This document shows, piece after piece, positions 1-64,000 of a DNA stretch of 64,000 nucleotides. Below the pieces are notes generated by a model that was not told the origin of the DNA, searched no databases, and saw only the letters and a list, made by a program, of their open reading frames with translations. The first letter of the stretch is position 1, and every line of letters starts with the position of its first letter. The DNA comes from Adlercreutzia sp. ZJ176. GTDB lineage: Bacteria > Actinomycetota > Coriobacteriia > Coriobacteriales > Eggerthellaceae. Location: NCBI RefSeq assembly GCF_011038975.1, contig NZ_JAAKEC010000007.1, positions 62,001 through 126,000 of the forward strand. The letters run 5' to 3'. Both the position numbers and the translations under genes were made by a program.

Positions 1-257
1 ATAGCGCATGCAGCCAGATCCTTCGACTACGCGCCCTGCGGGCGCTCCGCTCAGGATGACACAGGGGAGGGCACCCGAGCAGGCGCTCCGCTCAGGACAT
101 GAGGAAAGCAGCCGCTTACGGCGCTCTTCTCGAGTTGACACGGGTAGGGTGACGCCGCTACGGCGCGCGTATGCACAAAAGGGACACGCGTCAGAGGGCA
201 CCCGATCAGGCGCTCCTCTCAGAAAACGGAGTGGGGGCGACGTGATTTCGCAGCACG
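1..257. repeat. Degenerate intergenic repeat, 'atccttcgact...cgctcaggatgaca' family
   Basis: No convincing gene. The stretch contains short degenerate units such as gatccttcgact, gcgctccgctcaggatgaca and cgctccgctcagga, several of them repeated with small changes. The same words occur in both orientations in the array at 22.1-22.7 kb, so this is a dispersed family. It lies downstream of priA and may end transcription or be a neutral repeat; the sequence does not decide which. Confidence 0.55.
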
Positions 258-2792
258 TTAGAGCAGGTCGTAGCAGTCGACGTCGACGGCTACGTTCACC
301 TCGCGGTCGGCCTTGCGGGCGCGGACGAGGCGCGTGAGCACGGAGGCGAGGTCGTCCTCGCGGGGGCACTTCACCACCACGTGCCAGCGGTAGGTGCCGC
401 GCAGCTTCGACAGCACGCAGGGGCTGGCGGGCAGCACCTGCCAGAGCTCCCCCGCCACGTTGAACACGAGCTTCTCCAGCTCGGCGTGCAGCTCCTCGGC
501 CACGCGCCTGACCGCGGCCTCGTCGGCGCCCCACGCGAGCACGTTGGCCATGCGCACGTAGGGCGGGTACCCCAGCATGCGCCGCTTCGGCAGCTCGGCG
601 CGCAGGAAGAGCGCGCGGTCGTACGTCGCCGCGGCGCGGATGGCGACCGAGGACGCCTCGTAGGTCTGCACGAGCACGCGCCCGGGCAGCTCCGCCCGGC
701 CCGCGCGGCCCGCCACCTGCTCGATGAGGGCGAACGTGCGCTCGCCCGCGCGGTAGTCGGGCAGGTGCAGCTGCGTGTCGGCGTTGATCACGCCCACGAG
801 CGTCACGTCGTCGAAGTCGAGCCCCTTCGCGATCATCTGCGTGCCGAGGAGCACCGCCGCGCCCGCGCCCGCGAACTGGTCGAGCAGGCGCTGGTGCGCG
901 CCCTTCGCGCGCGTGGTGTCGGCGTCCATGCGGATGATGGGCACGCCCGGGCCCACGCCCGGCGCGTCGTCGAGCAGCGCGCGCAGCTCGGCCTCCACGC
1001 GCTGCGTGCCCGCGCCGAACTTCTTGAGGTACGGGCTCTTGCACGCGGGGCACGCAGGCGGCGCGGGCACGGCGTAGCCGCAGTGGTGGCACACGAGCTT
1101 CGCGCCCTGCTCGTGGTACGTGAGCGACGTGGAGCAGCTCGGGCACTCGGGCACGAACCCGCAGTCGCGGCACAGCAGGAACTTCGCGAACCCGCGCTGG
1201 TTCAGCAGGAGCACCGCCTTGCGGCCCGCGCGCAGCTCGTCTGAGAGCGCCTGGGCGAGGCGGCGCGAGAACATGGAGCGCGAGCCGGCGTGGAACTCGG
1301 CCGCCATGTCGATCACCTCGACGGCGGGAAGGGGGCGACCGTTCGCGCGCTCGGGAAGCGACACCTGCGTCCAGCGCTCGTCGGTTGCCGCCGCGTGCAG
1401 CGCCTCGATGGAGGGCGTGGCCGAGCCGAGCACGAGCGCGCCGCCCGAGCGCCGCACCATCCACGCCGCCACGTCGCGCGCCACGTAGCGCGGGGCGCTG
1501 TCCTGCTTGTAGGAGCCCTCGTGCTCCTCGTCGATCACGATGAGCCCCACGTCAGCCAGCGGCGTGAACAGCGCGCTGCGGGCGCCCACCACCACGCGCG
1601 CCTGGCCGCTTCGGATGAAGTCCCACTGGTCGAAGCGCTCGCCCTGGCTCATGCGCGAGTGCATGACGGCCACGGCGTCGCCGAAGCGCCCGCGGAAGCG
1701 CGCCACCGTCTGCGGCGTGAGCGAGATCTCGGGCACGAGCACGATGGCGTTGCGCCCTTCGCGCAGCACCGCCTCGATGGCCTGCAGGTACACCTCGGTC
1801 TTGCCCGAGCCCGTCACGCCGTCGACGAGCACCACCTCGCCGCGGGCCGCCGCGCGCGCGTCCTCGACGGCCCGCAGCGCCGACGCCTGCCCCGCCGTCA
1901 GGGGCGGCTTCGCCGACGGCGTGAAGCCGGGTTGGGCGGGCGCGGCGGCGCGGGACGCACCGTCGGGTGCCCCAGCGGGTGCGGCGCCCGCGCGTCCCGC
2001 GGCGGCTGCCATGCCCGCACGCCCCGCACCCGCGCCCGCGGTGCCTGCGGTGCCCACGCGTCCCGCAGCCCCGCCCGCGCCTGCGACCCCGCGCATGCGG
2101 CGGCGGCGCTCGACGCGCACGACGCCCTTCTCCTCGAGCGTGCGCACGGCCGATGACACGCTGCCGAACTCGAGGGCGAGCTCGGCCATGCGCACGTCGC
2201 CGCGGCGCACGGCCTCGATGACCTGCACCTGCTTGACGGCGTTCTTGCGCGGGACGAAGCCCTCGGCGGCCGGGCCGAGCGTCACCCAGCGGTCGTCGAC
2301 CTCGCCGACCGTCGGTTGCTCGAGCCGCCAGCTCCCGTCGCGCCCGTGCACGAGGCGCGGCACGCCGCCGGGCGGCGTGAACAGGCGCACGCACGCTGAG
2401 AGCGGCGCCACGTAGCGCGCGGCCAAAAACTGCGCGCAGGCCGCGCCCTCCTCGTCGAAGAAGGGGGCGGTGAGCACGCGCTCGATCGGCTTGAGCTTGG
2501 CGACGCGGTCGCGCGCGAAGCCCGTCTGGGGGCTGGGCGCCTCGTACTGGGCGCCGAACCCGAAGTGCGCCTCGAAGGGCGCAGACGCGGCGAATGCACG
2601 AGGCGCACCGCCCGCGGCGGCCTCGTCGTCCTCGCGCACGCCGACCACGAACCCCACCGCGCGGCGCCGCCCGAACGGCACGAGGACCGCGCAGCCCACC
2701 TCGACGTCCCCCGACGTCTCGGCGACCGCGTAGGTGTAGGGCGCGTCGAGCGCCTGCGTGGGTATGTCCAGGATGACCGAAGCGAGTTTCAT
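258..2792 (-). CDS. priA: Primosomal protein N' (replication restart helicase PriA)
   Basis: 3'->5' DNA helicase that recognises stalled forks and reloads the replisome. Visible in order: N-terminal 3'-DNA-binding part (KLASVILDIPTQALDAPYTY), helicase motif I (GVTGSGKTEVY), DEEH box (IDEEHEGSYKQD), a zinc-binding insert with paired cysteines (CRDCGF, CPSC, CHHCGY, CPACKS), then GTQMIAKGLDFDD and the C-terminal helicase lobe. I start at the ATG of MKLASV, six codons inside the longest frame, because the family begins with this strand. An Ala/Gly-rich linker of about 55 residues (roughly 240-300) sits between the winged-helix part and the helicase; it is not usual for the family and resembles inserts in other proteins here. 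Single gene, no close partner. Confidence 0.95.
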   Translation of the reverse strand: MKLASVILDIPTQALDAPYTYAVAETSGDVEVGCAVLVPFGRRRAVGFVVGVREDDEAAAGGAPRAFAASAPFEAHFGFGAQYEAPSPQTGFARDRVAKLKPIERVLTAPFFDEEGAACAQFLAARYVAPLSACVRLFTPPGGVPRLVHGRDGSWRLEQPTVGEVDDRWVTLGPAAEGFVPRKNAVKQVQVIEAVRRGDVRMAELALEFGSVSSAVRTLEEKGVVRVERRRRMRGVAGAGGAAGRVGTAGTAGAGAGRAGMAAAAGRAGAAPAGAPDGASRAAAPAQPGFTPSAKPPLTAGQASALRAVEDARAAARGEVVLVDGVTGSGKTEVYLQAIEAVLREGRNAIVLVPEISLTPQTVARFRGRFGDAVAVMHSRMSQGERFDQWDFIRSGQARVVVGARSALFTPLADVGLIVIDEEHEGSYKQDSAPRYVARDVAAWMVRRSGGALVLGSATPSIEALHAAATDERWTQVSLPERANGRPLPAVEVIDMAAEFHAGSRSMFSRRLAQALSDELRAGRKAVLLLNQRGFAKFLLCRDCGFVPECPSCSTSLTYHEQGAKLVCHHCGYAVPAPPACPACKSPYLKKFGAGTQRVEAELRALLDDAPGVGPGVPIIRMDADTTRAKGAHQRLLDQFAGAGAAVLLGTQMIAKGLDFDDVTLVGVINADTQLHLPDYRAGERTFALIEQVAGRAGRAELPGRVLVQTYEASSVAIRAAATYDRALFLRAELPKRRMLGYPPYVRMANVLAWGADEAAVRRVAEELHAELEKLVFNVAGELWQVLPASPCVLSKLRGTYRWHVVVKCPREDDLASVLTRLVRARKADREVNVAVDVDCYDLL

Positions 2793-2847
2793 GGCACAAG
2801 AGTATAGCACCCCGGGAACCCTGGCGAAGGGGCGCGGGAAGCCGGGG

Positions 2848-5091
2848 CTAGGAGCTTTTCCGGATGCTCGCGAGCTTGGCGAGCAGGGTCTTGACGTCGA
2901 TGGGCTTGGCGACGAAGTCGTCCATGCCGCTGGCGTCGGCGCGGTCCTGGTCCTCCTTGAAGGTGCTCGCCGTGCAGGCGATGATCCGCACGGTGCGCGC
3001 GTCGGGACGGTCGAGCGCGCGGATGGCCCGCGCGGCCTCGTAGCCGTCCATCACCGGCATGTGTGCGTCCATGAGGATCACGTCGATGTCGCCTGCGCCC
3101 GACGCGCCGAAGGCGGCCACGGCCTCCTCGCCGTTTGCGGCGACGCGCACGCCCATGCCCTCCTCCTCGAGGATGCTCACGAGGATCTCGGCGTTGAGCT
3201 CGTTGTCCTCCGCCACGAGCACTGAGAGCGCCCGCGTCGGCGCGGGTGCGGCCCCGGCGTCGGCGCCCGCGCTCGCGCCAGCGCCGGCATCGGCATCGGC
3301 ATCAGCCGTTGCGCCCTGGCCCGCAGCCCCATCGCCGCCCGCGCCAGCAGCCGCCGCAGCGCCTGCCCCAACAGCCGCAGCGTCACCCGCGCGCACGTCG
3401 CCGCCCGCGCCCGCGGGCGCGACCTCGAGCGGGAGCACCACCTCGAAGCGGCTTCCTCGCCCCAGCTCGCTCTCCACCAGGATGTCGCCGCCCATCTGCT
3501 GGGCCAGCAGGTAGCTGATCGACATGCCGAGCCCCGTGCCCTTCTGCCCCTCCGTGGCGCTCGTCACCTCCTGGGAGAACGCGTCGAAGATGTGCGCGAC
3601 GAATTCGCGGCTCATGCCGCAGCCCGTGTCGGCCACCGAGAAGCGCGTGGTGACCACATCGCCCGCGGGCGCGTCCTGCGCAACCGAGAACGAGATCACG
3701 CCGCCTGCGGGCGTGAACTTCGCCGCGTTCGAGATGATGTTCATCATGATCTGCTTGATGCGCACGGCGTCGCCCATGAGGCGCGGGCGTGCCACGTCGC
3801 GCGCGCATTCGAACGCGATCCCGCGGCCCTCGACGTTCTCGCGCTGCATCGCGCAGAGCTCGTCGACGAGCTCGTCTAAGTCGAACGTGCCGACCGACAG
3901 CTCGACCTTGCCCGCCTGCAGCTTCGACATGTCCAGGATGTCGTTCACGAGCGCGAGCAGGTAATGCGCCGTGCTGCCCATCTTCGCCACGTACCCGGCC
4001 ATCTGCGCGCGATCGTCCAAGTGCCGCTCCATCAGGTGGTTCAGCCCGATGATGCCGTTTAAGGGCGTGCGGATCTCGTGGCTCATGCTCGAGAGGAAGT
4101 CAGCGCGGGCCTCGGCGCGGGCGTTCGCCTCCACGCTGCGGTGCAAAAAGCGGAACAAAAGCGCCATCATGACGCCGAGCGCACACACCACCACGACGAG
4201 CATGACCATGGTCATGATGACGAACCTGCTCGACCGCTCGTCGAACACGCTCTTGGGGACCGCCATCCCGAACGTCCAGCTGGTCCCCTCGATCGGCGCG
4301 AACGACAGCATGAGCTGCTCGCCTGAGGGCATCAAACACGTCGTGGCGAACGTCTCGCGCGCGCCCACGCGCGCGAGCACCGCGGATGCGTCCATGCCGT
4401 CGTCGAACTGCGCCCCGTCCATGACCTCGTAGAACGTCGACCCGCCGCCGCGTCCCAGGATGCGCCGCGCGTTCACGACGTAGAAGCCGTCCTCGCCGAT
4501 GACGCTGCTGTAGCCGCGCCCGTCGAAGCTCTCGATGCGCATCTGGTTGCGCACGTCGCTGATGTCGCACACGCCGAGGAGCGCCGCGAAGCGCACGCCC
4601 TCGGCCGCGATGTCCTCGAGCTTGATGCCGTAGAGCAGCGCCTCGTCCTCGGCCTTGAGCACGCCGTCGCTCCCGTTGAGGCGCATGACGTAGCGGCTCG
4701 TTCCCGCGGGGAAGAAGTCCTCGTAGTCGTGCTCGCCCGGGTCGAGCACGCGCCCCGCGTTCGTGTAGAGCCGCCCCGCCTCGTCGAGGAGGAGCACCTC
4801 GTTGAACGCCTCAGACGCGGCGCTCTCCACGCGCAGGTAGTCCTGCAGGTCGGCGACGGTGCCGTACCCGTGCAGCTCGAAGCGGTTCTCCATGTCCTCG
4901 AGGCGGTCGAGCGAGATCTCGATGGACGCCTCGATCGACTCCACGTCATGCTGGGACACCTCGCCCATGCTGAGGAGCATGTTGTCGGCGACCACGCGGT
5001 TGAGCTGGGTGATGTACGCGCCGACGGCGGCGAGCGCCAGAGCGAGCGCGAGGACGATGGCGGCGATGTGTCTGAGCTTCGAGCTTTCCAT
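2848..5091 (-). CDS. Hybrid sensor histidine kinase with receiver domain
   Basis: Membrane sensor kinase, 747 residues. An N-terminal TM segment (about 8-28) and a second (about 288-312, MTMVMLVVVVCALGVMMALL) enclose an extracytoplasmic sensor of about 260 residues, probably a double-Cache-like fold (inference). Then come a HisKA domain with the H-box SHEIRTPLNG (about 340), a HATPase domain with N-box (NIISNAAKFT), G1 (ADTGCGMS) and G2 (GTGLGMS), an Ala/Gly-rich linker of about 55 residues, and a receiver domain with phosphoacceptor Asp in ILMDAHMPVMDG and the conserved Lys in FVAKPID. No separate response regulator is adjacent, so its output partner is elsewhere. Signal unknown. It lies downstream of metK, separated by a terminator. 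Confidence 0.9.
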   Translation of the reverse strand: MESSKLRHIAAIVLALALALAAVGAYITQLNRVVADNMLLSMGEVSQHDVESIEASIEISLDRLEDMENRFELHGYGTVADLQDYLRVESAASEAFNEVLLLDEAGRLYTNAGRVLDPGEHDYEDFFPAGTSRYVMRLNGSDGVLKAEDEALLYGIKLEDIAAEGVRFAALLGVCDISDVRNQMRIESFDGRGYSSVIGEDGFYVVNARRILGRGGGSTFYEVMDGAQFDDGMDASAVLARVGARETFATTCLMPSGEQLMLSFAPIEGTSWTFGMAVPKSVFDERSSRFVIMTMVMLVVVVCALGVMMALLFRFLHRSVEANARAEARADFLSSMSHEIRTPLNGIIGLNHLMERHLDDRAQMAGYVAKMGSTAHYLLALVNDILDMSKLQAGKVELSVGTFDLDELVDELCAMQRENVEGRGIAFECARDVARPRLMGDAVRIKQIMMNIISNAAKFTPAGGVISFSVAQDAPAGDVVTTRFSVADTGCGMSREFVAHIFDAFSQEVTSATEGQKGTGLGMSISYLLAQQMGGDILVESELGRGSRFEVVLPLEVAPAGAGGDVRAGDAAAVGAGAAAAAGAGGDGAAGQGATADADADAGAGASAGADAGAAPAPTRALSVLVAEDNELNAEILVSILEEEGMGVRVAANGEEAVAAFGASGAGDIDVILMDAHMPVMDGYEAARAIRALDRPDARTVRIIACTASTFKEDQDRADASGMDDFVAKPIDVKTLLAKLASIRKSS

Positions 5092-5158
5092 AAACCTTAC
5101 CGAAAAGATCAGCTTTACCGAAGTCCATTATAGCCGCAAACGACGGCCGCGAAAAGAA

Positions 5159-5185
5159 GGCGGGGCGGCCTCAAGCCGCCCCGCC
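5159..5185 (-). terminator. Intrinsic terminator after metK
   Basis: A perfect 11-bp stem (ggcggggcggc / gccgccccgcc) with a 5-nt loop. Read on the minus strand it is followed by a T-rich run (ttcttttc). It lies between the metK stop and the hybrid kinase start, so the two are probably separate transcripts. Confidence 0.8.
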
Positions 5186-5261
5186 AGGGACAACAGCGCA
5201 ATCAGCGAGAGCGGCGGCGTCAGCAAAGGCGGAGCGGACGCGGCCTCTCGCCCCGCGCCCC

Positions 5262-6524
<1,263 letters not shown>

Positions 6525-6537
6525 GAAGTATTCCTCC

Positions 6538-6624
6538 TTCATCGATGCTGGCCGGACCACCTTGGCAGGCGCCAGGTTGGTGTCGGGATCACCAAGCCAA
6601 CCCTCTCCCCCGACTCTGGATAAA
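6538..6624 (-). promoter_or_regulatory. SAM riboswitch-like leader (S-box type) upstream of metK
   Basis: On the minus strand the leader reads tttatccagag, then gggggagaggg, tgatcccgacaccaacc, and ends in aaggtggtccggccagcatc. This parallels the S-box order (tatccagag, ggaggga, gatgaaacccggcaacc, aaggtgctaattccagca). The first and last segments (tttatc at 6619-6624, gatgaa at 6538-6543) can pair as helix P1. The 3' strand of P1 directly abuts the Shine-Dalgarno ggagg (6533-6537), so control of translation start is plausible. Assignment rests on motif order by eye and its place before metK; a SAM-I/IV subtype is not decided. Confidence 0.6.
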
Positions 6625-6840
6625 CGGATATGCGGCCCGCGCAGCGCAGCCGCAGAGCGCAGCCACGCGAAGCCAAACAGACAGTATACGCAAACACGTG
6701 CCTTGCGCAAGAACCATTGCGGAATAAGGCGCATCGAGCCCGCCGGCGAAGCGCGGCGAAGCGCGACGCGGACCGAAACGCGGCGTGGACAATATCGCAT
6801 GTTGTGGTTTAATGGACAGATAGCAAGAAAGAGGGGACAC

Positions 6841-7464
6841 ATGGCACCGACAAGCACCTACCTAGGAACCGCGCCGACGCAGAAGGTCGACCGGCGCATC
6901 GTCAAGACGCGGAAGGCCATCCGCCAGGCATTCCTCAAGCTGCTCTCCGAGAAGGGGCTCGGCAAGATCACCGTGAGCGCGCTCGCCCGCGAGGCCGACA
7001 TCGACCGCAAGACGTTCTACCTCCACTTCTCCTCCATCGACGACCTCATCGACCAGGAGGCCAACGTGCTCGTGGAGAAGGTGGCCCGCGCGATTTCGAC
7101 GCCCGCCGCCGCAGACGCCGACGCCGCGCCGACGCTCAGCATGAAGCGCGTGCTCGTGGAGCTCGCGGCCGTGGTCGAGGAGGACATCGCGCTCTACCAG
7201 CACGTGATCTCGTCGATGTCCATCGACCAGATGGTCGAGGCGCTCAAGGAGCCCGTCCGCAAAGCCCTGATCGCCAGCATCGCCGACCGCGGCGCCGTTG
7301 ACGAGCAGGGGCTCGACTACCTGCTGCACTTCTACATCGCGGGCACGCTGTCGGTGTTCATCCACTGGTTCACGGGCGACCGCAGCCTCCCCATCGAGCA
7401 GGTGGTCGACATCGTGGACCAGGCCACCCGGAGCCACGGCGTCGCGCTGACCACGAGGTCCTAG
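6841..7464 (+). CDS. TetR/AcrR-family transcriptional regulator
   Basis: One-component regulator of 207 residues. The N-terminal TetR helix-turn-helix is clear: [21 protein letters not shown], then [27 protein letters not shown], the typical recognition helix and the FYLHF hinge. The C-terminal ligand-binding half is helical without a recognisable subtype. I use the ATG at 6841, preceded by gagggg; the longer upstream frame overlaps the divergent metK leader and is not protein-like. It lies divergent from metK with a short shared promoter region. Its target is unknown; the next genes on the same strand (ATP-grasp, DUF1461) start 150 nt downstream. Confidence 0.85.
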
Positions 7465-7615
7465 CGCCCCCAGCGCGACGCAGGGCAGGCAGGGCAGAAG
7501 GGACGCCGCCCCGAAAGGCCGCGCCCCGTTGCCCCGGCGCTGCCCCGGCGTGCTACACTTCACGTTACGCCCATTCCCAACGCGGGCCCGCGCGCCCGAG
7601 ACAAGCGAGCGACCT

Positions 7616-9007
7616 ATGACGAAGAACGCCGACTACACCCGCGAGTACTTCCAGATCATCGACGAGCTCGACGGCGACGTGCCCAGCCGCCGCGCCGCGC
7701 ACGCCTACATGAGAAGCTCCACGGCCATCGTGCACCACCGCGTGGTGGACTGCTCGTTCGTGCCGCGGCTGTTCAACCAGCAGACCTACGACGCCATGAA
7801 GGGCACCGCCGAGACGGCGCACCGCATCCTGTGCAAGGTGATGCAGCGCTACCTGGACGACCCGGACTACCGCCGCGTGTTCGACTTCGACGAGCGCCTC
7901 GAGGAGCTCATCCTGCTGCCGCGCGGCTACGACGCGCTGCTGCCCTTCGCGCGCGTCGACACCTTCCTCGACGAGGACGACTACCGCGTCAAGTTCTGCG
8001 AGTTCAACGGCGACGGCTCCTCGGGCATGAACGAGAACCGCGAGATCACGAACTCCGTGGTTGACACGGCCGCCTTCCGCGCCTTCGCAGACCGCCACCG
8101 CGTGCGCGGCTGCGACCTCTTCGAGCCGTGGGTCGAGGCGTTCCTGCGCATCTACGCCACCTACGAGCACCGCGTGGAGAAGCCGCGCGTGGCTATCTGC
8201 GACTACCTCGAAAACGGCGTGGTCGACGAGTTCTACCTGTTCGCGGACTTGTTCGCCGAGCACGGCGTCGAGTGCGCGGTCGCCGACGTGCGCGAGCTGG
8301 CCTTCGACGGCGAGGTGCTGCGCGACGCGGGCGGCGGGCGCGTCGACGCCATCTGGCGCCGGTGCGTCACCAACGACGTGATCGACCACTGGGACGAGTC
8401 CCAGGCCCTCATCGATGCCGTGCGCGCCGAGAAGGTGGCGCTCATCGGCAGCTTCGCGGGGCACATCGTGCATGACAAGCAGATCTTCGAGGTGCTGTTC
8501 AAGCCCGAGACCTGCGCGTTCCTCACCGCTGACGAGATCAGCTTCGTCGAGCAGACCGTGCCTTTCACGGCGTTCCTCTCCGACGACGCGGTGAACGTCG
8601 CGCAGATCCGCGCCAACAAGGAGGAGTGGATCATCAAGCCGTCCGACCACTACGGCGCCGACCACGTGTACGCGGGCTGCGAGGTGTCGCAGCAGGAGTG
8701 GGAACGCCTGATCGACGAGTTCGCGAACGCGCGCGCAGGCTACCCCTTCATCGTGCAGCGCTACATTCGCCCCTTCAAGACCGAGACGCTGCCGCCTGAC
8801 GCGCGCATCGAGGAGGAGCCCGACGCCGACGTGCGCCGCGAGCCCGCGCTCTACAACAACCTCAACGGCCTGTACCTCTACGACGGCGCCTTCACGGGCG
8901 TGTTCAGCCGCCTCGGGCCGCTGCCCACCATCTCGAAGGAGAACCAGGGCATGACCGCGGCCACCATCTGGGTCGACGTGGACATGGAAGGTGGCGTCGA
9001 GCTGTAG
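7616..9007 (+). CDS. ATP-grasp enzyme, glutathionylspermidine synthase-like
   Basis: A 463-residue cytoplasmic protein that looks like an ATP-grasp carboxylate-amine ligase. Features that suggest this: KFCEFNGDGSSGMNENREI (acidic substrate/metal-binding stretch), EEWIIKPSDHYGADHVYAG (lysine and glycine-rich ATP-binding segment), FIVQRYI (adenine-binding strand) and a late GLYLYDGAFTGVFSRLG followed by ISKENQG with acidic/Asn ligands. Substrate unknown; the glutathionylspermidine synthase resemblance is by overall order, not a firm assignment. The start at 7616 is chosen because the preceding 29 codons are low-complexity. The stop abuts the next gene's ATG directly (TAGATG), indicating one transcript with the DUF1461 protein. 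Confidence 0.6.
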   Translation: MTKNADYTREYFQIIDELDGDVPSRRAAHAYMRSSTAIVHHRVVDCSFVPRLFNQQTYDAMKGTAETAHRILCKVMQRYLDDPDYRRVFDFDERLEELILLPRGYDALLPFARVDTFLDEDDYRVKFCEFNGDGSSGMNENREITNSVVDTAAFRAFADRHRVRGCDLFEPWVEAFLRIYATYEHRVEKPRVAICDYLENGVVDEFYLFADLFAEHGVECAVADVRELAFDGEVLRDAGGGRVDAIWRRCVTNDVIDHWDESQALIDAVRAEKVALIGSFAGHIVHDKQIFEVLFKPETCAFLTADEISFVEQTVPFTAFLSDDAVNVAQIRANKEEWIIKPSDHYGADHVYAGCEVSQQEWERLIDEFANARAGYPFIVQRYIRPFKTETLPPDARIEEEPDADVRREPALYNNLNGLYLYDGAFTGVFSRLGPLPTISKENQGMTAATIWVDVDMEGGVEL

Positions 9008-9826
9008 ATGAACACGAAGACCCAGCAGACCATCTTGAGCGTCATCTGCGCCGTCGCGCTTTCGCTCACCTTCTTCGCCTGCGGGCTCGTGACGTGCTGC
9101 CTGCCGGTCACCACACAGGTGCTCGCCGGCGCCACCTGCGCCTTTGACATCTCGCCCTTCACGCAAGACGAGCTCATCCGCGCCGCGGAGGCCACGCGCA
9201 GCTACACGGTCGACGAGCACGACGAGGAGGCCCTCTACGACGCGCTCTGGGAGATCAACGAGCGGGCCGCCGCCGAGGGCCGCGCGGGCACGGGCGCGCC
9301 CGACCTCGCCAGTGCACGTGACGGGGCCGGCGCGGACGGGCGCCCGGACGTCGAGGCGATCAAGGGCGCCTTCGCGGGCGCGTCGGAGTCCTACGTGCTT
9401 TCCGCCGACGCCGTGGCCCACCTCGACGACGTGAACGACGTGATCGCGCGCTTCACGCCCGCGCTGCTCGGCATCGCCGTGCTCGCCGCGTTCTGCCTGA
9501 TGGCGACCTTGCGCCTGTTCGGCGCGCGCCCGGTCGGCCGCGCGCTCACGTGGGCGGGCGCGCTCACGCTCGCGGCGTTCGCGCTGCTCGGCCTCTGGGC
9601 GCTCGTCGGCTTCGACGGCTTCTTCGCCGCCTTCCACGGCCTCCTCTTCGCCGACGGCACCTGGACGTTCCCCTCCGACTCGCTGCTCATCTGCATGTAC
9701 CCCACCGCATTTTGGATGGGGATGGGCGGCGTGTGGCTTGCCACCTCATGCGCGTTATCTATACTGTCACTTGCCCTTGGGCTGCTCATGCTCAAGCGAC
9801 GCGACCCGAAAACCGACGAGAGATAG
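9008..9826 (+). CDS. DUF1461 (TIGR01906-type) integral membrane protein
   Basis: 272 residues with one N-terminal TM segment (about 10-32), a long external hydrophilic stretch (about 40-150) and three C-terminal TM segments (about 155-175, 183-205, 235-260). This layout and the conserved ISPFTQDELIRAAEATRSY segment match the DUF1461 family, whose function is unknown. It begins immediately after the ATP-grasp stop codon, so the two are translationally coupled; gltX follows after 12 nt. The outward loop carries the family's most conserved residues, which suggests a sensing or binding role outside the membrane (inference). Confidence 0.75.
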   Translation: MNTKTQQTILSVICAVALSLTFFACGLVTCCLPVTTQVLAGATCAFDISPFTQDELIRAAEATRSYTVDEHDEEALYDALWEINERAAAEGRAGTGAPDLASARDGAGADGRPDVEAIKGAFAGASESYVLSADAVAHLDDVNDVIARFTPALLGIAVLAAFCLMATLRLFGARPVGRALTWAGALTLAAFALLGLWALVGFDGFFAAFHGLLFADGTWTFPSDSLLICMYPTAFWMGMGGVWLATSCALSILSLALGLLMLKRRDPKTDER

Positions 9827-9838
9827 AAAGCATCACCC

Positions 9839-11449
9839 ATGACCAACAAACCCGTGCGCGTGCGATTCGCGCCCTCCCCCACCGGCAAACTCCACATCGG
9901 CGGCGCGCGCACCGCCATCTACAACTGGGCGTTCGCCCGCGCGACGGGCGGCACCTTCGTGCTGCGCATCGAGGACACCGACCCCGAGCGCTCCACCGAG
10001 GAGAACACGCAGATCATCCTGCGCGCCCTGCGCTGGCTCGGCCTCGACTGGGACGAGGGCCCCGAGGTAGGCGGCGCCGCCGGCCCCTACTTCCAGATGC
10101 AGCGCATGGACACCTACGCCGCGGCGCTCGAGCGCCTGCGCGAGCGCGGGGCGGCCTACGCGTGCTTCTGCACCAAGGACGAGCTCGACGCCAAGCGCGC
10201 GAAGGCCGAGGCCGAGCAGGGCGGCTACGCCGGCTACGACGGCACGTGCCGCGACCTGCCCGCTGACGAGGTGGAGGCGCGCATCGCCGCCGGCGAGCCG
10301 CACGTGTGGCGCCTGCGCGTGCCGAAGGACCACGGCCCCATCGAGTTCGACGACGCGGTGTACGGGCACATGACCTTCCCCGCCGAGGTGATGGACGACA
10401 TGATCCTCGTGCGCACCGACGGCAGCCCCACCTACAACTTCGCCGTGGTGTGCGACGACGCCAACATGGGCATCACGCACGTCATCCGCGGCGACGACCA
10501 CCTGTCCAACACCCCGCGCCAGATCCTCATCTACGAGGCGCTCGGCTACGACGTGCCCACCTTTGCGCACCTGTCCATGATCCTCGGCGCCGACGGCAAG
10601 AAGCTCTCGAAGCGCCACGGCGCCACCAACGTGGAGGAGTACCGCGACCGCGGCTACCTGCCCGACGCGCTCGTGAACTTCCTCGCGCTTCTGGGCTGGT
10701 CGCTTGACGGGGAGACCACCATCATCGACCGCGCGACGCTCTGCCGCGAGTTCTCCCTGGACCGCATCACGAAGAAGGACGCCGTGTTCGACGAGACGAA
10801 GCTCGACTGGATGAACGGCGTGTACATCCGCGAGATGGACGTCGACGCGTGGACGGCCGCCGCCCGGCCGTGGCTCGCGGCGGCGCGCGTGGCGGGCGAG
10901 GGCGTGCCCGCCGGCGTGACCGTGGTGCCCACTCCCACGAAAGACGAGCTCGCCGCCGCGGCGCGCGAGACGCACGTGCCTGGCGAGGGCGTCTCCCCCG
11001 ACGTGTGGGAGGCGGCGCTCGCGGCAACCGACGAGACGCCCGCGGTCGCGCGCGGCGCCTACCCGCTCGTGATCGAGCGCCTGAGCCGCCTGAACGAGAT
11101 CCCTGTGAAGCTTGCTTTCCTGTTCTGGGGGCCCAACGTCACGCTCGACGAGAAGTCGCTCAACAAGGTGCTGAAGAAGGAGGGCGCGCGCGCCGACGAG
11201 GCGCTTGCCGCCTGCCGCGCCGTGCTCGCCGACGAAGGCAACGCCTGGGACGCCGAGTCGCTCCAGGAGAAGTGCCGCGCGCGGGGCGAGGAGCTCGAGA
11301 TCAAGCCGAAGAACCTGTTCCAGCCCCTGCGCGTGGCCGTCTGCGGCAACATGGTGTCGCCTCCTCTGTTCGAGAGCATCGTGCTCATGGACCGCGCCGA
11401 CGTGCTCGCCCGCATCGACGGCGTGGCGGCCGTGGCCTTCGGGGAGTAG
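9839..11449 (+). CDS. gltX: Glutamate--tRNA ligase
   Basis: Class I aminoacyl-tRNA synthetase charging tRNA-Glu. HIGH motif as HIGG in PTGKLHIGGARTAIYNW, the RIEDTDPERS signature, and the KMSKS-type KKLSKRHGA. Full length (536 residues) with the C-terminal anticodon-binding helical bundle; a zinc-site-like Cys pair occurs in AYACFCTKDEL. A stretch around 340-400 (RPWLAAARVAGEGVPAGV...) is Ala/Gly-rich. It follows the DUF1461 gene by 12 nt and is followed after 7 nt by a thioesterase, so it is probably in the middle of an operon. Confidence 0.97.
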   Translation: MTNKPVRVRFAPSPTGKLHIGGARTAIYNWAFARATGGTFVLRIEDTDPERSTEENTQIILRALRWLGLDWDEGPEVGGAAGPYFQMQRMDTYAAALERLRERGAAYACFCTKDELDAKRAKAEAEQGGYAGYDGTCRDLPADEVEARIAAGEPHVWRLRVPKDHGPIEFDDAVYGHMTFPAEVMDDMILVRTDGSPTYNFAVVCDDANMGITHVIRGDDHLSNTPRQILIYEALGYDVPTFAHLSMILGADGKKLSKRHGATNVEEYRDRGYLPDALVNFLALLGWSLDGETTIIDRATLCREFSLDRITKKDAVFDETKLDWMNGVYIREMDVDAWTAAARPWLAAARVAGEGVPAGVTVVPTPTKDELAAAARETHVPGEGVSPDVWEAALAATDETPAVARGAYPLVIERLSRLNEIPVKLAFLFWGPNVTLDEKSLNKVLKKEGARADEALAACRAVLADEGNAWDAESLQEKCRARGEELEIKPKNLFQPLRVAVCGNMVSPPLFESIVLMDRADVLARIDGVAAVAFGE

Positions 11450-11456
11450 GTGCGCC

Positions 11457-11861
11457 ATGATCGACGAGAACGCAACGCTCGAGGAGCTCGCCGCGTTTTT
11501 CAGCGGCGACAAGTTCGCCACCGAGGCAGCGGGCTGCCGCATCGTGGAGGCGCGCCGCGGGCACGCCGTGTGCGAGATGGAGCTGGTGCAGGGCGTGCAC
11601 TACAACGCCATGGGCGGCGTCATGGGCGGCGCCATCTTCACGCTCGCCGACTTCGCGCTGGCCGTGGCCTGCAACGTCGGCGAAGCGCCCACGGTGTCCG
11701 TGAGCAACACGATCGAGTTTCTGAGCGGCGCCAAGGGCACCAAGCTCATCGCCACGTGCGACGCCGACAAATCGGGCCGCCGCCTGGGCTTCTACACCGT
11801 GGAGGTCGCCGACGACACGGGCCGCAAGGTGGCGAAGATGTGCGCCACCTGCGCCCGCTGA
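11457..11861 (+). CDS. PaaI-type hotdog-fold thioesterase
   Basis: 134 residues. The core YNAMGGVMGGAIFTLADFALAVACN matches the PaaI/YbgC hotdog signature (the xGGVxxGGxxxTLAD loop with the catalytic Asp), followed by the strands TVSVSNTIEFLSGAKGTKLIA. Such enzymes hydrolyse aryl- or acyl-CoA thioesters; the substrate here is unknown. A ribosome site (ggag) overlaps the gltX stop codon, which implies coupled translation with gltX. Confidence 0.8.
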   Translation: MIDENATLEELAAFFSGDKFATEAAGCRIVEARRGHAVCEMELVQGVHYNAMGGVMGGAIFTLADFALAVACNVGEAPTVSVSNTIEFLSGAKGTKLIATCDADKSGRRLGFYTVEVADDTGRKVAKMCATCAR

Positions 11862-11994
11862 CGCAGGGGCCCCGACGAGGCAGGGATCCCGATCGGGCGC
11901 AAGGATCCCGACGAAACAGCAGGCTGATATCCCATGGCGCGCCTGCGGCACATGCCGTCGCAGGCGCGCACGCACGAGAAACGAGGAACCCACC

Positions 11995-12300
11995 ATGGCA
12001 GAGCCCCTCACCGGCAAGCAGATCCGACAGCTTCGCAGCATGGCGAACACGCTGAAGGCCACCCTCATCATCGGCAAGGAGGGCGTGGGCGCCGGCACGG
12101 CCAAGCAGGCGTCCGAGGCCCTCGAGGCCCACGAGCTCATCAAGTGCAGCGTGCTCGACGCAGCCTGCGCCGACACCCGCGACGTAGCCAACGACCTGGC
12201 CGCGCGCGTCGACGCCAACGTGGTGCAAGTGATCGGACACAAGTTCGTCCTCTACCGCGCGTCCTCCCGCGAGGACGTCGAGCACATCGAGCTGGTCTAG
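11995..12300 (+). CDS. yhbY: YhbY-family CRM-domain RNA-binding protein
   Basis: A single CRM domain of 101 residues: LTGKQIRQLRSMANTLKATLIIGKEGVG (with the GxxG-type RNA-binding loop), ALEAHELIKCSVLD, and the C-terminal strand VVQVIGHKFVLYR. YhbY binds pre-50S ribosomal particles and aids late assembly in other bacteria. The ATG at 11995 is preceded by cgaggaac. The gene is last in the gltX run and is followed 23 nt later by a strong hairpin. Confidence 0.9.
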   Translation: MAEPLTGKQIRQLRSMANTLKATLIIGKEGVGAGTAKQASEALEAHELIKCSVLDAACADTRDVANDLAARVDANVVQVIGHKFVLYRASSREDVEHIELV

Positions 12301-12322
12301 GAGCCAAACCTGCGCCTAGAAC

Positions 12323-12367
12323 AAAAGACATGCGGCCCCAGGCAGTACCTGGGGCCGCATGTCTTTT
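12323..12367. terminator. Bidirectional intrinsic terminator
   Basis: Perfect inverted repeat with 20-bp arms (aaaagacatgcggccccagg and its complement) around a 5-nt loop; A-run on the left, T-run on the right, so it works on both strands. It separates yhbY (+) from the convergent PIN toxin gene (-). Confidence 0.92.
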
Positions 12368-12377
12368 GCGTGCATTC

Positions 12378-12824
12378 TCAGAACGGCACCATCTCGTATT
12401 CAAGGCACGTCGGCTGGTAGAGCCCGACGAACGTCTGCGGCGTCATGACAGCCACCGGGGATTTCGCGAAATCCGCCTTGTCGCGCGTGATGATGATGTC
12501 AACGCCGTTGCGATACGCAGACCATGCGTTGAGGTCATCCTCGAAGTCGCCCGAGCAATTCCGACAGGCGGTGCGGCAGTCCGACTCCGTCACGTCAAGC
12601 ACGGTGATGTAGTCGAGGAGCTTCTCGAAGATGCGCATGGTTTCCTTACGGCTGACGACCTTTCGAGCTGGCAGCAAATAGACGAACGTCTGAGCGGACA
12701 GGGCTGTCATGCAGACGTCAAAGCCCAGGTACGTTGCCACGTCAAAAGCTCGATATGAATACTCGAAGTCATCGGTGTCGCTCCACAGGTCAACGAGCAC
12801 GTTGGTATCGAGCAAAACCTTCAT
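12378..12824 (-). CDS. PIN-domain toxin (VapC-like ribonuclease)
   Basis: 148 residues. The PIN fold begins at once with KVLLDTNVLVDLW (first catalytic Asp), has a mid acidic pair in SGDFEDDLNAWSAYRNGVDIIITRDKADF (conserved Asp residues binding Mg/Mn) and ends LTPQTF-like as in many PIN proteins. Such enzymes cut tRNA or mRNA when released from the antitoxin. The start ATG overlaps the last 4 nt of the upstream antitoxin gene, the usual order antitoxin then toxin. Confidence 0.85.
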   Translation of the reverse strand: MKVLLDTNVLVDLWSDTDDFEYSYRAFDVATYLGFDVCMTALSAQTFVYLLPARKVVSRKETMRIFEKLLDYITVLDVTESDCRTACRNCSGDFEDDLNAWSAYRNGVDIIITRDKADFAKSPVAVMTPQTFVGLYQPTCLEYEMVPF

Positions 12825-13138
12825 TCGCGCACCCCCTCGAAGCAGTACTTCTCGTCAAGGTGCTTTCGGTACAACTCACGCGGGTCTTCGCATGCCCCCT
12901 CCCGATCGGGAAGAAGGCGGATAGCGCCCACCAACTCGCGCAACAGGCGGCGCTTCCTCTCGCACTCATCTCCCTCCTGGTCGACCATCCACGCGGGCAC
13001 CTCCTGCTCACGGTCGGCATACTCGTAGAGCTTGCGCACCGCCGTCGTGGTGGAGATGCCATGTCGCGCGAACACCTGGTTGCCCCGCTCCTTGAGCGCC
13101 TCGTCGATCCGCACGTTCAACGTTGCCGATACCGCCAT
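12821..13138 (-). CDS. RelB/DinJ-type antitoxin
   Basis: 105 residues. The N-terminal ribbon-helix-helix is typical of RelB/DinJ: AVSATLNVRIDEALKERGNQVFARHGISTTTAVRKLYEYA. The C-terminal half (REQEVPAWMVD onward) is acidic and should wrap the toxin. Pairing with a PIN toxin rather than RelE is a known mixed combination. The 4-nt overlap with the toxin gene implies coupled translation. The upstream region contains a small ttacgtaa dyad (about 13194-13201) that may be an operator. Confidence 0.85.
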   Translation of the reverse strand: MAVSATLNVRIDEALKERGNQVFARHGISTTTAVRKLYEYADREQEVPAWMVDQEGDECERKRRLLRELVGAIRLLPDREGACEDPRELYRKHLDEKYCFEGVRE

Positions 13139-13359
13139 GGCAGGCTCCCTTCTCTTCGCATGCTTTAAGATGCTGCGGACTATACGCCCCTACATTACGT
13201 AAGGCAATACCGAAGCGTGAGAAAGATTGTGTTGTTTTTCGCCGCCTTGCCGAAGCGAGGCGCACGCGGGAAGCCACGTGCCCGCATGCCCGCGTGCGGG
13301 CCGCGCGCGGGCCACAGCCTGCGCATCACCCACAGCCTTCCGCACGCCGACCTGCGCGC

Positions 13360-16300
13360 CTACTCCCCGCGCTGCGCGCGCCTTGCGCGCTTCTCGGCCA
13401 GACGCTCCTTGGCCGCCACGCCGCGCTCCACGGCGCGCGCCTTGCGGGCTGTCCGGGCGCTCGCCGGGCGCGCCTCGCGCGGATGCGGCATTGCCTCGAC
13501 CGCCACGCGCGGACGCATGCCGCCTGCAGAGTGCGCGCTGCCTGCGGCATGAGCACCACCCGCAACCTGGGAGGCCGTCGCATCAGGCGCGCGGCGCGAC
13601 CGAGCGCTCTCCGCCACAGGCTGGCTCGCGCGCGCCACGTCCCCTGCCGCGTCGCCTTCCGCCGCCTCTGCGCCTATCATCTCGCTCAGGAAGCGCTGCA
13701 CCGGGCCCAGCAGGTTGTCGGTCTCCTCCAGCTTGAAGTAGCGCAAGGGCAGCGTGAGCTTCCGCTTGTCCTCCAGGTAGCGCGCGCCCGCACGCCGCAG
13801 CTCCTTCATCCGGGAGCGCGGCGGGACGATGGGCTCGACCACCAGCCTGCCGCCCGTCACCAACACCACCTTCACGCCGTGTTCGTTCGCGAACGCCTTG
13901 ATGCGCGCCCGCTCCATGAGGTTCACCGCCGCAGGAGGCATCTCGGGGCGCTTGGCCTCCAAATCGGCGCGCAGGGCGTCCACGTCGGCCACGGTGGCCG
14001 CGCTCGCGATGCGCCGGTACCACAGCACGCGCTCGTCGGCGTCGGGCACGTACTCCTCGGGCAGGTAGGTGTGCCCCGGCACGTTCACCGTGATGTCGGA
14101 GAGCGCCGGCGGCAAGCCGTCGGCGGCGCCCAGGTCGCCCTCGCGCGTGGCGGCGACCGCCTGGGAGAGCATCTGCGCGAACAGGTCGAAGCCAACCGCG
14201 GACATGTTGCCGTGCTGCTCGGCGCCGAGCAGGCTGCCCGCGCCGCGGATCTCCAGGTCGCGCATGGCGATGCGCATGCCGCTGCCGAGGTCGGTGTGCT
14301 CGTCGATGGCCGTCAGGCGCGCCATCGCCTCCTCGGTCAGAGGCACGTTGTCGGGGAACATGAAGTACGCGTACGCCTGCGTGGACGAGCGGCCCACGCG
14401 TCCCTTGAGCTGGTACATCTGCGCGAGGCCGAGGCGCTGCGAGTCCTCGATGATGAGCGTGTTGGTGTGCGGGTTATCGATGCCACTCTCGATGATGGTG
14501 GTGGCCACGAGCACGTCGAGCTCGCCCGCCGCGAACTCCTCCATCACGCCCTCGAGCTCCTCGCGCGACATCTGCCCGTGCGCCACGCCGATGCGCGCCT
14601 CCTCCGCCGCCGCGCGCACGCGCGCCACCGCGTCGTCGATCGACCGCACGCGGTTGCTCACGTAGTACACCTGCCCGCCGCGCGCGAGCTCCAGGCGAAT
14701 GGCCGCGCTCACCACGTCGGGATCCCACTCCCCCACGTGCACCTTCACGGGGCGCCGCTCGTCGGGCGGCGTGAGGATGAGGCTCATGTCGCGCACGCCT
14801 GACAGCGACATCTGCATGGTGCGCGGGATAGGCGTGGCCGACAGCGTGAGCACGTCGATGGTCTCGCGCAAGTTCTTCATCTGCTCCTTGTGCCCCACGC
14901 CGAAGCGCTGCTCCTCGTCGATGACCACGAGCCCCAGGTCGTGCGGGTTCACGTCGCGCGAGAGCAGGCGGTGCGTGCCCACGAGCACGCTCACCTCGCC
15001 CTCGGCGAAGCCCGCGAGCGCTGCGGCCTGCTGCTCGGGCGTGCGGAAGCGCGAGAGCACCTCCACCCGCACGCCGAACGGCTCGAAGCGGTCGCGGAAG
15101 TTCGCGAAGTGCTGCTGCGCGAGGATGGTGGTCGGGCACAGCACCATGACCTGCTTGTCGTTCTGCGTGGCCGCGAACGCCGCGCGCAGGGCCACCTCGG
15201 TCTTGCCGAACCCCACGTCGCCGCAGATCAGGCGGTCCATCGGGCGGGCGCTCGCCATGTCGGCCTTCACGTCGGCGATGGCGGCGAGCTGGTCGGGCGT
15301 CTCCTGGTACGGGAACGCCTCCTCCATCTCGCGCTGCCAGGGCGTGTCCACCGCGAAGCGGAATCCCTGCGTGGCGGCGCGGCGCGCGTAGACGTCCACC
15401 AGGTCGAACGCGAGCTTCTTGGTGGCCTTGCGCGCCTTCGCGAGCGCACGCGACCAGTCGGAGGTGTTGAGGCGGGTGAGGCGGGGGCTCGCGCCCTCGA
15501 GGCCCACATAGCGCGTCACGCGGTCGAGCTGCTCAACCGGCACGAACAGCTTGTCCCCCTGCGCGTACTCGAGCAGCAGGTAGTCGCGCGCCGTGCCGTC
15601 GATCTCGCGGCGCACCAGCTCGCGGAAGAACGCCACGCCGTGCCCCGCGTGCACCACGTAGTCGCCCGGCTTGTACGGGAACGTAACCTCGGTGATGTCG
15701 ACGGTGCGGCGCACGCGCGCAGCGCTCTGGGTGCCCTGCGTGTCGGAGATCGACACGATGGCGAGCTTCGCCTTCGGGATGATCATGCCGAGCGGCACGG
15801 CGGCGTCGACCACGTTCACGCACGCCCGCCACAGCTTCCGGCGCGCCACCGCCTTCGCATGCCTGGCGTCAGGGGCATGCGAACTGGCGCTGCTGGGAGA
15901 GCTGGAGGCGTGCGCAGGGGCGGCGGCGCCGGGGGTGAACGAGCTAGCGTTGTTGGAGGCGCTGGGGACGCTGTTGGCAAGGACAACGCCCGCAGGGGCG
16001 GCGCCGGCGGGGGCGGCGCTCACCAAGCGAGTTCCGCACGAGCCGGAAGCGCCTGCGGCGCTTCCGTGCGAGCAGGACTGTCCGAGCGACTGAGCTCTGC
16101 CCTCGTCGGCGCCACCCCCGCCGGCGGCTTCGCGCGTTTCTCCGCTCTTGGCGCCGCCCCTGCCGGAAGCTTCGCGTGCTTCCCCCTCGAGTTGCTCCTG
16201 GATCGGCAGTCCGTGGTCCACGAACGCGAGCTTCATGTCCTCGCGCGCGCGATAGCCGGGCGCGCTGAACACGCAGGTGTAGCCGGCGTCGATGAGGTTG

Positions 16301-17454
16301 CGCAGCTTCCCGAAGAGCTTGTCGGGGTTGCCCGCCACGTCCACGCGCTTCACCGGCAGCTCCTCGTCGATGCTGCCGCCCACGCGCATGATCGAGACGT
16401 AGGTGGCGCGCGTGCCGGTGCCGAAGCTGACGTGCGCCGGCTCGGCGAACAGCCCCGCGAGCGCGATGCCCGTCCCCTTCGCCCGCGCGGCGAGGTCGTC
16501 GTAGAGGTGCTGTGCGTCGTCGAAGAGCGAGCGCGGCTCGATGAGCGTGGTGAGCACGCCGGCGCCCGCGTAGTCGCCGAGCGTGGCGGCGCTCTGGTAG
16601 AGGTAGGGCATGAGCACGTCGACGCCGTCGAAGCGCAGGCCGCCGTCAAGCTTCTCGAGCACGTCGCGCAGAGCCGGGTTCGTGGGCGCCACCTTCCGCA
16701 GGCTGCGGCGGGCGCGGGCGAGCGCCTCGGGGGTGCAGGCGAACTCGCGCACCGGGTAGACCTCGACCGCGTCGAGCATGCCGACGGTCTGCCCCGTCGA
16801 GGGCACGATGCGGCGGATCTCGTCGAGCTCGTCGCCGAAGAAGTCGAGGCGCACGGGGTACACGAGGTTGCCGGGGAACACGTCGACGGTGCCGCCGCGC
16901 ACGCAGAAGGTGCCCGGGCCATCGAGCTCGCCGGTGTTCGCGTAGCCGCGCGCCTCGAGCGCGCGCGTCAGGTCACCGAGCTCGGACAGGCCGGGGACGC
17001 CCATGTCCCTAAGCTCGCATCCCACCTGCAGCGCCACCGGCATCTCCACACCCGCGTCGGCCGGCGCCAGGCAGCGCACGAGGGAGCGCGCGCTCGCCAC
17101 CACCACGCAGGCGCGCCGGGTGCGCAGGGCATGCGCCGCCTCCATGCGCTGCGCCACCACGCGCGCGTTGGCGGGCTTCGGCGCGAAGGGATAGTCGGTG
17201 CGATCGGGAAAGCGCAGCACGTGCTCCTCCCCCAGGTAGGCCGCCACGTTGCGCGCGAACGCGATCGACGCCTCCTCGCCGGCCACCACCACGAGCGTCG
17301 GCTGCGGCGCATGGGCGAAGCGCGCCGCCACCAGGAACGGCCGCGCCGACGACGCCACGCCGAGGGTCGAGTCCTCGCCTGCGTCGAGCTTGCCCCAGAA
17401 CGCGTCCAGACAGCCCGCCTTCTCAAGCGCAAACGTCAGGGAGTCTATGAGCAT
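13360..17454 (-). CDS. mfd: Transcription-repair coupling factor
   Basis: Large ATPase that removes stalled RNA polymerase and recruits UvrA. In order: UvrB-like N-terminal module (LRFPDRTDYPF), the RNA-polymerase-interacting domain (KPGDYVVHAGHGVAFFREL), superfamily 2 translocase motifs (CGDVGFGKTEVALRAAF, VIDEEQRFGVGHKE, TLSATPIPRTMQMSLSG, IIESGIDNPHTN, QLKGRVGRS) and the C-terminal TRCF domain. At 1364 residues it is longer than usual because of a Ser/Ala/Gly-rich insert of about 110 residues (roughly 430-545) and a low-complexity tail. I use the second ATG (MLIDSL, 17454), which is correctly spaced from ggaagg; the first is too close. Confidence 0.96.
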   Translation of the reverse strand: MLIDSLTFALEKAGCLDAFWGKLDAGEDSTLGVASSARPFLVAARFAHAPQPTLVVVAGEEASIAFARNVAAYLGEEHVLRFPDRTDYPFAPKPANARVVAQRMEAAHALRTRRACVVVASARSLVRCLAPADAGVEMPVALQVGCELRDMGVPGLSELGDLTRALEARGYANTGELDGPGTFCVRGGTVDVFPGNLVYPVRLDFFGDELDEIRRIVPSTGQTVGMLDAVEVYPVREFACTPEALARARRSLRKVAPTNPALRDVLEKLDGGLRFDGVDVLMPYLYQSAATLGDYAGAGVLTTLIEPRSLFDDAQHLYDDLAARAKGTGIALAGLFAEPAHVSFGTGTRATYVSIMRVGGSIDEELPVKRVDVAGNPDKLFGKLRNLIDAGYTCVFSAPGYRAREDMKLAFVDHGLPIQEQLEGEAREASGRGGAKSGETREAAGGGGADEGRAQSLGQSCSHGSAAGASGSCGTRLVSAAPAGAAPAGVVLANSVPSASNNASSFTPGAAAPAHASSSPSSASSHAPDARHAKAVARRKLWRACVNVVDAAVPLGMIIPKAKLAIVSISDTQGTQSAARVRRTVDITEVTFPYKPGDYVVHAGHGVAFFRELVRREIDGTARDYLLLEYAQGDKLFVPVEQLDRVTRYVGLEGASPRLTRLNTSDWSRALAKARKATKKLAFDLVDVYARRAATQGFRFAVDTPWQREMEEAFPYQETPDQLAAIADVKADMASARPMDRLICGDVGFGKTEVALRAAFAATQNDKQVMVLCPTTILAQQHFANFRDRFEPFGVRVEVLSRFRTPEQQAAALAGFAEGEVSVLVGTHRLLSRDVNPHDLGLVVIDEEQRFGVGHKEQMKNLRETIDVLTLSATPIPRTMQMSLSGVRDMSLILTPPDERRPVKVHVGEWDPDVVSAAIRLELARGGQVYYVSNRVRSIDDAVARVRAAAEEARIGVAHGQMSREELEGVMEEFAAGELDVLVATTIIESGIDNPHTNTLIIEDSQRLGLAQMYQLKGRVGRSSTQAYAYFMFPDNVPLTEEAMARLTAIDEHTDLGSGMRIAMRDLEIRGAGSLLGAEQHGNMSAVGFDLFAQMLSQAVAATREGDLGAADGLPPALSDITVNVPGHTYLPEEYVPDADERVLWYRRIASAATVADVDALRADLEAKRPEMPPAAVNLMERARIKAFANEHGVKVVLVTGGRLVVEPIVPPRSRMKELRRAGARYLEDKRKLTLPLRYFKLEETDNLLGPVQRFLSEMIGAEAAEGDAAGDVARASQPVAESARSRRAPDATASQVAGGAHAAGSAHSAGGMRPRVAVEAMPHPREARPASARTARKARAVERGVAAKERLAEKRARRAQRGE

Positions 17455-17499
17455 CGACGGCATCCTTCCACACGCATTCGGGCAGCACGAAAAGCCGCG

Positions 17500-17721
17500 T
17501 CAAGGCGCGGCAACAAGGTTTTGACATTGTACTACAAACGGACAGCCGAGCTTGCTCATGAGGCGTCGCGTGACGCCGCCGAGACCGTGGTTGAGCAGCA
17601 TCTCCAACACCGCGATAGCCTCGGGAACCCACATGTCGATCGCTTGTCGCAGCTTGACGGCTATCTCGTCAAGAACGACCTCCCGCGAGACGCGTTCCCA
17701 CCGTCCCTTCCGCCGTCCGTC
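17500..17721 (-). pseudogene. Gene remnant, unrecognised helical protein
   Basis: On the minus strand a 73-codon open stretch reads like real protein (RWERVSREVVLDEIAVKLRQ, then an amphipathic stretch, then LNHGLGGVTRRLMSKLGCPF) but has no start codon and an in-frame TGA just upstream. A second frame upstream (from about 17755) looks like its beginning, which would fit a frameshifted or truncated gene. I do not recognise the family. It lies between mfd and the first inverted-repeat element and may be debris from the insertion of the neighbouring cassette. Confidence 0.3.
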
Positions 17722-17773
17722 TCAAAACATCAGCCCTCAAGCGTACAGTATGCACGTTAGCCTAAGCTAACCA

Positions 17774-17921
17774 GCGAGAAACACGCGATCTGATACCCGC
17801 GCAAGAGAAAACGCCTGATGCCAGCGCGTCAACAAAATGAAAACCCCTGATCAGAGTTAGGCCGAGCTTACATTTGAGCTGATTTGCACACCCGCTCGGT
17901 ATCAGATCGCGTGTTTCTCGC
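17774..17921. repeat. TIR element, copy 1 (148 bp, MITE-like)
   Basis: Both ends are the same 23-bp sequence in inverse orientation (17774-17796 and 17899-17921), beginning gcgagaaacacgcgatctga. The interior carries aaaacccctgatc and catttgagctgatttgcaca, also present in copy 2 at 19988-20136 in the same orientation. No transposase is encoded. The ends can form a long hairpin or cruciform. The two copies bracket the nuclease/GrpB cassette. No target duplication is obvious. Confidence 0.85.
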
Positions 17922-18088
17922 ACGTTGCAAAACATTTCGTGCATTTTGCCCCCTGCCATACTACAATCATGCTCATCAAGGAGCCAGTGCAAGTGCGGCC
18001 TCGCGCCGCAGCCGCCCAGCCAATGCAAACGCCCACATTGCGCTTTCAACTTGCAAGATCCTCCTCATGAGGGCGACGAGGAGGCCCC

Positions 18089-19198
18089 ATGCCCACACGA
18101 CCCTCCAACACGCATCAGCCCGCTATCTGCGTAGGGTTCGACACCGCACTTCAGATCCTCAGAGCCGACGGCATGCGATCGCTCGAAAAGGCGTCGAGGG
18201 TTCGTCGCATGCCTTCCCGTCCGCCAGCGCGAAGCGAGCTTGACGCGCTACGCGATGACCTGTCGCTCGCCTACCCACGCACGGCCCTGACGAAGCCCCT
18301 TCACGTCATCGTCGGAGGCGAGCGGCGACCCAAGCCCTCGAAGGACTACCAGCCTCACCAGTGCACCCAGAAGCTCTCGGGCGGGTCTCTCTACGCATTC
18401 GACAGCAGCTGTCTCGTTGCTGCGCCCGAGCTCGCATTCGTCCAAATGGGCACCGTCCTGCCCTTCGAGCAGCTCATCGAACTCGGATACGAGCTCTGCG
18501 GAACCTACTGGCGCAACCGGGTTGACGGAACCTGCTCCTACCAGCTCAATCCCCTCACGAAAACGAGCCGCCTCGTCTCCTGTGCGCAAGCGAACGCAGC
18601 GCTTCCCGGCGCAAGAAAAGCGCTGAGGGCTCTACAATACGTCGCCGACAACTCGGCCTCGCCAAGGGAAAGCAAGCTGGCAATCCTGCTGGCCCTGCCT
18701 TCGCGATGCGGAGGCTACGGGCTCTCCGGCTTCAAAATGAACCACACCGTTCAAGCGACCAGAAAAGCGCGCGCCATCGCCAGCCGCAACAGCTTTCGAT
18801 GTGACCTCTGCTGGCCAGCCGAGAAGATCGATGTAGAATACCAGAGCAAGGAACATCACGAAGGCGAGGACAGCCGCATCAGCGACTCGAGGAGAGCCAA
18901 CGCGCTTGCCGCCATGGGATGGCTCGTCGTTGGCATCACCAACGATGAGCTTGACAGCTTTACCGCCACTGACGTCATCGCCCGGTCATTGCGCCTGAAG
19001 CTCGGGAAAAGCAACCGAACCAGCATCAACGACTATACGCTGAGGAAAGCCGATCTCAGGCGCCGACTAGACCTTCCCTACGAGGGAAGCAGACGGTACG
19101 TCGCCACATGGGAGGAAACCGCATATGGACGCGTCATCGGACAAGGACGAAAAACTCGGGACGCAACACGCGCCAAAGCAACGGCCCCATCAGGATGA
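18089..19198 (+). CDS. DUF559-like (Vsr/PD-(D/E)XK-type) nuclease-domain protein
   Basis: 369 residues, no signal peptide. The C-terminal third (about 195-290) resembles the actinobacterial DUF559 endonuclease-like proteins: SPRESKLAILLALP, GGYGLSGFKMN, then CDLCWPAEKIDVEYQSKEHH followed by R/D-rich helix and MGWLVVGITNDEL. The D...E-x-Q/K array in CDLCWPAEKIDVEYQSK would be the catalytic core. The N-terminal 190 residues (with QLIELGYELCGTYW) resemble the AbiEi-like front part found in such proteins. Start 18089 has the ribosome site gaggagg 8 nt upstream and a plausible -10 (tacaat) near 17970. It overlaps the next frame by 74 nt. Role could be defence or DNA repair; unproven. Confidence 0.55.
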   Translation: MPTRPSNTHQPAICVGFDTALQILRADGMRSLEKASRVRRMPSRPPARSELDALRDDLSLAYPRTALTKPLHVIVGGERRPKPSKDYQPHQCTQKLSGGSLYAFDSSCLVAAPELAFVQMGTVLPFEQLIELGYELCGTYWRNRVDGTCSYQLNPLTKTSRLVSCAQANAALPGARKALRALQYVADNSASPRESKLAILLALPSRCGGYGLSGFKMNHTVQATRKARAIASRNSFRCDLCWPAEKIDVEYQSKEHHEGEDSRISDSRRANALAAMGWLVVGITNDELDSFTATDVIARSLRLKLGKSNRTSINDYTLRKADLRRRLDLPYEGSRRYVATWEETAYGRVIGQGRKTRDATRAKATAPSG

Positions 19199-20065
19199 CC
19201 GAGTCGAACGAGCTGAACAGGCTGACCAAGCTGCACAGGCTGAGCGGGCTGAGCGGGCTGACCAAGCCGACCGAGCAAGCCAGACCATTCGAGGCGAGCA
19301 GGCCGAACGCACCGGCCCCGCCAACCAAGTCTCGCAGACCGACCTCATCGACCGCACTGCCCCCATCAGCCGAGATGAATCCGCTGGCCCGGTTGACTTG
19401 GCGCAGATGTCCCTTGAGGAGCTCTGGCAGCTGTTCCCCGTACGGCTCACACCCCATCAACCACACTGGAGCGAATGGTTTCGCCAGGAGAGGGAGCGCT
19501 CTTGAGCTTCATGCCGCAAGACGTCGCCATGCGAATCAGCCACATCGGCACCACGGCGATCGAGGGCGTCTGGGCGAAGCCGATCATCGACATGCTCCTG
19601 GAGGCTGATCACGCTGAGTTCCCCCGCATCAAGAACGCGCTCGTCACAGCGGGCTACCTCATCATGGCGGAGGGCGCGCAGCGCGTGTCGCTCAACCGGG
19701 GGTACACGCCGCACGGCCTCGCTGAGCGCGTGTTTCACCTCCACATGAGGACCTGGGGAGACGACGATGAGATCTGCTTCAGGAACCACCTGAGAGCACA
19801 TCCCGACGTCGCACGCGCTTACGAGCAGCTGAAGCTCGGCCTCTGGAAGCGCTATGAGTTCGACCGCGACAGATACACTGAGGCCAAGACTGCGTTCATC
19901 ACCGCGCGCACGCCCAAGGCGAAGGAGGAGCGCGCCGCCTGGAGCAGTCGCCAGAGAGCGCCATTGCACGAAACGGGTTCGCAAGGCGCGAGAAACACGC
20001 GATCTGATACCGCCGCAAGAAGAAAAGCACGCCGCAAACGAACTTGCCATGCAGAAAACCCCTGA
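19125..20065 (+). pseudogene. GrpB-family (nucleotidyltransferase-fold) gene, frameshifted
   Basis: GrpB proteins begin SLEELWQLFPxxLTxHQxxWxxW and continue RISHIGTTAIEGVWAKPIIDML. Here the first block lies in the frame starting at 19125 (ending with TGA at 19503-19505) and the second in another frame from 19475; one missing base near 19488-19500 restores a single protein. The start at 19125 has a ribosome site (gggagg). Before the GrpB core is a hydrophilic extension of about 94 residues built from short Glu/Ala/Gln/Asp repeats (DQAAQAERAERADQADRA), encoded by near-repetitive DNA at 19200-19300. The last 25 or so codons are derived from the second TIR element, so the native C-terminus was changed. 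No slippery heptamer is seen, so programmed frameshifting is unlikely. Confidence 0.7.
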
Positions 20066-20136
20066 TCGACGTTAAGCTGAGCTTATATTTGAGCTGATTT
20101 GCACACCCGCTCGGTATCAGATCGCGTGTTTCTCGC
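19988..20136. repeat. TIR element, copy 2 (149 bp, MITE-like)
   Basis: Same 23-bp terminal inverted repeats as copy 1 (19988-20010 and 20114-20136) and a similar but diverged interior (aaaacccctgatcgacgtta, atttgagctgatttgcaca). Orientation is the same as copy 1. The left end is fused into the 3' end of the GrpB reading frame and the right end lies about 80 nt before nth, so it may also supply the hairpin that ends the upstream transcript. Confidence 0.85.
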
Positions 20137-20218
20137 ACCTTCTTGGCGTAGAATGCGTAAAAGCACCGAACGAAACTCGCACAGCGCCCCAGCGGTACCG
20201 CAACCGACAGGAGAGCCC

Positions 20219-20878
20219 ATGCCCCGTGAGACCATGACCGCCAAGCGCGAGCGCGCCGCGAGCATCGAACGCGCCTTGTTCGACCACTACGGCGAGGGCG
20301 CGTGCTCGCTCGACTACCTCACGCCGTTCCAGCTCACCGTGGCCGTGGTGCTCTCAGCGCAATGCACCGACGCGGCCGTGAACAAGGTGACACCCGCGCT
20401 GTTCGCGCGCTACCCCACGCCTGCGGCCATGGCGGGCGCGAACGTCGCCGACGTCGAGGAGATCATCCACTCACTCGGGTTCTTCCGCTCGAAGGCGAAG
20501 AACCTCGTGGCGCTCGCGCAGACGCTGCTCACCACGTTCGGCGGCGAGGTGCCCAACGACGTCGACGCGCTGCAGAAGCTGCCCGGCGTCGGCCGCAAGA
20601 CCGCCAACGTGGTCATGTGCGAGGCGTTCAGAAACCCGCAGGGCATCGCGGTGGACACGCACGTGTTTCGCATCGCGCACCGCCTCGGGTTCGCCACGCG
20701 CAACGACGACACCCCGGCGAAGACCGAGGCCAAGCTGCTCAAGATCTACCCGCAGCCCGACTGGCTCTACATCAACCACCAGTGGGTGCACTTCGGGCGC
20801 GAGTTCTGCCGCGCGCGCAACCCCCGCTGCGCCGACTGCATCATCGGCGAGCTGTGCCCGAGCCGCGGAAAGGCGTAA
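20219..20878 (+). CDS. nth: Endonuclease III
   Basis: DNA glycosylase/AP lyase for oxidised pyrimidines. VLSAQCTDAAVNKVTPALF, the helix-hairpin-helix LPGVGRKTANVV with catalytic Lys, AVDTHVFRIAHRLG with the catalytic Asp, and the C-terminal 4Fe-4S ligand set C-x6-C-x2-C-x5-C (CRARNPRCADCIIGELC) are all present. The start is the ATG at 20219 with an aggag site; the longer frame upstream runs through the TIR element. 219 residues, normal. It lies close to mfd, with the nuclease cassette between them. Confidence 0.96.
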   Translation: MPRETMTAKRERAASIERALFDHYGEGACSLDYLTPFQLTVAVVLSAQCTDAAVNKVTPALFARYPTPAAMAGANVADVEEIIHSLGFFRSKAKNLVALAQTLLTTFGGEVPNDVDALQKLPGVGRKTANVVMCEAFRNPQGIAVDTHVFRIAHRLGFATRNDDTPAKTEAKLLKIYPQPDWLYINHQWVHFGREFCRARNPRCADCIIGELCPSRGKA

Positions 20879-21064
20879 GCCCGCCCGCAGCGCGCCGAGC
20901 GTCCCCAGCCGCACCGGCCTCCCACGCGCTCCAGCGCGCCGAGCGGCCCTTGCCATCGGCGCTCCAGCGTGCCGAGCGTCCCCAGCCGCCCACGCACCAG
21001 ACACGCTGCGCATCCAAACGCCCTCACGCCCCACGCGTCCCGCCGCCCGCGCACACCAGACGCG

Positions 21065-21562
21065 CTACACCTTACGCTCGAGCGGAAATCCGCGACGCGC
21101 AAGCTCCGCCACCACCGCGTCCACGAGCAGCGGAAGCGCCTCGTAGACGCGCGGCGTGAGGCCCACCACGTACTCCTCGGGGCTCATGTTCTCCACCTGC
21201 ATCCCCAGGCAAAAGCCCTCTGCCTCGTAGCCCAGAAGCGACGCGGCGTCGAACAGGTCGACGAGCTTCAGGTCGTGCAGCGACTGCATGGCGCCGGAGT
21301 GGCGCGCCATGGCGTCAGGCGGGAAGCGGTACACCGTGCCGGGCGCGTCGCCCGTGCCGTCGACGGCGTCCACCGTGAGCACCAGGTCGCATTCGTCAAC
21401 GTACCCCAGCATGTCGAGCGACATGCAGCCCACGTCGAAGAACCGCACGTTGTCGGGCAGCTCATACTGCTCGAGCACGGCGTCGTAGACCGCCGGCCCT
21501 ATGCCCTCGTCCAGCATGAGGCGATTCCCCACGCAGAACACCACCGCCTGCTTGCCCCCCAT
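21065..21562 (-). CDS. Hydrogenase maturation protease
   Basis: HyaD/HycI-type endopeptidase that trims the C-terminus of the NiFe large subunit after metal insertion. FCVGNRLMLDEGIGPAVYDAV holds the conserved Gly-Asn and the first nickel-binding acidic residue (here Asp/Glu); LVLTVDAVDGTGDAPGTVYRF holds the second Asp; HDLKLVDLF with His the third site. 165 residues, normal. Downstream of a small membrane protein gene with which it is nearly contiguous (4 nt). Its substrate is probably the large subunit encoded at 23.5-25.2 kb, from which it is separated by a repeat array. Confidence 0.9.
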   Translation of the reverse strand: MGGKQAVVFCVGNRLMLDEGIGPAVYDAVLEQYELPDNVRFFDVGCMSLDMLGYVDECDLVLTVDAVDGTGDAPGTVYRFPPDAMARHSGAMQSLHDLKLVDLFDAASLLGYEAEGFCLGMQVENMSPEEYVVGLTPRVYEALPLLVDAVVAELARRGFPLERKV

Positions 21563-21566
21563 GCGA

Positions 21567-21992
21567 TCACGCCCCCAGCGTCGGGCGAATCACCAGGTTG
21601 TAGTAGGTCGCCAGCGCCAGCATGACCACGCCGGCGATCACGCACCCCACCGCCCACATCTTCTCGCGGCGCAGATACGTCTCGCGGCTCACGCCCAAAC
21701 GCTCGGCGCGATGCGCGGCGAAGGGCTGTCCCACGATGGCGAACACCACGGTGCCCACCGTCAGCGAGACGAACACCACCAGCGCAAGCGTGATCGACAA
21801 CACCGAGGGGTTGGAGTATGCCGCGTAGAACGAGTTGTCAGCGAACAGCCAGAGGGGGTAGAACAGGATAGACACCCACATGCCATGCGCCGGCCCCCAG
21901 ATGGGCGGCAGGAAGAACGCGCCCACGTTGAAACGCGGGAGCCCCTTGAGGAACTTCTCCTCCTCTTTGATTTGCTCGTCCGTCAGCGTCAT
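21567..21992 (-). CDS. Small membrane protein linked to the hydrogenase protease
   Basis: 141 residues, function not recognised. Starts MTLTDEQIKEEEKFLKGLP with an aaggag ribosome site; the longer frame upstream is low-complexity. Segments at about 22-45 (VGAFFLPPIWGPAHGMWVSILFYPLWLF), 60-83 and 112-132 are hydrophobic, giving about three TM helices. The N-terminal FNVGAFFLPPIWGPAHG resembles DUF2628-type small membrane proteins. The 4-nt spacing to the protease gene suggests one operon. Confidence 0.65.
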   Translation of the reverse strand: MTLTDEQIKEEEKFLKGLPRFNVGAFFLPPIWGPAHGMWVSILFYPLWLFADNSFYAAYSNPSVLSITLALVVFVSLTVGTVVFAIVGQPFAAHRAERLGVSRETYLRREKMWAVGCVIAGVVMLALATYYNLVIRPTLGA

Positions 21993-22119
21993 GCGAATAC
22001 TCCTTGCTCTGCGTTTTGCCCCCACTCTACCGTAAAAGCCGTGCGCGGCGCCTGCGACCCAACCCGCCGAGCCAACCCGCCGACAAGCGGAGCGCCCGCC
22101 CACGCGTCCTAAGTCCCGC

Positions 22120-22765
22120 CCGTGTCACTGAGCGAGTGGAGAAAAGAGCTGGTACCTCCCGTGTCACTGAGCGAGTGGAGAGAGAAGAGCTGGCACCTCC
22201 CGTGTCATCCCGAGAGAGTGGAATCCGCACAGGTCGTCCTCTTATGTCATCCTGAGCGGAGCGCCCGCGTCAGGCGCCCATCCCGTGTCATCCTGAGCGG
22301 AGCGCCCGCAGGCGCGGAGTCGAAGGATCTGGTCGCAGGCGGGCTGCGCAGGCGGGCGCGGCATACTCGGGGCCAGATCCTTCGACTCGCTGCGCTCGCT
22401 CAGGATGACATAAGAGGAAGATTCGCGCACGCGGGATGACGGAAGAGAGAGATTCGCGCACGCGGGATGACGGAAGAGGAAGGTTTACGCACGCAGGATG
22501 ACATGGGAGGGATTTCGCCCGCTCAGGATGACATGGGAGGGATTTCGCCCCGCTCAGGATGACACAAGAGGGAGATTCTCATACTCAGAATGACACGGGA
22601 GGGGGAAGATTCCATCCCGCCCAGGACGCGGGAGGACGTCAACTCCAGAATGACATGGGAGGATACCAACTCCAGAATGATACGGGAAGGACTCCACCCC
22701 GCCTAGGACAATATGGAAAGGACTCCACCCCGCCCAGGACGCGGGAGGCACCGCCCGCCCCACAT
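22120..22765. repeat. Degenerate inverted repeat array (~640 bp)
   Basis: From 22120 to about 22330 units read 'cctcccgtgtca(tcctgagcgga)' and from about 22370 to 22760 the reverse: 'ctcaggatgacatgggagggattt', with 10 or more imperfect copies spaced about 28-36 bp. The two halves face each other around gatctggtcgcagg...ggccagatccttcgact (about 22325-22385), making a very large imperfect palindrome. Units decay toward the right (ccagaatgacatgggagg, ccaggacgcgggagg). No gene is seen between 21993 and 22823. The same words occur at 1-257. Confidence 0.75.
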
Positions 22766-22773
22766 GCAAAGAA

Positions 22774-22796
22774 GGCGCCCCGCGGTGCGGGGCGCC
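22774..22796 (-). terminator. Intrinsic terminator after the hydrogenase operon
   Basis: 10-bp perfect G+C stem (ggcgccccgc / gcggggcgcc) with a 3-nt loop; on the minus strand it is followed by ttctttgc. It lies 27 nt beyond the stop of the cytochrome b gene. Confidence 0.8.
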
Positions 22797-22823
22797 TCAG
22801 GTCACACGCGCTGTGCGCGGTGC

Positions 22824-23510
22824 TTAGTGCTTGATGTTGTCCTCGCCGACGATGTTGTGCGTGTCGGGATCGTACACCAGGCCGCCATGCTCCCTGTGGA
22901 TGAACATGAGAGCCGTGGGCGCGAAGCCCTCGACGTTGGCCAGGTACACGTGGATGAACATGAACACAATGAACACGTACATCAGGAAGTAGTGGATGAT
23001 GCGCACGCTCATGAGGCCGCCCAGGAACGTGGTGGTCGCCCAGGTGGCGCCGAGGTTCATGGTGGGAGCCCACAGGCACAGGCCCGTCCAGAACATCAGA
23101 ACGATCAGCAGCGGGATGAGCAGGTAGCTGAGCTTCTGCGGCACGCCGAGCTTCGCTCCGAGCGGATGGGTCTTGCGCAGGAACAGGTAGTACTTGACCC
23201 ACTCGAGCGCCTGATGGCGGTTGTCCTTCTGCGGCAGCCAGGTCTTGTAGTCCTTGACCTGCTGGCGCGTGCCGCCCGTGGGGGAGGTCTTCACGAAGAA
23301 GGCCGCGATCACGCGGAACACGCAGTTCAGGAACAGCACGAAGCCGAAGAACACGTGCAGGCCGCGCGCGACGCCCATGAACAGGGGCCAGAACGGGAAA
23401 TGGATGCTGAAGCCGGTGATGATGAGCACGATCATGGCGACCAGGTTGATCCAGTGGGTCACCACGAACAGCATCGGATGGGCTTCACGATAATGTGCGA
23501 GATGTGCCAT
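22824..23510 (-). CDS. hyaC: [NiFe] hydrogenase b-type cytochrome subunit
   Basis: Diheme membrane anchor that passes electrons from the hydrogenase small subunit to quinone. 228 residues with four main TM segments (about 15-35, 50-72, 120-145, 165-190) and histidines inside or near them (FVVTHWINL, ARGLHVFFGF, RIIHYFLMY, MFIHVYLANV) suited to bind two hemes. It begins 1 nt after the large subunit stop and ends the operon before a terminator. Confidence 0.92.
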   Translation of the reverse strand: MAHLAHYREAHPMLFVVTHWINLVAMIVLIITGFSIHFPFWPLFMGVARGLHVFFGFVLFLNCVFRVIAAFFVKTSPTGGTRQQVKDYKTWLPQKDNRHQALEWVKYYLFLRKTHPLGAKLGVPQKLSYLLIPLLIVLMFWTGLCLWAPTMNLGATWATTTFLGGLMSVRIIHYFLMYVFIVFMFIHVYLANVEGFAPTALMFIHREHGGLVYDPDTHNIVGEDNIKH

Positions 23511-23511
23511 C

Positions 23512-25224
23512 TTACTTCACCCCCCAAGGGCTCGTAACCGTCTCGAAGGACTTGCCCGTGGCAGGCTCGGTCACGTGAACGGCGCAAGCGGTGCAGGGGT
23601 CGAACGAGTGCACGGTGCGCAGCGCGTTGATGGGCTTCTCAACGTCCTCGACCGGGATGCCGATGAGCGCCTGCTCCAGCGGGCCATGCACGCCTTCGGC
23701 GTTGATGGGAGCGAGGTTCCACGTGGACGGGATGATGATCTGGTAGCCCTCGATCTTGCCGTCCTTGACCTTCTCGGAATGGTAGAGCGCGCCGCGCGGG
23801 GCCTCCCAGAAGCCCGTGCCCGCGCCCGTGATGGTCTGGGGCTTGCGGAAGTACTCGGAGTCGCCCGACTTGACCGCCTCCATGAGCTCGAGGGTCCACT
23901 CCTTCATGAGGGTGGCGACGTAGAGCGTCTCGATCTGGCGAATGGCGGTGCGGCCGAGCGTGGACTGAGCCGCGGACAGCGGAGCCGCGCCGGGCAGGCC
24001 GAGCGCCGCGCCGAGCTTGACCAGGAACTCGTCCACGTGCTTGACGATGAACGGCACCTTGCGCTGGTAAGCCGCGAGGATGCGGGCCAAGCTGCCGGCC
24101 TCCATAGGCTTGCCGTCGTAAGCGGGGCACTTCACCCAGGAGTAGCGGTCCTCCACGTTGTACTCGGTGAACTCCGGCTCGGTGGTGAAGTACGGCGACG
24201 TGTAGGTGTCGGAGCCCTTGTACCACGAGCGGCCCATGTACTCGGTGATGAGGCTCTCCTCGACGTCGGAGATCTTCAGGTTCTCGTCGAGGACGGCCAT
24301 GGGCAGGTAGCGGTTCTTCATCTGCTCGATGTAGTCGTCGCCGTACGGCCAGCCCTGGCCCTCGAAGACGCCCCAAGCGATGTAGCGGCCGCAGCCCTTG
24401 CCCCAGTTCAGGCCATCCTTGTAGGCCGGAGCCAGCGCCAGGGTGTCCTGGATCATGGTGGTGGAGACCCAGTTGTAGATCTCGTCGACCATGGCCTTGA
24501 GGTCATCGAGCTTCTGCTCGGTGGGCACGAACGCCGTGCCGCCCGGGACGATGGTCATGACGTGCGGCATCTTGCCGCCGAGCAGCGCAGCCACCTCAGA
24601 GGAGCGCGCCTGCATCTTGAGCGCCTCAAGGTAGTGCGCGGTGCAGACCAGGTCGAGCTCGGGGGTGAGCTTGTAGGCGGTGCCCTCGTCGGCGTCAAAC
24701 CAGTTGCCCGAGAAGATGGACAGCTGGCCGTTCGCGGCGAACTTGGTGAGCTTCTCCTTCAGCGCCACGAAATCGGTGTTCGTGGAGGTGATGGCCTCGC
24801 CCTCGTTGGTGTTGTAGTACGTGGCCGCCAGGTCGTACACGTCGGCGACGTTGGCGTTCAGCGCGTTGAGGGGGTTCACGTAGTCGAGCGCAGCGAGGTT
24901 GTAGAACCACAGGATGTTGCTGTGCAGGAACTGCGCGCCCTCGATGAGGTTGCGGATGATGCGCGCGTTGTTGGAAATGGTGATGCCGTAGGACTTCTCA
25001 GCCGCGATGGTCGACGCATGCGAATGAGAGACCGGGCAAACGCCGCAGATGCGCTGGACGATCTGGGCGGCGTCCTCGGGCGTGCGGCCCTCGACGACCA
25101 TCTCCATGCCGCGGAAGCAGCCTCCAGACACCCACGCGTCGGAGACCTTGCCGTTGGTCACTTCCATTTCCACGCGCAGATGGCCCTCAATACGGGTAAT
25201 CGGGTCAATAACAGAACGTGTCAT
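23512..25224 (-). CDS. hyaB: [NiFe] hydrogenase large subunit
   Basis: Carries the Ni-Fe active site. N-terminal RIEGHLRVEMEV, first Cys pair in RICGVCPVSHSHAS and second in DPCTACAVH near the end. The 20 residues after that His are the extension removed by the maturation protease, so the product is made as a precursor. 570 residues, normal. A strong aggaggtgag ribosome site precedes the ATG. Together with the Tat-exported small subunit and the cytochrome it forms a periplasm-facing group 1 uptake hydrogenase; a coriobacterial subgroup is likely but was not tested. Confidence 0.97.
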   Translation of the reverse strand: MTRSVIDPITRIEGHLRVEMEVTNGKVSDAWVSGGCFRGMEMVVEGRTPEDAAQIVQRICGVCPVSHSHASTIAAEKSYGITISNNARIIRNLIEGAQFLHSNILWFYNLAALDYVNPLNALNANVADVYDLAATYYNTNEGEAITSTNTDFVALKEKLTKFAANGQLSIFSGNWFDADEGTAYKLTPELDLVCTAHYLEALKMQARSSEVAALLGGKMPHVMTIVPGGTAFVPTEQKLDDLKAMVDEIYNWVSTTMIQDTLALAPAYKDGLNWGKGCGRYIAWGVFEGQGWPYGDDYIEQMKNRYLPMAVLDENLKISDVEESLITEYMGRSWYKGSDTYTSPYFTTEPEFTEYNVEDRYSWVKCPAYDGKPMEAGSLARILAAYQRKVPFIVKHVDEFLVKLGAALGLPGAAPLSAAQSTLGRTAIRQIETLYVATLMKEWTLELMEAVKSGDSEYFRKPQTITGAGTGFWEAPRGALYHSEKVKDGKIEGYQIIIPSTWNLAPINAEGVHGPLEQALIGIPVEDVEKPINALRTVHSFDPCTACAVHVTEPATGKSFETVTSPWGVK

Positions 25225-25237
25225 ATAGGCTCACCTC

Positions 25238-26566
25238 CTAGTTTTCTTCTGCGTCAGCCGAATCGGCGGACTCGTCGGCAGCGATCTTGCCGCGAACCGG
25301 GCGCGCATGGCCGGCGTTGGCCGCGTACAGCGCGTCGTCGTCGAGGATAGGACCGCCCTTCTCAGCGTCGGCGTAGGTGCCGATCGACTGCTCGGGATGC
25401 GCCTTGTCCCACTTGCGGATGGTCTCGAAGTCCGCGCCGCCGTCCATGCGGCCGGTCTTCTTCATGCCGAAGCCGTGCACCACGAGCGCCGCAGCCACCA
25501 GGCCGGTGACGGCGAGCGCGACGGTGCCGGGCTGGAACACCAGGCCGCCCACGCGCAGGTCGCGATGGCGCTTGTAGAACGGGGTGTTGACCTCGACCCA
25601 GTTCTGGCCGGGGTTGTTCGGGTTGGCCTCGCAACAGCCGATGCAGGGAGAGCCGGCCTGCACGCACCAGGAGCGGCGGTTGTTCCACATGACCACGCCG
25701 CAGTTGGACTTGGTCTGGGGCCCGCGGCAGCCCAGCGGGTAGAGGCAGTAGCCCTTGGCTTCTTCCTCGCTGCCGAACTCGTAGACGAACTCGCCGTTCT
25801 CGAAGTGACCGCGACGCTCGCAGTTGTCATGGAGCGACTGGCCGAACATGCCCTCGGGCATGTTGAAGCTGTTGAGCTTGATGAGGCTCGGGTCCTTCAG
25901 CAGCACGACGTCAACGAGCACCGCCATGAGCCACTCGGGGTTGACCGGGCAGCCCGGGATGTTGATGACCGGGGTGGTGATGCCGACCTTCTGCAGGTAC
26001 TGCTGGACGCCCAGGGCGCCCGCCGGGTTCGGATGGGCTGCCATCCAGCCGCCGTTGACGGCGCAGGAGCCGATGGCGACCACCGCGTTGGCGTGCTCAG
26101 CGGCCTCCTCGAGCGCCACGTTGCCGGTCTCGCCCGCAACGCGCAGCGTGTTGTAGTCAAAGCCCTCCAGCACACCGCCCTCGTACACGAGAATGTAGTC
26201 ACCGGCTGCGATGGTCTGAGCCTTGGCCTCCTCCATCGAGTGGCCCGCAGCTGCCGACAGCGTCTCCGAGTAGTTCAGGGAGATCATGTCGAGCACGATC
26301 GTCGCCGGGTCAGGAGACTCGATCTGGGCAAAGGATTCCGTGCAGCCCGTGCAGGATGCACCCTCGATCCAAATGACCGGATACAGGTCGCCCTTCGTAG
26401 CGCCGATCACAGACTTCTCAAGCGCCTGCGCAACGCGCGGCGTGGCAAGCTGCGAGAGGCCCGCAGCAGCCGCGACGGCACCGCAGAGCTTCATGAAGCT
26501 GCGACGGGTGACACCGCGAGATGACAGAATGCTGTCGAATTCTGAAATCGTGGCCTGATTTTCCAT
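25238..26566 (-). CDS. hyaA: [NiFe] hydrogenase small subunit (Tat-exported)
   Basis: Iron-sulfur electron-transfer subunit. Tat signal RRSFMKLCGAVAAAAGL at about 21-37 with an AQA-type cleavage site, proximal cluster ligands in EGASCTGCTES, GSCAVNGGW and GCPVNPEW, and the medial/distal ligands in DNCERRGHF, LGCRGPQTKSNCG and SPCIGCCEANP. A TM helix at about 365-385 (GTVALAVTGLVAAALVVHGFG) anchors it, and a charged C-terminal tail remains inside. First gene of the operon, with a gaggaggtg ribosome site; the promoter must lie in the 373-nt divergent spacer to pheA. Confidence 0.96.
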   Translation of the reverse strand: MENQATISEFDSILSSRGVTRRSFMKLCGAVAAAAGLSQLATPRVAQALEKSVIGATKGDLYPVIWIEGASCTGCTESFAQIESPDPATIVLDMISLNYSETLSAAAGHSMEEAKAQTIAAGDYILVYEGGVLEGFDYNTLRVAGETGNVALEEAAEHANAVVAIGSCAVNGGWMAAHPNPAGALGVQQYLQKVGITTPVINIPGCPVNPEWLMAVLVDVVLLKDPSLIKLNSFNMPEGMFGQSLHDNCERRGHFENGEFVYEFGSEEEAKGYCLYPLGCRGPQTKSNCGVVMWNNRRSWCVQAGSPCIGCCEANPNNPGQNWVEVNTPFYKRHRDLRVGGLVFQPGTVALAVTGLVAAALVVHGFGMKKTGRMDGGADFETIRKWDKAHPEQSIGTYADAEKGGPILDDDALYAANAGHARPVRGKIAADESADSADAEEN

Positions 26567-26939
26567 GTGTACACCTCCTCTAGGTGTCCTCGTCCTTTAC
26601 ATGCGGAAGTCATTTTCCACATATTTGAAGGACTTGTGAACGCCAAACCACAAAAAAGCATCGGAGAAGCCGCCAATGGCATCAAAATGTTACGAGCCCT
26701 CCCATGCGTAACATATCCGCAGGAAAACGAGGGGAAACGCCGCGCACGAGCGCGGCGCGTTCGGGGTGCCCGGGCGCACGCGCCCGGGCACATCCCCGAG
26801 CGTCCGGCACGCGCATCACCGCAAGTCATGCACCCACACGAGCGCATAGGCGCTATCATATATAGTCAGCGCTTACGCGCCGCAGCGGCGCACGCCTCCA
26901 CAAACCTACGCAACCGCACGAAAGGGAAGCCAACCTGTC
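26567..26939. promoter_or_regulatory. Divergent spacer hyaA/pheA with strong hairpin (26761-26796)
   Basis: No gene is seen. The spacer holds the promoters of the hydrogenase operon (-) and pheA (+). A near-perfect palindrome, gtgcccgggcgc and its complement, sits at 26766-26791 and is extended by cgggg/ccccg outside. It is in the presumed leader of pheA but no U-run follows, so it is not a clear terminator. No leader peptide rich in Phe codons was recognised. Confidence 0.4.
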
Positions 26940-27791
26940 ATGAGCAGCATCGACCGCACCATCGCATTCCTCGGCCCCGTCGGCACCTACACGCACGAGG
27001 CAGCCCGCTCGTTCGCCGAGCGCCTGGGCTTCGAAAGCCCCGACCTGCTGGAGTGCGCGTCGTTTGACGAGGTGTTCGACTGCGTCGACCGCGGGCGCGC
27101 CGCCTTCGGCGTGGTGGGCAAGGAGAACTCGCTCGAGGGATCCGTCACGGCCACGCTCGACAACTTCGCGTTCCGCAGCTCGGCGGTCATCCTCGCCGAG
27201 AAGGTGGTCGACATCCACCACTGCCTCGTGGTGCACCCCGACGCGAAGCTCGAGGACATCCGCACGGTGGCCTCGCACCCCCAGGGGCTCGCGCAGTGCC
27301 GCCGCTACCTCAACGAGAGGCTGCCCGGCCGCTCCACGCTCACCGTGTCCTCCACGGCCGAGAGCGCCCGCTTGGCCGCGAACGACGCGAGCATCGCCGG
27401 CATCGCCAACGAGCTCGCGGCCGAGCTGCACGGCGCGCGCGTGGCGAAGATGGGCATCGAGGACCACTTCGGCAACCAGACCTGCTTCGCGCTCATCGGG
27501 CGCCCTGGCAGCGCGCCGCAGCTTGTCGGCGAGCGCTACAAGACCACGCTCGCACTGTTTCTCCAAGCCGACAAGGCCGGCACGCTCAACATGATCCTGT
27601 CGGAGTTCGCCTACGCGAACATCAACCTGTCGATGATCCAGTCGCGCCCCACCAAGCAGCAGCTCGGCGACTACATGTTCTTCGTGGAGTTCGAGGGATC
27701 CGTGAACGACATCGCCGTGCAGACCGCCCTGAACTGCCTGCGCCTGAAGCTGCGCGAAGTGAAGGTGCTCGGAAGCTACCCGGTGGAGTAG
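26940..27791 (+). CDS. pheA: Prephenate dehydratase
   Basis: Converts prephenate to phenylpyruvate for phenylalanine synthesis. IAFLGPVGTYTHEAA start, GVVGKENSLEGSVTATLDNF, the catalytic-domain SSTAESARLAAN and FGNQTCFALIGRP, then a C-terminal ACT domain (TTLALFLQADKAGTLNMILSEFAYANINLSMIQSRPTKQQLGDYMFFVEFEG) with the ESRP-like motif as QSRP that binds Phe for feedback inhibition. 283 residues, monofunctional. Its last 18 nt are repeated in inverse orientation 236 nt downstream. Confidence 0.95.
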   Translation: MSSIDRTIAFLGPVGTYTHEAARSFAERLGFESPDLLECASFDEVFDCVDRGRAAFGVVGKENSLEGSVTATLDNFAFRSSAVILAEKVVDIHHCLVVHPDAKLEDIRTVASHPQGLAQCRRYLNERLPGRSTLTVSSTAESARLAANDASIAGIANELAAELHGARVAKMGIEDHFGNQTCFALIGRPGSAPQLVGERYKTTLALFLQADKAGTLNMILSEFAYANINLSMIQSRPTKQQLGDYMFFVEFEGSVNDIAVQTALNCLRLKLREVKVLGSYPVE

Positions 27792-28041
27792 ATCGTCCGA
27801 GCGGCAGGCGCGGGCCCGGACGACGCACCATGCCGGCAGCTTGTCCGAGCGGGCGGAGGGGCAGAGCCTAGTCGCTCAAACAGTCCTCGCTTTATGGAAC
27901 AGCCCGCTGGGCTGTTCCAGTCGCTGCGGAACTCGCTTGGTAGGCACCGCCCCTCCGCCCGCTCTGCCGTTTGCCACATGCGCGGCACAACACCCGCCCA
28001 GCCGCCATGGGAAATCTTTCTTGCTCCACCGGGTAGCTTCC
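27771..28041. repeat. Nested inverted repeats downstream of pheA
   Basis: Three perfect inverted repeats lie inside each other: outer arms of 18 nt (27771-27788, inside the pheA 3' end, and 28024-28041), middle arms of 16 nt (gagcgggcggaggggc at 27847-27862 and its complement at 27949-27964), and an inner 10-bp hairpin (ggaacagccc gct gggctgttcc, 27896-27918). No convincing gene lies in 27792-28083. The inner hairpin could end transcription of pheA; the rest looks like an inverted-repeat element or a duplication. Confidence 0.75.
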
Positions 28042-28083
28042 TCGCTGAAGCCGAAATCGATCCCCCGGCCCCAACGGGCGGTG

Positions 28084-28656
28084 CTAGATGATCTCTAAGT
28101 GCTCGAGGAGGGTCTTGACGCCGATGAGGATGAGCACGACGCCGCCGGCGATGGCGGCGGGCTTCTCGAAGCGGCTGCCGAACTGGTTGCCGATAGCCAC
28201 GCCCGCAAACGACAGCGCGAACGTGGTGACGCCGATGATCGCCGCCGCGGCGACGATGTTCACGCCGAGAAACGCGAACGTGATCCCCACCGCAAGCGCG
28301 TCGATACTCGTGGCGACGGCGAGCATGACAAGCTCGCGCAGGTCGAGCTTGGGCTCGGCGGGGCACTCCTGCGCCTCATCGTCCTCATGGAACGCGTCCC
28401 ACAGCATCTTGCCGCCGATGAAGGCGAGCAGGGCGAAGGCGATCCAATGGTCCACCGGCGTGATGAGCGCGGCGAACTGCGTGCCCAAGGCCCAGCCGAC
28501 AACCGGCATGAGTCCCTGGAAGCCCCCGAAGAACAGCGCAATCACGAACGCGTGCGCCCAGTTGACGCGCTTCATGCACAGGCCCTTGCAGACCGACACC
28601 GCGAACGCGTCCATCGACAGCCCCACGGCGATCATGAGAAGCTCGACGAAGCCCAT
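28084..28656 (-). CDS. mntP: Manganese efflux pump MntP
   Basis: Exports Mn2+. 190 residues, six TM segments in two homologous halves, each with the family's acidic motif: GLSMDAFAVSVCKG in TM1 and ATSIDALAVGITFAFL in TM4. A hydrophilic loop with HEDDEAQECPAEPK links the halves. The ribosome site is agaagg before the ATG. No yybP-ykoY-type leader was recognised in the short space upstream, which is bounded by the MutY-like gene 21 nt away and probably shares its transcript. Confidence 0.93.
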   Translation of the reverse strand: MGFVELLMIAVGLSMDAFAVSVCKGLCMKRVNWAHAFVIALFFGGFQGLMPVVGWALGTQFAALITPVDHWIAFALLAFIGGKMLWDAFHEDDEAQECPAEPKLDLRELVMLAVATSIDALAVGITFAFLGVNIVAAAAIIGVTTFALSFAGVAIGNQFGSRFEKPAAIAGGVVLILIGVKTLLEHLEII

Positions 28657-28677
28657 CCTTCTTCCCTTCTGAAACCC

Positions 28678-29619
28678 TTACGGAACCAAAACGTCGCCGG
28701 CGCGCTTGAAGAAGCCCTCCGACAGAAGGTCGTCTATGATCGAGGCGAACGTCGCCTCGTCGACGCCGTCGCGCCCCGACGCGCGCTCCGCCGCGTCAAG
28801 CTCGGCGTGAACCTCATCGGCGCGCACGCCCTCGTCGGCGTCAGCCGCAAGCACGCGCCGCACGATCCAGGAGCGCTTCTGCCGCCGCGACCCCTCGAAC
28901 GCCGACTGGCGCTTGTAGTGCGCGCTCTTGCGCGTGGGGTTCGCCCCCGTCGCCTTCAGGTGCGCGCCGTAGTCCAAAAGCGCATAGTACCAGCTGCGCG
29001 GGCTGGACAGGGCATCCGAGGGCGCGTCGTCGGGTAACGCGTCTGAGGACGCGCCACCGGGTAGCGCACCGCCGGGCGCGGGCGGGCACGTCGCCTCCAC
29101 GAGCGGGATGAGCATGCGGTCGGGCACCTTCTCGTCATGCGGGAACAGGTCGTGCAGGAAGACCGCGCGCACGTTCGTCTCCAGGTACACGCCCGGCAGC
29201 TGCCAGGCGAACGCGCGCACGCCGGCCGCCGTGGCGGGGCCGATGCCCGGCAGCGCCACAAGCTCCTCGTACGCGCGCGGCAGGTGCCCGGCGTAGCGCG
29301 CCGCGCACACCTCGGCCGCCTTCTTCAACGCGAGCGCCCGGCGGTTGTAGCCGAGGCCCTGCCAGCGTTCGAGCACGTCAGAGGTGCTCGCCGCGGCCAG
29401 CGCGTCAATCGTGGGAAACGCGCCCAGGAAGCGGCACCAGAACTTCTCCACGCGCGTCACCTGCGTCTGCTGCAGCATCACCTCGGACACGAGCACCGCG
29501 TACGCGTCGTCGAGGTGCCGCCACGGCAGCGCGCGGTAGTGCGCGTCGCCCATCGCGCGCACGCGCTCCACGAACTCGGCGCGCGGCAGGCCGCCCTCAG
29601 GCCACGCGACCTCACGCAT
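28678..29619 (-). CDS. MutY-like A/G-specific adenine glycosylase lacking Fe-S cluster
   Basis: HhH-GPD DNA glycosylase. LPWRHLDDAYAVLVSEVMLQQTQVTRV holds the catalytic Glu of MutY, and the helix-hairpin-helix LPGIGPATAAGVRAFAW is intact. At the Asp position of MutY the protein has YLETNVRAVFLH (Glu). After DYGAHLKATGANPTRKSAHYKRQ there is no four-cysteine Fe-S motif, and the NUDIX domain is missing; a short family of this type exists in Actinobacteria. A Pro/Ala/Gly/Ser-rich insert sits at about 178-210. The C-terminal 70 residues look like a winged helix. The start ATG overlaps the Rrf2 stop (ATGCGTGA), implying coupling. Confidence 0.8.
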   Translation of the reverse strand: MREVAWPEGGLPRAEFVERVRAMGDAHYRALPWRHLDDAYAVLVSEVMLQQTQVTRVEKFWCRFLGAFPTIDALAAASTSDVLERWQGLGYNRRALALKKAAEVCAARYAGHLPRAYEELVALPGIGPATAAGVRAFAWQLPGVYLETNVRAVFLHDLFPHDEKVPDRMLIPLVEATCPPAPGGALPGGASSDALPDDAPSDALSSPRSWYYALLDYGAHLKATGANPTRKSAHYKRQSAFEGSRRQKRSWIVRRVLAADADEGVRADEVHAELDAAERASGRDGVDEATFASIIDDLLSEGFFKRAGDVLVP

Positions 29620-30136
29620 GCGCGGGCGCCTCCGCCGCCTCAGGCACGTCAGACGAGCGCGCGGCATTCGCCTTCGCCGCCTCTTCGCCCGCTTCGTCCG
29701 CCTCGGGCGCGTCCTCCCCTTCCGCAAGGCCCGCTGCCACGGCGTCGCCAAACAAATCTGCCAGCGTGATGCCGCTGAAGTAGCTCTCGAGCAGGCGGTC
29801 GGCGCCGCACCACACGCGGTGGTAGGCGCACGAGCTGCTGCGCGGACAGTACGCGGGGTCCTCCGAGCACGGTGAGATGGCCACCGTGCCCTCGACGGCC
29901 CGCAGCACGTCGAGCACCGTGACCTCCTCGAGCGGGCGCGCCATCGACACGCCGCCGCGCGCGCCGCGCACCGTGCGCAAAAAGCCCGCCTTCACCAGGT
30001 CATGCTGGATGCTGCGCGCGAACGCGTAGGGGATGTCCTCCGACTCGGCGATCTCGGCGACCGAGATGCGCCCCTGGCCCGTGCACACGGCCCGCAGCAT
30101 GCGGCATGCGTAATCGCACCGACGCGTGATGTCCAC
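29612..30136 (-). CDS. Rrf2-family transcriptional regulator
   Basis: 174 residues. Winged HTH: MDITRRCDYACRMLRAVC, ISVAEIAESEDIPYAFARSIQHDLVKAGFLRTVRGARGG, the classic Rrf2 pattern. Four cysteines follow (CSEDPAYCPRSSSCAYHRVWC), suited to hold an Fe-S cluster as in IscR/NsrR, so it may sense iron-sulfur status, NO or redox. A Glu/Ala-rich C-terminal tail of about 45 residues is extra. GTG start. It overlaps the MutY-like gene downstream and begins 12 nt after the AAA-like gene, so the three form one operon. Confidence 0.88.
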   Translation of the reverse strand: MDITRRCDYACRMLRAVCTGQGRISVAEIAESEDIPYAFARSIQHDLVKAGFLRTVRGARGGVSMARPLEEVTVLDVLRAVEGTVAISPCSEDPAYCPRSSSCAYHRVWCGADRLLESYFSGITLADLFGDAVAAGLAEGEDAPEADEAGEEAAKANAARSSDVPEAAEAPAHA

Positions 30137-30148
30137 CGCGCACCTCCC

Positions 30149-31837
30149 CTATTCGCCCCGAAGGAGGTCGTCGATGTGGGAGAGGTCGGCGCGGAAGTCG
30201 CGGATGACCGCCTCCTCGAGCTCGTGGTACTCGGTCGAGTCGAGCGGCTGGTAGGCCGCCAGCTTGTCGAAGAGGTTGTCGCGCGTGACCGGCTGGTAGC
30301 GGCGCATCATGAGCCCCGTCTTGTAGGCGTCCTCGAGCGCCTCGCGCGCGGCCATGTACATGTCGAAGCGCGGCATGTTGGCCGACAGGCGCACGAGGTC
30401 GGCGCGGTTGACGCCGCGCATGGACGGGTGCTCGCGCGCGATGTCCATCCAGATGTCGATGCGCTCCTCGGGCGTGGGGAAGTCGATGTCCACGAGCGTC
30501 AGCGGCTCAAGCAGATCGAGGAAGAAGCTGTCGATCTCGGAGTTCGTCGCCGACGTGACCAGCACGTACACGTCCGGGTTGTCAACCGCCCAGCTGATGA
30601 GGCTCACGGCCTCGCGCGCGCCGCGCGTGAGCTGCGCCATGAGGAAGTTGTTCGACTCCTCGTTCATCTCGGCGATGGGCGAGCTCCACAGGTCGAGGTC
30701 CTCGAGCAGGAGGACGCCGCCGGACGCGAACGCGTCGCGCAGCGTGCTGATCTTCACCGCCTTGCTGGCCTGCACCGTCACGCACAGAACCGGCATGCCC
30801 TGCAGGCTCTCCTCCATGTGCATGCGCAGCGTGGGCAGCTCGAGCTCGCCGAGCGTGGCCTCCGCGAAGCGGTTGGCGTCCTCGCGCGCCGGGGAGCGGA
30901 ACAGCAGGGTGTCGAGCGCCGGCATGCGGTCGAGGCCGTGGCGCGCGTTCATGAGCCCCACGAACTTCTGGAACTCCGCGTCGTCCTGCAGGCCGATGCC
31001 GAAGTCGCGCATGACCTGGATGGTCGAGTCGTAGCCGGCGAGGTTGTCGTAGGTGAGCACGCGCTCCTCCAAGCCGAGCTTGGCGCTGAGCTCCTCGGCC
31101 GCCTTGGCCAAGAACTCGGCGGGCGATTCGGAAGGCTCAGAGGGCTCAGAAGGCTCGGGTGCCTCGGAGGCAGGAACGGGCGCGGAGGCAGAGGCCTCGG
31201 ACGCCGCGAGCGCGTGGCTGGGTTCGGAGCCGACCGCAGCCGCGGACGCGGAGGCGCCAGCCGCCGGGGCCCCAGAAGCCGCAAGCTCCGCAGGCGCGCC
31301 AAGGGCGGCCTGCCCGCTTGACGCGTCAGGCTCCTCGACGGCCGCCTGCTCGCCCGGCACGTCGAGCATGAGCCCAGCCGCGGGGATCTTGTGACTCAGG
31401 ATGTGGTCGATCTTCACCACGTGCGCGTCGAGGCCCAGGAAGTCCTCGGTTATCATCTGCGCCATGTCCTCGAGCTCGGTGCGCGAGAGCCCGTACTCCT
31501 CGAGCTTGTCGAGCGCGAGGTTCTGCAGCTCGCTTGAGCACACGGCCACCTCGTCAGGCGTGAGGTAGGGCTCCATGCGCTCGAAGATGTACTCGGCGAG
31601 CGAGCGCTCCTTGTGCGAGCAGGCCAGCGCCCACGCCTTCTTCAGCCCGAACACCGCGTCCTCCGAGGGCGCGTCGCTTTCGTGCGCCGCCTCCTCGAAC
31701 GCCGCCATGTACAGGTGCATGCCCAAAACCGCGTCCCCGTCGGAGACCGCCGTCATGGCGCGCTTGAGGTACTCGGCGGCTTGCCCGCGCGAGCCGTCGT
31801 CGCAACTTGAGGTGTTGGCTTCGAAGTTCTCCAACAC
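30149..31837 (-). CDS. AAA-ATPase-like protein with degenerate P-loop
   Basis: 562 residues. The N-terminal 160 residues are helical (TPR-like, inferred), then an Ala/Ser/Pro/Glu-rich linker (about 180-240), then an AAA-like module: LTYDNLAGYDSTIQVMRDFG, a strand TLLFRSPAREDANRFAEA where a Walker A (GPPGTGKT) would be, a Walker-B-like GGVLLLEDLDLW, sensor-1-like YVLVTSATNS and a four-helix lid ending ALEDAYKTGL. Because Walker A is lost, ATP binding is doubtful. GTG start with aaggaagg upstream. Function not recognised; it is probably in an operon with Rrf2 and the MutY-like gene. Confidence 0.6.
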   Translation of the reverse strand: MLENFEANTSSCDDGSRGQAAEYLKRAMTAVSDGDAVLGMHLYMAAFEEAAHESDAPSEDAVFGLKKAWALACSHKERSLAEYIFERMEPYLTPDEVAVCSSELQNLALDKLEEYGLSRTELEDMAQMITEDFLGLDAHVVKIDHILSHKIPAAGLMLDVPGEQAAVEEPDASSGQAALGAPAELAASGAPAAGASASAAAVGSEPSHALAASEASASAPVPASEAPEPSEPSEPSESPAEFLAKAAEELSAKLGLEERVLTYDNLAGYDSTIQVMRDFGIGLQDDAEFQKFVGLMNARHGLDRMPALDTLLFRSPAREDANRFAEATLGELELPTLRMHMEESLQGMPVLCVTVQASKAVKISTLRDAFASGGVLLLEDLDLWSSPIAEMNEESNNFLMAQLTRGAREAVSLISWAVDNPDVYVLVTSATNSEIDSFFLDLLEPLTLVDIDFPTPEERIDIWMDIAREHPSMRGVNRADLVRLSANMPRFDMYMAAREALEDAYKTGLMMRRYQPVTRDNLFDKLAAYQPLDSTEYHELEEAVIRDFRADLSHIDDLLRGE

Positions 31838-32033
31838 GATCCCACCTTCCTTGCCTTATGCGAGCGCCCAGAGCATGCGCCCGCGTCATGTGTCATTGCG
31901 CATTTTAGCCGACAACAAGCGGCCAATCAGCCCAAACATCCCGACCTGCGCCCAAGCGCGACGGAAACATCATATTTTGCAACCAAAAAGATAGCATTTG
32001 AGGAAGGGGAATTACGACGGCCGCGCGCTAAGC

Positions 32034-33074
32034 TCAGACGAATTGCTCGAGGCTGTTGAGCTCATATGCATCGAGGTAGGAAAGCAGCATGCCGTCACCG
32101 CTTTCCGCCCAAAGCTTCTCCTGGTGGCTGTACTCGCTGAGCTCTTTCGCCGTGCCGAAGCCATTCACAAACTCAGCGACCCTCTCAAGGATGCGAAGCT
32201 CCTGGTTCGTGAACAGGCCGGGATCGAACTCCTCCCCCGTCTTGAACACTGTCGCTTCATACGGACCGCACGAAGCCGACCCTTCGAGAAGATGCCCTTG
32301 CCTGACCAGCTGCCCGAAAACCACGTCATACTGATCCACGATTGGCCCATGCGTGGCATGCGCGTATACGAGCCCCGACATAGAGCAGGCCGTATCCGCG
32401 AAGCACGAGAAATCCGCATAGAACAGAGCTTTGTTCAGCTTCGTGCGACCGAGGTTTGCGCAATGCTGCGCCATGTAGACAGCTATCTGAACGACACGGC
32501 CCCAGTCAAGCTTCCTGAACCCGTTGCGTTCGGAAGGAGGTTCTTCCGACAGCAGCAGGCGGAAGTTGCCAACCGAGCTTCCCGCAAAGACATGATCGTC
32601 AGCCTCGTCCGCCAAGAGGGCGAGGGCCTTTTTGCGAGCGGATTCGACTTGGCTCGCCGGGATCTTGCCGTCGTGCTCATTGAGCAATGCAAGCATGTTC
32701 TCGGGCTGGCTCGCCTGCCTTATCGCCATGTCAATCTGCTTCGTCTGCAACGCGCCATGCTCGTACCGGCTCAAGGTCGCGCCGCCAAGGTTCAAGAGCG
32801 CGGCGAACGACTTCTGAGTCAAGCCGTATTTCGCGTATGACTCCCCTATCTCACGAGGAGACAGCAGCTTTTCCTCTGCGCGGTAGGCGGCAAAAGCAGA
32901 CTCCAGATTCGAACGGGAAATCTCCTCGTCAGCGATTGCCTCACCGCAATGCGGACAGACCGCCCGAAGCTGGCGAGCGCGCACGTCGACTTTTCTCACG
33001 GCAAGGGGAACCACCGCTTCGGTCACCTCAGCATCAACCCTGCTGTCGCACCTAGGGCAGTAGATAGACCTCAC
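32034..33074 (-). CDS. Zinc-finger/HTH/Panacea-domain antitoxin (MqsA-like, SocA-like)
   Basis: 346 residues in three parts. An N-terminal zinc ribbon with two CxxC pairs (YCPRCDS, VCPHCGE), an HTH domain (LSPREIGESYAKYGLTQKSFAALLNLGGATLSRYEHGALQ) as in MqsA, and a C-terminal DUF4065/SocA-like domain (LNKALFYADFSCFADTACSMSGLVYAHATHGPI) known as Panacea, which neutralises diverse toxins. The start is the GTG at 33074: a perfect ggaggtga sits 5 nt before it, and it overlaps the toxin's end by 23 nt. Toxin-first order matches MqsRA. The HTH likely binds the dyad at 33464-33481. Confidence 0.82.
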   Translation of the reverse strand: MRSIYCPRCDSRVDAEVTEAVVPLAVRKVDVRARQLRAVCPHCGEAIADEEISRSNLESAFAAYRAEEKLLSPREIGESYAKYGLTQKSFAALLNLGGATLSRYEHGALQTKQIDMAIRQASQPENMLALLNEHDGKIPASQVESARKKALALLADEADDHVFAGSSVGNFRLLLSEEPPSERNGFRKLDWGRVVQIAVYMAQHCANLGRTKLNKALFYADFSCFADTACSMSGLVYAHATHGPIVDQYDVVFGQLVRQGHLLEGSASCGPYEATVFKTGEEFDPGLFTNQELRILERVAEFVNGFGTAKELSEYSHQEKLWAESGDGMLLSYLDAYELNSLEQFV

Positions 33075-33450
33075 GTTGCTCACCTCCAAATACATAAACC
33101 AACGGTCGCTCGCTTTCATGGAATGAAATGCACAGGCATCCGAGTCCGCCTGCAGTTTTCAAATGAGTGACCTTGATGTAGGTTTCGACGTCCTGACCAT
33201 CGCATCGAAGCGTCTTCCCGAATACCCACACGTCATTTCTGCCGGGCAGGTGCTTGTCATCGACGCAAGGCCCGTCTACGTAATCGCAAGTCTTCAACCC
33301 CAGCACAATGTCCTTAGCAGTCTCGAAGCCGATGCCCCAGTCAAGCATAAACTGCATGTTCTTGCTACGTGGCGCAATGACGAACTCGTTCTGCGCGAAG
33401 GACTTGGCAAGCGCCAAATACTGGCTGGCCTTTTTCCTGTCCGTCGCCAT
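33052..33450 (-). CDS. MqsR-like mRNA interferase toxin
   Basis: 132 residues. Pattern fits the MqsR/RelE-fold toxins: AKSFAQNEFVIAPRSKNMQFMLDWGIGFETAKDIVLGLKTCDY, then DVWVFGKTL (central strand), VETYIKVT and CLCISFHESERP at the end. MqsR cuts mRNA at GCU/GCN sites in E. coli; the specificity here is unknown. Its 3' end overlaps the antitoxin start. Start ATG at 33450 is 14 nt after the dyad operator. The next genes upstream on the same strand are the RM-linked membrane protein and HEPN genes. Confidence 0.65.
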   Translation of the reverse strand: MATDRKKASQYLALAKSFAQNEFVIAPRSKNMQFMLDWGIGFETAKDIVLGLKTCDYVDGPCVDDKHLPGRNDVWVFGKTLRCDGQDVETYIKVTHLKTAGGLGCLCISFHESERPLVYVFGGEQREVYLLP

Positions 33451-33463
33451 GGCTTCCTTCCGT

Positions 33464-33481
33464 TTTTATCAAATGATAAAA
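33464..33481. promoter_or_regulatory. Dyad operator upstream of the MqsR-like toxin
   Basis: ttttatcaaatgataaaa: two 8-bp arms around a 2-bp centre, 14 nt before the toxin start codon. Placement is right for autoregulation by the HTH of the antitoxin, as for MqsA, which binds a short palindrome in its own promoter. Confidence 0.6.
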
Positions 33482-33568
33482 CCTAGTCGCAAGAAGCGCA
33501 AGGGGAATTTTGAGCGTCCGGCATCCAGCAGTACGTCATGCGAAACACAATAAAACAGGAGGGGCAGC

Positions 33569-33610
33569 AAAGCACTGCTGTCCCGCAGCACAGTGCTTTT
33601 CATTTTTTCG
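33569..33610. terminator. Hairpin between the RM-linked operon and the MqsR-like pair
   Basis: Stem aaagcactg / cagtgcttt with an inner ctg/cag pair and a tcccg loop. T-runs (ttttcatttttt) follow on the plus strand; on the minus strand, where the neighbouring genes lie, only ttt follows. It probably separates the two minus-strand units, but its better polarity is plus. Confidence 0.5.
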
Positions 33611-33612
33611 AA

Positions 33613-34386
33613 TCAGGTTTCCATAGAAAACTCTTTCTCAAAATCCCATGCTTCAAACACAGATATATAGCTTGAATGAATCTGCTTCCGTTGCTCTCTC
33701 CAGTCATATCGCTGGTTGCAGTATTCATCAATACCCTCTAGATATTCATCCACTTTCCCTAAGGCATTTGAAGCTCTATCAAACTGGATAGACAATACTG
33801 TTCGAAGAGGCTCATCTGCAGAAGTAACCGCTCTGCCTGAAAGCCCTTGTTGCAAAAAGCTGATTTTTGCTTTGTTAATCGCAATCTTGAATGCAGCGTC
33901 GCTCGACAGAACTGACTGAAAATTCTCTGTAATCTTCCCGCAAAAGTCCTGATGTTTCTCCAACAACGAATTTCTTCGCTTTAACGGCGCATAATCAGTA
34001 CTACGCAGTGCAGCAAGTTCGCTTTGGACCATTCTTGTTGTTTCTTCCAGAAGATTTTCTGGAACACAAGCTTCTGGCCTTCCTTGATAGTCGCAAATAT
34101 TTTGCTGCATTAAAAATAGAGCGTGATATAGGTAAAGTGCCTGATAGAATATATATTCCTCGGTAGATGTTTTTGCATTAATATACTTCTGCATTTCACA
34201 AACCAAAACAACGAGCATGCTTGCAAGCGCTCCTCCAAACACCGTAAGAACAAAGTTGTTTGAAATCCATACCGTATTGAGCTCAAGCAGATGCATTTCG
34301 ATATTCACCGAAATGAAATAGGTCAATAGAAGGAATAAGACTGACATAAATGCAGTGAATTTTATTATCTTGGCGCTTCCTCGCAT
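33613..34386 (-). CDS. Two-TM membrane protein with helical cytoplasmic tail, RM-linked
   Basis: About 257 residues, family not recognised. Two TM segments near the N-terminus (about 8-28, FMSVLFLLLTYFISV, and about 45-66, FVLTVFGGALASMLVVLVC) are followed by about 190 residues of helical, charged sequence. The ATG at 34386 is preceded by aggtg at correct spacing, overlapping the end of the HEPN-like gene; a GTG at 34395 is the alternative. It is AT-richer than the core genes here. As the last gene of the RM operon it may be a membrane effector or anchor for the HEPN-like protein (inference). Confidence 0.6.
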   Translation of the reverse strand: MRGSAKIIKFTAFMSVLFLLLTYFISVNIEMHLLELNTVWISNNFVLTVFGGALASMLVVLVCEMQKYINAKTSTEEYIFYQALYLYHALFLMQQNICDYQGRPEACVPENLLEETTRMVQSELAALRSTDYAPLKRRNSLLEKHQDFCGKITENFQSVLSSDAAFKIAINKAKISFLQQGLSGRAVTSADEPLRTVLSIQFDRASNALGKVDEYLEGIDEYCNQRYDWREQRKQIHSSYISVFEAWDFEKEFSMET

Positions 34387-34391
34387 ACAAA

Positions 34392-35057
34392 TCACCTGTT
34401 AGTATCTATCCATCCTTCATTCACGGTATTTACCATTTCACCCAAACTATCTTGCTGATACCAACCAAGTTGAGAGCCGAGTTTCGCAACATCCAAAATA
34501 CTGATTCCCGCATTCTCAAACGCCTTGTCATCCGTGCAATCCAAATAACTCTGCGCCTCGTCACACATCACTTTACACAGAGTTGCCACATCTATACACA
34601 CATGAATACACTTATGTAGTTTTCCTTCTGGTTGAGGCGTATGCCATATTGCTCCGTAGCTGTCGCAAGCATTGACCCTCAGTTCGAACCCATAGCTATA
34701 CGACACACCATTTTCGTCTTCGAACCTATATTCATGTTCAATATCATCGCTGCCTTGATGGAGTATTGCGTTTCTCAGGCTCCAACACATCTCGGCACTA
34801 AAATACGGGTTCTTAGCATGCCATTCCTCGTCGAATCCCGACGCATCAACATACCTATGCTCAACATGCTCATGAAACCATGCCTTGTATTGTTCCCCAA
34901 CTTTTCGTTTCCCGGTCTTGAATGCCAATTCGGGAAACTCAATTTGCCCTAGAACATCGGGGATAGTCATGGCTGTCACAAGTGCTGGAATCCAACACTC
35001 CTTTTCAACAGCATCCCGCACAGAATCAATGATTTGTTGGACGCCTTTCTTACTCAT
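34392..35057 (-). CDS. HEPN-like protein embedded in the type I RM operon
   Basis: 221 residues, mostly helical, no TM segment. Contains RNAILH in MCWSLRNAILHQGSDD, an R-x4-H motif in the position and setting (a helix followed by QG/GS) typical of HEPN RNases and HEPN-like proteins. N-terminal half: SVRDAVEKECWIPALVTAMTIPDVLG, a helical hairpin that also fits HEPN-like folds. The start ATG overlaps the hsdS stop by 8 nt and its stop lies at the start of the membrane protein gene. If the motif is catalytic, it would be an RNase arm attached to RM. Fold assignment is by motif and eye only. Confidence 0.5.
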   Translation of the reverse strand: MSKKGVQQIIDSVRDAVEKECWIPALVTAMTIPDVLGQIEFPELAFKTGKRKVGEQYKAWFHEHVEHRYVDASGFDEEWHAKNPYFSAEMCWSLRNAILHQGSDDIEHEYRFEDENGVSYSYGFELRVNACDSYGAIWHTPQPEGKLHKCIHVCIDVATLCKVMCDEAQSYLDCTDDKAFENAGISILDVAKLGSQLGWYQQDSLGEMVNTVNEGWIDTNR

Positions 35058-36231
35058 CAACGACCGCCTGACCGTTCATGAGCATTGGCAATAGCCAATC
35101 ACGTAGCGAAGAGAGTTCCCAGTTCTTACGCTCTGTGCACACTATCTGCTGAAAAACATTATCGATTACTTCATTGAACTGGTCTATGACGCGCTGCGCA
35201 GGACGAACAGTTAATACACTCTTCAACGTGTCTTGGTTAACGTTCTTCAAGATGGACCCTCCGGTAATCGTTGCGGAGGTCCCCTCAAGTCGTTTCAACA
35301 CCATTGTCAAGTAGTTGCGATAATCCGATTGCTGAGGCGTACAGCAAATAATAAAACCACAGAAAATGATATCTGTCGGTTTATCAATTAATCGTACCGC
35401 ACCAGGCGTCCCGCTTCGAGCGATAAGAATGTCTTCGTCGCACAGCAAATACCGACTTATGAGTTCTGCAGGTAACTCAATTGTATCGAGACTTTTGGGA
35501 TTGATATATAGGGATGAGGCTGTTATATCGCGGACATTGACAATCCTACACTGATTGCCAGCCATTTGCTTTCTGTCATAATTGACACCGTTCTTGAAAC
35601 CACACATCTCAGCCATTGATACCACAATCCGGTCATCTGGGATCTCACGCTTTAGCTCTTCGTTCCAGACCATCTTGCCGCCGCTTGAACGGTAGGGTTT
35701 TCCGTTCTCGTCGGGAAAGTCGAACTGCGTGAACCAATAGTCGTAGATCAGTCGCGCGGTTTCTTCTAGCTCCTTGATGAGCTTCTTATTATTGGCAATC
35801 TTGTCGTCAATCACAGTCAGCACATGGGCAACTGTTTTCTGGTACTTCAAATCATTAGCATAGGGTACGGCAAGATCATGCAATGCATTTCTATCTATAC
35901 CAGGAACTGTGCTCTTATCCGTTCCGTCTATGCACATGGCATCAAGCATAGCCTCGAGCAGGTAAGCAACATACTTGGGATCATTGCCGTGAAAGTCCTC
36001 TACAAAAAGGGTCGTGTTTAGTGGCCAGCACGGACCGCAATGATAGAACACCTCACCAATAGTTCCATATCGACCTGTTATGACGCTTTCACCATCAAGC
36101 TTTGCAACTGAATGGGTCCCGGAAACCCCGGACGAGCTGATGACGGGCACACTACCAGATCTACGCTGCGTACACGGCAAATCATAACCCCTATGAAGGG
36201 TCATAACGGCACCTAGCTTCACCTTATCCAA
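35050..36231 (-). CDS. hsdS: Type I restriction-modification specificity subunit
   Basis: Sets the DNA target of the HsdRMS complex. Two target-recognition domains separated by conserved helices: first TRD (KLGAVMTLHRGYDLP...), spacer helix VIDDKIANNKKLIKELEETARLIYDYWFTQFDFPDENGKPYRSSGGKMVWNEEL, a shorter second TRD and C-terminal helix NEVIDNVFQQIVCTERKNWELSSLRDWLLPMLMNGQ. 393 residues. The TTG/GTG start overlaps hsdM by 8 nt. AT-richer than hsdM, as usual for specificity subunits that are exchanged horizontally. Confidence 0.92.
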   Translation of the reverse strand: MDKVKLGAVMTLHRGYDLPCTQRRSGSVPVISSSGVSGTHSVAKLDGESVITGRYGTIGEVFYHCGPCWPLNTTLFVEDFHGNDPKYVAYLLEAMLDAMCIDGTDKSTVPGIDRNALHDLAVPYANDLKYQKTVAHVLTVIDDKIANNKKLIKELEETARLIYDYWFTQFDFPDENGKPYRSSGGKMVWNEELKREIPDDRIVVSMAEMCGFKNGVNYDRKQMAGNQCRIVNVRDITASSLYINPKSLDTIELPAELISRYLLCDEDILIARSGTPGAVRLIDKPTDIIFCGFIICCTPQQSDYRNYLTMVLKRLEGTSATITGGSILKNVNQDTLKSVLTVRPAQRVIDQFNEVIDNVFQQIVCTERKNWELSSLRDWLLPMLMNGQAVVDE

Positions 36232-37867
36232 GGTGCACCTTCTTCAGTTGCGCTTCGATCTCGGCTTGGAGACGATTCCCCTCAGCAAAAAGCTCTGCCA
36301 GGTTATTCATGCGCCTTGCGAGCTCAGCATCGAACTCCTCAGGGGTGATGTCCACATAGTCGATCTTCACTTCAAAGTACTGTCCCGCGCTGAACGAATA
36401 GCCCTTCGCTGCTATGTCCTCATAGCTGGCGATGACGCTGAAATCCTCCTGCTCTTCGCCAGCGTTGAAGGCACCGACTACGCGGTCGATCTCCGCATCC
36501 GACAAGAACGTGCGCTGGTTCTTGTTGTCGAGCTTCTTCTTCGTCCCCAGCTTCGAGGCGTCCATCAGAATCGCACGGTCACGCTCAGCCGATCCATCCA
36601 AGAAGACGATGCTCACATTGGTGCCTGTGTTGGCAAAGATATTCGACGGCATGCTCACCACGCCGCGCAACAGCCCGTCTTCCACCATGCGCTTGCGAAT
36701 CCCGAGCGGAATCTTTCCCTTAGCAGTCAAAAAACCCGTTGGCACAACCACGGCAGCATGCCCGCCTTGCTTCATGGAGGCCACGATGTGCTGCAGAAAC
36801 ATCAGGTAGATTTCCATCTTCTCGGGCTTGCTCGTTATGTTGGGCACGCCTGCCCAAAACCGCTTGCAGTATGCTTCGCCCGCCAGCTTGTCACGCGTGT
36901 CGGAGAAGTCTGCCTTGAAGGGCGGATTGCTCACGATGTAGTCGAACTTCTTGATTGCCTTGCCGCCCCTCTCCAAATGACGAGGGTTCTCAAGCGTGTC
37001 GTCATGGATCACGTTCGGCAGCGAATGGGTCAAGTTGTTCAGGATCAGGTTCAGCCGCATGAACTCGTTTGCTTTTTGGCTCCTGTCCTGAGCGTAGATG
37101 GTGCAGTTGTCTTCCCCGATTCTGTGAGCTGCCGCAAGCACCAGCGTGCCCGTTCCAGCGGCGGGGTCATATACCGTCACATCACGTGCCCCCTCGGGAA
37201 CAAGGATGCGCGCGATGATCGTCGCGATGGAATGCGGCGTGAAGTACTCGCCGTAAGTACCGGAATCCTTGTTGTAGTCGCTTATCAGGTACTCGAAAAC
37301 AGCGGCAAAGAAGTCGTACTTCTCGTCGAACGCCCGCTCGAACGAGAACGCAGCAAGCTTGTTTATCAGCTGCTTGGCGAAGCTGTCGCGCTTGCCTTCT
37401 TCGACGATGAAGCGCGTCACACCGCTGAACAGGTTAATTGCCTGCCCCTGACCCGTGCGCACTGAGAATATGTCCACGTTGTCGGCGGCGATGCCCACGA
37501 GCGCGTCGTCGAGCTCTTTGGCGAAGCCAGACGCGTCCTGTTTGTTGAACAGGGAGGGAATGAGGTACTCGGGGCGTATGTATGCCGTATCAGCGTCGAG
37601 CTCGATCTTGAGCATCTCGCGCTCGCCATCGCCCATTGCCGCGAACCTTGCCTCGACGTCGCCTGCGCCCCTGAACTCGTCAAGCTTCTTCAGCTCGCAC
37701 AAGAACTTGTCGTTCAGGTACTTGTACAGGAACACCTCGGTGATGATCTTGTACTCGGAGCTGTCGTTGGCAAGGCCTGCGCTCGCGCAGACTGACTTCA
37801 GCCCGTCTATCATCGCCTTGGTATCAGCCAGCACTGCCGTGCCAGGCAAGTTGGTAACGTTGTCCAT
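36224..37867 (-). CDS. hsdM: Type I restriction-modification DNA methyltransferase subunit
   Basis: N6-adenine methyltransferase of a type I RM system. SAM-binding motif VYDPAAGTGTLVLAA and catalytic motif IV NPPF (YIVSNPPFKADF); N-terminal helical domain and a C-terminal segment AELFAEGNRLQAEIEAQLKKV that packs on HsdS. 547 residues, intact. It starts with the ATG directly after the TAA of the hsdR C-terminal part (TAAATG) and overlaps hsdS. Because M and S are intact, methylation should work even if HsdR does not. Confidence 0.95.
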   Translation of the reverse strand: MDNVTNLPGTAVLADTKAMIDGLKSVCASAGLANDSSEYKIITEVFLYKYLNDKFLCELKKLDEFRGAGDVEARFAAMGDGEREMLKIELDADTAYIRPEYLIPSLFNKQDASGFAKELDDALVGIAADNVDIFSVRTGQGQAINLFSGVTRFIVEEGKRDSFAKQLINKLAAFSFERAFDEKYDFFAAVFEYLISDYNKDSGTYGEYFTPHSIATIIARILVPEGARDVTVYDPAAGTGTLVLAAAHRIGEDNCTIYAQDRSQKANEFMRLNLILNNLTHSLPNVIHDDTLENPRHLERGGKAIKKFDYIVSNPPFKADFSDTRDKLAGEAYCKRFWAGVPNITSKPEKMEIYLMFLQHIVASMKQGGHAAVVVPTGFLTAKGKIPLGIRKRMVEDGLLRGVVSMPSNIFANTGTNVSIVFLDGSAERDRAILMDASKLGTKKKLDNKNQRTFLSDAEIDRVVGAFNAGEEQEDFSVIASYEDIAAKGYSFSAGQYFEVKIDYVDITPEEFDAELARRMNNLAELFAEGNRLQAEIEAQLKKVHLG

Positions 37868-40800
37868 TTACGCTGCCTTGCCCCTCTCGTCAACATACTC
37901 GCTCGCAATATAGCTTGCCAGCCCCGTGATCTGGGCTGCATCGCACTTCACAGAGCCCGCCTTGCAGCTCTCCGCCAGAATCCGGCTTATGCCTCTTTGG
38001 AAGTAGGATTTGTTGCCTATGATTCCGCTGTTCGAGAGCACCATCCCGTCAACCTTGCCTTTCACACGTTTCAGGATGGCAGACATCTTGCTCGGACTCG
38101 TCGTCAAGGGCGGCGGCGTCCTCATGGCCCGCTTGTGAGCGCGCGCATACTTCTCGTCGCCGTCGTACTTCTTCACAAGAGCCGCGTTCTCGCGGTTAAG
38201 CTCGTCTACACGTGCCCGCATACAGTCAAGCTCTTCTATGCTCTTCGCGATGTCCGCGCTGCCCATCTCTTCGATGTTAAGCTTTTTGAACCTGCTTCTC
38301 AGCTCCTCCAACAGGTTCACATACTCGGGATCGCTCGGGTCTATGTTGTTCGCGAAAGCCCCGTAGGTGCATCTTGGAACTCATCGCCTATATGCAGCTC
38401 TTCCCTGCCAAGCTTTCGGAAGTTGAACTCCACCTGACTGAGCAGCAGATTCATCGCGCCCGTGGACATATCGCTCAACGCAAGCGCCTCTTTGTTGTTG
38501 ATAGTCTGTATGCGCAGTTCCACTTCACGCAGAAGCTCCTGTGCCTTGTCTACGTCGAAATGCTCGTACAGCTCTTCATAGCCATGCATGTTGGCAACGT
38601 TGCGCAAGTCCTTGTAACGCAAAAGCGCGGCTCTCAGCTCATACAACGCCGCCTTGTCATCAATGGCGCTGATTTCACGTTGGAACTCCACTACGTTGTC
38701 TGTCGTGTAGCTGAACAGGACGTCCCTGATTCGCGCAAGGTCTGCCTCTATCGCTTTCGGGTCTTCGAACAGGCTCGAGTACTCCTGCGCGGCATCGCCC
38801 AGCTCTTCGTTCAACTCGCGCAAGTAAGCGCGGTTCGTCTTGTCGTATTCCTCGGTGATGTCGGCGAAGTCCACGACGAAGCCATTCGCCATGTCCTTGT
38901 AAGGTCTGTTCACGCGAGTCAGCGCCTGGAGCAGGTTATGAGCCTTAATGGGGCGGCACAGGTAGAGCTTCTTCAGCCTGTGGGCGTCGAACCCCGTGAG
39001 CAGCATGTTGAACACGACCAGAATGTCTATGTTGCTGTCGTCTTTGCGGAAGTTGTCGGTGATGGCCTTGCGGCTCTCCTTCGTGCCCTCGTCGTGAAGG
39101 ATAAGCTCTGCGGAAACATCCTGGTCCATTTCGCTTATGCGCCGGTAGATCTTTCTCGCCTGTTCAGAAGACTGGGCGACTATCATGGAGCCAATTGAGC
39201 TGTCTCCCAGCTCTATCTGGCTTCGCATGTAGTCTTCCACAATGTAGTCGACAAGCGGGTTCACGTAGCTGTCGTGCTTGAAAACGTCATCGAGCTTCAC
39301 CAGCTTGTCTATCTCTTGCAGATCGCGCACCACTTCCCGCATCTTCAGCCTGAACTCGGTCTGCACCTCTTCGCGCAGAAGCTTCAAGGTGTAGCCGTCC
39401 GCAATGGACTGATTGTAGAAGTACTTGTGAATGTAATTGCCGAACACCTGCTTGGTGGCGTTCCCCTTGCGCCCGTCCACAAGCGGCGTGCCCGTAAGCG
39501 CGATCTTCACGGCATCACGATCAGAGGATATGAGGTTCGACAGGAACGCGCCGTTCTGCTTGTAGTCCCTGTGCGCCTCGTCAATGAAGTAGACGCGCTG
39601 CACTTCAAGGCTGTAGTCAAACTTCGCGGCCGACGAGTCGTTCCCAAACTTCTGGATGTTGACCACCGTGATCGCCGGCGGCGCGCCTTCGTCCACGCCA
39701 CCCGACCCGATAGAGGGATCAGTTAAGGCTCTCTTGAAGTCCTCTCGACCGCTCACCATGTTCACGTATGCGCCGCGGCTCTCGAACTCGTTCTTGGCCT
39801 GCTCCGCCAAATCAAGCCGATCGACGATGAAGAAGAACCTTGCCACTTGGCCTCTGGCCTGGTACCAGTCGCGAAGATAGCGCGACAGGAAGAACGAGAG
39901 CGCGGTTTTGCCGCTGCCTTGCGTATGCCAGATGACGCCTTTCTTCCTGCCCTCGGATAGCGCCCCGTCAACCGCTTGAGTAGCGAACAGCTGCGGATAG
40001 CGCATGACGTGCTTTTGAACGTGCTTCACTCCCCCTTCATCGGCCCTCTCCACATAGCAGATGCCGTACCGCAGAAGAAACAGCGCGCGCTCGGGGCTGA
40101 AGAGCGAGGTGATGATGCGGTTCGCGGGAGTAGTGGGCTCGATGGACAGCTCGTATTCGGGCGTTCCATAATAGCTGGCAAGGTTGTTGTCCTCGACGAT
40201 GAACTTCTCGGTGGCCTCGTCACGGTCCCGCACCAGCGCGAGCATGCCCGCCTCGTCCTCTTCGCGGAAATGGTTGAACATCAGCCTTCCGTAGGCGCTG
40301 CTCGCATAGTACGAGCCCTGAACAGGCTGCCTGTCGTTGTCGTCGTATTCCTGGTTGTTTGAAAACGCCATCACCTGCGTGATGTTCACGAAGCGCCTGT
40401 AGGCTTCGTTCTCGAAGCGCTTGTGCATGCGCTCGCGCTCGGCGATGATGCCGTCCTTGTTGTTCTGCCGCTTCGCCTCCATGAAGAAGAGGGGCATGCC
40501 GTTCACGAGAAACGTAATGTCTGGCCTGAACTCATCCTCCCCGTTTGCATAGGTAAGCTCGGTAACCACTTCGAAGACATTGCGTTCTGCGCTATCAAAG
40601 TCTACGAGCCTGTATCCGTCTATGCCGACCTGAAGTTTGTTGAAGAAGTCACGCCCCAGGTCGCTTGCGCTCAAGCTCAGCCGCAATTGCCGCACAAGCT
40701 CCTTGGCTTCGACCTCACTCACAGGTTTGCCGTTGACCTTCTGCAGCCCCTTGCGAAACGCCGCGAAGAAGATGTTCGTATCCGGGTCATAGTCAATCTG

Positions 40801-40896
40801 CTCTCGAGTCCCATGAATGGATTTGTAGGTGTAGCCAATCCTTGTCGCATGAATAAGGGCAGGGATCTTCACATATTTGTCTTCCGGCCTTCCCAT
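37868..40896 (-). pseudogene. hsdR: Type I restriction endonuclease subunit, single-base frameshift
   Basis: HsdR cuts DNA after translocation. The first frame (38341-40896, 851 codons) has the nuclease core (RPDITFLVNGMPLFFMEAKRQNN), motif I HTQGSGKTALSFFLSRYL, DEAH in FIDEAHRDYKQ, TGTPL and QALTRVNRPYKDM. It ends prematurely at ...DEFQDAPTGLSRTT. The rest of the protein continues in another frame (37868 to about 38355): AFANNIDPSDPEYVNLLEELRSRFKK..., the normal HsdR C-terminal helical domain. Adding one G to the GGGG run (CCCC on plus, 38359-38362) restores one reading frame. Start ATG at 40896 with gaagga upstream. Confidence 0.85.
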
Positions 40897-40940
40897 CAAG
40901 CGTCCTTCTTCAATTCGTCTATCAGGCTCGTTCGCGTATA

Positions 40941-41005
40941 TGCGTTGCGCTGCCGCCCTCCTTGTGGATAGCGACAGCGCAACGCACCCGCAAACATTAT
41001 ACTAT
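40941..41005 (-). promoter_or_regulatory. Promoter and leader dyad of the RM operon
   Basis: On the minus strand a -10-like tataat (about 40997-41002) precedes an inverted repeat with 12-bp arms (tgcgttgcgctg / cagcgcaacgca, 40941-40952 and 40975-40986). The loop contains aaggaggg, which resembles a ribosome site but has no start codon at the right distance. The dyad could be an operator or a leader hairpin that sets the timing of restriction. No good -35 was found. The rest of 41006-41335 holds no gene I can support. Confidence 0.4.
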
Positions 41006-41335
41006 GTCGAATTACTGCATCATTAGCCGTCAGCTTGCGAAAAGGCCCTGCCTGCTTCGCTCGATGCGGGCGCAAGTGCCTAAAGCTCGCATGTTATCGA
41101 TGCCGGCATTGGCCGCAACTTCGCCTCACAGGGTCCCAGAGAGTATTGCAGCACCTTGCTCTGCGCAGGCTTCACGCACTTCCTTGGCCTTTGCCCCTCT
41201 GCAGACAATAAAGTGATGCATGCTTCTCAGCATCGGGTTTCATCAGCACCCCTCTCGAAGGAACTGAAACATTAGTTCAACGATGCGCTGTTTGCACGTT
41301 TAGTTTTGAGCATCGACAAAGCAGTTCCAAGAGCA

Positions 41336-41731
41336 TCAGAGCGCAGTAGGATGAATCAATGAGAACCATTCATCAACGAACCGTTTTGCAAGGGCTGCAA
41401 CGAGTTCATTTTGAACCCGTTCACGATCAGATCGAGCCGTCTCGTTATTCATGTCCCTCAAAACATCAGCCAATGCTTTGAAAGCCTCTTTGGATGGCTC
41501 TTCATATTGCTTGTTACTCAGAAGGTGCTCAGCAGCAAAAAGAACTGTTTTCGCCCTTGTATACCTTCTATCCACGGAACTCTGTCGGAGAATATAACTT
41601 AGAATATAGTGAATCACATCCAACATTATCTTCACCGTTATGGGTTCACCGTTTTCCATAAAGAACAGTATCGTTTGAAGCGTAAACCTCTTACCCTGAG
41701 AAGTCTCCCATCTTTTCGCGCTCAATCGCAC
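41336..41731 (-). CDS. Hypothetical helical protein
   Basis: 131 codons from a GTG start. Not recognised. Soluble and helical with VKIMLDVIHYILSYILRQSSVDRRYTRAKTVLFAAEHLLS and ALAKRFVDEWFSLIHP. Codon use and composition are AT-richer than the core. No ribosome site was convincing and an in-frame stop lies a few codons upstream, so it may be a truncated remnant. It lies between hsdR and the DUF4143 ATPase in the accessory island. Confidence 0.35.
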   Translation of the reverse strand: MRLSAKRWETSQGKRFTLQTILFFMENGEPITVKIMLDVIHYILSYILRQSSVDRRYTRAKTVLFAAEHLLSNKQYEEPSKEAFKALADVLRDMNNETARSDRERVQNELVAALAKRFVDEWFSLIHPTAL

Positions 41732-42134
41732 GCCCTTTCTGCGCTATATCCTTACAATGTCAGGCTTGTCCGCCTGAGATTCAATCAATTGGATCATGCC
41801 GACTTGACGATAAAGGAAAGCCGCGACGAGTTCAAATCAAGGCCCCCTAACAAGATTCGAATTGATCTTCATTAGGAGAGACATCACAGACTATTGCAAA
41901 CTGCGAAAGCGATGGACACGACAACTTCTTGCCCGCTAAGGGGAACCTAGGCGCTTGCCGAAAGGAAGAAGTTCGGCAAGCCGTTCACGAGAGCAAGGTT
42001 GGCTTCACGTTGCTTTTCAATGCAGTCGAGGATTCTCCCCTCGGCTCCTCACGAGGAATCGTCAGTTCTTACCGTACGCTTTCCGCATTCAGCACAAAAC
42101 GAGAGCTATCACCTGCTGGGATATGGCATAGTTG
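41732..42134. other. Intergenic stretch, no gene supported
   Basis: AT-richer spacer between a hypothetical gene and the convergent end of the DUF4143 ATPase gene. Only short open stretches occur, without ribosome sites or protein-like composition. No repeat was recognised. Confidence 0.5.
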
Positions 42135-43367
42135 CTAGAACATCTTCCTTCCAGCCATGAATTCCGGGATGTTCTCATGGATAATCCCATCCCTGCGCTG
42201 GATGGGATCGCTGCGGGTCAGCAGGTACTTGGGGTAGTTATCCTTTATCTGCTCGAAGGGACGGTACTCGCGATCCTCGGTAGCCCGATCTGCCATTATG
42301 GTCATGGCGACTTGGACATAGGCGTAATTCAAGTCGCTTCCCCTGAGGATGAAATCGCATTCAAACTTGCCGACTCGCCCCACACTGACTTTGTATCCGA
42401 GAGCCCTCGCGTACCGATAGACGATGTTCTCCAGAACAGGACCGTAGCTGATGCGGTTGTCGGTATTGAGAGCGAAGTAAAACCCCAGGTCTGCCAAGTA
42501 GTATTTCTGCTCACCCTGTAGCGACTTGCGGGACTTCAAATCGAAGCGAGCGCATTTGCTGATGACCTTGGCATCCTCCAGGACCTGGAGATAGCGGTTG
42601 AGCGTCTCGAGCTTTATCTTGATCCCCTGCTTTCTTTCCAGGTCTTCCTGGATGTTCGCAAGCGACACCGTTGCGCCGAAGTTGTTGATAATGTAGTCGC
42701 GCACCAGGTTGAACGCGGACACGTTCCTTATCCTCGCTCGTCCGCGGATGTCCTTCTCGAAGATTTCCCCGATAACGGCGGCAGCATAGGCGCGCTTGTC
42801 CGCAAGGTCAGGGTAGTCGAGGGCCTTCGGAAATCCGCCCTCCAGAATGTACGAGTCGAGCTCTGCGGCGAGATTGGGGCTCACCTGCTGCCCAAGAAAG
42901 CGCTTCATCTCACAATACTCTCCGAAGTCGAGCGTCTGCATCTCAAGCTCGACATAGCGTCCAGTGAGCTTAGTGGCCAGCTCGCCTGAGAGCAGATAGG
43001 AGTTCGAGCCTGTGATGAAAATGGAGAAACCACCTTCGCTGCGAAACTCGTTTATTACCTCTTCGAAGCCTTTAACGTTTTGGATCTCGTCTATGAAGAG
43101 GTACTTCGTTCCTTCAACATCGAGCATGGGTTCGATGAGGGCTTCAAGCTGATCAGGAGTTCGCACCGAACGGTATCCATAGCGATCAAGGTCTAGGAAG
43201 AGAATGCGTTCATCACTCACCCCTTGCCCCTCAAGCTCCCGGACAATGCTGCGCATTAGGCAGGACTTGCCGCAGCGGCGCACGCCAGTGATAACCTTTA
43301 TCATTCCGTCGTCATGGTAGAAGCCGCGGATCTTCTTGAGATAGTTCTCTCGGGGAAACAAACGCAT
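42135..43367 (-). CDS. AAA ATPase with DUF4143 C-terminal domain
   Basis: 410 residues. Walker A as GVRRCGKSCLMRSI, Walker B KYLFIDEIQNVKGFE, sensor SIFITGSNSYLLSGELATKLTGRYVELEM, and the DUF4143 part with GGFPKAL, a winged-helix (SLANIQEDLERKQGIKIKLETLNRYLQVLEDAKVI) and the late KYYLADLGFYFAL...LENIVYRYARALGYKVSVGRVGKFECDFIL, which resembles a PD-(D/E)XK-like nuclease fold (GxxECDF). Widespread in gut bacteria; function unclear. ATG start with gggag ribosome site. Free-standing in the island. Confidence 0.88.
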   Translation of the reverse strand: MRLFPRENYLKKIRGFYHDDGMIKVITGVRRCGKSCLMRSIVRELEGQGVSDERILFLDLDRYGYRSVRTPDQLEALIEPMLDVEGTKYLFIDEIQNVKGFEEVINEFRSEGGFSIFITGSNSYLLSGELATKLTGRYVELEMQTLDFGEYCEMKRFLGQQVSPNLAAELDSYILEGGFPKALDYPDLADKRAYAAAVIGEIFEKDIRGRARIRNVSAFNLVRDYIINNFGATVSLANIQEDLERKQGIKIKLETLNRYLQVLEDAKVISKCARFDLKSRKSLQGEQKYYLADLGFYFALNTDNRISYGPVLENIVYRYARALGYKVSVGRVGKFECDFILRGSDLNYAYVQVAMTIMADRATEDREYRPFEQIKDNYPKYLLTRSDPIQRRDGIIHENIPEFMAGRKMF

Positions 43368-43591
43368 GATGACTCCCTTCGCTATGTGAAGTCATCGTAT
43401 CAAATTTCGCAGTTATCGGTGGAGATTCTGGGGTTCCGCTAAAATATACCCCCTTAACTGGCGAATTTGCTCTTCCTGTTTAAGGGTCTCGCAGCCTCGC
43501 CCTAGGGCGGTCATTCTGAAGGAGAGATCGAGGGCACGGCGTAGCCACCTTTCCCTCCCCCTCCGCGCACGCTCTCACTCTGATCCTGACG

Positions 43592-43819
43592 CTAAAGGCG
43601 CGCCTTGAGAACCTCGTCGGCGAGATAGGAGGCATCCAAATACTGCATGCCTAACTCGCCTTCTTCAATCTTCTGAGCAAGGGGGCTGCTGTAGTACATA
43701 TCCAGTGCCTGGCTGGGTGACAGATGAAGCTTTGCAGCGACAATCGAAACGATGTCAGCTTCAAGCTGCTCCTTGAGCAGAGAGCCCAGGTTCGCGATAG
43801 TTTCCTCAGTAACCTTCAT
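43592..43819 (-). CDS. Small helical protein of the DUF3990 cassette
   Basis: 75 residues: TEETIANLGSLLKEQLEADIVSIVAAKLHLSPSQALDMYYSSPLAQKIEEGELG and a short acidic tail. Not a recognised HTH. Its ATG overlaps the DUF3990 stop (ATGA), so it belongs to the same three-gene unit and may be an antitoxin or accessory factor. The pattern 'xLSxxxALDxYYxSxxxxxIEEG' is seen in small proteins that accompany DUF3990/DUF3791 genes. Confidence 0.65.
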   Translation of the reverse strand: MKVTEETIANLGSLLKEQLEADIVSIVAAKLHLSPSQALDMYYSSPLAQKIEEGELGMQYLDASYLADEVLKARL

Positions 43820-44298
43820 CGCGTCACCTCAAGAGAGTCGAGAAAAGCAAGCTTATCGTCAATTGCCGCTTGCGTCACGAAGCAGTACTGATCGTTCTTG
43901 TCGTAGAAGCGAAGCGCCTTGAGGGTGGTGTCCATATCCCAAAGCCCCCTGAAGTACATATTCACGGCTTCGTATACCTTATCATCTGCAACACCTCCGA
44001 TGATAAGATCATAGTCAGCGAAGGAGCTGCCCCCGCGTCGACATTGGCAGACGAAGTCAACCCAGCGAGCATCGTTCTCGAGAAACTCAAGAACGCTGAG
44101 ATCCGAGAGATCGTCGTCGAGCTCGTAGATGTTGAGGATGGGCCGCACGTGCTCAAATTGCCCTTTGCGGAGAGCCCAGCGTTCGGCTTGCTCTTTGAAC
44201 GAAGTGAGATAGAAGCCTCGGCCAAAGTCAAGATTGCTGCGAGACCGAGTAACATCAGGATGATGTACGATGCAGGTTGAGCCGTGGTAGAGCCTCAA
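43816..44298 (-). CDS. DUF3990 protein (probable ADP-ribosyltransferase fold)
   Basis: 160 residues. RLYHGSTCIVHHPDVTRSRSNLDFGRGFYLTSFKEQAERWALRK is the DUF3990 signature, with the HGS and DFGRGFYLT blocks that resemble the NAD-binding H-Y part of ADP-ribosyltransferases; a late acidic residue would supply the catalytic Glu. Probably the toxic member of the cassette (inference). A TTG start overlaps the stop of the upstream DUF3791 gene (TTGA), and its own stop overlaps the next gene, so all three are translationally coupled. Confidence 0.75.
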   Translation of the reverse strand: MRLYHGSTCIVHHPDVTRSRSNLDFGRGFYLTSFKEQAERWALRKGQFEHVRPILNIYELDDDLSDLSVLEFLENDARWVDFVCQCRRGGSSFADYDLIIGGVADDKVYEAVNMYFRGLWDMDTTLKALRFYDKNDQYCFVTQAAIDDKLAFLDSLEVTR

Positions 44299-44519
44299 AG
44301 TACCACCCCGCGATTTCGCGCATAGGCGGCCACGTCTTCCACAAGGTACTCCTCGCCGAGGGTGTGGAGAACGTCGTAGTAGGGGATAACGTACTCCTCG
44401 AACACTTTTGTCGGTTCGAGCTCACGATACAAATGGACAGCAGGCCGCTGAAAGCGGTCGGACAGGCGGTGGAGAAGAAAGACGCTGAAGTCGATCTTTC
44501 TCCGCTCGATTTCGCTCAT
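44295..44519 (-). CDS. DUF3791 protein
   Basis: 74 residues from the ATG at 44519, which has an aaaggagg site at good spacing (the longer frame lacks one). KIDFSVFLLHRLSDRFQRPAVHLYREL...VFEEYVIPYYDVLHTLGEEYLVEDVAAYARNRGV matches DUF3791, a short helical family that often precedes DUF3990. First gene of the three-gene cassette; role unknown, antitoxin is a fair guess. Confidence 0.75.
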   Translation of the reverse strand: MSEIERRKIDFSVFLLHRLSDRFQRPAVHLYRELEPTKVFEEYVIPYYDVLHTLGEEYLVEDVAAYARNRGVVL

Positions 44520-44661
44520 AGCGACCTCCTTTCCCGGCGCTGCCATTATACCCGAGACGAAGCCAGTCCGCTAAGCCGCCTCTGGGCATCTGAAATCCCC
44601 GAAGCAAAATACTGTTCGCGACGCCTGCCGTCCTCCCGCATCCTCACGCGCGCACCATGCG

Positions 44662-45243
44662 TCAGAGCAGGCGCACGATCCCTGCCGTCACGAGCCCGAC
44701 GGCTGCGCCGGCGCATCCTCCGACCAGAACCTTCCTCATGACGCTCGCGCACAAACGCTCGGGGGCGCGCCGCGCCTTGATCTCGTCGAGGGAGGCCCCG
44801 CCGCAGAACGCCCTGATCTCACGGTAGGTTTGAACCTCGTACTTCCTCTTGCCGCGCTCCACGAGGAACGCGAAGTACAGCGACAGCGCGTACACGAGCG
44901 CGCCCGTCGCGAGGGCGAGCCAGTTGTCCTGCGCGAACGCCACGACCATCACGACGAGGGACACCGCGAGGAGCACCCCGTACAGCGCCGCGTTCCGCTT
45001 GAGCTCCCTCACGTCTTCCTCTGCGATCCTTGCGTCAATCATGGGCAGGTCTCCTTTCGCGAGCGCGTCGATGGAGGTCCCGAAGAGCCCGGCGATGAGG
45101 CCCAGGCTCTGCACGTCCGGGTAGGACTTGTCGTTCTCCCAGTTCGAGATCGTCTGGCGGCTCACGAACGCCTTCCCGGCGAGCTCCTCCTGCGACATCC
45201 CCGCCTCCGCGCGCAGATCCCTGATCGTCTTGCCGACTTCCAT
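44662..45243 (-). CDS. XRE-family HTH regulator with membrane segments
   Basis: 193 residues. N-terminal HTH_3: VGKTIRDLRAEAGMSQEELAGKAFVSRQTISNWENDKSYPDVQSLGLIAGLFGTSIDALAKGD. The second half has TM segments at about 90-108 and 112-130 (VLLAVSLVVMVVAFA, LATGALVYALSLYFAFLV) and a third at the C-terminus (VLVGGCAGAAVGLVTAGIVRLL). Such membrane-tethered XRE proteins are common in Firmicutes and Coriobacteria and may sense envelope state. Ribosome site aaggagg. Confidence 0.82.
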   Translation of the reverse strand: MEVGKTIRDLRAEAGMSQEELAGKAFVSRQTISNWENDKSYPDVQSLGLIAGLFGTSIDALAKGDLPMIDARIAEEDVRELKRNAALYGVLLAVSLVVMVVAFAQDNWLALATGALVYALSLYFAFLVERGKRKYEVQTYREIRAFCGGASLDEIKARRAPERLCASVMRKVLVGGCAGAAVGLVTAGIVRLL

Positions 45244-45444
45244 GCGGCCCTCCTTCCAATGCTTGCGAATCCCACCCTACAGGGTTCTTCCGCCATTGTC
45301 CGCCAAATGGGCTTGCACGGGGCCGGAAGCGCTGTCAAAACCCTTTTACATCGTCTTTCAGCTGGAGTTTTGGAAGCCTGCAAGCAGGTATGTGACGTAG
45401 CCGCATGCCATTGCTGCTGACAACGAAGGAGACAATGCACTGAA

Positions 45445-45523
45445 ACCATGACACGCTCGTAAAAAATCTTGATTAAACCGTGCTGCGCATAAACTTCCCC
45501 TATCTCGCAAGGAGACAGCAGCT
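45445..45523 (-). pseudogene. Fragment of a second MqsA/Panacea-type antitoxin HTH
   Basis: On the minus strand one frame reads LLSPCEIGEVYAQHGL before diverging. This matches LLSPREIGESYAKYGL in the HTH of the antitoxin at 32034-33074, and the DNA matches over about 44 nt (45479-45522 against 32827-32870). A stop codon lies just upstream of the match. It is a remnant, without a full gene. Confidence 0.55.
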
Positions 45524-45552
45524 ATCCATTTTTCACAATTAACTCTTCCTGT

Positions 45553-45601
45553 CGTTCCCTCTATAGTATTATTATTAGCAAATAATACTATAGAGGGAAC
45601 G
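45553..45601. promoter_or_regulatory. Perfect 21-bp inverted repeat before the DUF6036 gene
   Basis: Arms of 21 bp (45553-45573 and 45581-45601), reading cgttccctctatagtattat on the left, flank a 7-nt loop (attagca). The right arm contains the ribosome site (gaggga) and ends at the base before the ATG at 45602; the arms also contain tatagt/tattat words that could serve as a -10. It can act as a DNA operator for the HTH partner encoded downstream or as an RNA hairpin hiding the ribosome site. Confidence 0.75.
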
Positions 45602-46146
45602 ATGGACAAGGCTGAGCTTATCTCCAAACTGAAGCGCATCGATGAGGACATCTTCTTTTCCGGGGTTCTTCAGGAGGGGCAACGCGTCGGCATCATCATA
45701 GTGGGAGCAGGCGCATTGCTGCTGAGCAACCTTTCGTCAAAAGGAGCGACGAAAGACGTCGATGTCCTTCGAGCCGAGGATTCCGTGAAGCCCTTCCTTC
45801 TTCACGATGCCGACTTCAACAGCCAGTGCGCAGCTTACGAAGCATGCCTCCCCTACAACTTCGAGGACCGTATTAAGCGCATTGATCTGAACACCTATGC
45901 ACTCGACATTTACGTCCGTCGCTTGAAGACGTGGCAGTGATGAAGCTGTATCGATGGGCGGCTCCCGACATAGCCGATCTTACTGCACCCGAGTTTCTGG
46001 AAAAGCTGGACTGGGCGGCTCTCGACCACCTCGTGCATTCCCCCGAAGAGGCGGCGGCAAGCCGTTGCGCTTTGCCTGAGCAAGATCGAGAGCTGAAGAA
46101 TCTGCTTCACAACTATCACGCATACGAGGAAGGATGGCGACGATAA
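45602..46146 (+). pseudogene. DUF6036-type nucleotidyltransferase-fold gene, single-base frameshift
   Basis: First frame (45602-45940): IIIVGAGALLLSNLSSKGATKDVDVL, matching the DUF6036 NTase-like start, up to LDIYVRRLKTWQ and stop. Second frame (45931-46146): AVMKLYRWAAPDIADLTAPEFLEKLDWAALDHLV, the normal continuation. One extra C in gtccgtcg near 45913-45918 would give DIYVPSLEDVAVMKLY without interruption. The product would resemble the NTase toxins of AbiE-like type IV systems in fold (inference). The gene starts directly after the 21-bp inverted repeat and overlaps the HTH partner. Confidence 0.7.
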
Positions 46147-46712
46147 TGCTCACGTTTCGCGGATTCCTTCTGAAATACTGCCAAGAGCTCGCAGGCGCGC
46201 AAACGTCAAGCCTGAAGAAGCTGTTCGCCATCGCAAAGCAGGGACGGCCGCGCGTTTTCGAGCCGCTTCTTCTTTTGGCGCTCTGCGACCACAGGGAGGG
46301 CTATCTGATGAAGCAGGCGGTCGGCTCAAGCGTGTTCGAGACGTATCGGAGCATGACGGCCAGCTTTCATCAGTCGGGCCTTGCGTTGGAGCGCTTCCTC
46401 GACACGCTGCCCGAACGAAGCAGATACAAGCGCCCCCTTATCGCGTGGCGCGCCGAAAACGCTCGGAAGCAAACCAATCGACAGACGCTGCAGAGGGTTG
46501 CGGACTCCCTTGCCATGCTGCTCGAGCAGAAGGGCATAAGCCGCGCCGAGGCATGCAGGATCACGGGGCTGAACAAGGGGAACTTCTACGCGTTCCTGAA
46601 AGGGGACGCATCGAAGCTCAGCCGAAGCACTGCGATGAGGGCGTACGGAACGCTGCGTTCCCTCCCCTCTTCTCCGCCCTCTCAACAGGTGGATAGGGCA
46701 GCAACTTCGTAA
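46146..46712 (+). CDS. HTH-containing partner of the DUF6036 gene
   Basis: About 188 residues. The N-terminal part (TFRGFLLKYCQELAGAQTSSLKKLFAIA...PRVFEPLLLLALC) is helical; the C-terminal part has a helix-turn-helix: LAMLLEQKGISRAEACRITGLNKGNFYAFLKGDASKLSRSTAMRAY. The ATG at 46146 overlaps the preceding stop (TAATG); an ATG at 46134 is possible. Probably regulates the pair through the upstream inverted repeat and may also neutralise the NTase-like product. Confidence 0.65.
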   Translation: MLTFRGFLLKYCQELAGAQTSSLKKLFAIAKQGRPRVFEPLLLLALCDHREGYLMKQAVGSSVFETYRSMTASFHQSGLALERFLDTLPERSRYKRPLIAWRAENARKQTNRQTLQRVADSLAMLLEQKGISRAEACRITGLNKGNFYAFLKGDASKLSRSTAMRAYGTLRSLPSSPPSQQVDRAATS

Positions 46713-47024
46713 GCCATTGTAATCTTCGGGATCACGTAAGTCAGCGTCGGCCATTCTGCTATAACCGCCCGCAGCCAGCCTGCCGCCACTTCCAGCCGCA
46801 TCGTCGTCAAAACGCAATCTCGAATGTCTTGGGTTATTGGACTCTACACGCTCGGCGGTTTTGCAGCGTCCGACAAGCGCATTGGCAGTCCGGCTGTTGG
46901 CGGCCTTTGTTGGCGGCCTTCTTCATTCGTATTCTGTCTATGATTCTGGGGGATAAAACCCAAAAGCCATTACAACGGCCGGTTGGCGCGACCACCGCAC
47001 CATAGCTGGCTGCTTTCCGAAAGC
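46713..47024. other. Intergenic stretch between the island and the HAD gene
   Basis: No gene supported. Contains a short direct repeat (tgttggcggcct twice, about 46895-46920). It marks the right edge of the accessory island; composition returns to high GC after it. Confidence 0.45.
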
Positions 47025-47975
47025 CTACTCCCAGTCGAGGATCTCGTAGCCTCGCTCTTGGGCGGTCCGCTTGAGGGGGCGATCGGGGGTCACAGCGTGG
47101 CCCTCCCGGGCCGAGGCGAGCAGCGCGCGGTCGGAGTGGTGGTCCCCGTAGGCCCAGCCGACCTCCCACTTCCCCGCGCCGAAGCGCTCGTCGGCGAACC
47201 GCGCGAGCGCGGCCACCTTCTCCTCCCCCTCCACGGGCAGCCCCTCCACCTGCGTGGTGTAGCAGCCGTACGCGTCGACCTTCATGCGCGTGGCGATCGC
47301 GTACTGGATGGGGTGCTCGAGCATGGCCGCCGCGACGATGGGCTCGAACGTCGCCGAGACGCACACCACCACGTGGCCCGCGTCGAGATGCGCCTGCATG
47401 GCGCGCGTCGCCTCCGCGCGCACGCGCGGCGCCACCGCGCGACGGTAGAACGCGCGCAGATACTCGTTCACCTGCGCCACGGGCTTGCCGTGAAACGCCG
47501 AGAACACCAGCCCACGCACCCAGCTCTCGTTCTGGGGCAGGCGCGCCTTGTACGCGCCGCCCCACACGATGATGCGCGCGATCACCGTCGGAGCGAGCTT
47601 GCCCTCGCGCGCCAGATGGCGCACGAGCAAAACCGGCGAGTTGCCCGTGAGGGTTGTCCCGTCGAAGTCGAACACCGCGATGCGCACCTTGCCGTCCGCG
47701 CCCGCGGTGCCGGGGGCGCCAGCGGTGCCTTCGCTTCCTGCTCCTGCGCCAGCGCTCGCAGCGCCAGCCACGTCTTCGTCCGCGCCAGCCGCGCCCTCAC
47801 CCGCAGCCGCCCCAGTGCCCGCGGCCCCTTCGGCACGCGCGCCACCAGCGCCCGGCAACAGCCGCGCGGCGGCGAGCGCTCCCGGGGTCACGCGCACCAC
47901 GCCCTCGGGGAGCTCCTTGGGGTCCGAGGCGCCCTCGCAGGGAACCAACACATAGTCGTCTTCCATATGCGGCAT
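47025..47975 (-). CDS. HAD-superfamily (SerB-like subfamily IB) phosphatase
   Basis: About 316 residues. HAD motif I is FDFDGTTLTG, motif II VVVCVSATFEP, and motif III/IV lies in VGWAYGDHHSDRALL. This is the HAD-IB pattern of phosphoserine phosphatase and related lipid/glycerol phosphatases; the substrate is unknown. Before the HAD domain are about 100 residues, half of them Ala/Gly-rich low complexity (about 40-90), with a short acidic N-terminus (MPHMEDDYVLVPCEGASDPKELPEGVV). Start among nearby ATGs is uncertain. Convergence with nothing; the ABC operon lies upstream on the same strand. Confidence 0.8.
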   Translation of the reverse strand: MPHMEDDYVLVPCEGASDPKELPEGVVRVTPGALAAARLLPGAGGARAEGAAGTGAAAGEGAAGADEDVAGAASAGAGAGSEGTAGAPGTAGADGKVRIAVFDFDGTTLTGNSPVLLVRHLAREGKLAPTVIARIIVWGGAYKARLPQNESWVRGLVFSAFHGKPVAQVNEYLRAFYRRAVAPRVRAEATRAMQAHLDAGHVVVCVSATFEPIVAAAMLEHPIQYAIATRMKVDAYGCYTTQVEGLPVEGEEKVAALARFADERFGAGKWEVGWAYGDHHSDRALLASAREGHAVTPDRPLKRTAQERGYEILDWE

Positions 47976-48088
47976 GATCACGGTTGCGTCTCTCTATGGC
48001 TCAGGGTCAACCGGCGGCTCCTCGCGCAGCGTGGCACGCGCCCCGCGCATGCCACGCCCAGCGGCGCAGCGGATGACGCGCCGCGCCG

Positions 48089-50116
48089 TCAGTCAACCTC
48101 GTCGATGCAGTCTACGAACTGTGAATTATACAGCTCGGCATAGAAACCTCCAAGGGCCAAAAGCTCGGCGTGCGTGCCCTGCTCGACAATGTCTCCATGA
48201 TCCATCACCAGGATGAGGTCGGCGCTTTTGATGGTGGAGAGCCGATGCGCGATCACGAACGACGTGCGCCCCGCCATGAGGTTGTCCATCGCCTGCTGGA
48301 TGCGCTCCTCGGTGCGCGTGTCAACCGAGCTGGTGGCCTCGTCGAGGATCAGCATGCGCCGGTTCGCCAGAAGGGCGCGCGCGATGGTGAGCAGCTGCCG
48401 CTGGCCCTGGCTGACGTTGGAGGCGTCCTCGTTGATCACGAAGTCGTAGCCGCCCGGCAGCGTGGTGATGAAGTGGTGCGCGCACGCCCCGCGCGCCGCC
48501 GCCTCGATCTCCTCGCGCGTGGCGTCGAGCTTGCCGTAGGCGATGTTCTCGGCGATCGTGCCGCTGAACAGCCAGGTGTCCTGCAGCACCATGGCGAACA
48601 TCCCGCGCACGTCAGCCCGCGCGAAGTCGCGCACGTCCACGCCGCCGATGCGGATGGCGCCGCCGTTAACCTCGTAGAAGCGCATGAGCAGCTTCACCAT
48701 GGTGGTCTTGCCCGCGCCCGTCGGCCCCACGATGGCCACCGTCTGGCCCTCCTCCACGCGCGCGGAGAAGTCGTTGATGACCGGCTCGCCGGCGCGGTAG
48801 CCGAAGCTCACGTGGTCGAACTCCACGTCGCACGTCACGCTGTCGGTGCGCGCCCGCGCGTGCTCGGCGTCCTGCTCGGGCTCGTCGAGGAACTGGAAGA
48901 TGCGCTCGGCGGCCGCAGCCATCTGCTGGAGGACGTTGGACACCTGCGCGAGCTGCGTGATGGGCTGCGTGAAGTTCTTCACGTACTGGATGAACGCCTG
49001 GATGTCGCCGACGGTGATGGTGCCGCGCGCCGCCAGCAGGGCGCCGAAGATGGCCACGGCCACGTACCCCAGGTTGCCCACGAAGTTCATCACGGGCTGC
49101 ATGAGGCCGGAGAGGAACTGCGACTTCCAGCCCGCCTCGTAGAGCCGCTCGTTGGTGGCGCGGTAGGCGCGCACGGCCTCGTCCTCGCGGCGGAACGCCT
49201 TCACCACGGCATGCCCCGAAAAGGTCTCCTCCACCTGGCCGTTGATCTGGCCGAGCAGCGCCTGCTGCGCGAAGAAGTGCCTCTGCGAGCGCTTCACCAC
49301 CACCATGACCAGCACGATGGACACCGGCACGACGAGCAGCGCCACGAGCGTCATGGCCCCGTTGATCGACAGCATCATCACGAGCACGCCCACGATGGTG
49401 GTGACCGACGTGATGAGCTGGGTGACGCCCTGGTTCAGGCTCTGCCCGAGCGTGTCCACGTCGTTGGTGACGCGCGAGAGCACGTCGCCCGTCGAGTTCT
49501 TGTCGAAGTAGCTGAAGGGCATCTGGTCGATCTTGCGCGCGATGGCGCCGCGCAGGCGGTAGCACGTCTGCTGGGAAACGTACGCCATGACCCAGCCCTG
49601 CACCCACGAGCACGCCGCCGACAGCGCGTAGAGCCCCAGCGTGCTGAGCAGGATGCGCGCGACGAGGTCGTAGTCGATGCCGCCCGTGCCCGACACCTTC
49701 GCCACCAGGCCCTCGAAGAGCACGGTGGTGGCTTCGGAGAGCACCTTGGGCCCCACGATGTTGAAGATGGTCGAGCCGACGGCGAACGCGAAGATCACCA
49801 CGAGGTGCACCTTGAACTGCCCCATGAAGGCGAGCATCTTGCGCATGGTGCCCTTGAAGTCGCGGGGCTTCTCGCCGGGCATGCGCGCGGCGTGGCCGTG
49901 CGGACGGCGACGCGGGGCGTCCTTTTTGCCTGACGAGGCGTAAGCTTGCTGCCTCACGGCCTCAGCCCGGGCGCGGCGGGCGCAGGCGCGCTCCTCGGGC
50001 GTCATCTCGTCGCGGGCCGCCGGCATGTCGGCGACGTCCTGCGCGCCGTGCGCGTGGGCGTCCATGACGGCGCGCGCGGCCTTCACGGCCTCGGGTTCCC
50101 TGACCTTGCCCTTCAT
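48089..50116 (-). CDS. ABC exporter, permease fused to ATPase (second of pair)
   Basis: 675 residues. N-terminal extension of about 90 charged residues, six TM segments (about 100-400) of the ABC type I exporter fold, then the nucleotide-binding domain: Walker A VGPTGAGKTTMVKLLMRFY, signature NVSQGQRQLLTIARALL, Walker B MLILDEATSSVDTRTE and H-loop FVIAHRLSTI. It pairs with the exporter upstream to form a heterodimer like BmrCD or LmrCD (inference from pairing). ATG overlaps the stop of that gene by 4 nt. Regulated through the MarR gene at the head of the operon. Confidence 0.9.
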   Translation of the reverse strand: MKGKVREPEAVKAARAVMDAHAHGAQDVADMPAARDEMTPEERACARRARAEAVRQQAYASSGKKDAPRRRPHGHAARMPGEKPRDFKGTMRKMLAFMGQFKVHLVVIFAFAVGSTIFNIVGPKVLSEATTVLFEGLVAKVSGTGGIDYDLVARILLSTLGLYALSAACSWVQGWVMAYVSQQTCYRLRGAIARKIDQMPFSYFDKNSTGDVLSRVTNDVDTLGQSLNQGVTQLITSVTTIVGVLVMMLSINGAMTLVALLVVPVSIVLVMVVVKRSQRHFFAQQALLGQINGQVEETFSGHAVVKAFRREDEAVRAYRATNERLYEAGWKSQFLSGLMQPVMNFVGNLGYVAVAIFGALLAARGTITVGDIQAFIQYVKNFTQPITQLAQVSNVLQQMAAAAERIFQFLDEPEQDAEHARARTDSVTCDVEFDHVSFGYRAGEPVINDFSARVEEGQTVAIVGPTGAGKTTMVKLLMRFYEVNGGAIRIGGVDVRDFARADVRGMFAMVLQDTWLFSGTIAENIAYGKLDATREEIEAAARGACAHHFITTLPGGYDFVINEDASNVSQGQRQLLTIARALLANRRMLILDEATSSVDTRTEERIQQAMDNLMAGRTSFVIAHRLSTIKSADLILVMDHGDIVEQGTHAELLALGGFYAELYNSQFVDCIDEVD

Positions 50117-52413
50117 GCAGCATCACCTCCCATCCCGAGTTCCTCTTCCGAGAGCTGCGACAGCGCGATGGCGCGGTACTCCTCGCAGTCCCGCATGAGC
50201 TCCTCATGCGTTCCCTTGCCCACCACGCGGCCCTCGTCGAGCACCACGATGCAGTCGGCTGTCTGTATGGTGGATATGCGCTGCGCCACGATCACGCGCG
50301 TCACGCCGCCGGCGTGGGCGTCGAGCGCGGCGCGCAGGTCGGCGTCGGTCTTGTAGTCGAGCGCCGAGAACGAGTCGTCGAACAGGAGCACCCGCGCGTC
50401 AGCCGCCAGCGCCCGCGCGATGCACAGGCGCTGCCGCTGGCCGCCTGAGACGTTGGTCCCGCCCTGCGAGATGGGCGCGTCCAGGCCGCCGGCCTTCTCG
50501 GCCACGAAGCCGGCAGCTTGCGCCACGGAGAGGGCCTCGTCCACGCGGGACGCCCTCATGCCCTCGTCGGCGTAGGCCACGTTCGACTCCACCGTGCCCG
50601 TGAACAGAAACGCCTTCTGCGGCACGTAGCCGATCTGCCCGCGCAGGTCGGACTGCGCCATTGCGCGCACGTCGACGCCGTCGAGGCGCACGGCGCCCGC
50701 GCTCACGTCGTAGAAGCGCTCGATAAGCTTGCACACGGTGGACTTGCCCGACCCCGTCGATCCGATGACGGCGAGCGTGCTGCCCGGCTCGGCCGTGAAG
50801 CTCACGTGCTCGAGCACGTACTCGCTCGCGTCGTCGTAGCGGAAGGACACGTCGTCGAAGACGATCCGGGCGCCGCGCCCGCGCGGGGCGCCCGGCGCAG
50901 GCGACGCGGCGGGCGCGCCCGCGGGCCCACCTGCTGCCGGCGGCACGACCGGCTCGCCCGCCGGCTCACCCGCTGCCGGCGGCACGGCCGAAGCGTCCGC
51001 CGGTTCGCCGGCTGCCGGTTCGCCCGCGCCCCTCACGCCCCTCACTGGCGACGCCGGGTCGGTGACGGAGGGCGGCGTCGCGAGCACCTCGTTGATGCGG
51101 CCCGCCGCCACTTCCGCGCGGGGCAGCATGATCGAGATCATGCCGATCATGAGGAAACTCATGATGATGACCATGGAGTAGGTGATGAACGCGATGAGGT
51201 CGCCCGTCTGGATGACGCCGGAGTCGACGTAGAGCCCGCCGATCCACACGATGCCGATCGATGTGACGTTCATGATGAGCATGAGCGCCGGCATCATGAA
51301 GGTCATGGCGCGGTTGGTGAACAGCTGGGTTCTCATGAGGTGGGTGGAGGCCACGTCGAAGCGCTCCTCCTCGAAGTCCTCGCGGTCGAACGCCCGCACC
51401 ACGGGCAGGCCCGTGAGCATCTCGCGCGCCACCAGGTTCACGCGGTCGATGAGGGACTGCATGATGCGGAACTTCGGCATGACCACCTTGAACAGCACGG
51501 CGATCACCGCGAACACCGCGGCGATGGCCACCACGATGACCCAGCCCATGGAGGCGTTGGTGGACATGACCATGACGATGCCGCCCACGGCGAGGACGGG
51601 CGCGTAGAGCACCATGCGCATGAGCATGATCGACATCATCTGGATAAGCTGGATGTCGTTGGTGCCGCGCGTGATGAGCGAGGCGGCCGAGAACCGGCCG
51701 ATGTCGCCCTCGGAGAACTCCATGACGCGCGTGAACAGGCGCTCGCGCAAATCGCGCCCGATGGCCGCGCCCGTGCGCGACGCCACGAGCCCCACCAGCA
51801 CGGCGAGAGCGGCGCCTGCCGCGGCCAACCCCAGCATGGCCGCGCCCGTGCGCAGGAGGTAGCCCATCTGCATGCCGGACAGGTCGTAGCCGAGCGCCTC
51901 GTACTCGGCGCGCGCCGCGGCGACGCCCTGCTGCTCGACGATCGACTCCTCGACGTCGGTCATCGCCTCGCGCGCCGCCTCGACGGCGGAGAGGACCTCG
52001 GACTTCGGCAGCTGTCCCGCCTGGTAGGCGGCGAGCAGCTGGTCGAGGTCGACTCCATCCGCAAGCCCCTGCGCGCCGTGCGCGGCGATGAGCGGCAGCG
52101 TGAGCAGACGGTCGAGCTCCTCGATGCGCTCCCGCCCCGCGTCGTTCAGGCGCCACGCGCCCTCGTCGGCGTCGTACGAGCTGCGCAGCAGCTCCTCGTC
52201 GTCCTCAGACGACATCATGCAGGCGATCTCGAAGGTGCGCTCGGTCAGCTCGTCGGCAGCGACGTGCTCCACGCCCTGCTGCTGGATGCCCACGTCCACG
52301 ATGTCGGAGGTCAGCCGCGGCAGCGACAGGTCGGCGGCGGCCTGGCCGATGAGCAGCACGATCACCATGAGCAGGGCCAGCTTGTGCTCGAGGAGGTAGC
52401 GGGCTATGCGCAC
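50113..52413 (-). CDS. ABC exporter, permease fused to ATPase (first of pair)
   Basis: 766 residues. N-terminal TM segment (LLEHKLALLMVIVLLIGQAAADLSLP), then a cytosolic/external insert of about 150 residues rich in acidic residues between TM1 and TM2 (about 40-190), typical of the larger partner in heterodimeric exporters, five further TM segments, a Pro/Ala/Gly-rich linker (about 455-515) and an ATPase domain: IGSTGSGKSTVCKLIERFY, NVSGGQRQRLCIARALA, VLLFDDSFSALDYKTDADL (Asp after Walker B in place of the catalytic Glu) and VIVAQRISTI (Gln for the H-loop His). Its ATP site is thus of the degenerate kind. GTG start overlaps the MarR gene by 10 nt. Confidence 0.9.
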   Translation of the reverse strand: MRIARYLLEHKLALLMVIVLLIGQAAADLSLPRLTSDIVDVGIQQQGVEHVAADELTERTFEIACMMSSEDDEELLRSSYDADEGAWRLNDAGRERIEELDRLLTLPLIAAHGAQGLADGVDLDQLLAAYQAGQLPKSEVLSAVEAAREAMTDVEESIVEQQGVAAARAEYEALGYDLSGMQMGYLLRTGAAMLGLAAAGAALAVLVGLVASRTGAAIGRDLRERLFTRVMEFSEGDIGRFSAASLITRGTNDIQLIQMMSIMLMRMVLYAPVLAVGGIVMVMSTNASMGWVIVVAIAAVFAVIAVLFKVVMPKFRIMQSLIDRVNLVAREMLTGLPVVRAFDREDFEEERFDVASTHLMRTQLFTNRAMTFMMPALMLIMNVTSIGIVWIGGLYVDSGVIQTGDLIAFITYSMVIIMSFLMIGMISIMLPRAEVAAGRINEVLATPPSVTDPASPVRGVRGAGEPAAGEPADASAVPPAAGEPAGEPVVPPAAGGPAGAPAASPAPGAPRGRGARIVFDDVSFRYDDASEYVLEHVSFTAEPGSTLAVIGSTGSGKSTVCKLIERFYDVSAGAVRLDGVDVRAMAQSDLRGQIGYVPQKAFLFTGTVESNVAYADEGMRASRVDEALSVAQAAGFVAEKAGGLDAPISQGGTNVSGGQRQRLCIARALAADARVLLFDDSFSALDYKTDADLRAALDAHAGGVTRVIVAQRISTIQTADCIVVLDEGRVVGKGTHEELMRDCEEYRAIALSQLSEEELGMGGDAA

Positions 52414-53162
52414 GGGACCTCACCCGCCTCGCGCGGCGCGGGGGCGTCGCTTGCGGGGGCGGCCGCGCGCTCGCCTGCGCTTGCGGGGGCGGCTGCGCGC
52501 TTGCACGCGCCTGCGGGGGCACCTGCGGCGGCCGCGCTCTCGCACGCACTCCCAGCAGCCATGCGCTCGCACGCGCCTTCCGGCCGCGCGCCCGCCTCGG
52601 CACCGTCGCTCAGCTGAGCCTGGTACTCCACGATGAGGCGCATCGTCCGCAGCAGGGCGCGGAAGTTCTCCTCGCCCACGTACTCGATGAGCGCATGGGC
52701 CTGCGACGTGGCCACGGCGTCCACCTCGCGCGCCAGGCACAGGCCCGCCGGCGTCAGGTTGATGGCCACCGCGCGGAAGTCGTCGCCGCCACGCTCGCGC
52801 TCCACGAGCCCCTTCCCCTCGAGGCTCTTGAGCACCTGGGAGAAGGCCGAGGGCGTCACGTGCAGAAGCGCCGCCACGAAGCCGGGGCGCACCGGCTTCT
52901 CGCTCGCCCTCCTCTTCGCCATCATGACCATGTGCACGGCGCGCGCCTCGGTCGGCGTGAGGCCGTCGATGGACACGACGGGCATGAAGCGGTTCCTGCG
53001 GAGGAGGCGCGCGAGATCGAAGAACTCGTCGCGGAGCGCGTCGAAGACCTGCGCGCTCTCAGGGTTGCCGACCGTCGCGGAGACTGGAGCTGGGGCGCCC
53101 GGCGCTTCGCCTGCGCCCGTGCCCGCGCAGCCGCAAGCGCCTGCAGAGGTTTGCTCATTCAT
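52404..53162 (-). CDS. MarR-family transcriptional regulator
   Basis: 252 residues. Winged HTH in the middle: VSIDGLTPTEARAVHMVMM, KPVRPGFVAALLHVTPSAFSQVLKSLEGKGLVERERGGDDFRAVAINLTPAG. The N- and C-terminal ends are Ala/Gly-rich; the C-terminal 60 residues are low complexity and unusual for MarR. First gene of a three-gene operon with two ABC exporter genes, so it likely represses them until a substrate drug or toxin binds. A dyad lies 31 nt before the start. Confidence 0.85.
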   Translation of the reverse strand: MNEQTSAGACGCAGTGAGEAPGAPAPVSATVGNPESAQVFDALRDEFFDLARLLRRNRFMPVVSIDGLTPTEARAVHMVMMAKRRASEKPVRPGFVAALLHVTPSAFSQVLKSLEGKGLVERERGGDDFRAVAINLTPAGLCLAREVDAVATSQAHALIEYVGEENFRALLRTMRLIVEYQAQLSDGAEAGARPEGACERMAAGSACESAAAAGAPAGACKRAAAPASAGERAAAPASDAPAPREAGEVPCA

Positions 53163-53192
53163 CGCTGCCCTTTCTGTTTAGTGCCGAATTTG

Positions 53193-53205
53193 TTTAGCAA
53201 CTAAA
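53193..53205. promoter_or_regulatory. MarR-type operator
   Basis: tttagcaactaaa (arms of 5 bp around 3 bp), with a further half-site gtttag at 53176-53181, in the promoter region of the MarR-ABC operon. Sequence and placement fit autoregulation by the adjacent MarR protein. Confidence 0.5.
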
Positions 53206-53396
53206 GTAATGAAAGTGCCGCGACATTGCAACCCCTCAGGCAAAGCTCCCCACAAAGCCAGCGAAGGGAGCACATCTCGCCGATGGGCGTGCCCGCGCCC
53301 CATCCCAGGAACCAGCTTCAGGTCCGTGCGGGCGCGCGAAGACCCGAAGTCGCGCGGGCGCGCCCGCCACTTCGACGCACCTGCCGCCTCGGCGCG

Positions 53397-55280
53397 CTAT
53401 CCCTGGAAGAGGGCCCAGAAGCGGTCGAGGAGGGCGAGCTCGGGAGCTTCCTCGACCACCGGCTCCTCGGCGGGCTTCTCGATGGCGGCGGTGGTGAGCA
53501 CGAACTGCACCTCGGACGTGTGCTCGTTCCGGTCGGAGGTGAACGAGGCCGGCTCGAACGGGGGGAACTCGTAGTCGGCCATCATGCGCTCGATCTCGGC
53601 GCGCATGACGTCGGGCAGCCCCACGGTCACGCTGTCGAGCGCGCCTATGCCGCCCGCAAGCGCGCTGGCCCCGCTTGCCAGCTGGCTTGCGCCCCCGGCG
53701 TAAGCGTCAAGGTAGCCTGCGAGCTCCGGGTAGCTCTTCGAGAACGTGCGGATCTGCGCGATGACCGCCTTCACCTTCGCGACGTTCTCCTCGGAGAAAG
53801 CGCTCGCAACCTCGTCGATCTGCGCGGCGAGCTCCCGCAGCCGCGCGGCCAGCTCGTCATAGCCGCCCAGAAGCTCCTCGAGCGAGCCCTTGACGTCCTC
53901 CCATTCGCCCACCGCCTTCTGCGCGGCCTCATACGCCTGCTTGAGCTTCTCGAGGGCCGCGGCATCGGCCTCGGTCCCGCCCGCGCGCACAGCCGCGTCA
54001 AGGCCCTTCAGCTCGCCCTGCGTGACGCTGCTCGCCGAGAGCTCGTCCATCGAGGTCCCGAGCTCCCCCAGCGAGGCGTCCCCCGACTTCACCAGCTGCT
54101 CTATCTTCTCGGCGAGCTCGGTGAGCTTCCGGCTGAGCTCGGCGAGCTTCTCGGGGTCCAAGCTCTCGATCAGGCCGGACTCCTCGATGCGCGCAAGCGT
54201 CTCGTCGATCTGCGCCGAGACGCCCCCCAGCTCGCCCAGATACCCGTTGAGCGTGCCCACGAGCGTCTCGGTGCCGCCGGCGAACGCCTCCATCCCGCTC
54301 GCGAGCTCGGAGGTGCCGGCGGAGAGCTGGCTGATGGCGCTCGTGAGCTGCGACATCTCATCGACCATGCCGCTTGCGTCGGGCATCTCGATCACTGAGG
54401 TGTACGGCAAAGCCGCGATCTGCACGCCCGGCATCGTGAAGTCGCTCACCTGCGCGGTGAGCGTGAAGTCGCCGTCGTGCCCGGGCAGCACCGTGAACGT
54501 GGCCGTGCGGTCGGTGCCCGACAGGGCGAGCGTGGCGCCCTCGGCGGCCACGTCATGCGCCACCTCCCCGCCGAGCGTGAACGTGATCTGCATCATGTAG
54601 CTCTCGTAGAAGCCCTCGGGGACCTCGGCGGCGTCGTTGCGCTCCGTGGTCAGGTGCACCTTGAGCTCGCCGCTCGCGCCGGCGAGGTCGGCCGGGTCGA
54701 CCGTGCGCCCGTCGAGCGCGTAGGAAAGCGCCACGTTCCACGGCAGCTCCACCTCGCTGAGGTTCCCCTGGTAAATGAACGACCCCGCCGGCGCGTCGAA
54801 GGCCACGGCCTCCCCGTCGCGCTCGAGCGGCTCCTGGCTGCTCAAGTTCGTCACCGCGTCGTACGCGCCGAAGTCCACGATGCGCCCCGGCTCGCTCACC
54901 TCGAAGCCGTTCACCACGTAGGCCGCCTCGGGGGCGCCCTCGGCCGTCAGCGACGCGTAGACGACCTCGGACTTCTCGAAGGAAGCCGTCGTCTCCTGCG
55001 CAGCGGGCCCCGCGGACGCGGCGTCGTTAGCCGGGGCCGCGGCGGCCGCGCTGGAGCCGCTCGCACCGACCACGCTGCCTGCGTCGCCTGCGGGCGCGCC
55101 GCCCTCCTTCGCCAGCGCCGTGGCGGTCAGCGCGCACGCCAAGAGGAGCGCGACGGCCAGAAGAGCCGCGTCGCGGCTGGTAACGCCGCGGGTGGCGGTG
55201 GCGGTGGCGCGGGTGGCGGTGGCGCGGGTGGCGTTAGCGCGGCTGCCAACGCCGCAGTTGGCGAAGGGTTTCTCACTCAT
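53397..55280 (-). CDS. Membrane-anchored extracytoplasmic coiled-coil partner of an MMPL transporter
   Basis: 627 residues. After an N-terminal stretch of Ala/Thr/Arg repeats (ATRATATRATATATRG) comes a TM/signal helix (about 41-59, LLAVALLLACALTATALA), then an external beta-rich region, then long helical coiled-coil segments (LTSAISQLSAGTSELASGMEAFAGGTETLVGTLNGYL, LTELAEKIEQLVKSGDASLGELG) similar to YhgE/Pip-type or 'X-x-L-x-x-G' proteins. No clear C-terminal TM. ATG at 55280 overlaps the MMPL stop by 8 nt. It could act as the external adaptor of that RND-like pump. Confidence 0.6.
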   Translation of the reverse strand: MSEKPFANCGVGSRANATRATATRATATATRGVTSRDAALLAVALLLACALTATALAKEGGAPAGDAGSVVGASGSSAAAAAPANDAASAGPAAQETTASFEKSEVVYASLTAEGAPEAAYVVNGFEVSEPGRIVDFGAYDAVTNLSSQEPLERDGEAVAFDAPAGSFIYQGNLSEVELPWNVALSYALDGRTVDPADLAGASGELKVHLTTERNDAAEVPEGFYESYMMQITFTLGGEVAHDVAAEGATLALSGTDRTATFTVLPGHDGDFTLTAQVSDFTMPGVQIAALPYTSVIEMPDASGMVDEMSQLTSAISQLSAGTSELASGMEAFAGGTETLVGTLNGYLGELGGVSAQIDETLARIEESGLIESLDPEKLAELSRKLTELAEKIEQLVKSGDASLGELGTSMDELSASSVTQGELKGLDAAVRAGGTEADAAALEKLKQAYEAAQKAVGEWEDVKGSLEELLGGYDELAARLRELAAQIDEVASAFSEENVAKVKAVIAQIRTFSKSYPELAGYLDAYAGGASQLASGASALAGGIGALDSVTVGLPDVMRAEIERMMADYEFPPFEPASFTSDRNEHTSEVQFVLTTAAIEKPAEEPVVEEAPELALLDRFWALFQG

Positions 55281-57540
55281 GGTTCTCTCCTTTGCTCGCG
55301 CCCGCGAGGGATGCGGGCGGCGCGGAAGGCGCAGATGACGCGGAGGGCGCAGATGACGCAGCGGGCGAAACAGGCTCGCGTGCAGCGGACGGGACAGGCT
55401 CGCACACCGCGGACGGGACAGGCTCGCACACCGCGGCGGGCGCGCTCGCGCCCCCAGGCACGACGAGCGCCTCAGATGCGGAAGGCACGAAGAATCCCGC
55501 GCGGAAGGTGGTGCGGCGGATGATGCCGTCAAGGCCGATGAGCAGCGCGGGCAGAAAGCAGGTCACGAGCGCGAGCGATATGAGCGCGCCGCGCCCGAGG
55601 AGCAGACCGAGCGTCGACACCGCCGAGATGGACGACGAGAGCGACAACGCGAAGCCCGCCGAGGCCAGGATGCCCGCCGACACCAAAAGCGAGCGGAAGC
55701 TCGACCCGAGGGCCGCCGCTGCCGCCGCGCGCGCCGGCATCAGCTTCCGCGCGCGCAGGTAGTGCGTGGTGAGCAGGATGCCGTAGTCGATGGTGGCGCC
55801 GAGCTGCACGGTGTTGATCACCAGGTAGCCGATGAAGTTGATGGGCGTGCCCGTGAAGTACGGGATGCTCAGGTTGATCCAGATGCCCGACTCGATGGCG
55901 AGCAGGAGCGCGAAGGGCAACGCGAGCGAGCGGAAGGTGACGAGCAGCACCGTGAAGATGGCGATCACCGCCACCAAGCTCACCACCACGTTGTCAACCG
56001 ACACCACGTTGCGCATGTCATAGAGGTTCGCCGACTGCCCGGCCGTGTAGAACGTGTCGTAGTGGCGCGCCGTCGTCTGCGCGATCTCCTCCACCGTGGC
56101 GAACGCCGCGTCGCCCTCCACCTCGGTGTCGACCGACGCCACGATGCGCGCGTACTCGTCGGAGTAGAACTGCGAGGTCACGCCCTCGCCGAGCCACTCC
56201 TGCGGGATGGCCGCGCCTACCATGGACGCGTACGACATCACGCCCGTCACGTGGTCGAGCTGCGCCAGGTCGTCCGACAGCGCCGCTTCGGCCGCGATGT
56301 TGCCGCGCGGCACGAGCACCGCCACCACGTTCTGCTGCCCGAACTCCTCGCGCACCGCCGCCGTGTCGGCGCCCGAGCGCAGCGTGAGGTCAGGCTGGCC
56401 GTTCGAGTAGGTGAAGGTGGTGTGCGCCTGCCCCAGGAAGGCAGGCACCACCAGCGCGAGCACGAGCACGAGCGCCGGCACGCGCACGTGGCGCAGCACC
56501 TTGTCGACGCCCGCGAACGAGGGCATGAGCGGGCGGTGCGCCGTCTTGTCGATGAGCTTGCATAGAAGGAGCGTGACTGCGGGAAGGAACACCACCACGG
56601 TCACGAAGCTGAGCACGATGCCCTTGACCAGGTTGAGCCCCAAGTCGGCGCCGATCTGGAACTGCATGAAGGACAGCGCCGCGAAGCCGAACAGCGTGGT
56701 CACGGCGCTCGCCGCGATGGTCGACACCGAGGAGCGCATGGCGCGCGCCATGGCGGCTTCCACGCCGTCGCCGCGCTGGCGCTCGAAGGAGAACGCATGC
56801 AAAAGGAAGATGGCGTAGTCGAGCGACACGGCCAGCTGCAGGATGGGGCTCACCGAGAACGTGATGAACGACACCTCGCCGAGGATGAGGTTCGTCCCCA
56901 TGTTGATGAGGATGGACACGCCGATGGCCAGCAGAAACAGCACGGGCTCGATCCACGAGAGTGTCGAGAGCACAAGCAGGAGGACGATGGCCGGGACCAC
57001 GATGGCAACCGCCATGCCCACCTGCTCGACCACGCTCGACTGCATCTGCGCGATGTCGGCCGCGTCGCCCGAGACGGCGTTGCCCTCGCCGAGCGCGTCG
57101 ACGTAGGCGCGCAGGGCGGCGACGCCCGGGCCTTCCTCGCCCTCCGCGACCGACACCTGGAAAAGCGCCGTGCCGTCCTTGTAGTAGGCCTCCACCGTGG
57201 AAGGGTCGAGCACCTCGAGCGGCACCGTCACGTCGACCATGTCATCGAGCCACATGACGTCCTCGACGCCGTGAAGGTCAGCGAGGCCGGCCTTCACAGC
57301 GAGCGCGTCGGCCACCGACACGTCGCGCACCATCACGTAGGCGTTCGGGATGGCCTGGTCGAACTGGGTGGTCATGATCTCGACCGCCGTGGTCGACTGG
57401 GCCGAGGGCGGCAGATAGTCCGCCATGTCGTAGTTCGTGCGCACGAACGGGATGCACGCCGCGCACACGACCGCCGCGACGAGAAACGCCGCAACCACCG
57501 CGCGCCGATGCGCGATTATTCCGCTGATGAGCCGGTCCAT
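55273..57540 (-). CDS. MMPL/RND-family transporter
   Basis: 755 residues. Two homologous halves, each with an N-terminal TM, an external domain and five further TM segments (about 12 TM in all): RAVVAAFLVAAVVCAACIPFVRTNYDMADYLP at the start, then SPILQLAVSLDYAIFLLHAFSFERQRG in half one and NTVQLGATIDYGILLTTHYLRAR in half two, which hold the paired Asp-Tyr motif of MMPL proteins that carries protons. A Pro/Ala/Ser-rich tail (about 705-750) is extra. It may export lipids or amphiphiles. Followed with overlap by its helper protein. Confidence 0.88.
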   Translation of the reverse strand: MDRLISGIIAHRRAVVAAFLVAAVVCAACIPFVRTNYDMADYLPPSAQSTTAVEIMTTQFDQAIPNAYVMVRDVSVADALAVKAGLADLHGVEDVMWLDDMVDVTVPLEVLDPSTVEAYYKDGTALFQVSVAEGEEGPGVAALRAYVDALGEGNAVSGDAADIAQMQSSVVEQVGMAVAIVVPAIVLLLVLSTLSWIEPVLFLLAIGVSILINMGTNLILGEVSFITFSVSPILQLAVSLDYAIFLLHAFSFERQRGDGVEAAMARAMRSSVSTIAASAVTTLFGFAALSFMQFQIGADLGLNLVKGIVLSFVTVVVFLPAVTLLLCKLIDKTAHRPLMPSFAGVDKVLRHVRVPALVLVLALVVPAFLGQAHTTFTYSNGQPDLTLRSGADTAAVREEFGQQNVVAVLVPRGNIAAEAALSDDLAQLDHVTGVMSYASMVGAAIPQEWLGEGVTSQFYSDEYARIVASVDTEVEGDAAFATVEEIAQTTARHYDTFYTAGQSANLYDMRNVVSVDNVVVSLVAVIAIFTVLLVTFRSLALPFALLLAIESGIWINLSIPYFTGTPINFIGYLVINTVQLGATIDYGILLTTHYLRARKLMPARAAAAAALGSSFRSLLVSAGILASAGFALSLSSSISAVSTLGLLLGRGALISLALVTCFLPALLIGLDGIIRRTTFRAGFFVPSASEALVVPGGASAPAAVCEPVPSAVCEPVPSAAREPVSPAASSAPSASSAPSAPPASLAGASKGENHE

Positions 57541-57597
57541 ACGCAGCTTCTACCCCATCTAAGACGTGCCGTCCGCCTCGTATGATAGCGCGAGAGC

Positions 57598-58644
57598 CTA
57601 CCCCATCAGCACCTTGAGCGCACGCGGCACCATATCCACGCAAAACCGCGTGCCCTCGATCCGCTCGCCGTCAGCCTGCGCGGCGAGCGGGCGGTCGAAC
57701 GTCACTTCGAGGCGGCGCGCGCGGAGCTGCTCGATCTGGCGGAAGCGCACGTGGTGCCCGCCCTTCGCCAAAAGGAAGAGGACCATGGCGGAAAGCGAAT
57801 TCAAGGGCGGGTGCGCGAGGCAGATGTCAAAGAGGCCGTCGGCAGGGTCGGCCTGGGGGCACACCTTGAAGCGCCCGCCGTAGGTGGGGCCGATCTGCAC
57901 GGCGAAGAGGTAGGACTCCCCGGAGATCGCGCGCGCGGGGCCTGCGGGAGCGGGCGCGTCGGCGGGGGCCGCGGGCGCGGCGGACGCAGGCGCGGGGGGC
58001 TCGCCTGAGACCGGGGCGTCGGCAGTCGCGTCGCTGGCGGCCGCATCGCCGGCGACGCCCTCCCCTCCTTCGAGCTTGGCCTCGTAGCGCGCGGACACGA
58101 GGTGGTGCAGCATCTGGTCGATGCCGCTCTCCAGGTAGAGCAGCGTGCCGGTGCGCCCCGTGCGGCGGCGGCGCTCGACCGTGTCGAGCGCGATGGCCGC
58201 GTCGAGGCCGAACGACAGCGTTTCCACGAAGAACTCGCCGTTCACGCACCCCACGTCGAGCAGGCACGCGTTGCACTCGAGCACCTGCGCGACCGCGCGC
58301 TCGATGCGCGACGACATGCCAAGCGTCGCCGCGTAGTCGTCGCCCGAGCCCATGGGGATCACGCCGAGCATGGGGCGCGCAACCTCGTCGCGGCGCATAA
58401 GGCCGCCCGCCACCTCGTGCACGAGCCCGTCGCCGCCGACGGCGAGCACGGTGCCGTACGCCTGGTGGAGGTGCTCCGCTATCTCGGCGGCGTGCCCCGG
58501 GCCCGCGGTGAGCATCACGTCGAAGGCGTCGGGCGTGCCGAACGCGCGCAGGAGCTCCTCCTCCACGCGCGACGCCGCCTGCGCTCCCGCGCCGTTTCGC
58601 GCCGCCGGGTTCACCACCACCGCGATGCGCCTGAACCTGTTCAC
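57598..58644 (-). CDS. Diacylglycerol kinase-like lipid kinase
   Basis: 348 residues. IAVVVNPAARNGAGAQAA (nucleotide-binding), AVGGDGLVHEVAGGL (GGDGT-like motif, here GGDGL), GVIPMGSGDDYAATLGM (GTGNDFA-like), and a C-terminal beta sandwich ending in DGERIEGTRFCVDMVPRALKVL. The family phosphorylates diacylglycerol, sphingoid bases or related lipids. An Ala/Pro-rich insert of about 50 residues (about 195-245) interrupts the sandwich. GTG start. The MMPL operon follows 58 nt downstream, perhaps in one lipid-related unit. Confidence 0.85.
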   Translation of the reverse strand: MNRFRRIAVVVNPAARNGAGAQAASRVEEELLRAFGTPDAFDVMLTAGPGHAAEIAEHLHQAYGTVLAVGGDGLVHEVAGGLMRRDEVARPMLGVIPMGSGDDYAATLGMSSRIERAVAQVLECNACLLDVGCVNGEFFVETLSFGLDAAIALDTVERRRRTGRTGTLLYLESGIDQMLHHLVSARYEAKLEGGEGVAGDAAASDATADAPVSGEPPAPASAAPAAPADAPAPAGPARAISGESYLFAVQIGPTYGGRFKVCPQADPADGLFDICLAHPPLNSLSAMVLFLLAKGGHHVRFRQIEQLRARRLEVTFDRPLAAQADGERIEGTRFCVDMVPRALKVLMG

Positions 58645-58752
58645 CTCTCACCTTCCCTTGCATGAGCCGAACACGAGCCGCAACGCGCGCCAGGCCGTGC
58701 ATGAATCGAACGCGAATCGGGGCGCAAGCCAAGCCGTGCAGAAAACGAGAGC

Positions 58753-58924
58753 CATTTTGGCAGAAATCTTCAGTTCTTTGTCTTCCCGTATCCCCGGCAA
58801 GCCCCATTGGGGCCCCGATTGAGCTGTTTTGTACATCATACCTGACATATTGCGAGCAATCGGATCTCTTTTGGAGTCCGTAACCCTTTCGAACGACAAA
58901 CATCTGAAGATTTCTGCCAAAATG
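58753..58924. repeat. Palindromic element with 21-bp inverted ends (172 bp)
   Basis: Both ends are the same 21 bp in inverse orientation (58753-58773 and 58904-58924), starting cattttggcagaaatcttca, and the match continues weakly for about 9 bp inward (tttgtc). The interior contains a smaller hairpin (ccccattgggg) and gattg/caatc arms. No gene is supported in 58645-59164; the left flank also has imperfect repeats (gcatgagccgaacacgagccgcaacgcgcgccaggccgtgc-type words). MITE-like or an RNA hairpin. Confidence 0.75.
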
Positions 58925-59164
58925 CGCGCCCAAATCTGCACGGCCCGCGCGGAAAGCCCGCAAGTCCTGCGGGACAGCCCGCTCGGAAAGGTCACCCGCC
59001 CCGCGGGACGACCCGCTCTCGCGACCCGCCTCGCCTCACGGGAAAGCCCGCTGGGGAGCCGGCCGCACGATGCGATCTTGTGGTGCGCGAGATCGCACGC
59101 TAGAATGCGGATGTGGACGATATCCTCCGCAAGGGAGGAACCGTACCCGCATGAAAGGACTCAT

Positions 59165-60256
59165 ATGAACGTTGGCTTCATAGGAGCCGGCAAGGTAGGA
59201 GGCGCGCTCGGGCGATACTTCGTCGCGCACGACATCCCCGTGACCGGCTATTATGACGTGTGCCCTCCCGCGGCGCAACGTGCGGCGCAGCATACCGCGA
59301 CCGCCACGTTCCCCGACGCCGCCTCCTTGGCCGCGTCAAGCGACACCATCCTCCTCACCGTTCCCGACTCGGTCATCACGCCTGCCTGGCATACCCTGCG
59401 CGACGCCTGCGCCGAGGCGGGCGCGCTCGAAGGCAAGGTCATCTGCCACTGCAGCGGCTGCATGCCCGCACGCGCCATCGACGATGCGGCGTCCTGCGGC
59501 GCCCACGCCGCGAGCGCCCACCCGCTCCTCGCCGTGAGCGACCCCCTCATGAACCTCGGCGTGCTCGAAGGCGCGCACATCACCCTCGAGGGCGACGCGA
59601 CGGCCGTCGACGCGCTGCGCGGGCTGCTGGCGAGCCTGCCCAACCCCCTGCACGCCATCAACGAGGGCGACAAGGTGCGCTACCACGCCGCAGCCGTGCT
59701 GGCGAGCAACCTCGTGCTCGCCCCGCTTGCCGCCGCCGAGCGCCTCATGGCCTCCTGCGGCTTTGACGAGCATGACGCGCGCGAAGCGCTTGAGCCCCTC
59801 GTCAGGGGAAACGTCGACGCGTTCTGCTCGCGCGGCGCGGTGGGCGCCCTCACGGGCCCCGTCGAGCGCAACGACGCGACCACCGTCGAGGGGCACCTGC
59901 GCGCGCTCGACGCGCACGACCCCGCGACGGCCCGCCTCTACCGCGTGCTCACCGCCGCGCTCGTCGGCATCGCGCAGGCCAAGCACCCCGACCGCGACTA
60001 CGCGCCGCTCGCCGGCACGCTCGAGCCTGGGGCCGCCGCCCCCGCCGACGCCTCGGCCGCCAGCCCCAGCGAACCCGACCCTAGTGCCGCCGCAACCACT
60101 GCCAGCCCCACCGGCGCGGACCCCGCCGCCAGCACCCCCGCCAACGTCGCGGCGGCCGCCGCCCCCAGCGCAGCCGCCAGCCCCAGCGGCTCCGCCAGCA
60201 CCCCCGCTCCCAGCTCCGCCAGCGCCGACACCCACCCCACCCCCACCACCCGTTAG
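59165..60256 (+). CDS. DUF2520/Rossmann reductase-like protein of the pantothenate cluster
   Basis: 363 residues. N-terminal NAD(P) fold NVGFIGAGKVGGALGRYF, then LLTVPDSVITPAWHTL, HCSGCMPA, AHPLLAVSDPLMNLGV, and a C-terminal helical domain (KVRYHAAAVLASNLVLAPLAAAERLM, LTGPVERNDATTVEGHL), the DUF2520 pattern related to ketopantoate reductase and F420-dependent NADP oxidoreductases. As the first gene of a run with panB, panC and panD, and with no panE here, it probably makes pantoate from ketopantoate, as proposed for PanG of Francisella. An Ala/Ser/Pro-rich tail of about 80 residues is unusual. Ribosome site gaaagga. Confidence 0.8.
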   Translation: MNVGFIGAGKVGGALGRYFVAHDIPVTGYYDVCPPAAQRAAQHTATATFPDAASLAASSDTILLTVPDSVITPAWHTLRDACAEAGALEGKVICHCSGCMPARAIDDAASCGAHAASAHPLLAVSDPLMNLGVLEGAHITLEGDATAVDALRGLLASLPNPLHAINEGDKVRYHAAAVLASNLVLAPLAAAERLMASCGFDEHDAREALEPLVRGNVDAFCSRGAVGALTGPVERNDATTVEGHLRALDAHDPATARLYRVLTAALVGIAQAKHPDRDYAPLAGTLEPGAAAPADASAASPSEPDPSAAATTASPTGADPAASTPANVAAAAAPSAAASPSGSASTPAPSSASADTHPTPTTR

Positions 60257-60265
60257 GAGAACCCC

Positions 60266-61093
60266 ATGAAGAACACCGTTTCCACTTTCGCCAAGGCCAA
60301 GAAGGACGGATCGCGGCTCTCGATGCTCACCGCCTACGACTACACCACCGCGAGCCTCGTCGACGCAGCAGGCGTCAACGGCATCCTCATAGGCGACTCG
60401 CTCGGCATGACCATGCTCGGCCTGCCCGACACGCTCGGCGTGACCATGGACGACATGGTGCACCACACCCGCGCCGTCGCGCGCGGCGCGAAGGAGGCGC
60501 TCGTGGTGGCCGACATGCCGTTCATGAGCTACCACCTCTCCTGCGCGCAGGCGGTCGAGAACGCCGGGCGCCTCGTGAAGGAGGGCGGCGCGCAGGCCGT
60601 GAAGATCGAGGGCGGCGCGCAGTTCGCGCCCGAGATCGAGGCCATCACGCGCGCGTCTGTCCCCGTGATGGGGCATCTGGGCCTCACGCCGCAGTCCATC
60701 AACGCGTTCGGCGGCTTCAAGGTGCAGGGCAAGAGCACCGAGGCGGCGCAGCGCATCGTCGACGACGCGCGGGCTATCGAGGCGGCCGGCGCGTTCGCCG
60801 TGGTGCTCGAGTGCATCCCCGCCGAACTCGCGCGCATCGTGACCGACGCCGTGGGCATCCCCACCATCGGCATCGGGTCGGGCGCGGGCTGCGACGGGCA
60901 GATCCTCGTCTACCAGGACATGCTCGGCATGTTTGACGACCTGACGCCGAAGTTCGCGCGCCGCTTCGCCGAGGTGGGCACGCTCATGAAGCAGGCGTTC
61001 GCCGACTACGACGCCTGCGTGAAGGACGGCTCGTTCCCCGCGCCCGAACACACCTTCGCCGCCCCCGCCGGCACGTTCGACGACGTCAAGTAG
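60266..61093 (+). CDS. panB: 3-methyl-2-oxobutanoate hydroxymethyltransferase
   Basis: Adds a hydroxymethyl group from methylene-tetrahydrofolate to ketoisovalerate to make ketopantoate. Motifs LTAYDYTTASLVDAAGVNGILIGDSLGM (metal-binding Asp residues), VVADMPFMSY, AVKIEGG, MGHLGLTPQS, and CIPAELARIVTDAVGIPTIGIGSGAGCDGQILVYQDMLG are all present. 275 residues. It starts 9 nt after the DUF2520 gene with a taggaga site and precedes panC by 117 nt. Confidence 0.96.
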   Translation: MKNTVSTFAKAKKDGSRLSMLTAYDYTTASLVDAAGVNGILIGDSLGMTMLGLPDTLGVTMDDMVHHTRAVARGAKEALVVADMPFMSYHLSCAQAVENAGRLVKEGGAQAVKIEGGAQFAPEIEAITRASVPVMGHLGLTPQSINAFGGFKVQGKSTEAAQRIVDDARAIEAAGAFAVVLECIPAELARIVTDAVGIPTIGIGSGAGCDGQILVYQDMLGMFDDLTPKFARRFAEVGTLMKQAFADYDACVKDGSFPAPEHTFAAPAGTFDDVK

Positions 61094-61210
61094 CGCCGCA
61101 CGCTCCCGGCGCACCTGCCTGCGGGCGCGCGAAGCCGCACGCTCCCACCGCTGCGCGACGTCGCGCGCCCGCCTATCCGCACACCCGCCTTCCCCTTGAA
61201 AGGACCTTCC

Positions 61211-62065
61211 ATGACGAGAATCATCACCACCATTGCCGAAGTTCGCCAGATCGTGCGCGACTGGCGCGCCGCCGGGCAGACCGTCGGGCTCGTGCCCACC
61301 ATGGGGTATCTGCACGAGGGGCACCAGAGCCTCATCGAGCGTTCCGTGGCCGACAACGACCGCACCGTGGTCAGCGTGTTCGTGAACCCCACCCAGTTCG
61401 GCCCGAACGAGGACCTGGAGAGCTATCCGCGCGACCTCGAGCACGACCGCGCGCTCGCGGAGGCGACGGGCGCTGACGTGATCTTCCACCCCACGCCCGC
61501 GGAGATGTACTACCCCGACCGCCGCACCACCGTGCACGTCGACGAGCTGGGAAGCGAGCTGTGCGGCAAGAGCCGCCCCATCCACTTCGACGGCGTGTGC
61601 CTGGTGGTGAGCAAGCTGCTCAACATCGTCACGCCCGACCGCGCGTACTTCGGGCAGAAGGACGCCCAGCAGCTGCTCATCGTGCGCCGCATGGTGCGCG
61701 ATTTGAGCTTCGGCGTCGAAATCGTGGGCTGTCCCATCGTCCGCGAGGCCGACGGGCTGGCGAAGAGCTCGCGCAACACCTACCTCTCGCCTGAGGAGCG
61801 CGCCGCCGCCGTGGTGCTGTCGCGCTCGCTTTCCGCAGGCCGCGCCGTGCTCGAAGGCGGCGAGCGGCGCGCGTCCGCCGTGCGCCAGGCCGTCCTCGAC
61901 GTGCTCGCCGCCGAGCCGCTCGCCGCGCCCGAGTACGTCGAAGTGGTCGACACCGACGACGTCAACCCCGTGGAGGCGGTGGAAGGCAAGGTGCTCGTGG
62001 CCATCGCCGTGCGCATCGGGAGCACGCGCCTCATCGACAACTTCTTCTTCACGCCCGCGCGCTAG
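61211..62065 (+). CDS. panC: Pantothenate synthetase (pantoate--beta-alanine ligase)
   Basis: Joins pantoate and beta-alanine with ATP. VGLVPTMGYLHEGHQSLIERSV (HxGH), VSVFVNPTQFGPNEDLESYPRDLEHD, the DYFGQKD-like AYFGQKDAQQLLIVRRMV and GLAKSSRNTYLSPEER (KMSKS-like) are clear. 284 residues from the ATG at 61211, which is spaced correctly from gaaagga. Confidence 0.96.
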   Translation: MTRIITTIAEVRQIVRDWRAAGQTVGLVPTMGYLHEGHQSLIERSVADNDRTVVSVFVNPTQFGPNEDLESYPRDLEHDRALAEATGADVIFHPTPAEMYYPDRRTTVHVDELGSELCGKSRPIHFDGVCLVVSKLLNIVTPDRAYFGQKDAQQLLIVRRMVRDLSFGVEIVGCPIVREADGLAKSSRNTYLSPEERAAAVVLSRSLSAGRAVLEGGERRASAVRQAVLDVLAAEPLAAPEYVEVVDTDDVNPVEAVEGKVLVAIAVRIGSTRLIDNFFFTPAR

Positions 62066-62150
62066 CCCGAGCGCCCCATTCACGCTGGCACGCTGGCGCG
62101 CGAGCGGCCTGTTCACGCTGGCACTCTGGCGCCCGAGCGCCCTGTTCGCG
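62066..62150. repeat. Short tandem repeat between panC and panD
   Basis: About two and a half imperfect copies of a 33-bp unit (cgagcgccccattcacgctg, then gcacgctggcgcg) fill the spacer between panC and panD. No function seen. Confidence 0.6.
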
Positions 62151-62232
62151 CCCGCGTGCCAGCGCAAGCGCCTAAGCCCCACCTCAGCCGTCCCGTCCGC
62201 CCCACACGAGAAAGACAAGCGAGAGAAACGCC

Positions 62233-62616
62233 ATGCAACTCACCATGCTCAAGGGAAAGATCCACCGCGCGACCATCAGCCAGGCCGAGCTCAACTACGT
62301 GGGCTCCATCACCGTCGACCCCGAGCTCTTGCGCGCCGCGGGCATCCTGGAGTACGAGATGGTGCAGGTGGTCGACGTGAGCAACGGCGCGCGCTTCGAG
62401 ACCTACACCATCGCCGGCGAGCCCGGCAGCGGCATGGTCTGCGTGAACGGCGCCGCCGCGCGCCTCGTGCAGCCCGGCGACACGTGCATCATCATGTGCT
62501 ACTGCCAGATGTCGCCTGACGAGGCGCGCGAGCACCGCCCGCACGTGGTGTTCGTCGACGAGGACAACAAGCCCGTCGAGGTCACCCGCTACGAGCGCCA
62601 CGGCGAGATCAGGTAG
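62233..62616 (+). CDS. panD: Aspartate 1-decarboxylase (pyruvoyl enzyme)
   Basis: Makes beta-alanine for Pan[33 protein letters not shown] holds the self-cleavage site Gly24-Ser25, with Lys9 and Tyr near the active centre; [16 protein letters not shown] and [22 protein letters not shown] follow. 127 residues, normal. Last gene of the cluster, so the cell can make pantothenate from ketoisovalerate and aspartate. Confidence 0.96.
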
Positions 62617-62816
62617 CGAACGACAGAGCCGGCCGAACAACCCGTCCGCTCCACGTGAGCAAGGCCCTCGATTACTCCATCGACGACCTTGGGGAGACAC
62701 GTGAAATGCTCCACGACCCCGACGAATACCGAGCCGGACGCTTGGAGACCATGACTGCCGAAGAGACAAGGAATGCCTGTGGGCTCATAAGGTCGCACGC
62801 TGACCAAACGATAGAG

Positions 62817-63398
62817 TCACGCCCGCAAGCCCGCACGTATGGCGGCGAGGGACATGTCGGTGATCGAGCGCGCGACGTCCTCGATGTCCTCGCGCATGCC
62901 TGAGCGTATCCAGGCAATCTGCACGGCCACATAGCCGCTAGCGGCATACGTGAACGTTCGCTCCATTTTCGACTCAGGGACACCCGTGTTCTCGCCACCC
63001 CATTCGCGCAGCCACGACTCCCGGGAAAGGTTCCACAGCTTTTGAGCCATATCGCCCAAAATACCCGGCTCCAGGGAGAGGACGAGAGAAAGCTCCCTGT
63101 TCTCCTTGGTAACGCGCAAAATCTCGCAAGTAACCTCGAAAAGCGAGGACGAGCCGACGTTTCGCATTGATCTCTGCACCTCCTCGAAGGACTCCTCCTG
63201 GATCTCCTCGAACAGGTTGAGAGGCGATTTGTAATGCGCGTAGAACGTGTTGCGGTTCACGTCCGCGGCTCGGCAGAGCTCGCTCGTCGTGATTGCCGCC
63301 AAGGGCTTGACACGCAGCAGGCGAATCAAGCTCTTTCTGAGCGCCTGCCGCGTTCTCTTGACCCTGCGGTCTTCCGATGCCGCCTTTTTCCCATCCAT
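62817..63398 (-). CDS. TetR-family regulator divergent from a molybdoenzyme
   Basis: 193 residues. HTH: RRVKRTRQALRKSLIRLLRVKPLAAITTSELCRAADVNRNTFYAHYKSPLNLFEEI, the classic TetR pattern. C-terminal half helical. It is divergent from the molybdopterin oxidoreductase at 63651; a long dyad lies between them. In Eggerthellaceae, regulators next to such oxidoreductases commonly control them in response to the substrate (known for some catechol dehydroxylases), so it likely controls its neighbour. Confidence 0.88.
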   Translation of the reverse strand: MDGKKAASEDRRVKRTRQALRKSLIRLLRVKPLAAITTSELCRAADVNRNTFYAHYKSPLNLFEEIQEESFEEVQRSMRNVGSSSLFEVTCEILRVTKENRELSLVLSLEPGILGDMAQKLWNLSRESWLREWGGENTGVPESKMERTFTYAASGYVAVQIAWIRSGMREDIEDVARSITDMSLAAIRAGLRA

Positions 63399-63472
63399 GA
63401 TGACCTCTCCTCACGAAGTGCTTTCCAGCTGGAACTCCGCCATGCGCAATCGAACACCTCGAAGCTCTTTTG

Positions 63473-63517
63473 GTCGATAACGAACGAATGATAGCACACA
63501 CTTTGTTCGTTATTGAC
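63473..63517. promoter_or_regulatory. Operator dyad between the TetR gene and the molybdoenzyme
   Basis: ggtcgataacgaac and gttcgttattgacc form 14-bp arms with one mismatch around a 17-nt spacer. It lies in the 252-nt divergent spacer, about 75 nt from the TetR start. Typical of a TetR operator shared by both promoters. Confidence 0.6.
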
Positions 63518-63650
63518 CGCTTTGTATTATGCAGTTATTCGCTGATGCATCAAGCGGTAACTGGATCGCCTGCCGGGCAGCCACGATGGGACGCAACACC
63601 GACCACATGACGTCCAGCGGGCAAAAGAGGAGAAGAGAGTGAGGGTAGCT

Positions 63651-64000
63651 ATGCCGAGTGAAGAGAAGGTAACCTACAACCTCTGCCAAGGCTGGGGATG
63701 CCATGAGCATTGCCTCGTGGAAACGCATGTCAAGGACGGCAAGATCGACCGCGTGCAGAAATGCCTGTTCCCTGGAAAGAGGCCGGCGAACGACATCTGC
63801 ATGAAGGGCATCCTGTCAGCGAAGATCCCCTACGCGAAGGATCGCATCCTGCATCCGCTCAAGCGCGTGGGAGAGCGTGGAGAGGGCAAGTTCGAACAGA
63901 TCAGCTGGGATCAGGCGCTCGACGAGATCTCGGCGAAGATCACCGAGGCCGCCGAGAAGTACGGCTCGAGGTCTATCATCCTCAACCAGTTCTGGTGCGG
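63651..64000 (+). CDS. Molybdopterin oxidoreductase, catalytic subunit (partial, runs off the window)
   Basis: First 116 codons seen: MPSEEKVTYNLCQGWGCHEHC, a third Cys in DRVQKCLF and a fourth in ANDICMKGILSAK, the Fe-S site of DMSO-reductase-family enzymes, followed by RILHPLKRVGERGEGKFEQISWDQALDEISAKI, the typical start of the molybdopterin domain. No Tat signal is visible, so it may act in the cytoplasm, as some coriobacterial catechol dehydroxylase-like enzymes do (inference). A GTG 12 nt upstream (63639), with aggag before it, is an alternative start. Product and substrate unknown. Confidence 0.88.
   Translation, partial: MPSEEKVTYNLCQGWGCHEHCLVETHVKDGKIDRVQKCLFPGKRPANDICMKGILSAKIPYAKDRILHPLKRVGERGEGKFEQISWDQALDEISAKITEAAEKYGSRSIILNQFWC

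Follow-up and report, generated by a model that had tools for sequence, protein, structure and literature searches.

Background

Populations of small sequences that are tied to one host gene have their standing example in REPINs and RAYT, a system whose cellular role is still open (PMC8049555). Other described sequences that resemble the elements studied here in one respect or another are the Correia elements of Neisseria, for which inversion has also been reported (PMC10969869), the palindromic elements of Rickettsia and the operators of AbiEi-type antitoxins. Here we describe short elements with terminal inverted repeats (TIRs) in Adlercreutzia sp. ZJ176 that are found beside a gene for a nuclease-like protein, and a linkage between such elements and homologues of this gene in nine genera. 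A search of open-licence papers gave no description of this system by title or abstract, and the combination of DUF559 with inverted repeat gave 0 papers; neither Eggerthella nor Adlercreutzia is named in an inverton survey (PMC11892184). A paper on Adlercreutzia equolifaciens makes mention of inverted repeats (PMC6566806).

Two elements around a gene pair

The window is a stretch of 64,000 nucleotides from the genome of Adlercreutzia sp. ZJ176 (G000; 2.72 Mb in 49 contigs), which was compared with that of a second species in the Eggerthellaceae, Adlercreutzia sp. ZJ473 (G001). The features of the window are the following.

17774-17921: element W1 of TIR family 1, 148 bp, upstream of nuclease-like gene A; arms 17774-17797 and 17898-17921, 24 of 24 positions paired
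17836-17854, minus strand: central box of W1, CTGATCAGGGGTTTTC, at distances of 67 and 62 bp to the ends of the element; p 0.04 when compared with shuffled cores
18089-19198, plus strand: nuclease-like gene A, 369 aa, weak DUF559/REase_MTES_1575 match
19125-19505, plus strand: N-terminal part of the GrpB-like gene, in a different frame from the rest (gene broken in the window genome)
19475-20065, plus strand: rest of the GrpB-like gene, PF04229
19988-20136: element W2 of TIR family 1, 149 bp; arms 19983-20012 and 20112-20141, 30 bp, of which 29 paired
20051-20069, minus strand: central box of W2, offset as in W1; alone not above shuffled cores, p 0.35
58757-58920: element of TIR family 2 (TTGGCAGAAATCTTCAGATCTTTGTC type), 164 bp, with outer TGCACG boxes on both sides; central box not above shuffled cores, p 0.34

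An earlier note on this DNA had described two TIR elements, and both lie where it placed them, but their ends, given there as 23 bp, were measured as perfect inverted repeats of 24 bp (GCGAGAAACACGCGATCTGATACC). The 20-bp core of this end has four occurrences in the window, compared to 0.01 expected from shuffles. The similarity that had been noticed between the cores of W1 and W2 was confirmed, as 80 of 106 aligned columns match.

W2 overlaps the 3' end of the GrpB frame, and nth is the next gene. The GrpB assignment of the earlier note is clear (PF04229, E 1e-32), though the frame is broken in the window genome; an intact copy of 282 aa is present in the second species. The reported placement of the gene pair between mfd and nth applies to the window genome but not to G001, where the left neighbour of the pair differs from mfd. 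From its sequence we take this neighbour to be a molybdopterin-type oxidoreductase gene, and the window keeps a remnant of it near 17544-17715. Also, a 317-bp direct repeat (92.7% identical), consisting of the GrpB 3' end and an element, lies on both sides of the gene pair in G001. For this reason the pair of elements around gene A is best read as a tandem duplication of the GrpB 3' end plus element with later loss, and not as a composite insertion.

Element families and their distribution

When ends were sought at up to three mismatches, a threshold at which worn copies would be missed and end conservation is somewhat favoured, family 1 in G000 was found to have 26 ends (reversed control: 0), forming 13 elements of 109-170 bp. 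Eleven of these 13 stand alone. G001 also carries 13 family-1 elements, and 12 of the 13 occupy the same sites in both species, as established by comparison of flanks (in some cases of one flank only). Most family-1 copies are therefore single, old and not moving. These numbers speak against the small mobile cassette with swappable cargo that had been suggested for this locus, as do the search for a target-site duplication (TSD), in which none was found, and the explanation of the pair by tandem duplication; no clean instance of an empty site or of varied cargo between two elements was found. By the earlier note's own reckoning, its reading would fail if the elements were single and had no link to cargo. 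Most are indeed single, but the link to the nuclease holds.

The family-1 end is present in two of 138 Eggerthellaceae genomes, and these same two genomes hold gene A at at least 88%, the next-best homologue being at 49%. A second end, TTGGCAGAAATCTTCAGATCTTTGTC, defines TIR family 2, which was identified in an inverted-repeat scan of the window and 11 further loci (124 kb). Family 2 has 12 copies in G000 and 15 in G001, its end occurs in two of 137 genomes searched, and its design is the same as that of family 1. Neither family was found in genome G002, the assembly of which is 85% complete.

Every element of G000 has a counterpart in G001 except one (C1b), the flanks of which have no match in G001. 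According to crude gene calls, none of the 25 G000 elements is located between convergent genes, the sites being tandem or divergent intergenic regions (for two of the 25, the neighbour on one side was uncalled), and one of the 25 is intragenic, in iorA. This family-1 copy occupies part of the iorA linker in frame; G002 and G003 carry other sequence at that place. The genes neighbouring the elements have no common theme by eye. No clean empty joint was found at the unshared elements C1b and Z108, nor at the iorA and scpB-rluB sites in G002 or G003, and direct repeats flanking the elements showed no clear excess at any offset (best z 3.4 in about a thousand trials). Searches of phage and plasmid collections gave chance-level matches only, and viral contigs contained no match for either the end or the protein.

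Element anatomy, constraint and inversion

Both families share a central box, CTGACCTGsGGTTTTGC (short form GACCTGsGGTTTT), which occurs in either orientation and scores above shuffled cores (p<=0.05) in 8 of 13 family-1 and 8 of 12 family-2 elements of G000. Its distances to the ends, taken in both species from the elements with a box above shuffled cores, fall into discrete classes. In family 1 they are 67 or 77-78 bp on the left and 62-63 or 73 bp on the right, except in one copy that is inside out (C44:60800-60908), and in family 2 they are 70, 80 or 91 bp on the left and 76-77, 86 or 97 bp on the right. The phase coherence at 10.5 bp is 0.98-0.99 (R, 7 and 12 elements), in sets that were hand-picked and are non-independent through shared ancestry, with one element of p 0.075 (a_C3) among the 12. 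Outside its ends, family 2 has an outer box TGCANG at +17 to +22 (T 0.96; G, C, A and last G 1.00; 54 ends), while family 1 has TT at +4/+5 (0.94 and 0.88) and a weaker CGTG at +18 to +21 (48 ends).

Of the 24 end positions, 15 are invariant in 52 ends (found at up to three mismatches). Between G000 and G001, the 23 orthologous pairs show changes at 24 of 1148 TIR positions, 17 of 221 in the central box and 15 of 252 in the outer box, compared to 366 of 2379 in the core and 545 of 4158 in the flanks, where flanks were compared only if at least 95 of 140 bases matched and the inside-out element was counted for TIR and core but not for box or flank. The TIRs have thus changed 7 times less than the cores. 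The ratio of indels to mismatches is 22:383 in cores and 197:545 in flanks, and 21 of the 23 pairs are equal in length, the exceptions being W1 (148 versus 149 bp, a difference of 1 bp) and C22 (165 versus 175 bp, a difference of 10 bp). Ends, box and spacing are kept at sites that have not moved, which fits a protein-DNA complex. A reading frame inside the elements was rejected, since the changes carry no period-3 signal (22 pairs, summed chi2 28.8, 44 df, p 0.96).

In four of the 23 orthologous elements the core is flipped relative to the flanks, and the other 19 have the same orientation. One flip is among the 12 family-1 pairs (C2) and three are among 12 family-2 rows, or 11 with the duplicate C5/C10a entered a single time. 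In plastid genomes, small inversions are a familiar occurrence between inverted repeats that lie close together.

Linkage to homologues of the nuclease-like gene

Homologues of gene A were found in 110 of 138 Eggerthellaceae genomes, often several per genome. An inverted-repeat scan detected an element within 600 bp at 24 of 35 homologue loci, in seven cases on both sides (0.56 elements per kb), while 11 of the 35 had no element within this distance; these loci exclude G000 and G001, and include orthologues as well as two loci of G002. In contrast, 20 control loci drawn from 12 of these genomes, two of them partly masked (L274 and L280), had such an element at none of 20 mock genes and one element in 96 kb (Fisher p 3e-7). 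A further set of loci, around iorA and recombinase genes, gave six inverted-repeat calls in 80 kb, four of which are one other repeat. The 24 positive loci span nine genera, one of which is that of the window. The suggestion of the earlier note that the nuclease itself may make use of the elements is supported by this association of same-design elements with the homologue loci. Of the 31 gene-adjacent elements of other genomes, 12 contain the central box at p<=0.05.

Different paralogues tend to be accompanied by different ends. In G000, the elements around gene A are of family 1, and the one located about 300 bp upstream of gene B, a second paralogue of 333 aa that is intact in both species, is of family 2. 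In G002, an end type of its own flanks one of the paralogues on both sides (L258). Comparison of left and right ends of the same locus gave scores of 9, 20, 19, 25, 19, 12 and 21 (seven loci), against a mean of 6.2 and a maximum of 12 between loci; two of the seven same-locus scores (9 and 12) are within the between-locus range, and the window-species ends used are inexact, one having the outer letters of another copy and one being of family-2 type. Furthermore, end similarity tracks protein similarity over 27 loci, including the ends beside genes A and B (rho 0.305, permutation p 0.0005), and also over 24 loci when G000 and G001 are left out (rho 0.35, p 0.002). This correlation comes mainly from closer relatives (rho 0.15, p 0.09 for pairs with less than 60% protein identity), and a part of it is shared descent, as several loci are orthologous. 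Together these comparisons support ends that are specific to the paralogue.

Dispersed copies were also sought in G022, a single-contig genome of which 400 kb (12%) was sampled. The background density of such repeats is not negligible in this sample, with 31 inverted-repeat calls in 400 kb. Nine of these calls are another repeat (TCATCCTGAGCG type) and the other 22 represent 20 distinct elements, nine of which have a central box at p<=0.05 (11 of the 22 calls). Two homologues lie in the sample, one flanked by elements on both sides (L290) and the other without an element (L301). Four elements from parts of the sample that have no homologue match the flanking ends of homologues in the same genome, with scores of 23, 19, 15 and 15, compared to a 95% level of 8-10 for shuffles. 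Two of the four are like the ends at L251, one is like that at L249 and one resembles the pair around the gene at L290, while one of the four has its best match with an end from another genome (L252, score 24). Their central boxes have p values of 0.06, 0.54, 0.90 and 0.91, none at or below 0.05.

The nuclease-like protein

The DUF559-like nuclease of the earlier note was recovered as a weak match only, since the product of gene A matches DUF559 at E 0.004, below the Pfam cut-off. All 15 aligned homologues match this model at E<=0.1 (best 2e-4), 12 match REase_MTES_1575 and 11 an NCBIfam DUF559 model. By these profile matches, gene A is one member of a large DUF559-like family in the Eggerthellaceae, probably with a restriction-endonuclease fold. 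Residues D239, E250, Q252 and H257 are invariant in the alignment of 15 homologues, with Q252 replaced by D or E in more distant paralogues. Presumably, these residues would suit a PD-(D/E)XK-like centre. A structure model built from two sequences was useless (pLDDT 29), no sequence match was found in the PDB, and PADLOC gave nothing beyond one match at E 0.06. A precedent for a restriction-endonuclease-fold protein in DNA transposition is TnsA of Tn7, which works together with a DDE transposase and further Tns proteins; no gene set of this kind was noticed beside the genes here.

Proposed system and alternative explanations

We consider it fairly likely that the nuclease-like gene and the elements together make up one system, which would follow the logic of RAYT and REPINs with an unrelated protein. 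Each paralogue would tend to have its own element family, mostly of 140-190 bp, with two paralogue-specific inverted ends of about 20-30 bp at a fixed helical spacing and often the central box GACCTGsGGTTTT. Some copies would lie next to the gene, on one side or on both, with the rest scattered in intergenic DNA. The protein may bind both ends in one nucleoprotein complex, possibly together with another factor that occupies the central box, and may once have acted in trans to copy or move the elements, in the manner of RAYT with REPINs. The present copies would be long-lived, rarely moving, sometimes inverting and kept by selection, and may now serve the host. A more far-reaching version, which we put forward as speculation and find rather doubtful, is that a restriction-endonuclease-fold family runs its own replicating element populations, with each paralogue reading private inverted ends and a conserved factor acting at the common central box, and with copying into new intergenic sites. 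If true, this would be mobilisation without a DDE, HUH, tyrosine or serine transposase, across a whole family of gut bacteria. The proposal also suggests a role for a very common Eggerthellaceae gene family, for which the profile libraries used gave no function beyond DUF559-like, and the pairs of paralogue and end would provide protein-site combinations for exchange in binding assays.

The main rival explanation is that the elements are operators of a regulator: a DNA-binding protein, for example AbiEi-like, that moves nothing, with looped operators controlling the adjoining genes and the nuclease gene, and with inversion as a by-product of the inverted ends. We regard this as a serious possibility, albeit not the expected outcome, and part of its weight is shared with the two-part system proposed above, as the pairing of gene and element is common to both. 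A regulator would agree with the tandem or divergent sites of the elements (0 of 25 between convergent genes in G000, by crude gene calls) and with helical spacing and constraint at fixed loci, and AbiEi-type antitoxins bind paired 23-bp inverted repeats that are 3 or 13 bp apart (PMC7319586). However, among the matches listed for the 15 homologues there is no AbiEi or winged-helix family, the neighbouring genes share no visible theme, the core with the central box flips between species, and one element lies inside a coding gene. Ordinary Correia-like MITEs of a lost or unseen transposon, adjacent to the nuclease genes through shared insertion hot spots, seem unlikely to us, even though their size, TIR length, intergenic sites, in-frame insertion and inversion are all known in Correia or Rickettsia palindromic elements (PMC10969869, PMC2229807). 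The absence of a TSD argues against them, as does the constraint on ends and spacing in copies that did not move; the ends also vary from locus to locus, with those on either side of a single gene mostly similar to each other. The earlier note had proposed to look for a matching transposase with similar ends. The ends at up to three mismatches pair into short elements, at 109-187 bp, so that no longer element with these ends was seen.

The four inverted elements among the 23 orthologous ones would also fit a set of promoters that a dedicated recombinase inverts, in the manner of Mpi in Bacteroides, but 19 of the 23 keep one orientation and visual inspection revealed no recurrent promoter. No convincing candidate for such a recombinase emerged from the PF00589 and PF00239 proteins: those with close counterparts in both species are two XerC/XerD-like proteins and one small serine recombinase only, and the latter has 61% homologues in G002, where neither TIR family was found (85% complete). 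Such an inverton set is accordingly improbable. Still less credible is a structured RNA or a terminator. The arms of 24-30 bp could pair in transcripts, but they would enclose loops of about 60-140 nt, no Rfam match was found in the window, and the cores fold no better than shuffles on average (mean z -0.5, with single cores down to -4.0). Moreover, the invariant end positions (15 of 24) show that sequence is kept, and not pairing alone.

Comparison with known systems

To our knowledge, Correia elements have no linked gene. Our elements resemble these NEMIS/CREE repeats of Neisseria, which have 24-bp TIRs and lengths of about 107 and 155 bp, are often found upstream of genes and undergo inversion (PMC10969869, PMC2229807). 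Correia elements are described with target-site duplications and TA ends, whereas here no TSD was found, the cores diverge and the ends go with the gene. The copy in frame inside the conserved gene iorA recalls the palindromic elements of Rickettsia (PMC10969869, PMC2229807), but only 1 of 25 copies is intragenic here (by our own gene calls) and no period-3 signal is seen. The operators of AbiEi-type antitoxins are similar in having paired 23-bp inverted repeats, the spacing of which differs by 10 bp between members (PMC7319586). These lie in the antitoxin's own promoter at 3-13 bp from each other, in contrast to about 100 bp here, where no AbiEi match was found.

The closest likeness is to REPINs and RAYT, which have inverted conserved ends, a less conserved spacer of set length, intergenic location, copies both beside a vertically inherited gene and scattered, end classes tied to particular genes, and long persistence (PMC3116915, PMC8049555). 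As in that system, gene-adjacent ends recur elsewhere in the same genome, in G000 and G001 (families 1 and 2) and in the G022 sample. Differences are that the linked gene is DUF559-like (by weak matches) instead of a Y1/HUH tyrosine transposase, that copies seem to be fewer, with 12-15 per family in two genomes, the other genomes being sampled in part, against a yardstick of tens to hundreds for REPINs, and that the ends of about 20-30 bp are combined with a central box and with outer boxes, spaced in helical steps. Since the linked protein is unrelated to RAYT, the system is not a member of the REPIN-RAYT family despite the same logic. A second system that works along these lines but is built on an unrelated protein, and that has private ends and several paralogues in each genome, would permit comparison of the two.

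Neighbourhood of the cassette and of the nuclease homologues

To the left of the cassette, in which the nuclease-like gene A and a GrpB-like gene lie between two family-1 elements, positions 17544-17715 of the window hold the remnant of an oxidoreductase gene, the intact counterpart of which adjoins the cassette in the second species, Adlercreutzia sp. ZJ473. At five loci with nuclease homologues from Eggerthellaceae genomes (L247, L251, L252, L168 and L243), between-genome homology stops either close to the elements or where the nuclease gene ends. Four of these loci adjoin one common neighbour gene, which we take to be dihydroorotase-like.

Further elements and other inverted repeats

Elements were also identified at the following positions:

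Window 58757-58920: family-2 element (same design as family 1, other terminal inverted repeat), outside the originally noted nuclease/GrpB unit
Locus L110 (genome G058) 3201-3381: element from a different genus, situated close to iorA; its ends differ from those of families 1 and 2, and it shares their central box

Two sites that carry elements of the kind described here have other palindromic repeats in other species: the scpB-rluB gap (L178 and L179 of G002; L180 of G003) and, in G003, the iorA linker (L181). The window itself carries inverted repeats with TCATCCTGAGCG at 22237-22418, of a type unlike the family-1 and family-2 elements, with several further occurrences in the sampled part (400 kb) of genome G022. 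Paired TGTTTCACGTGAAACA-type sites were observed at L050 8410-8488 and L088 582-775; in their motif these pairs resemble parS partition sites.
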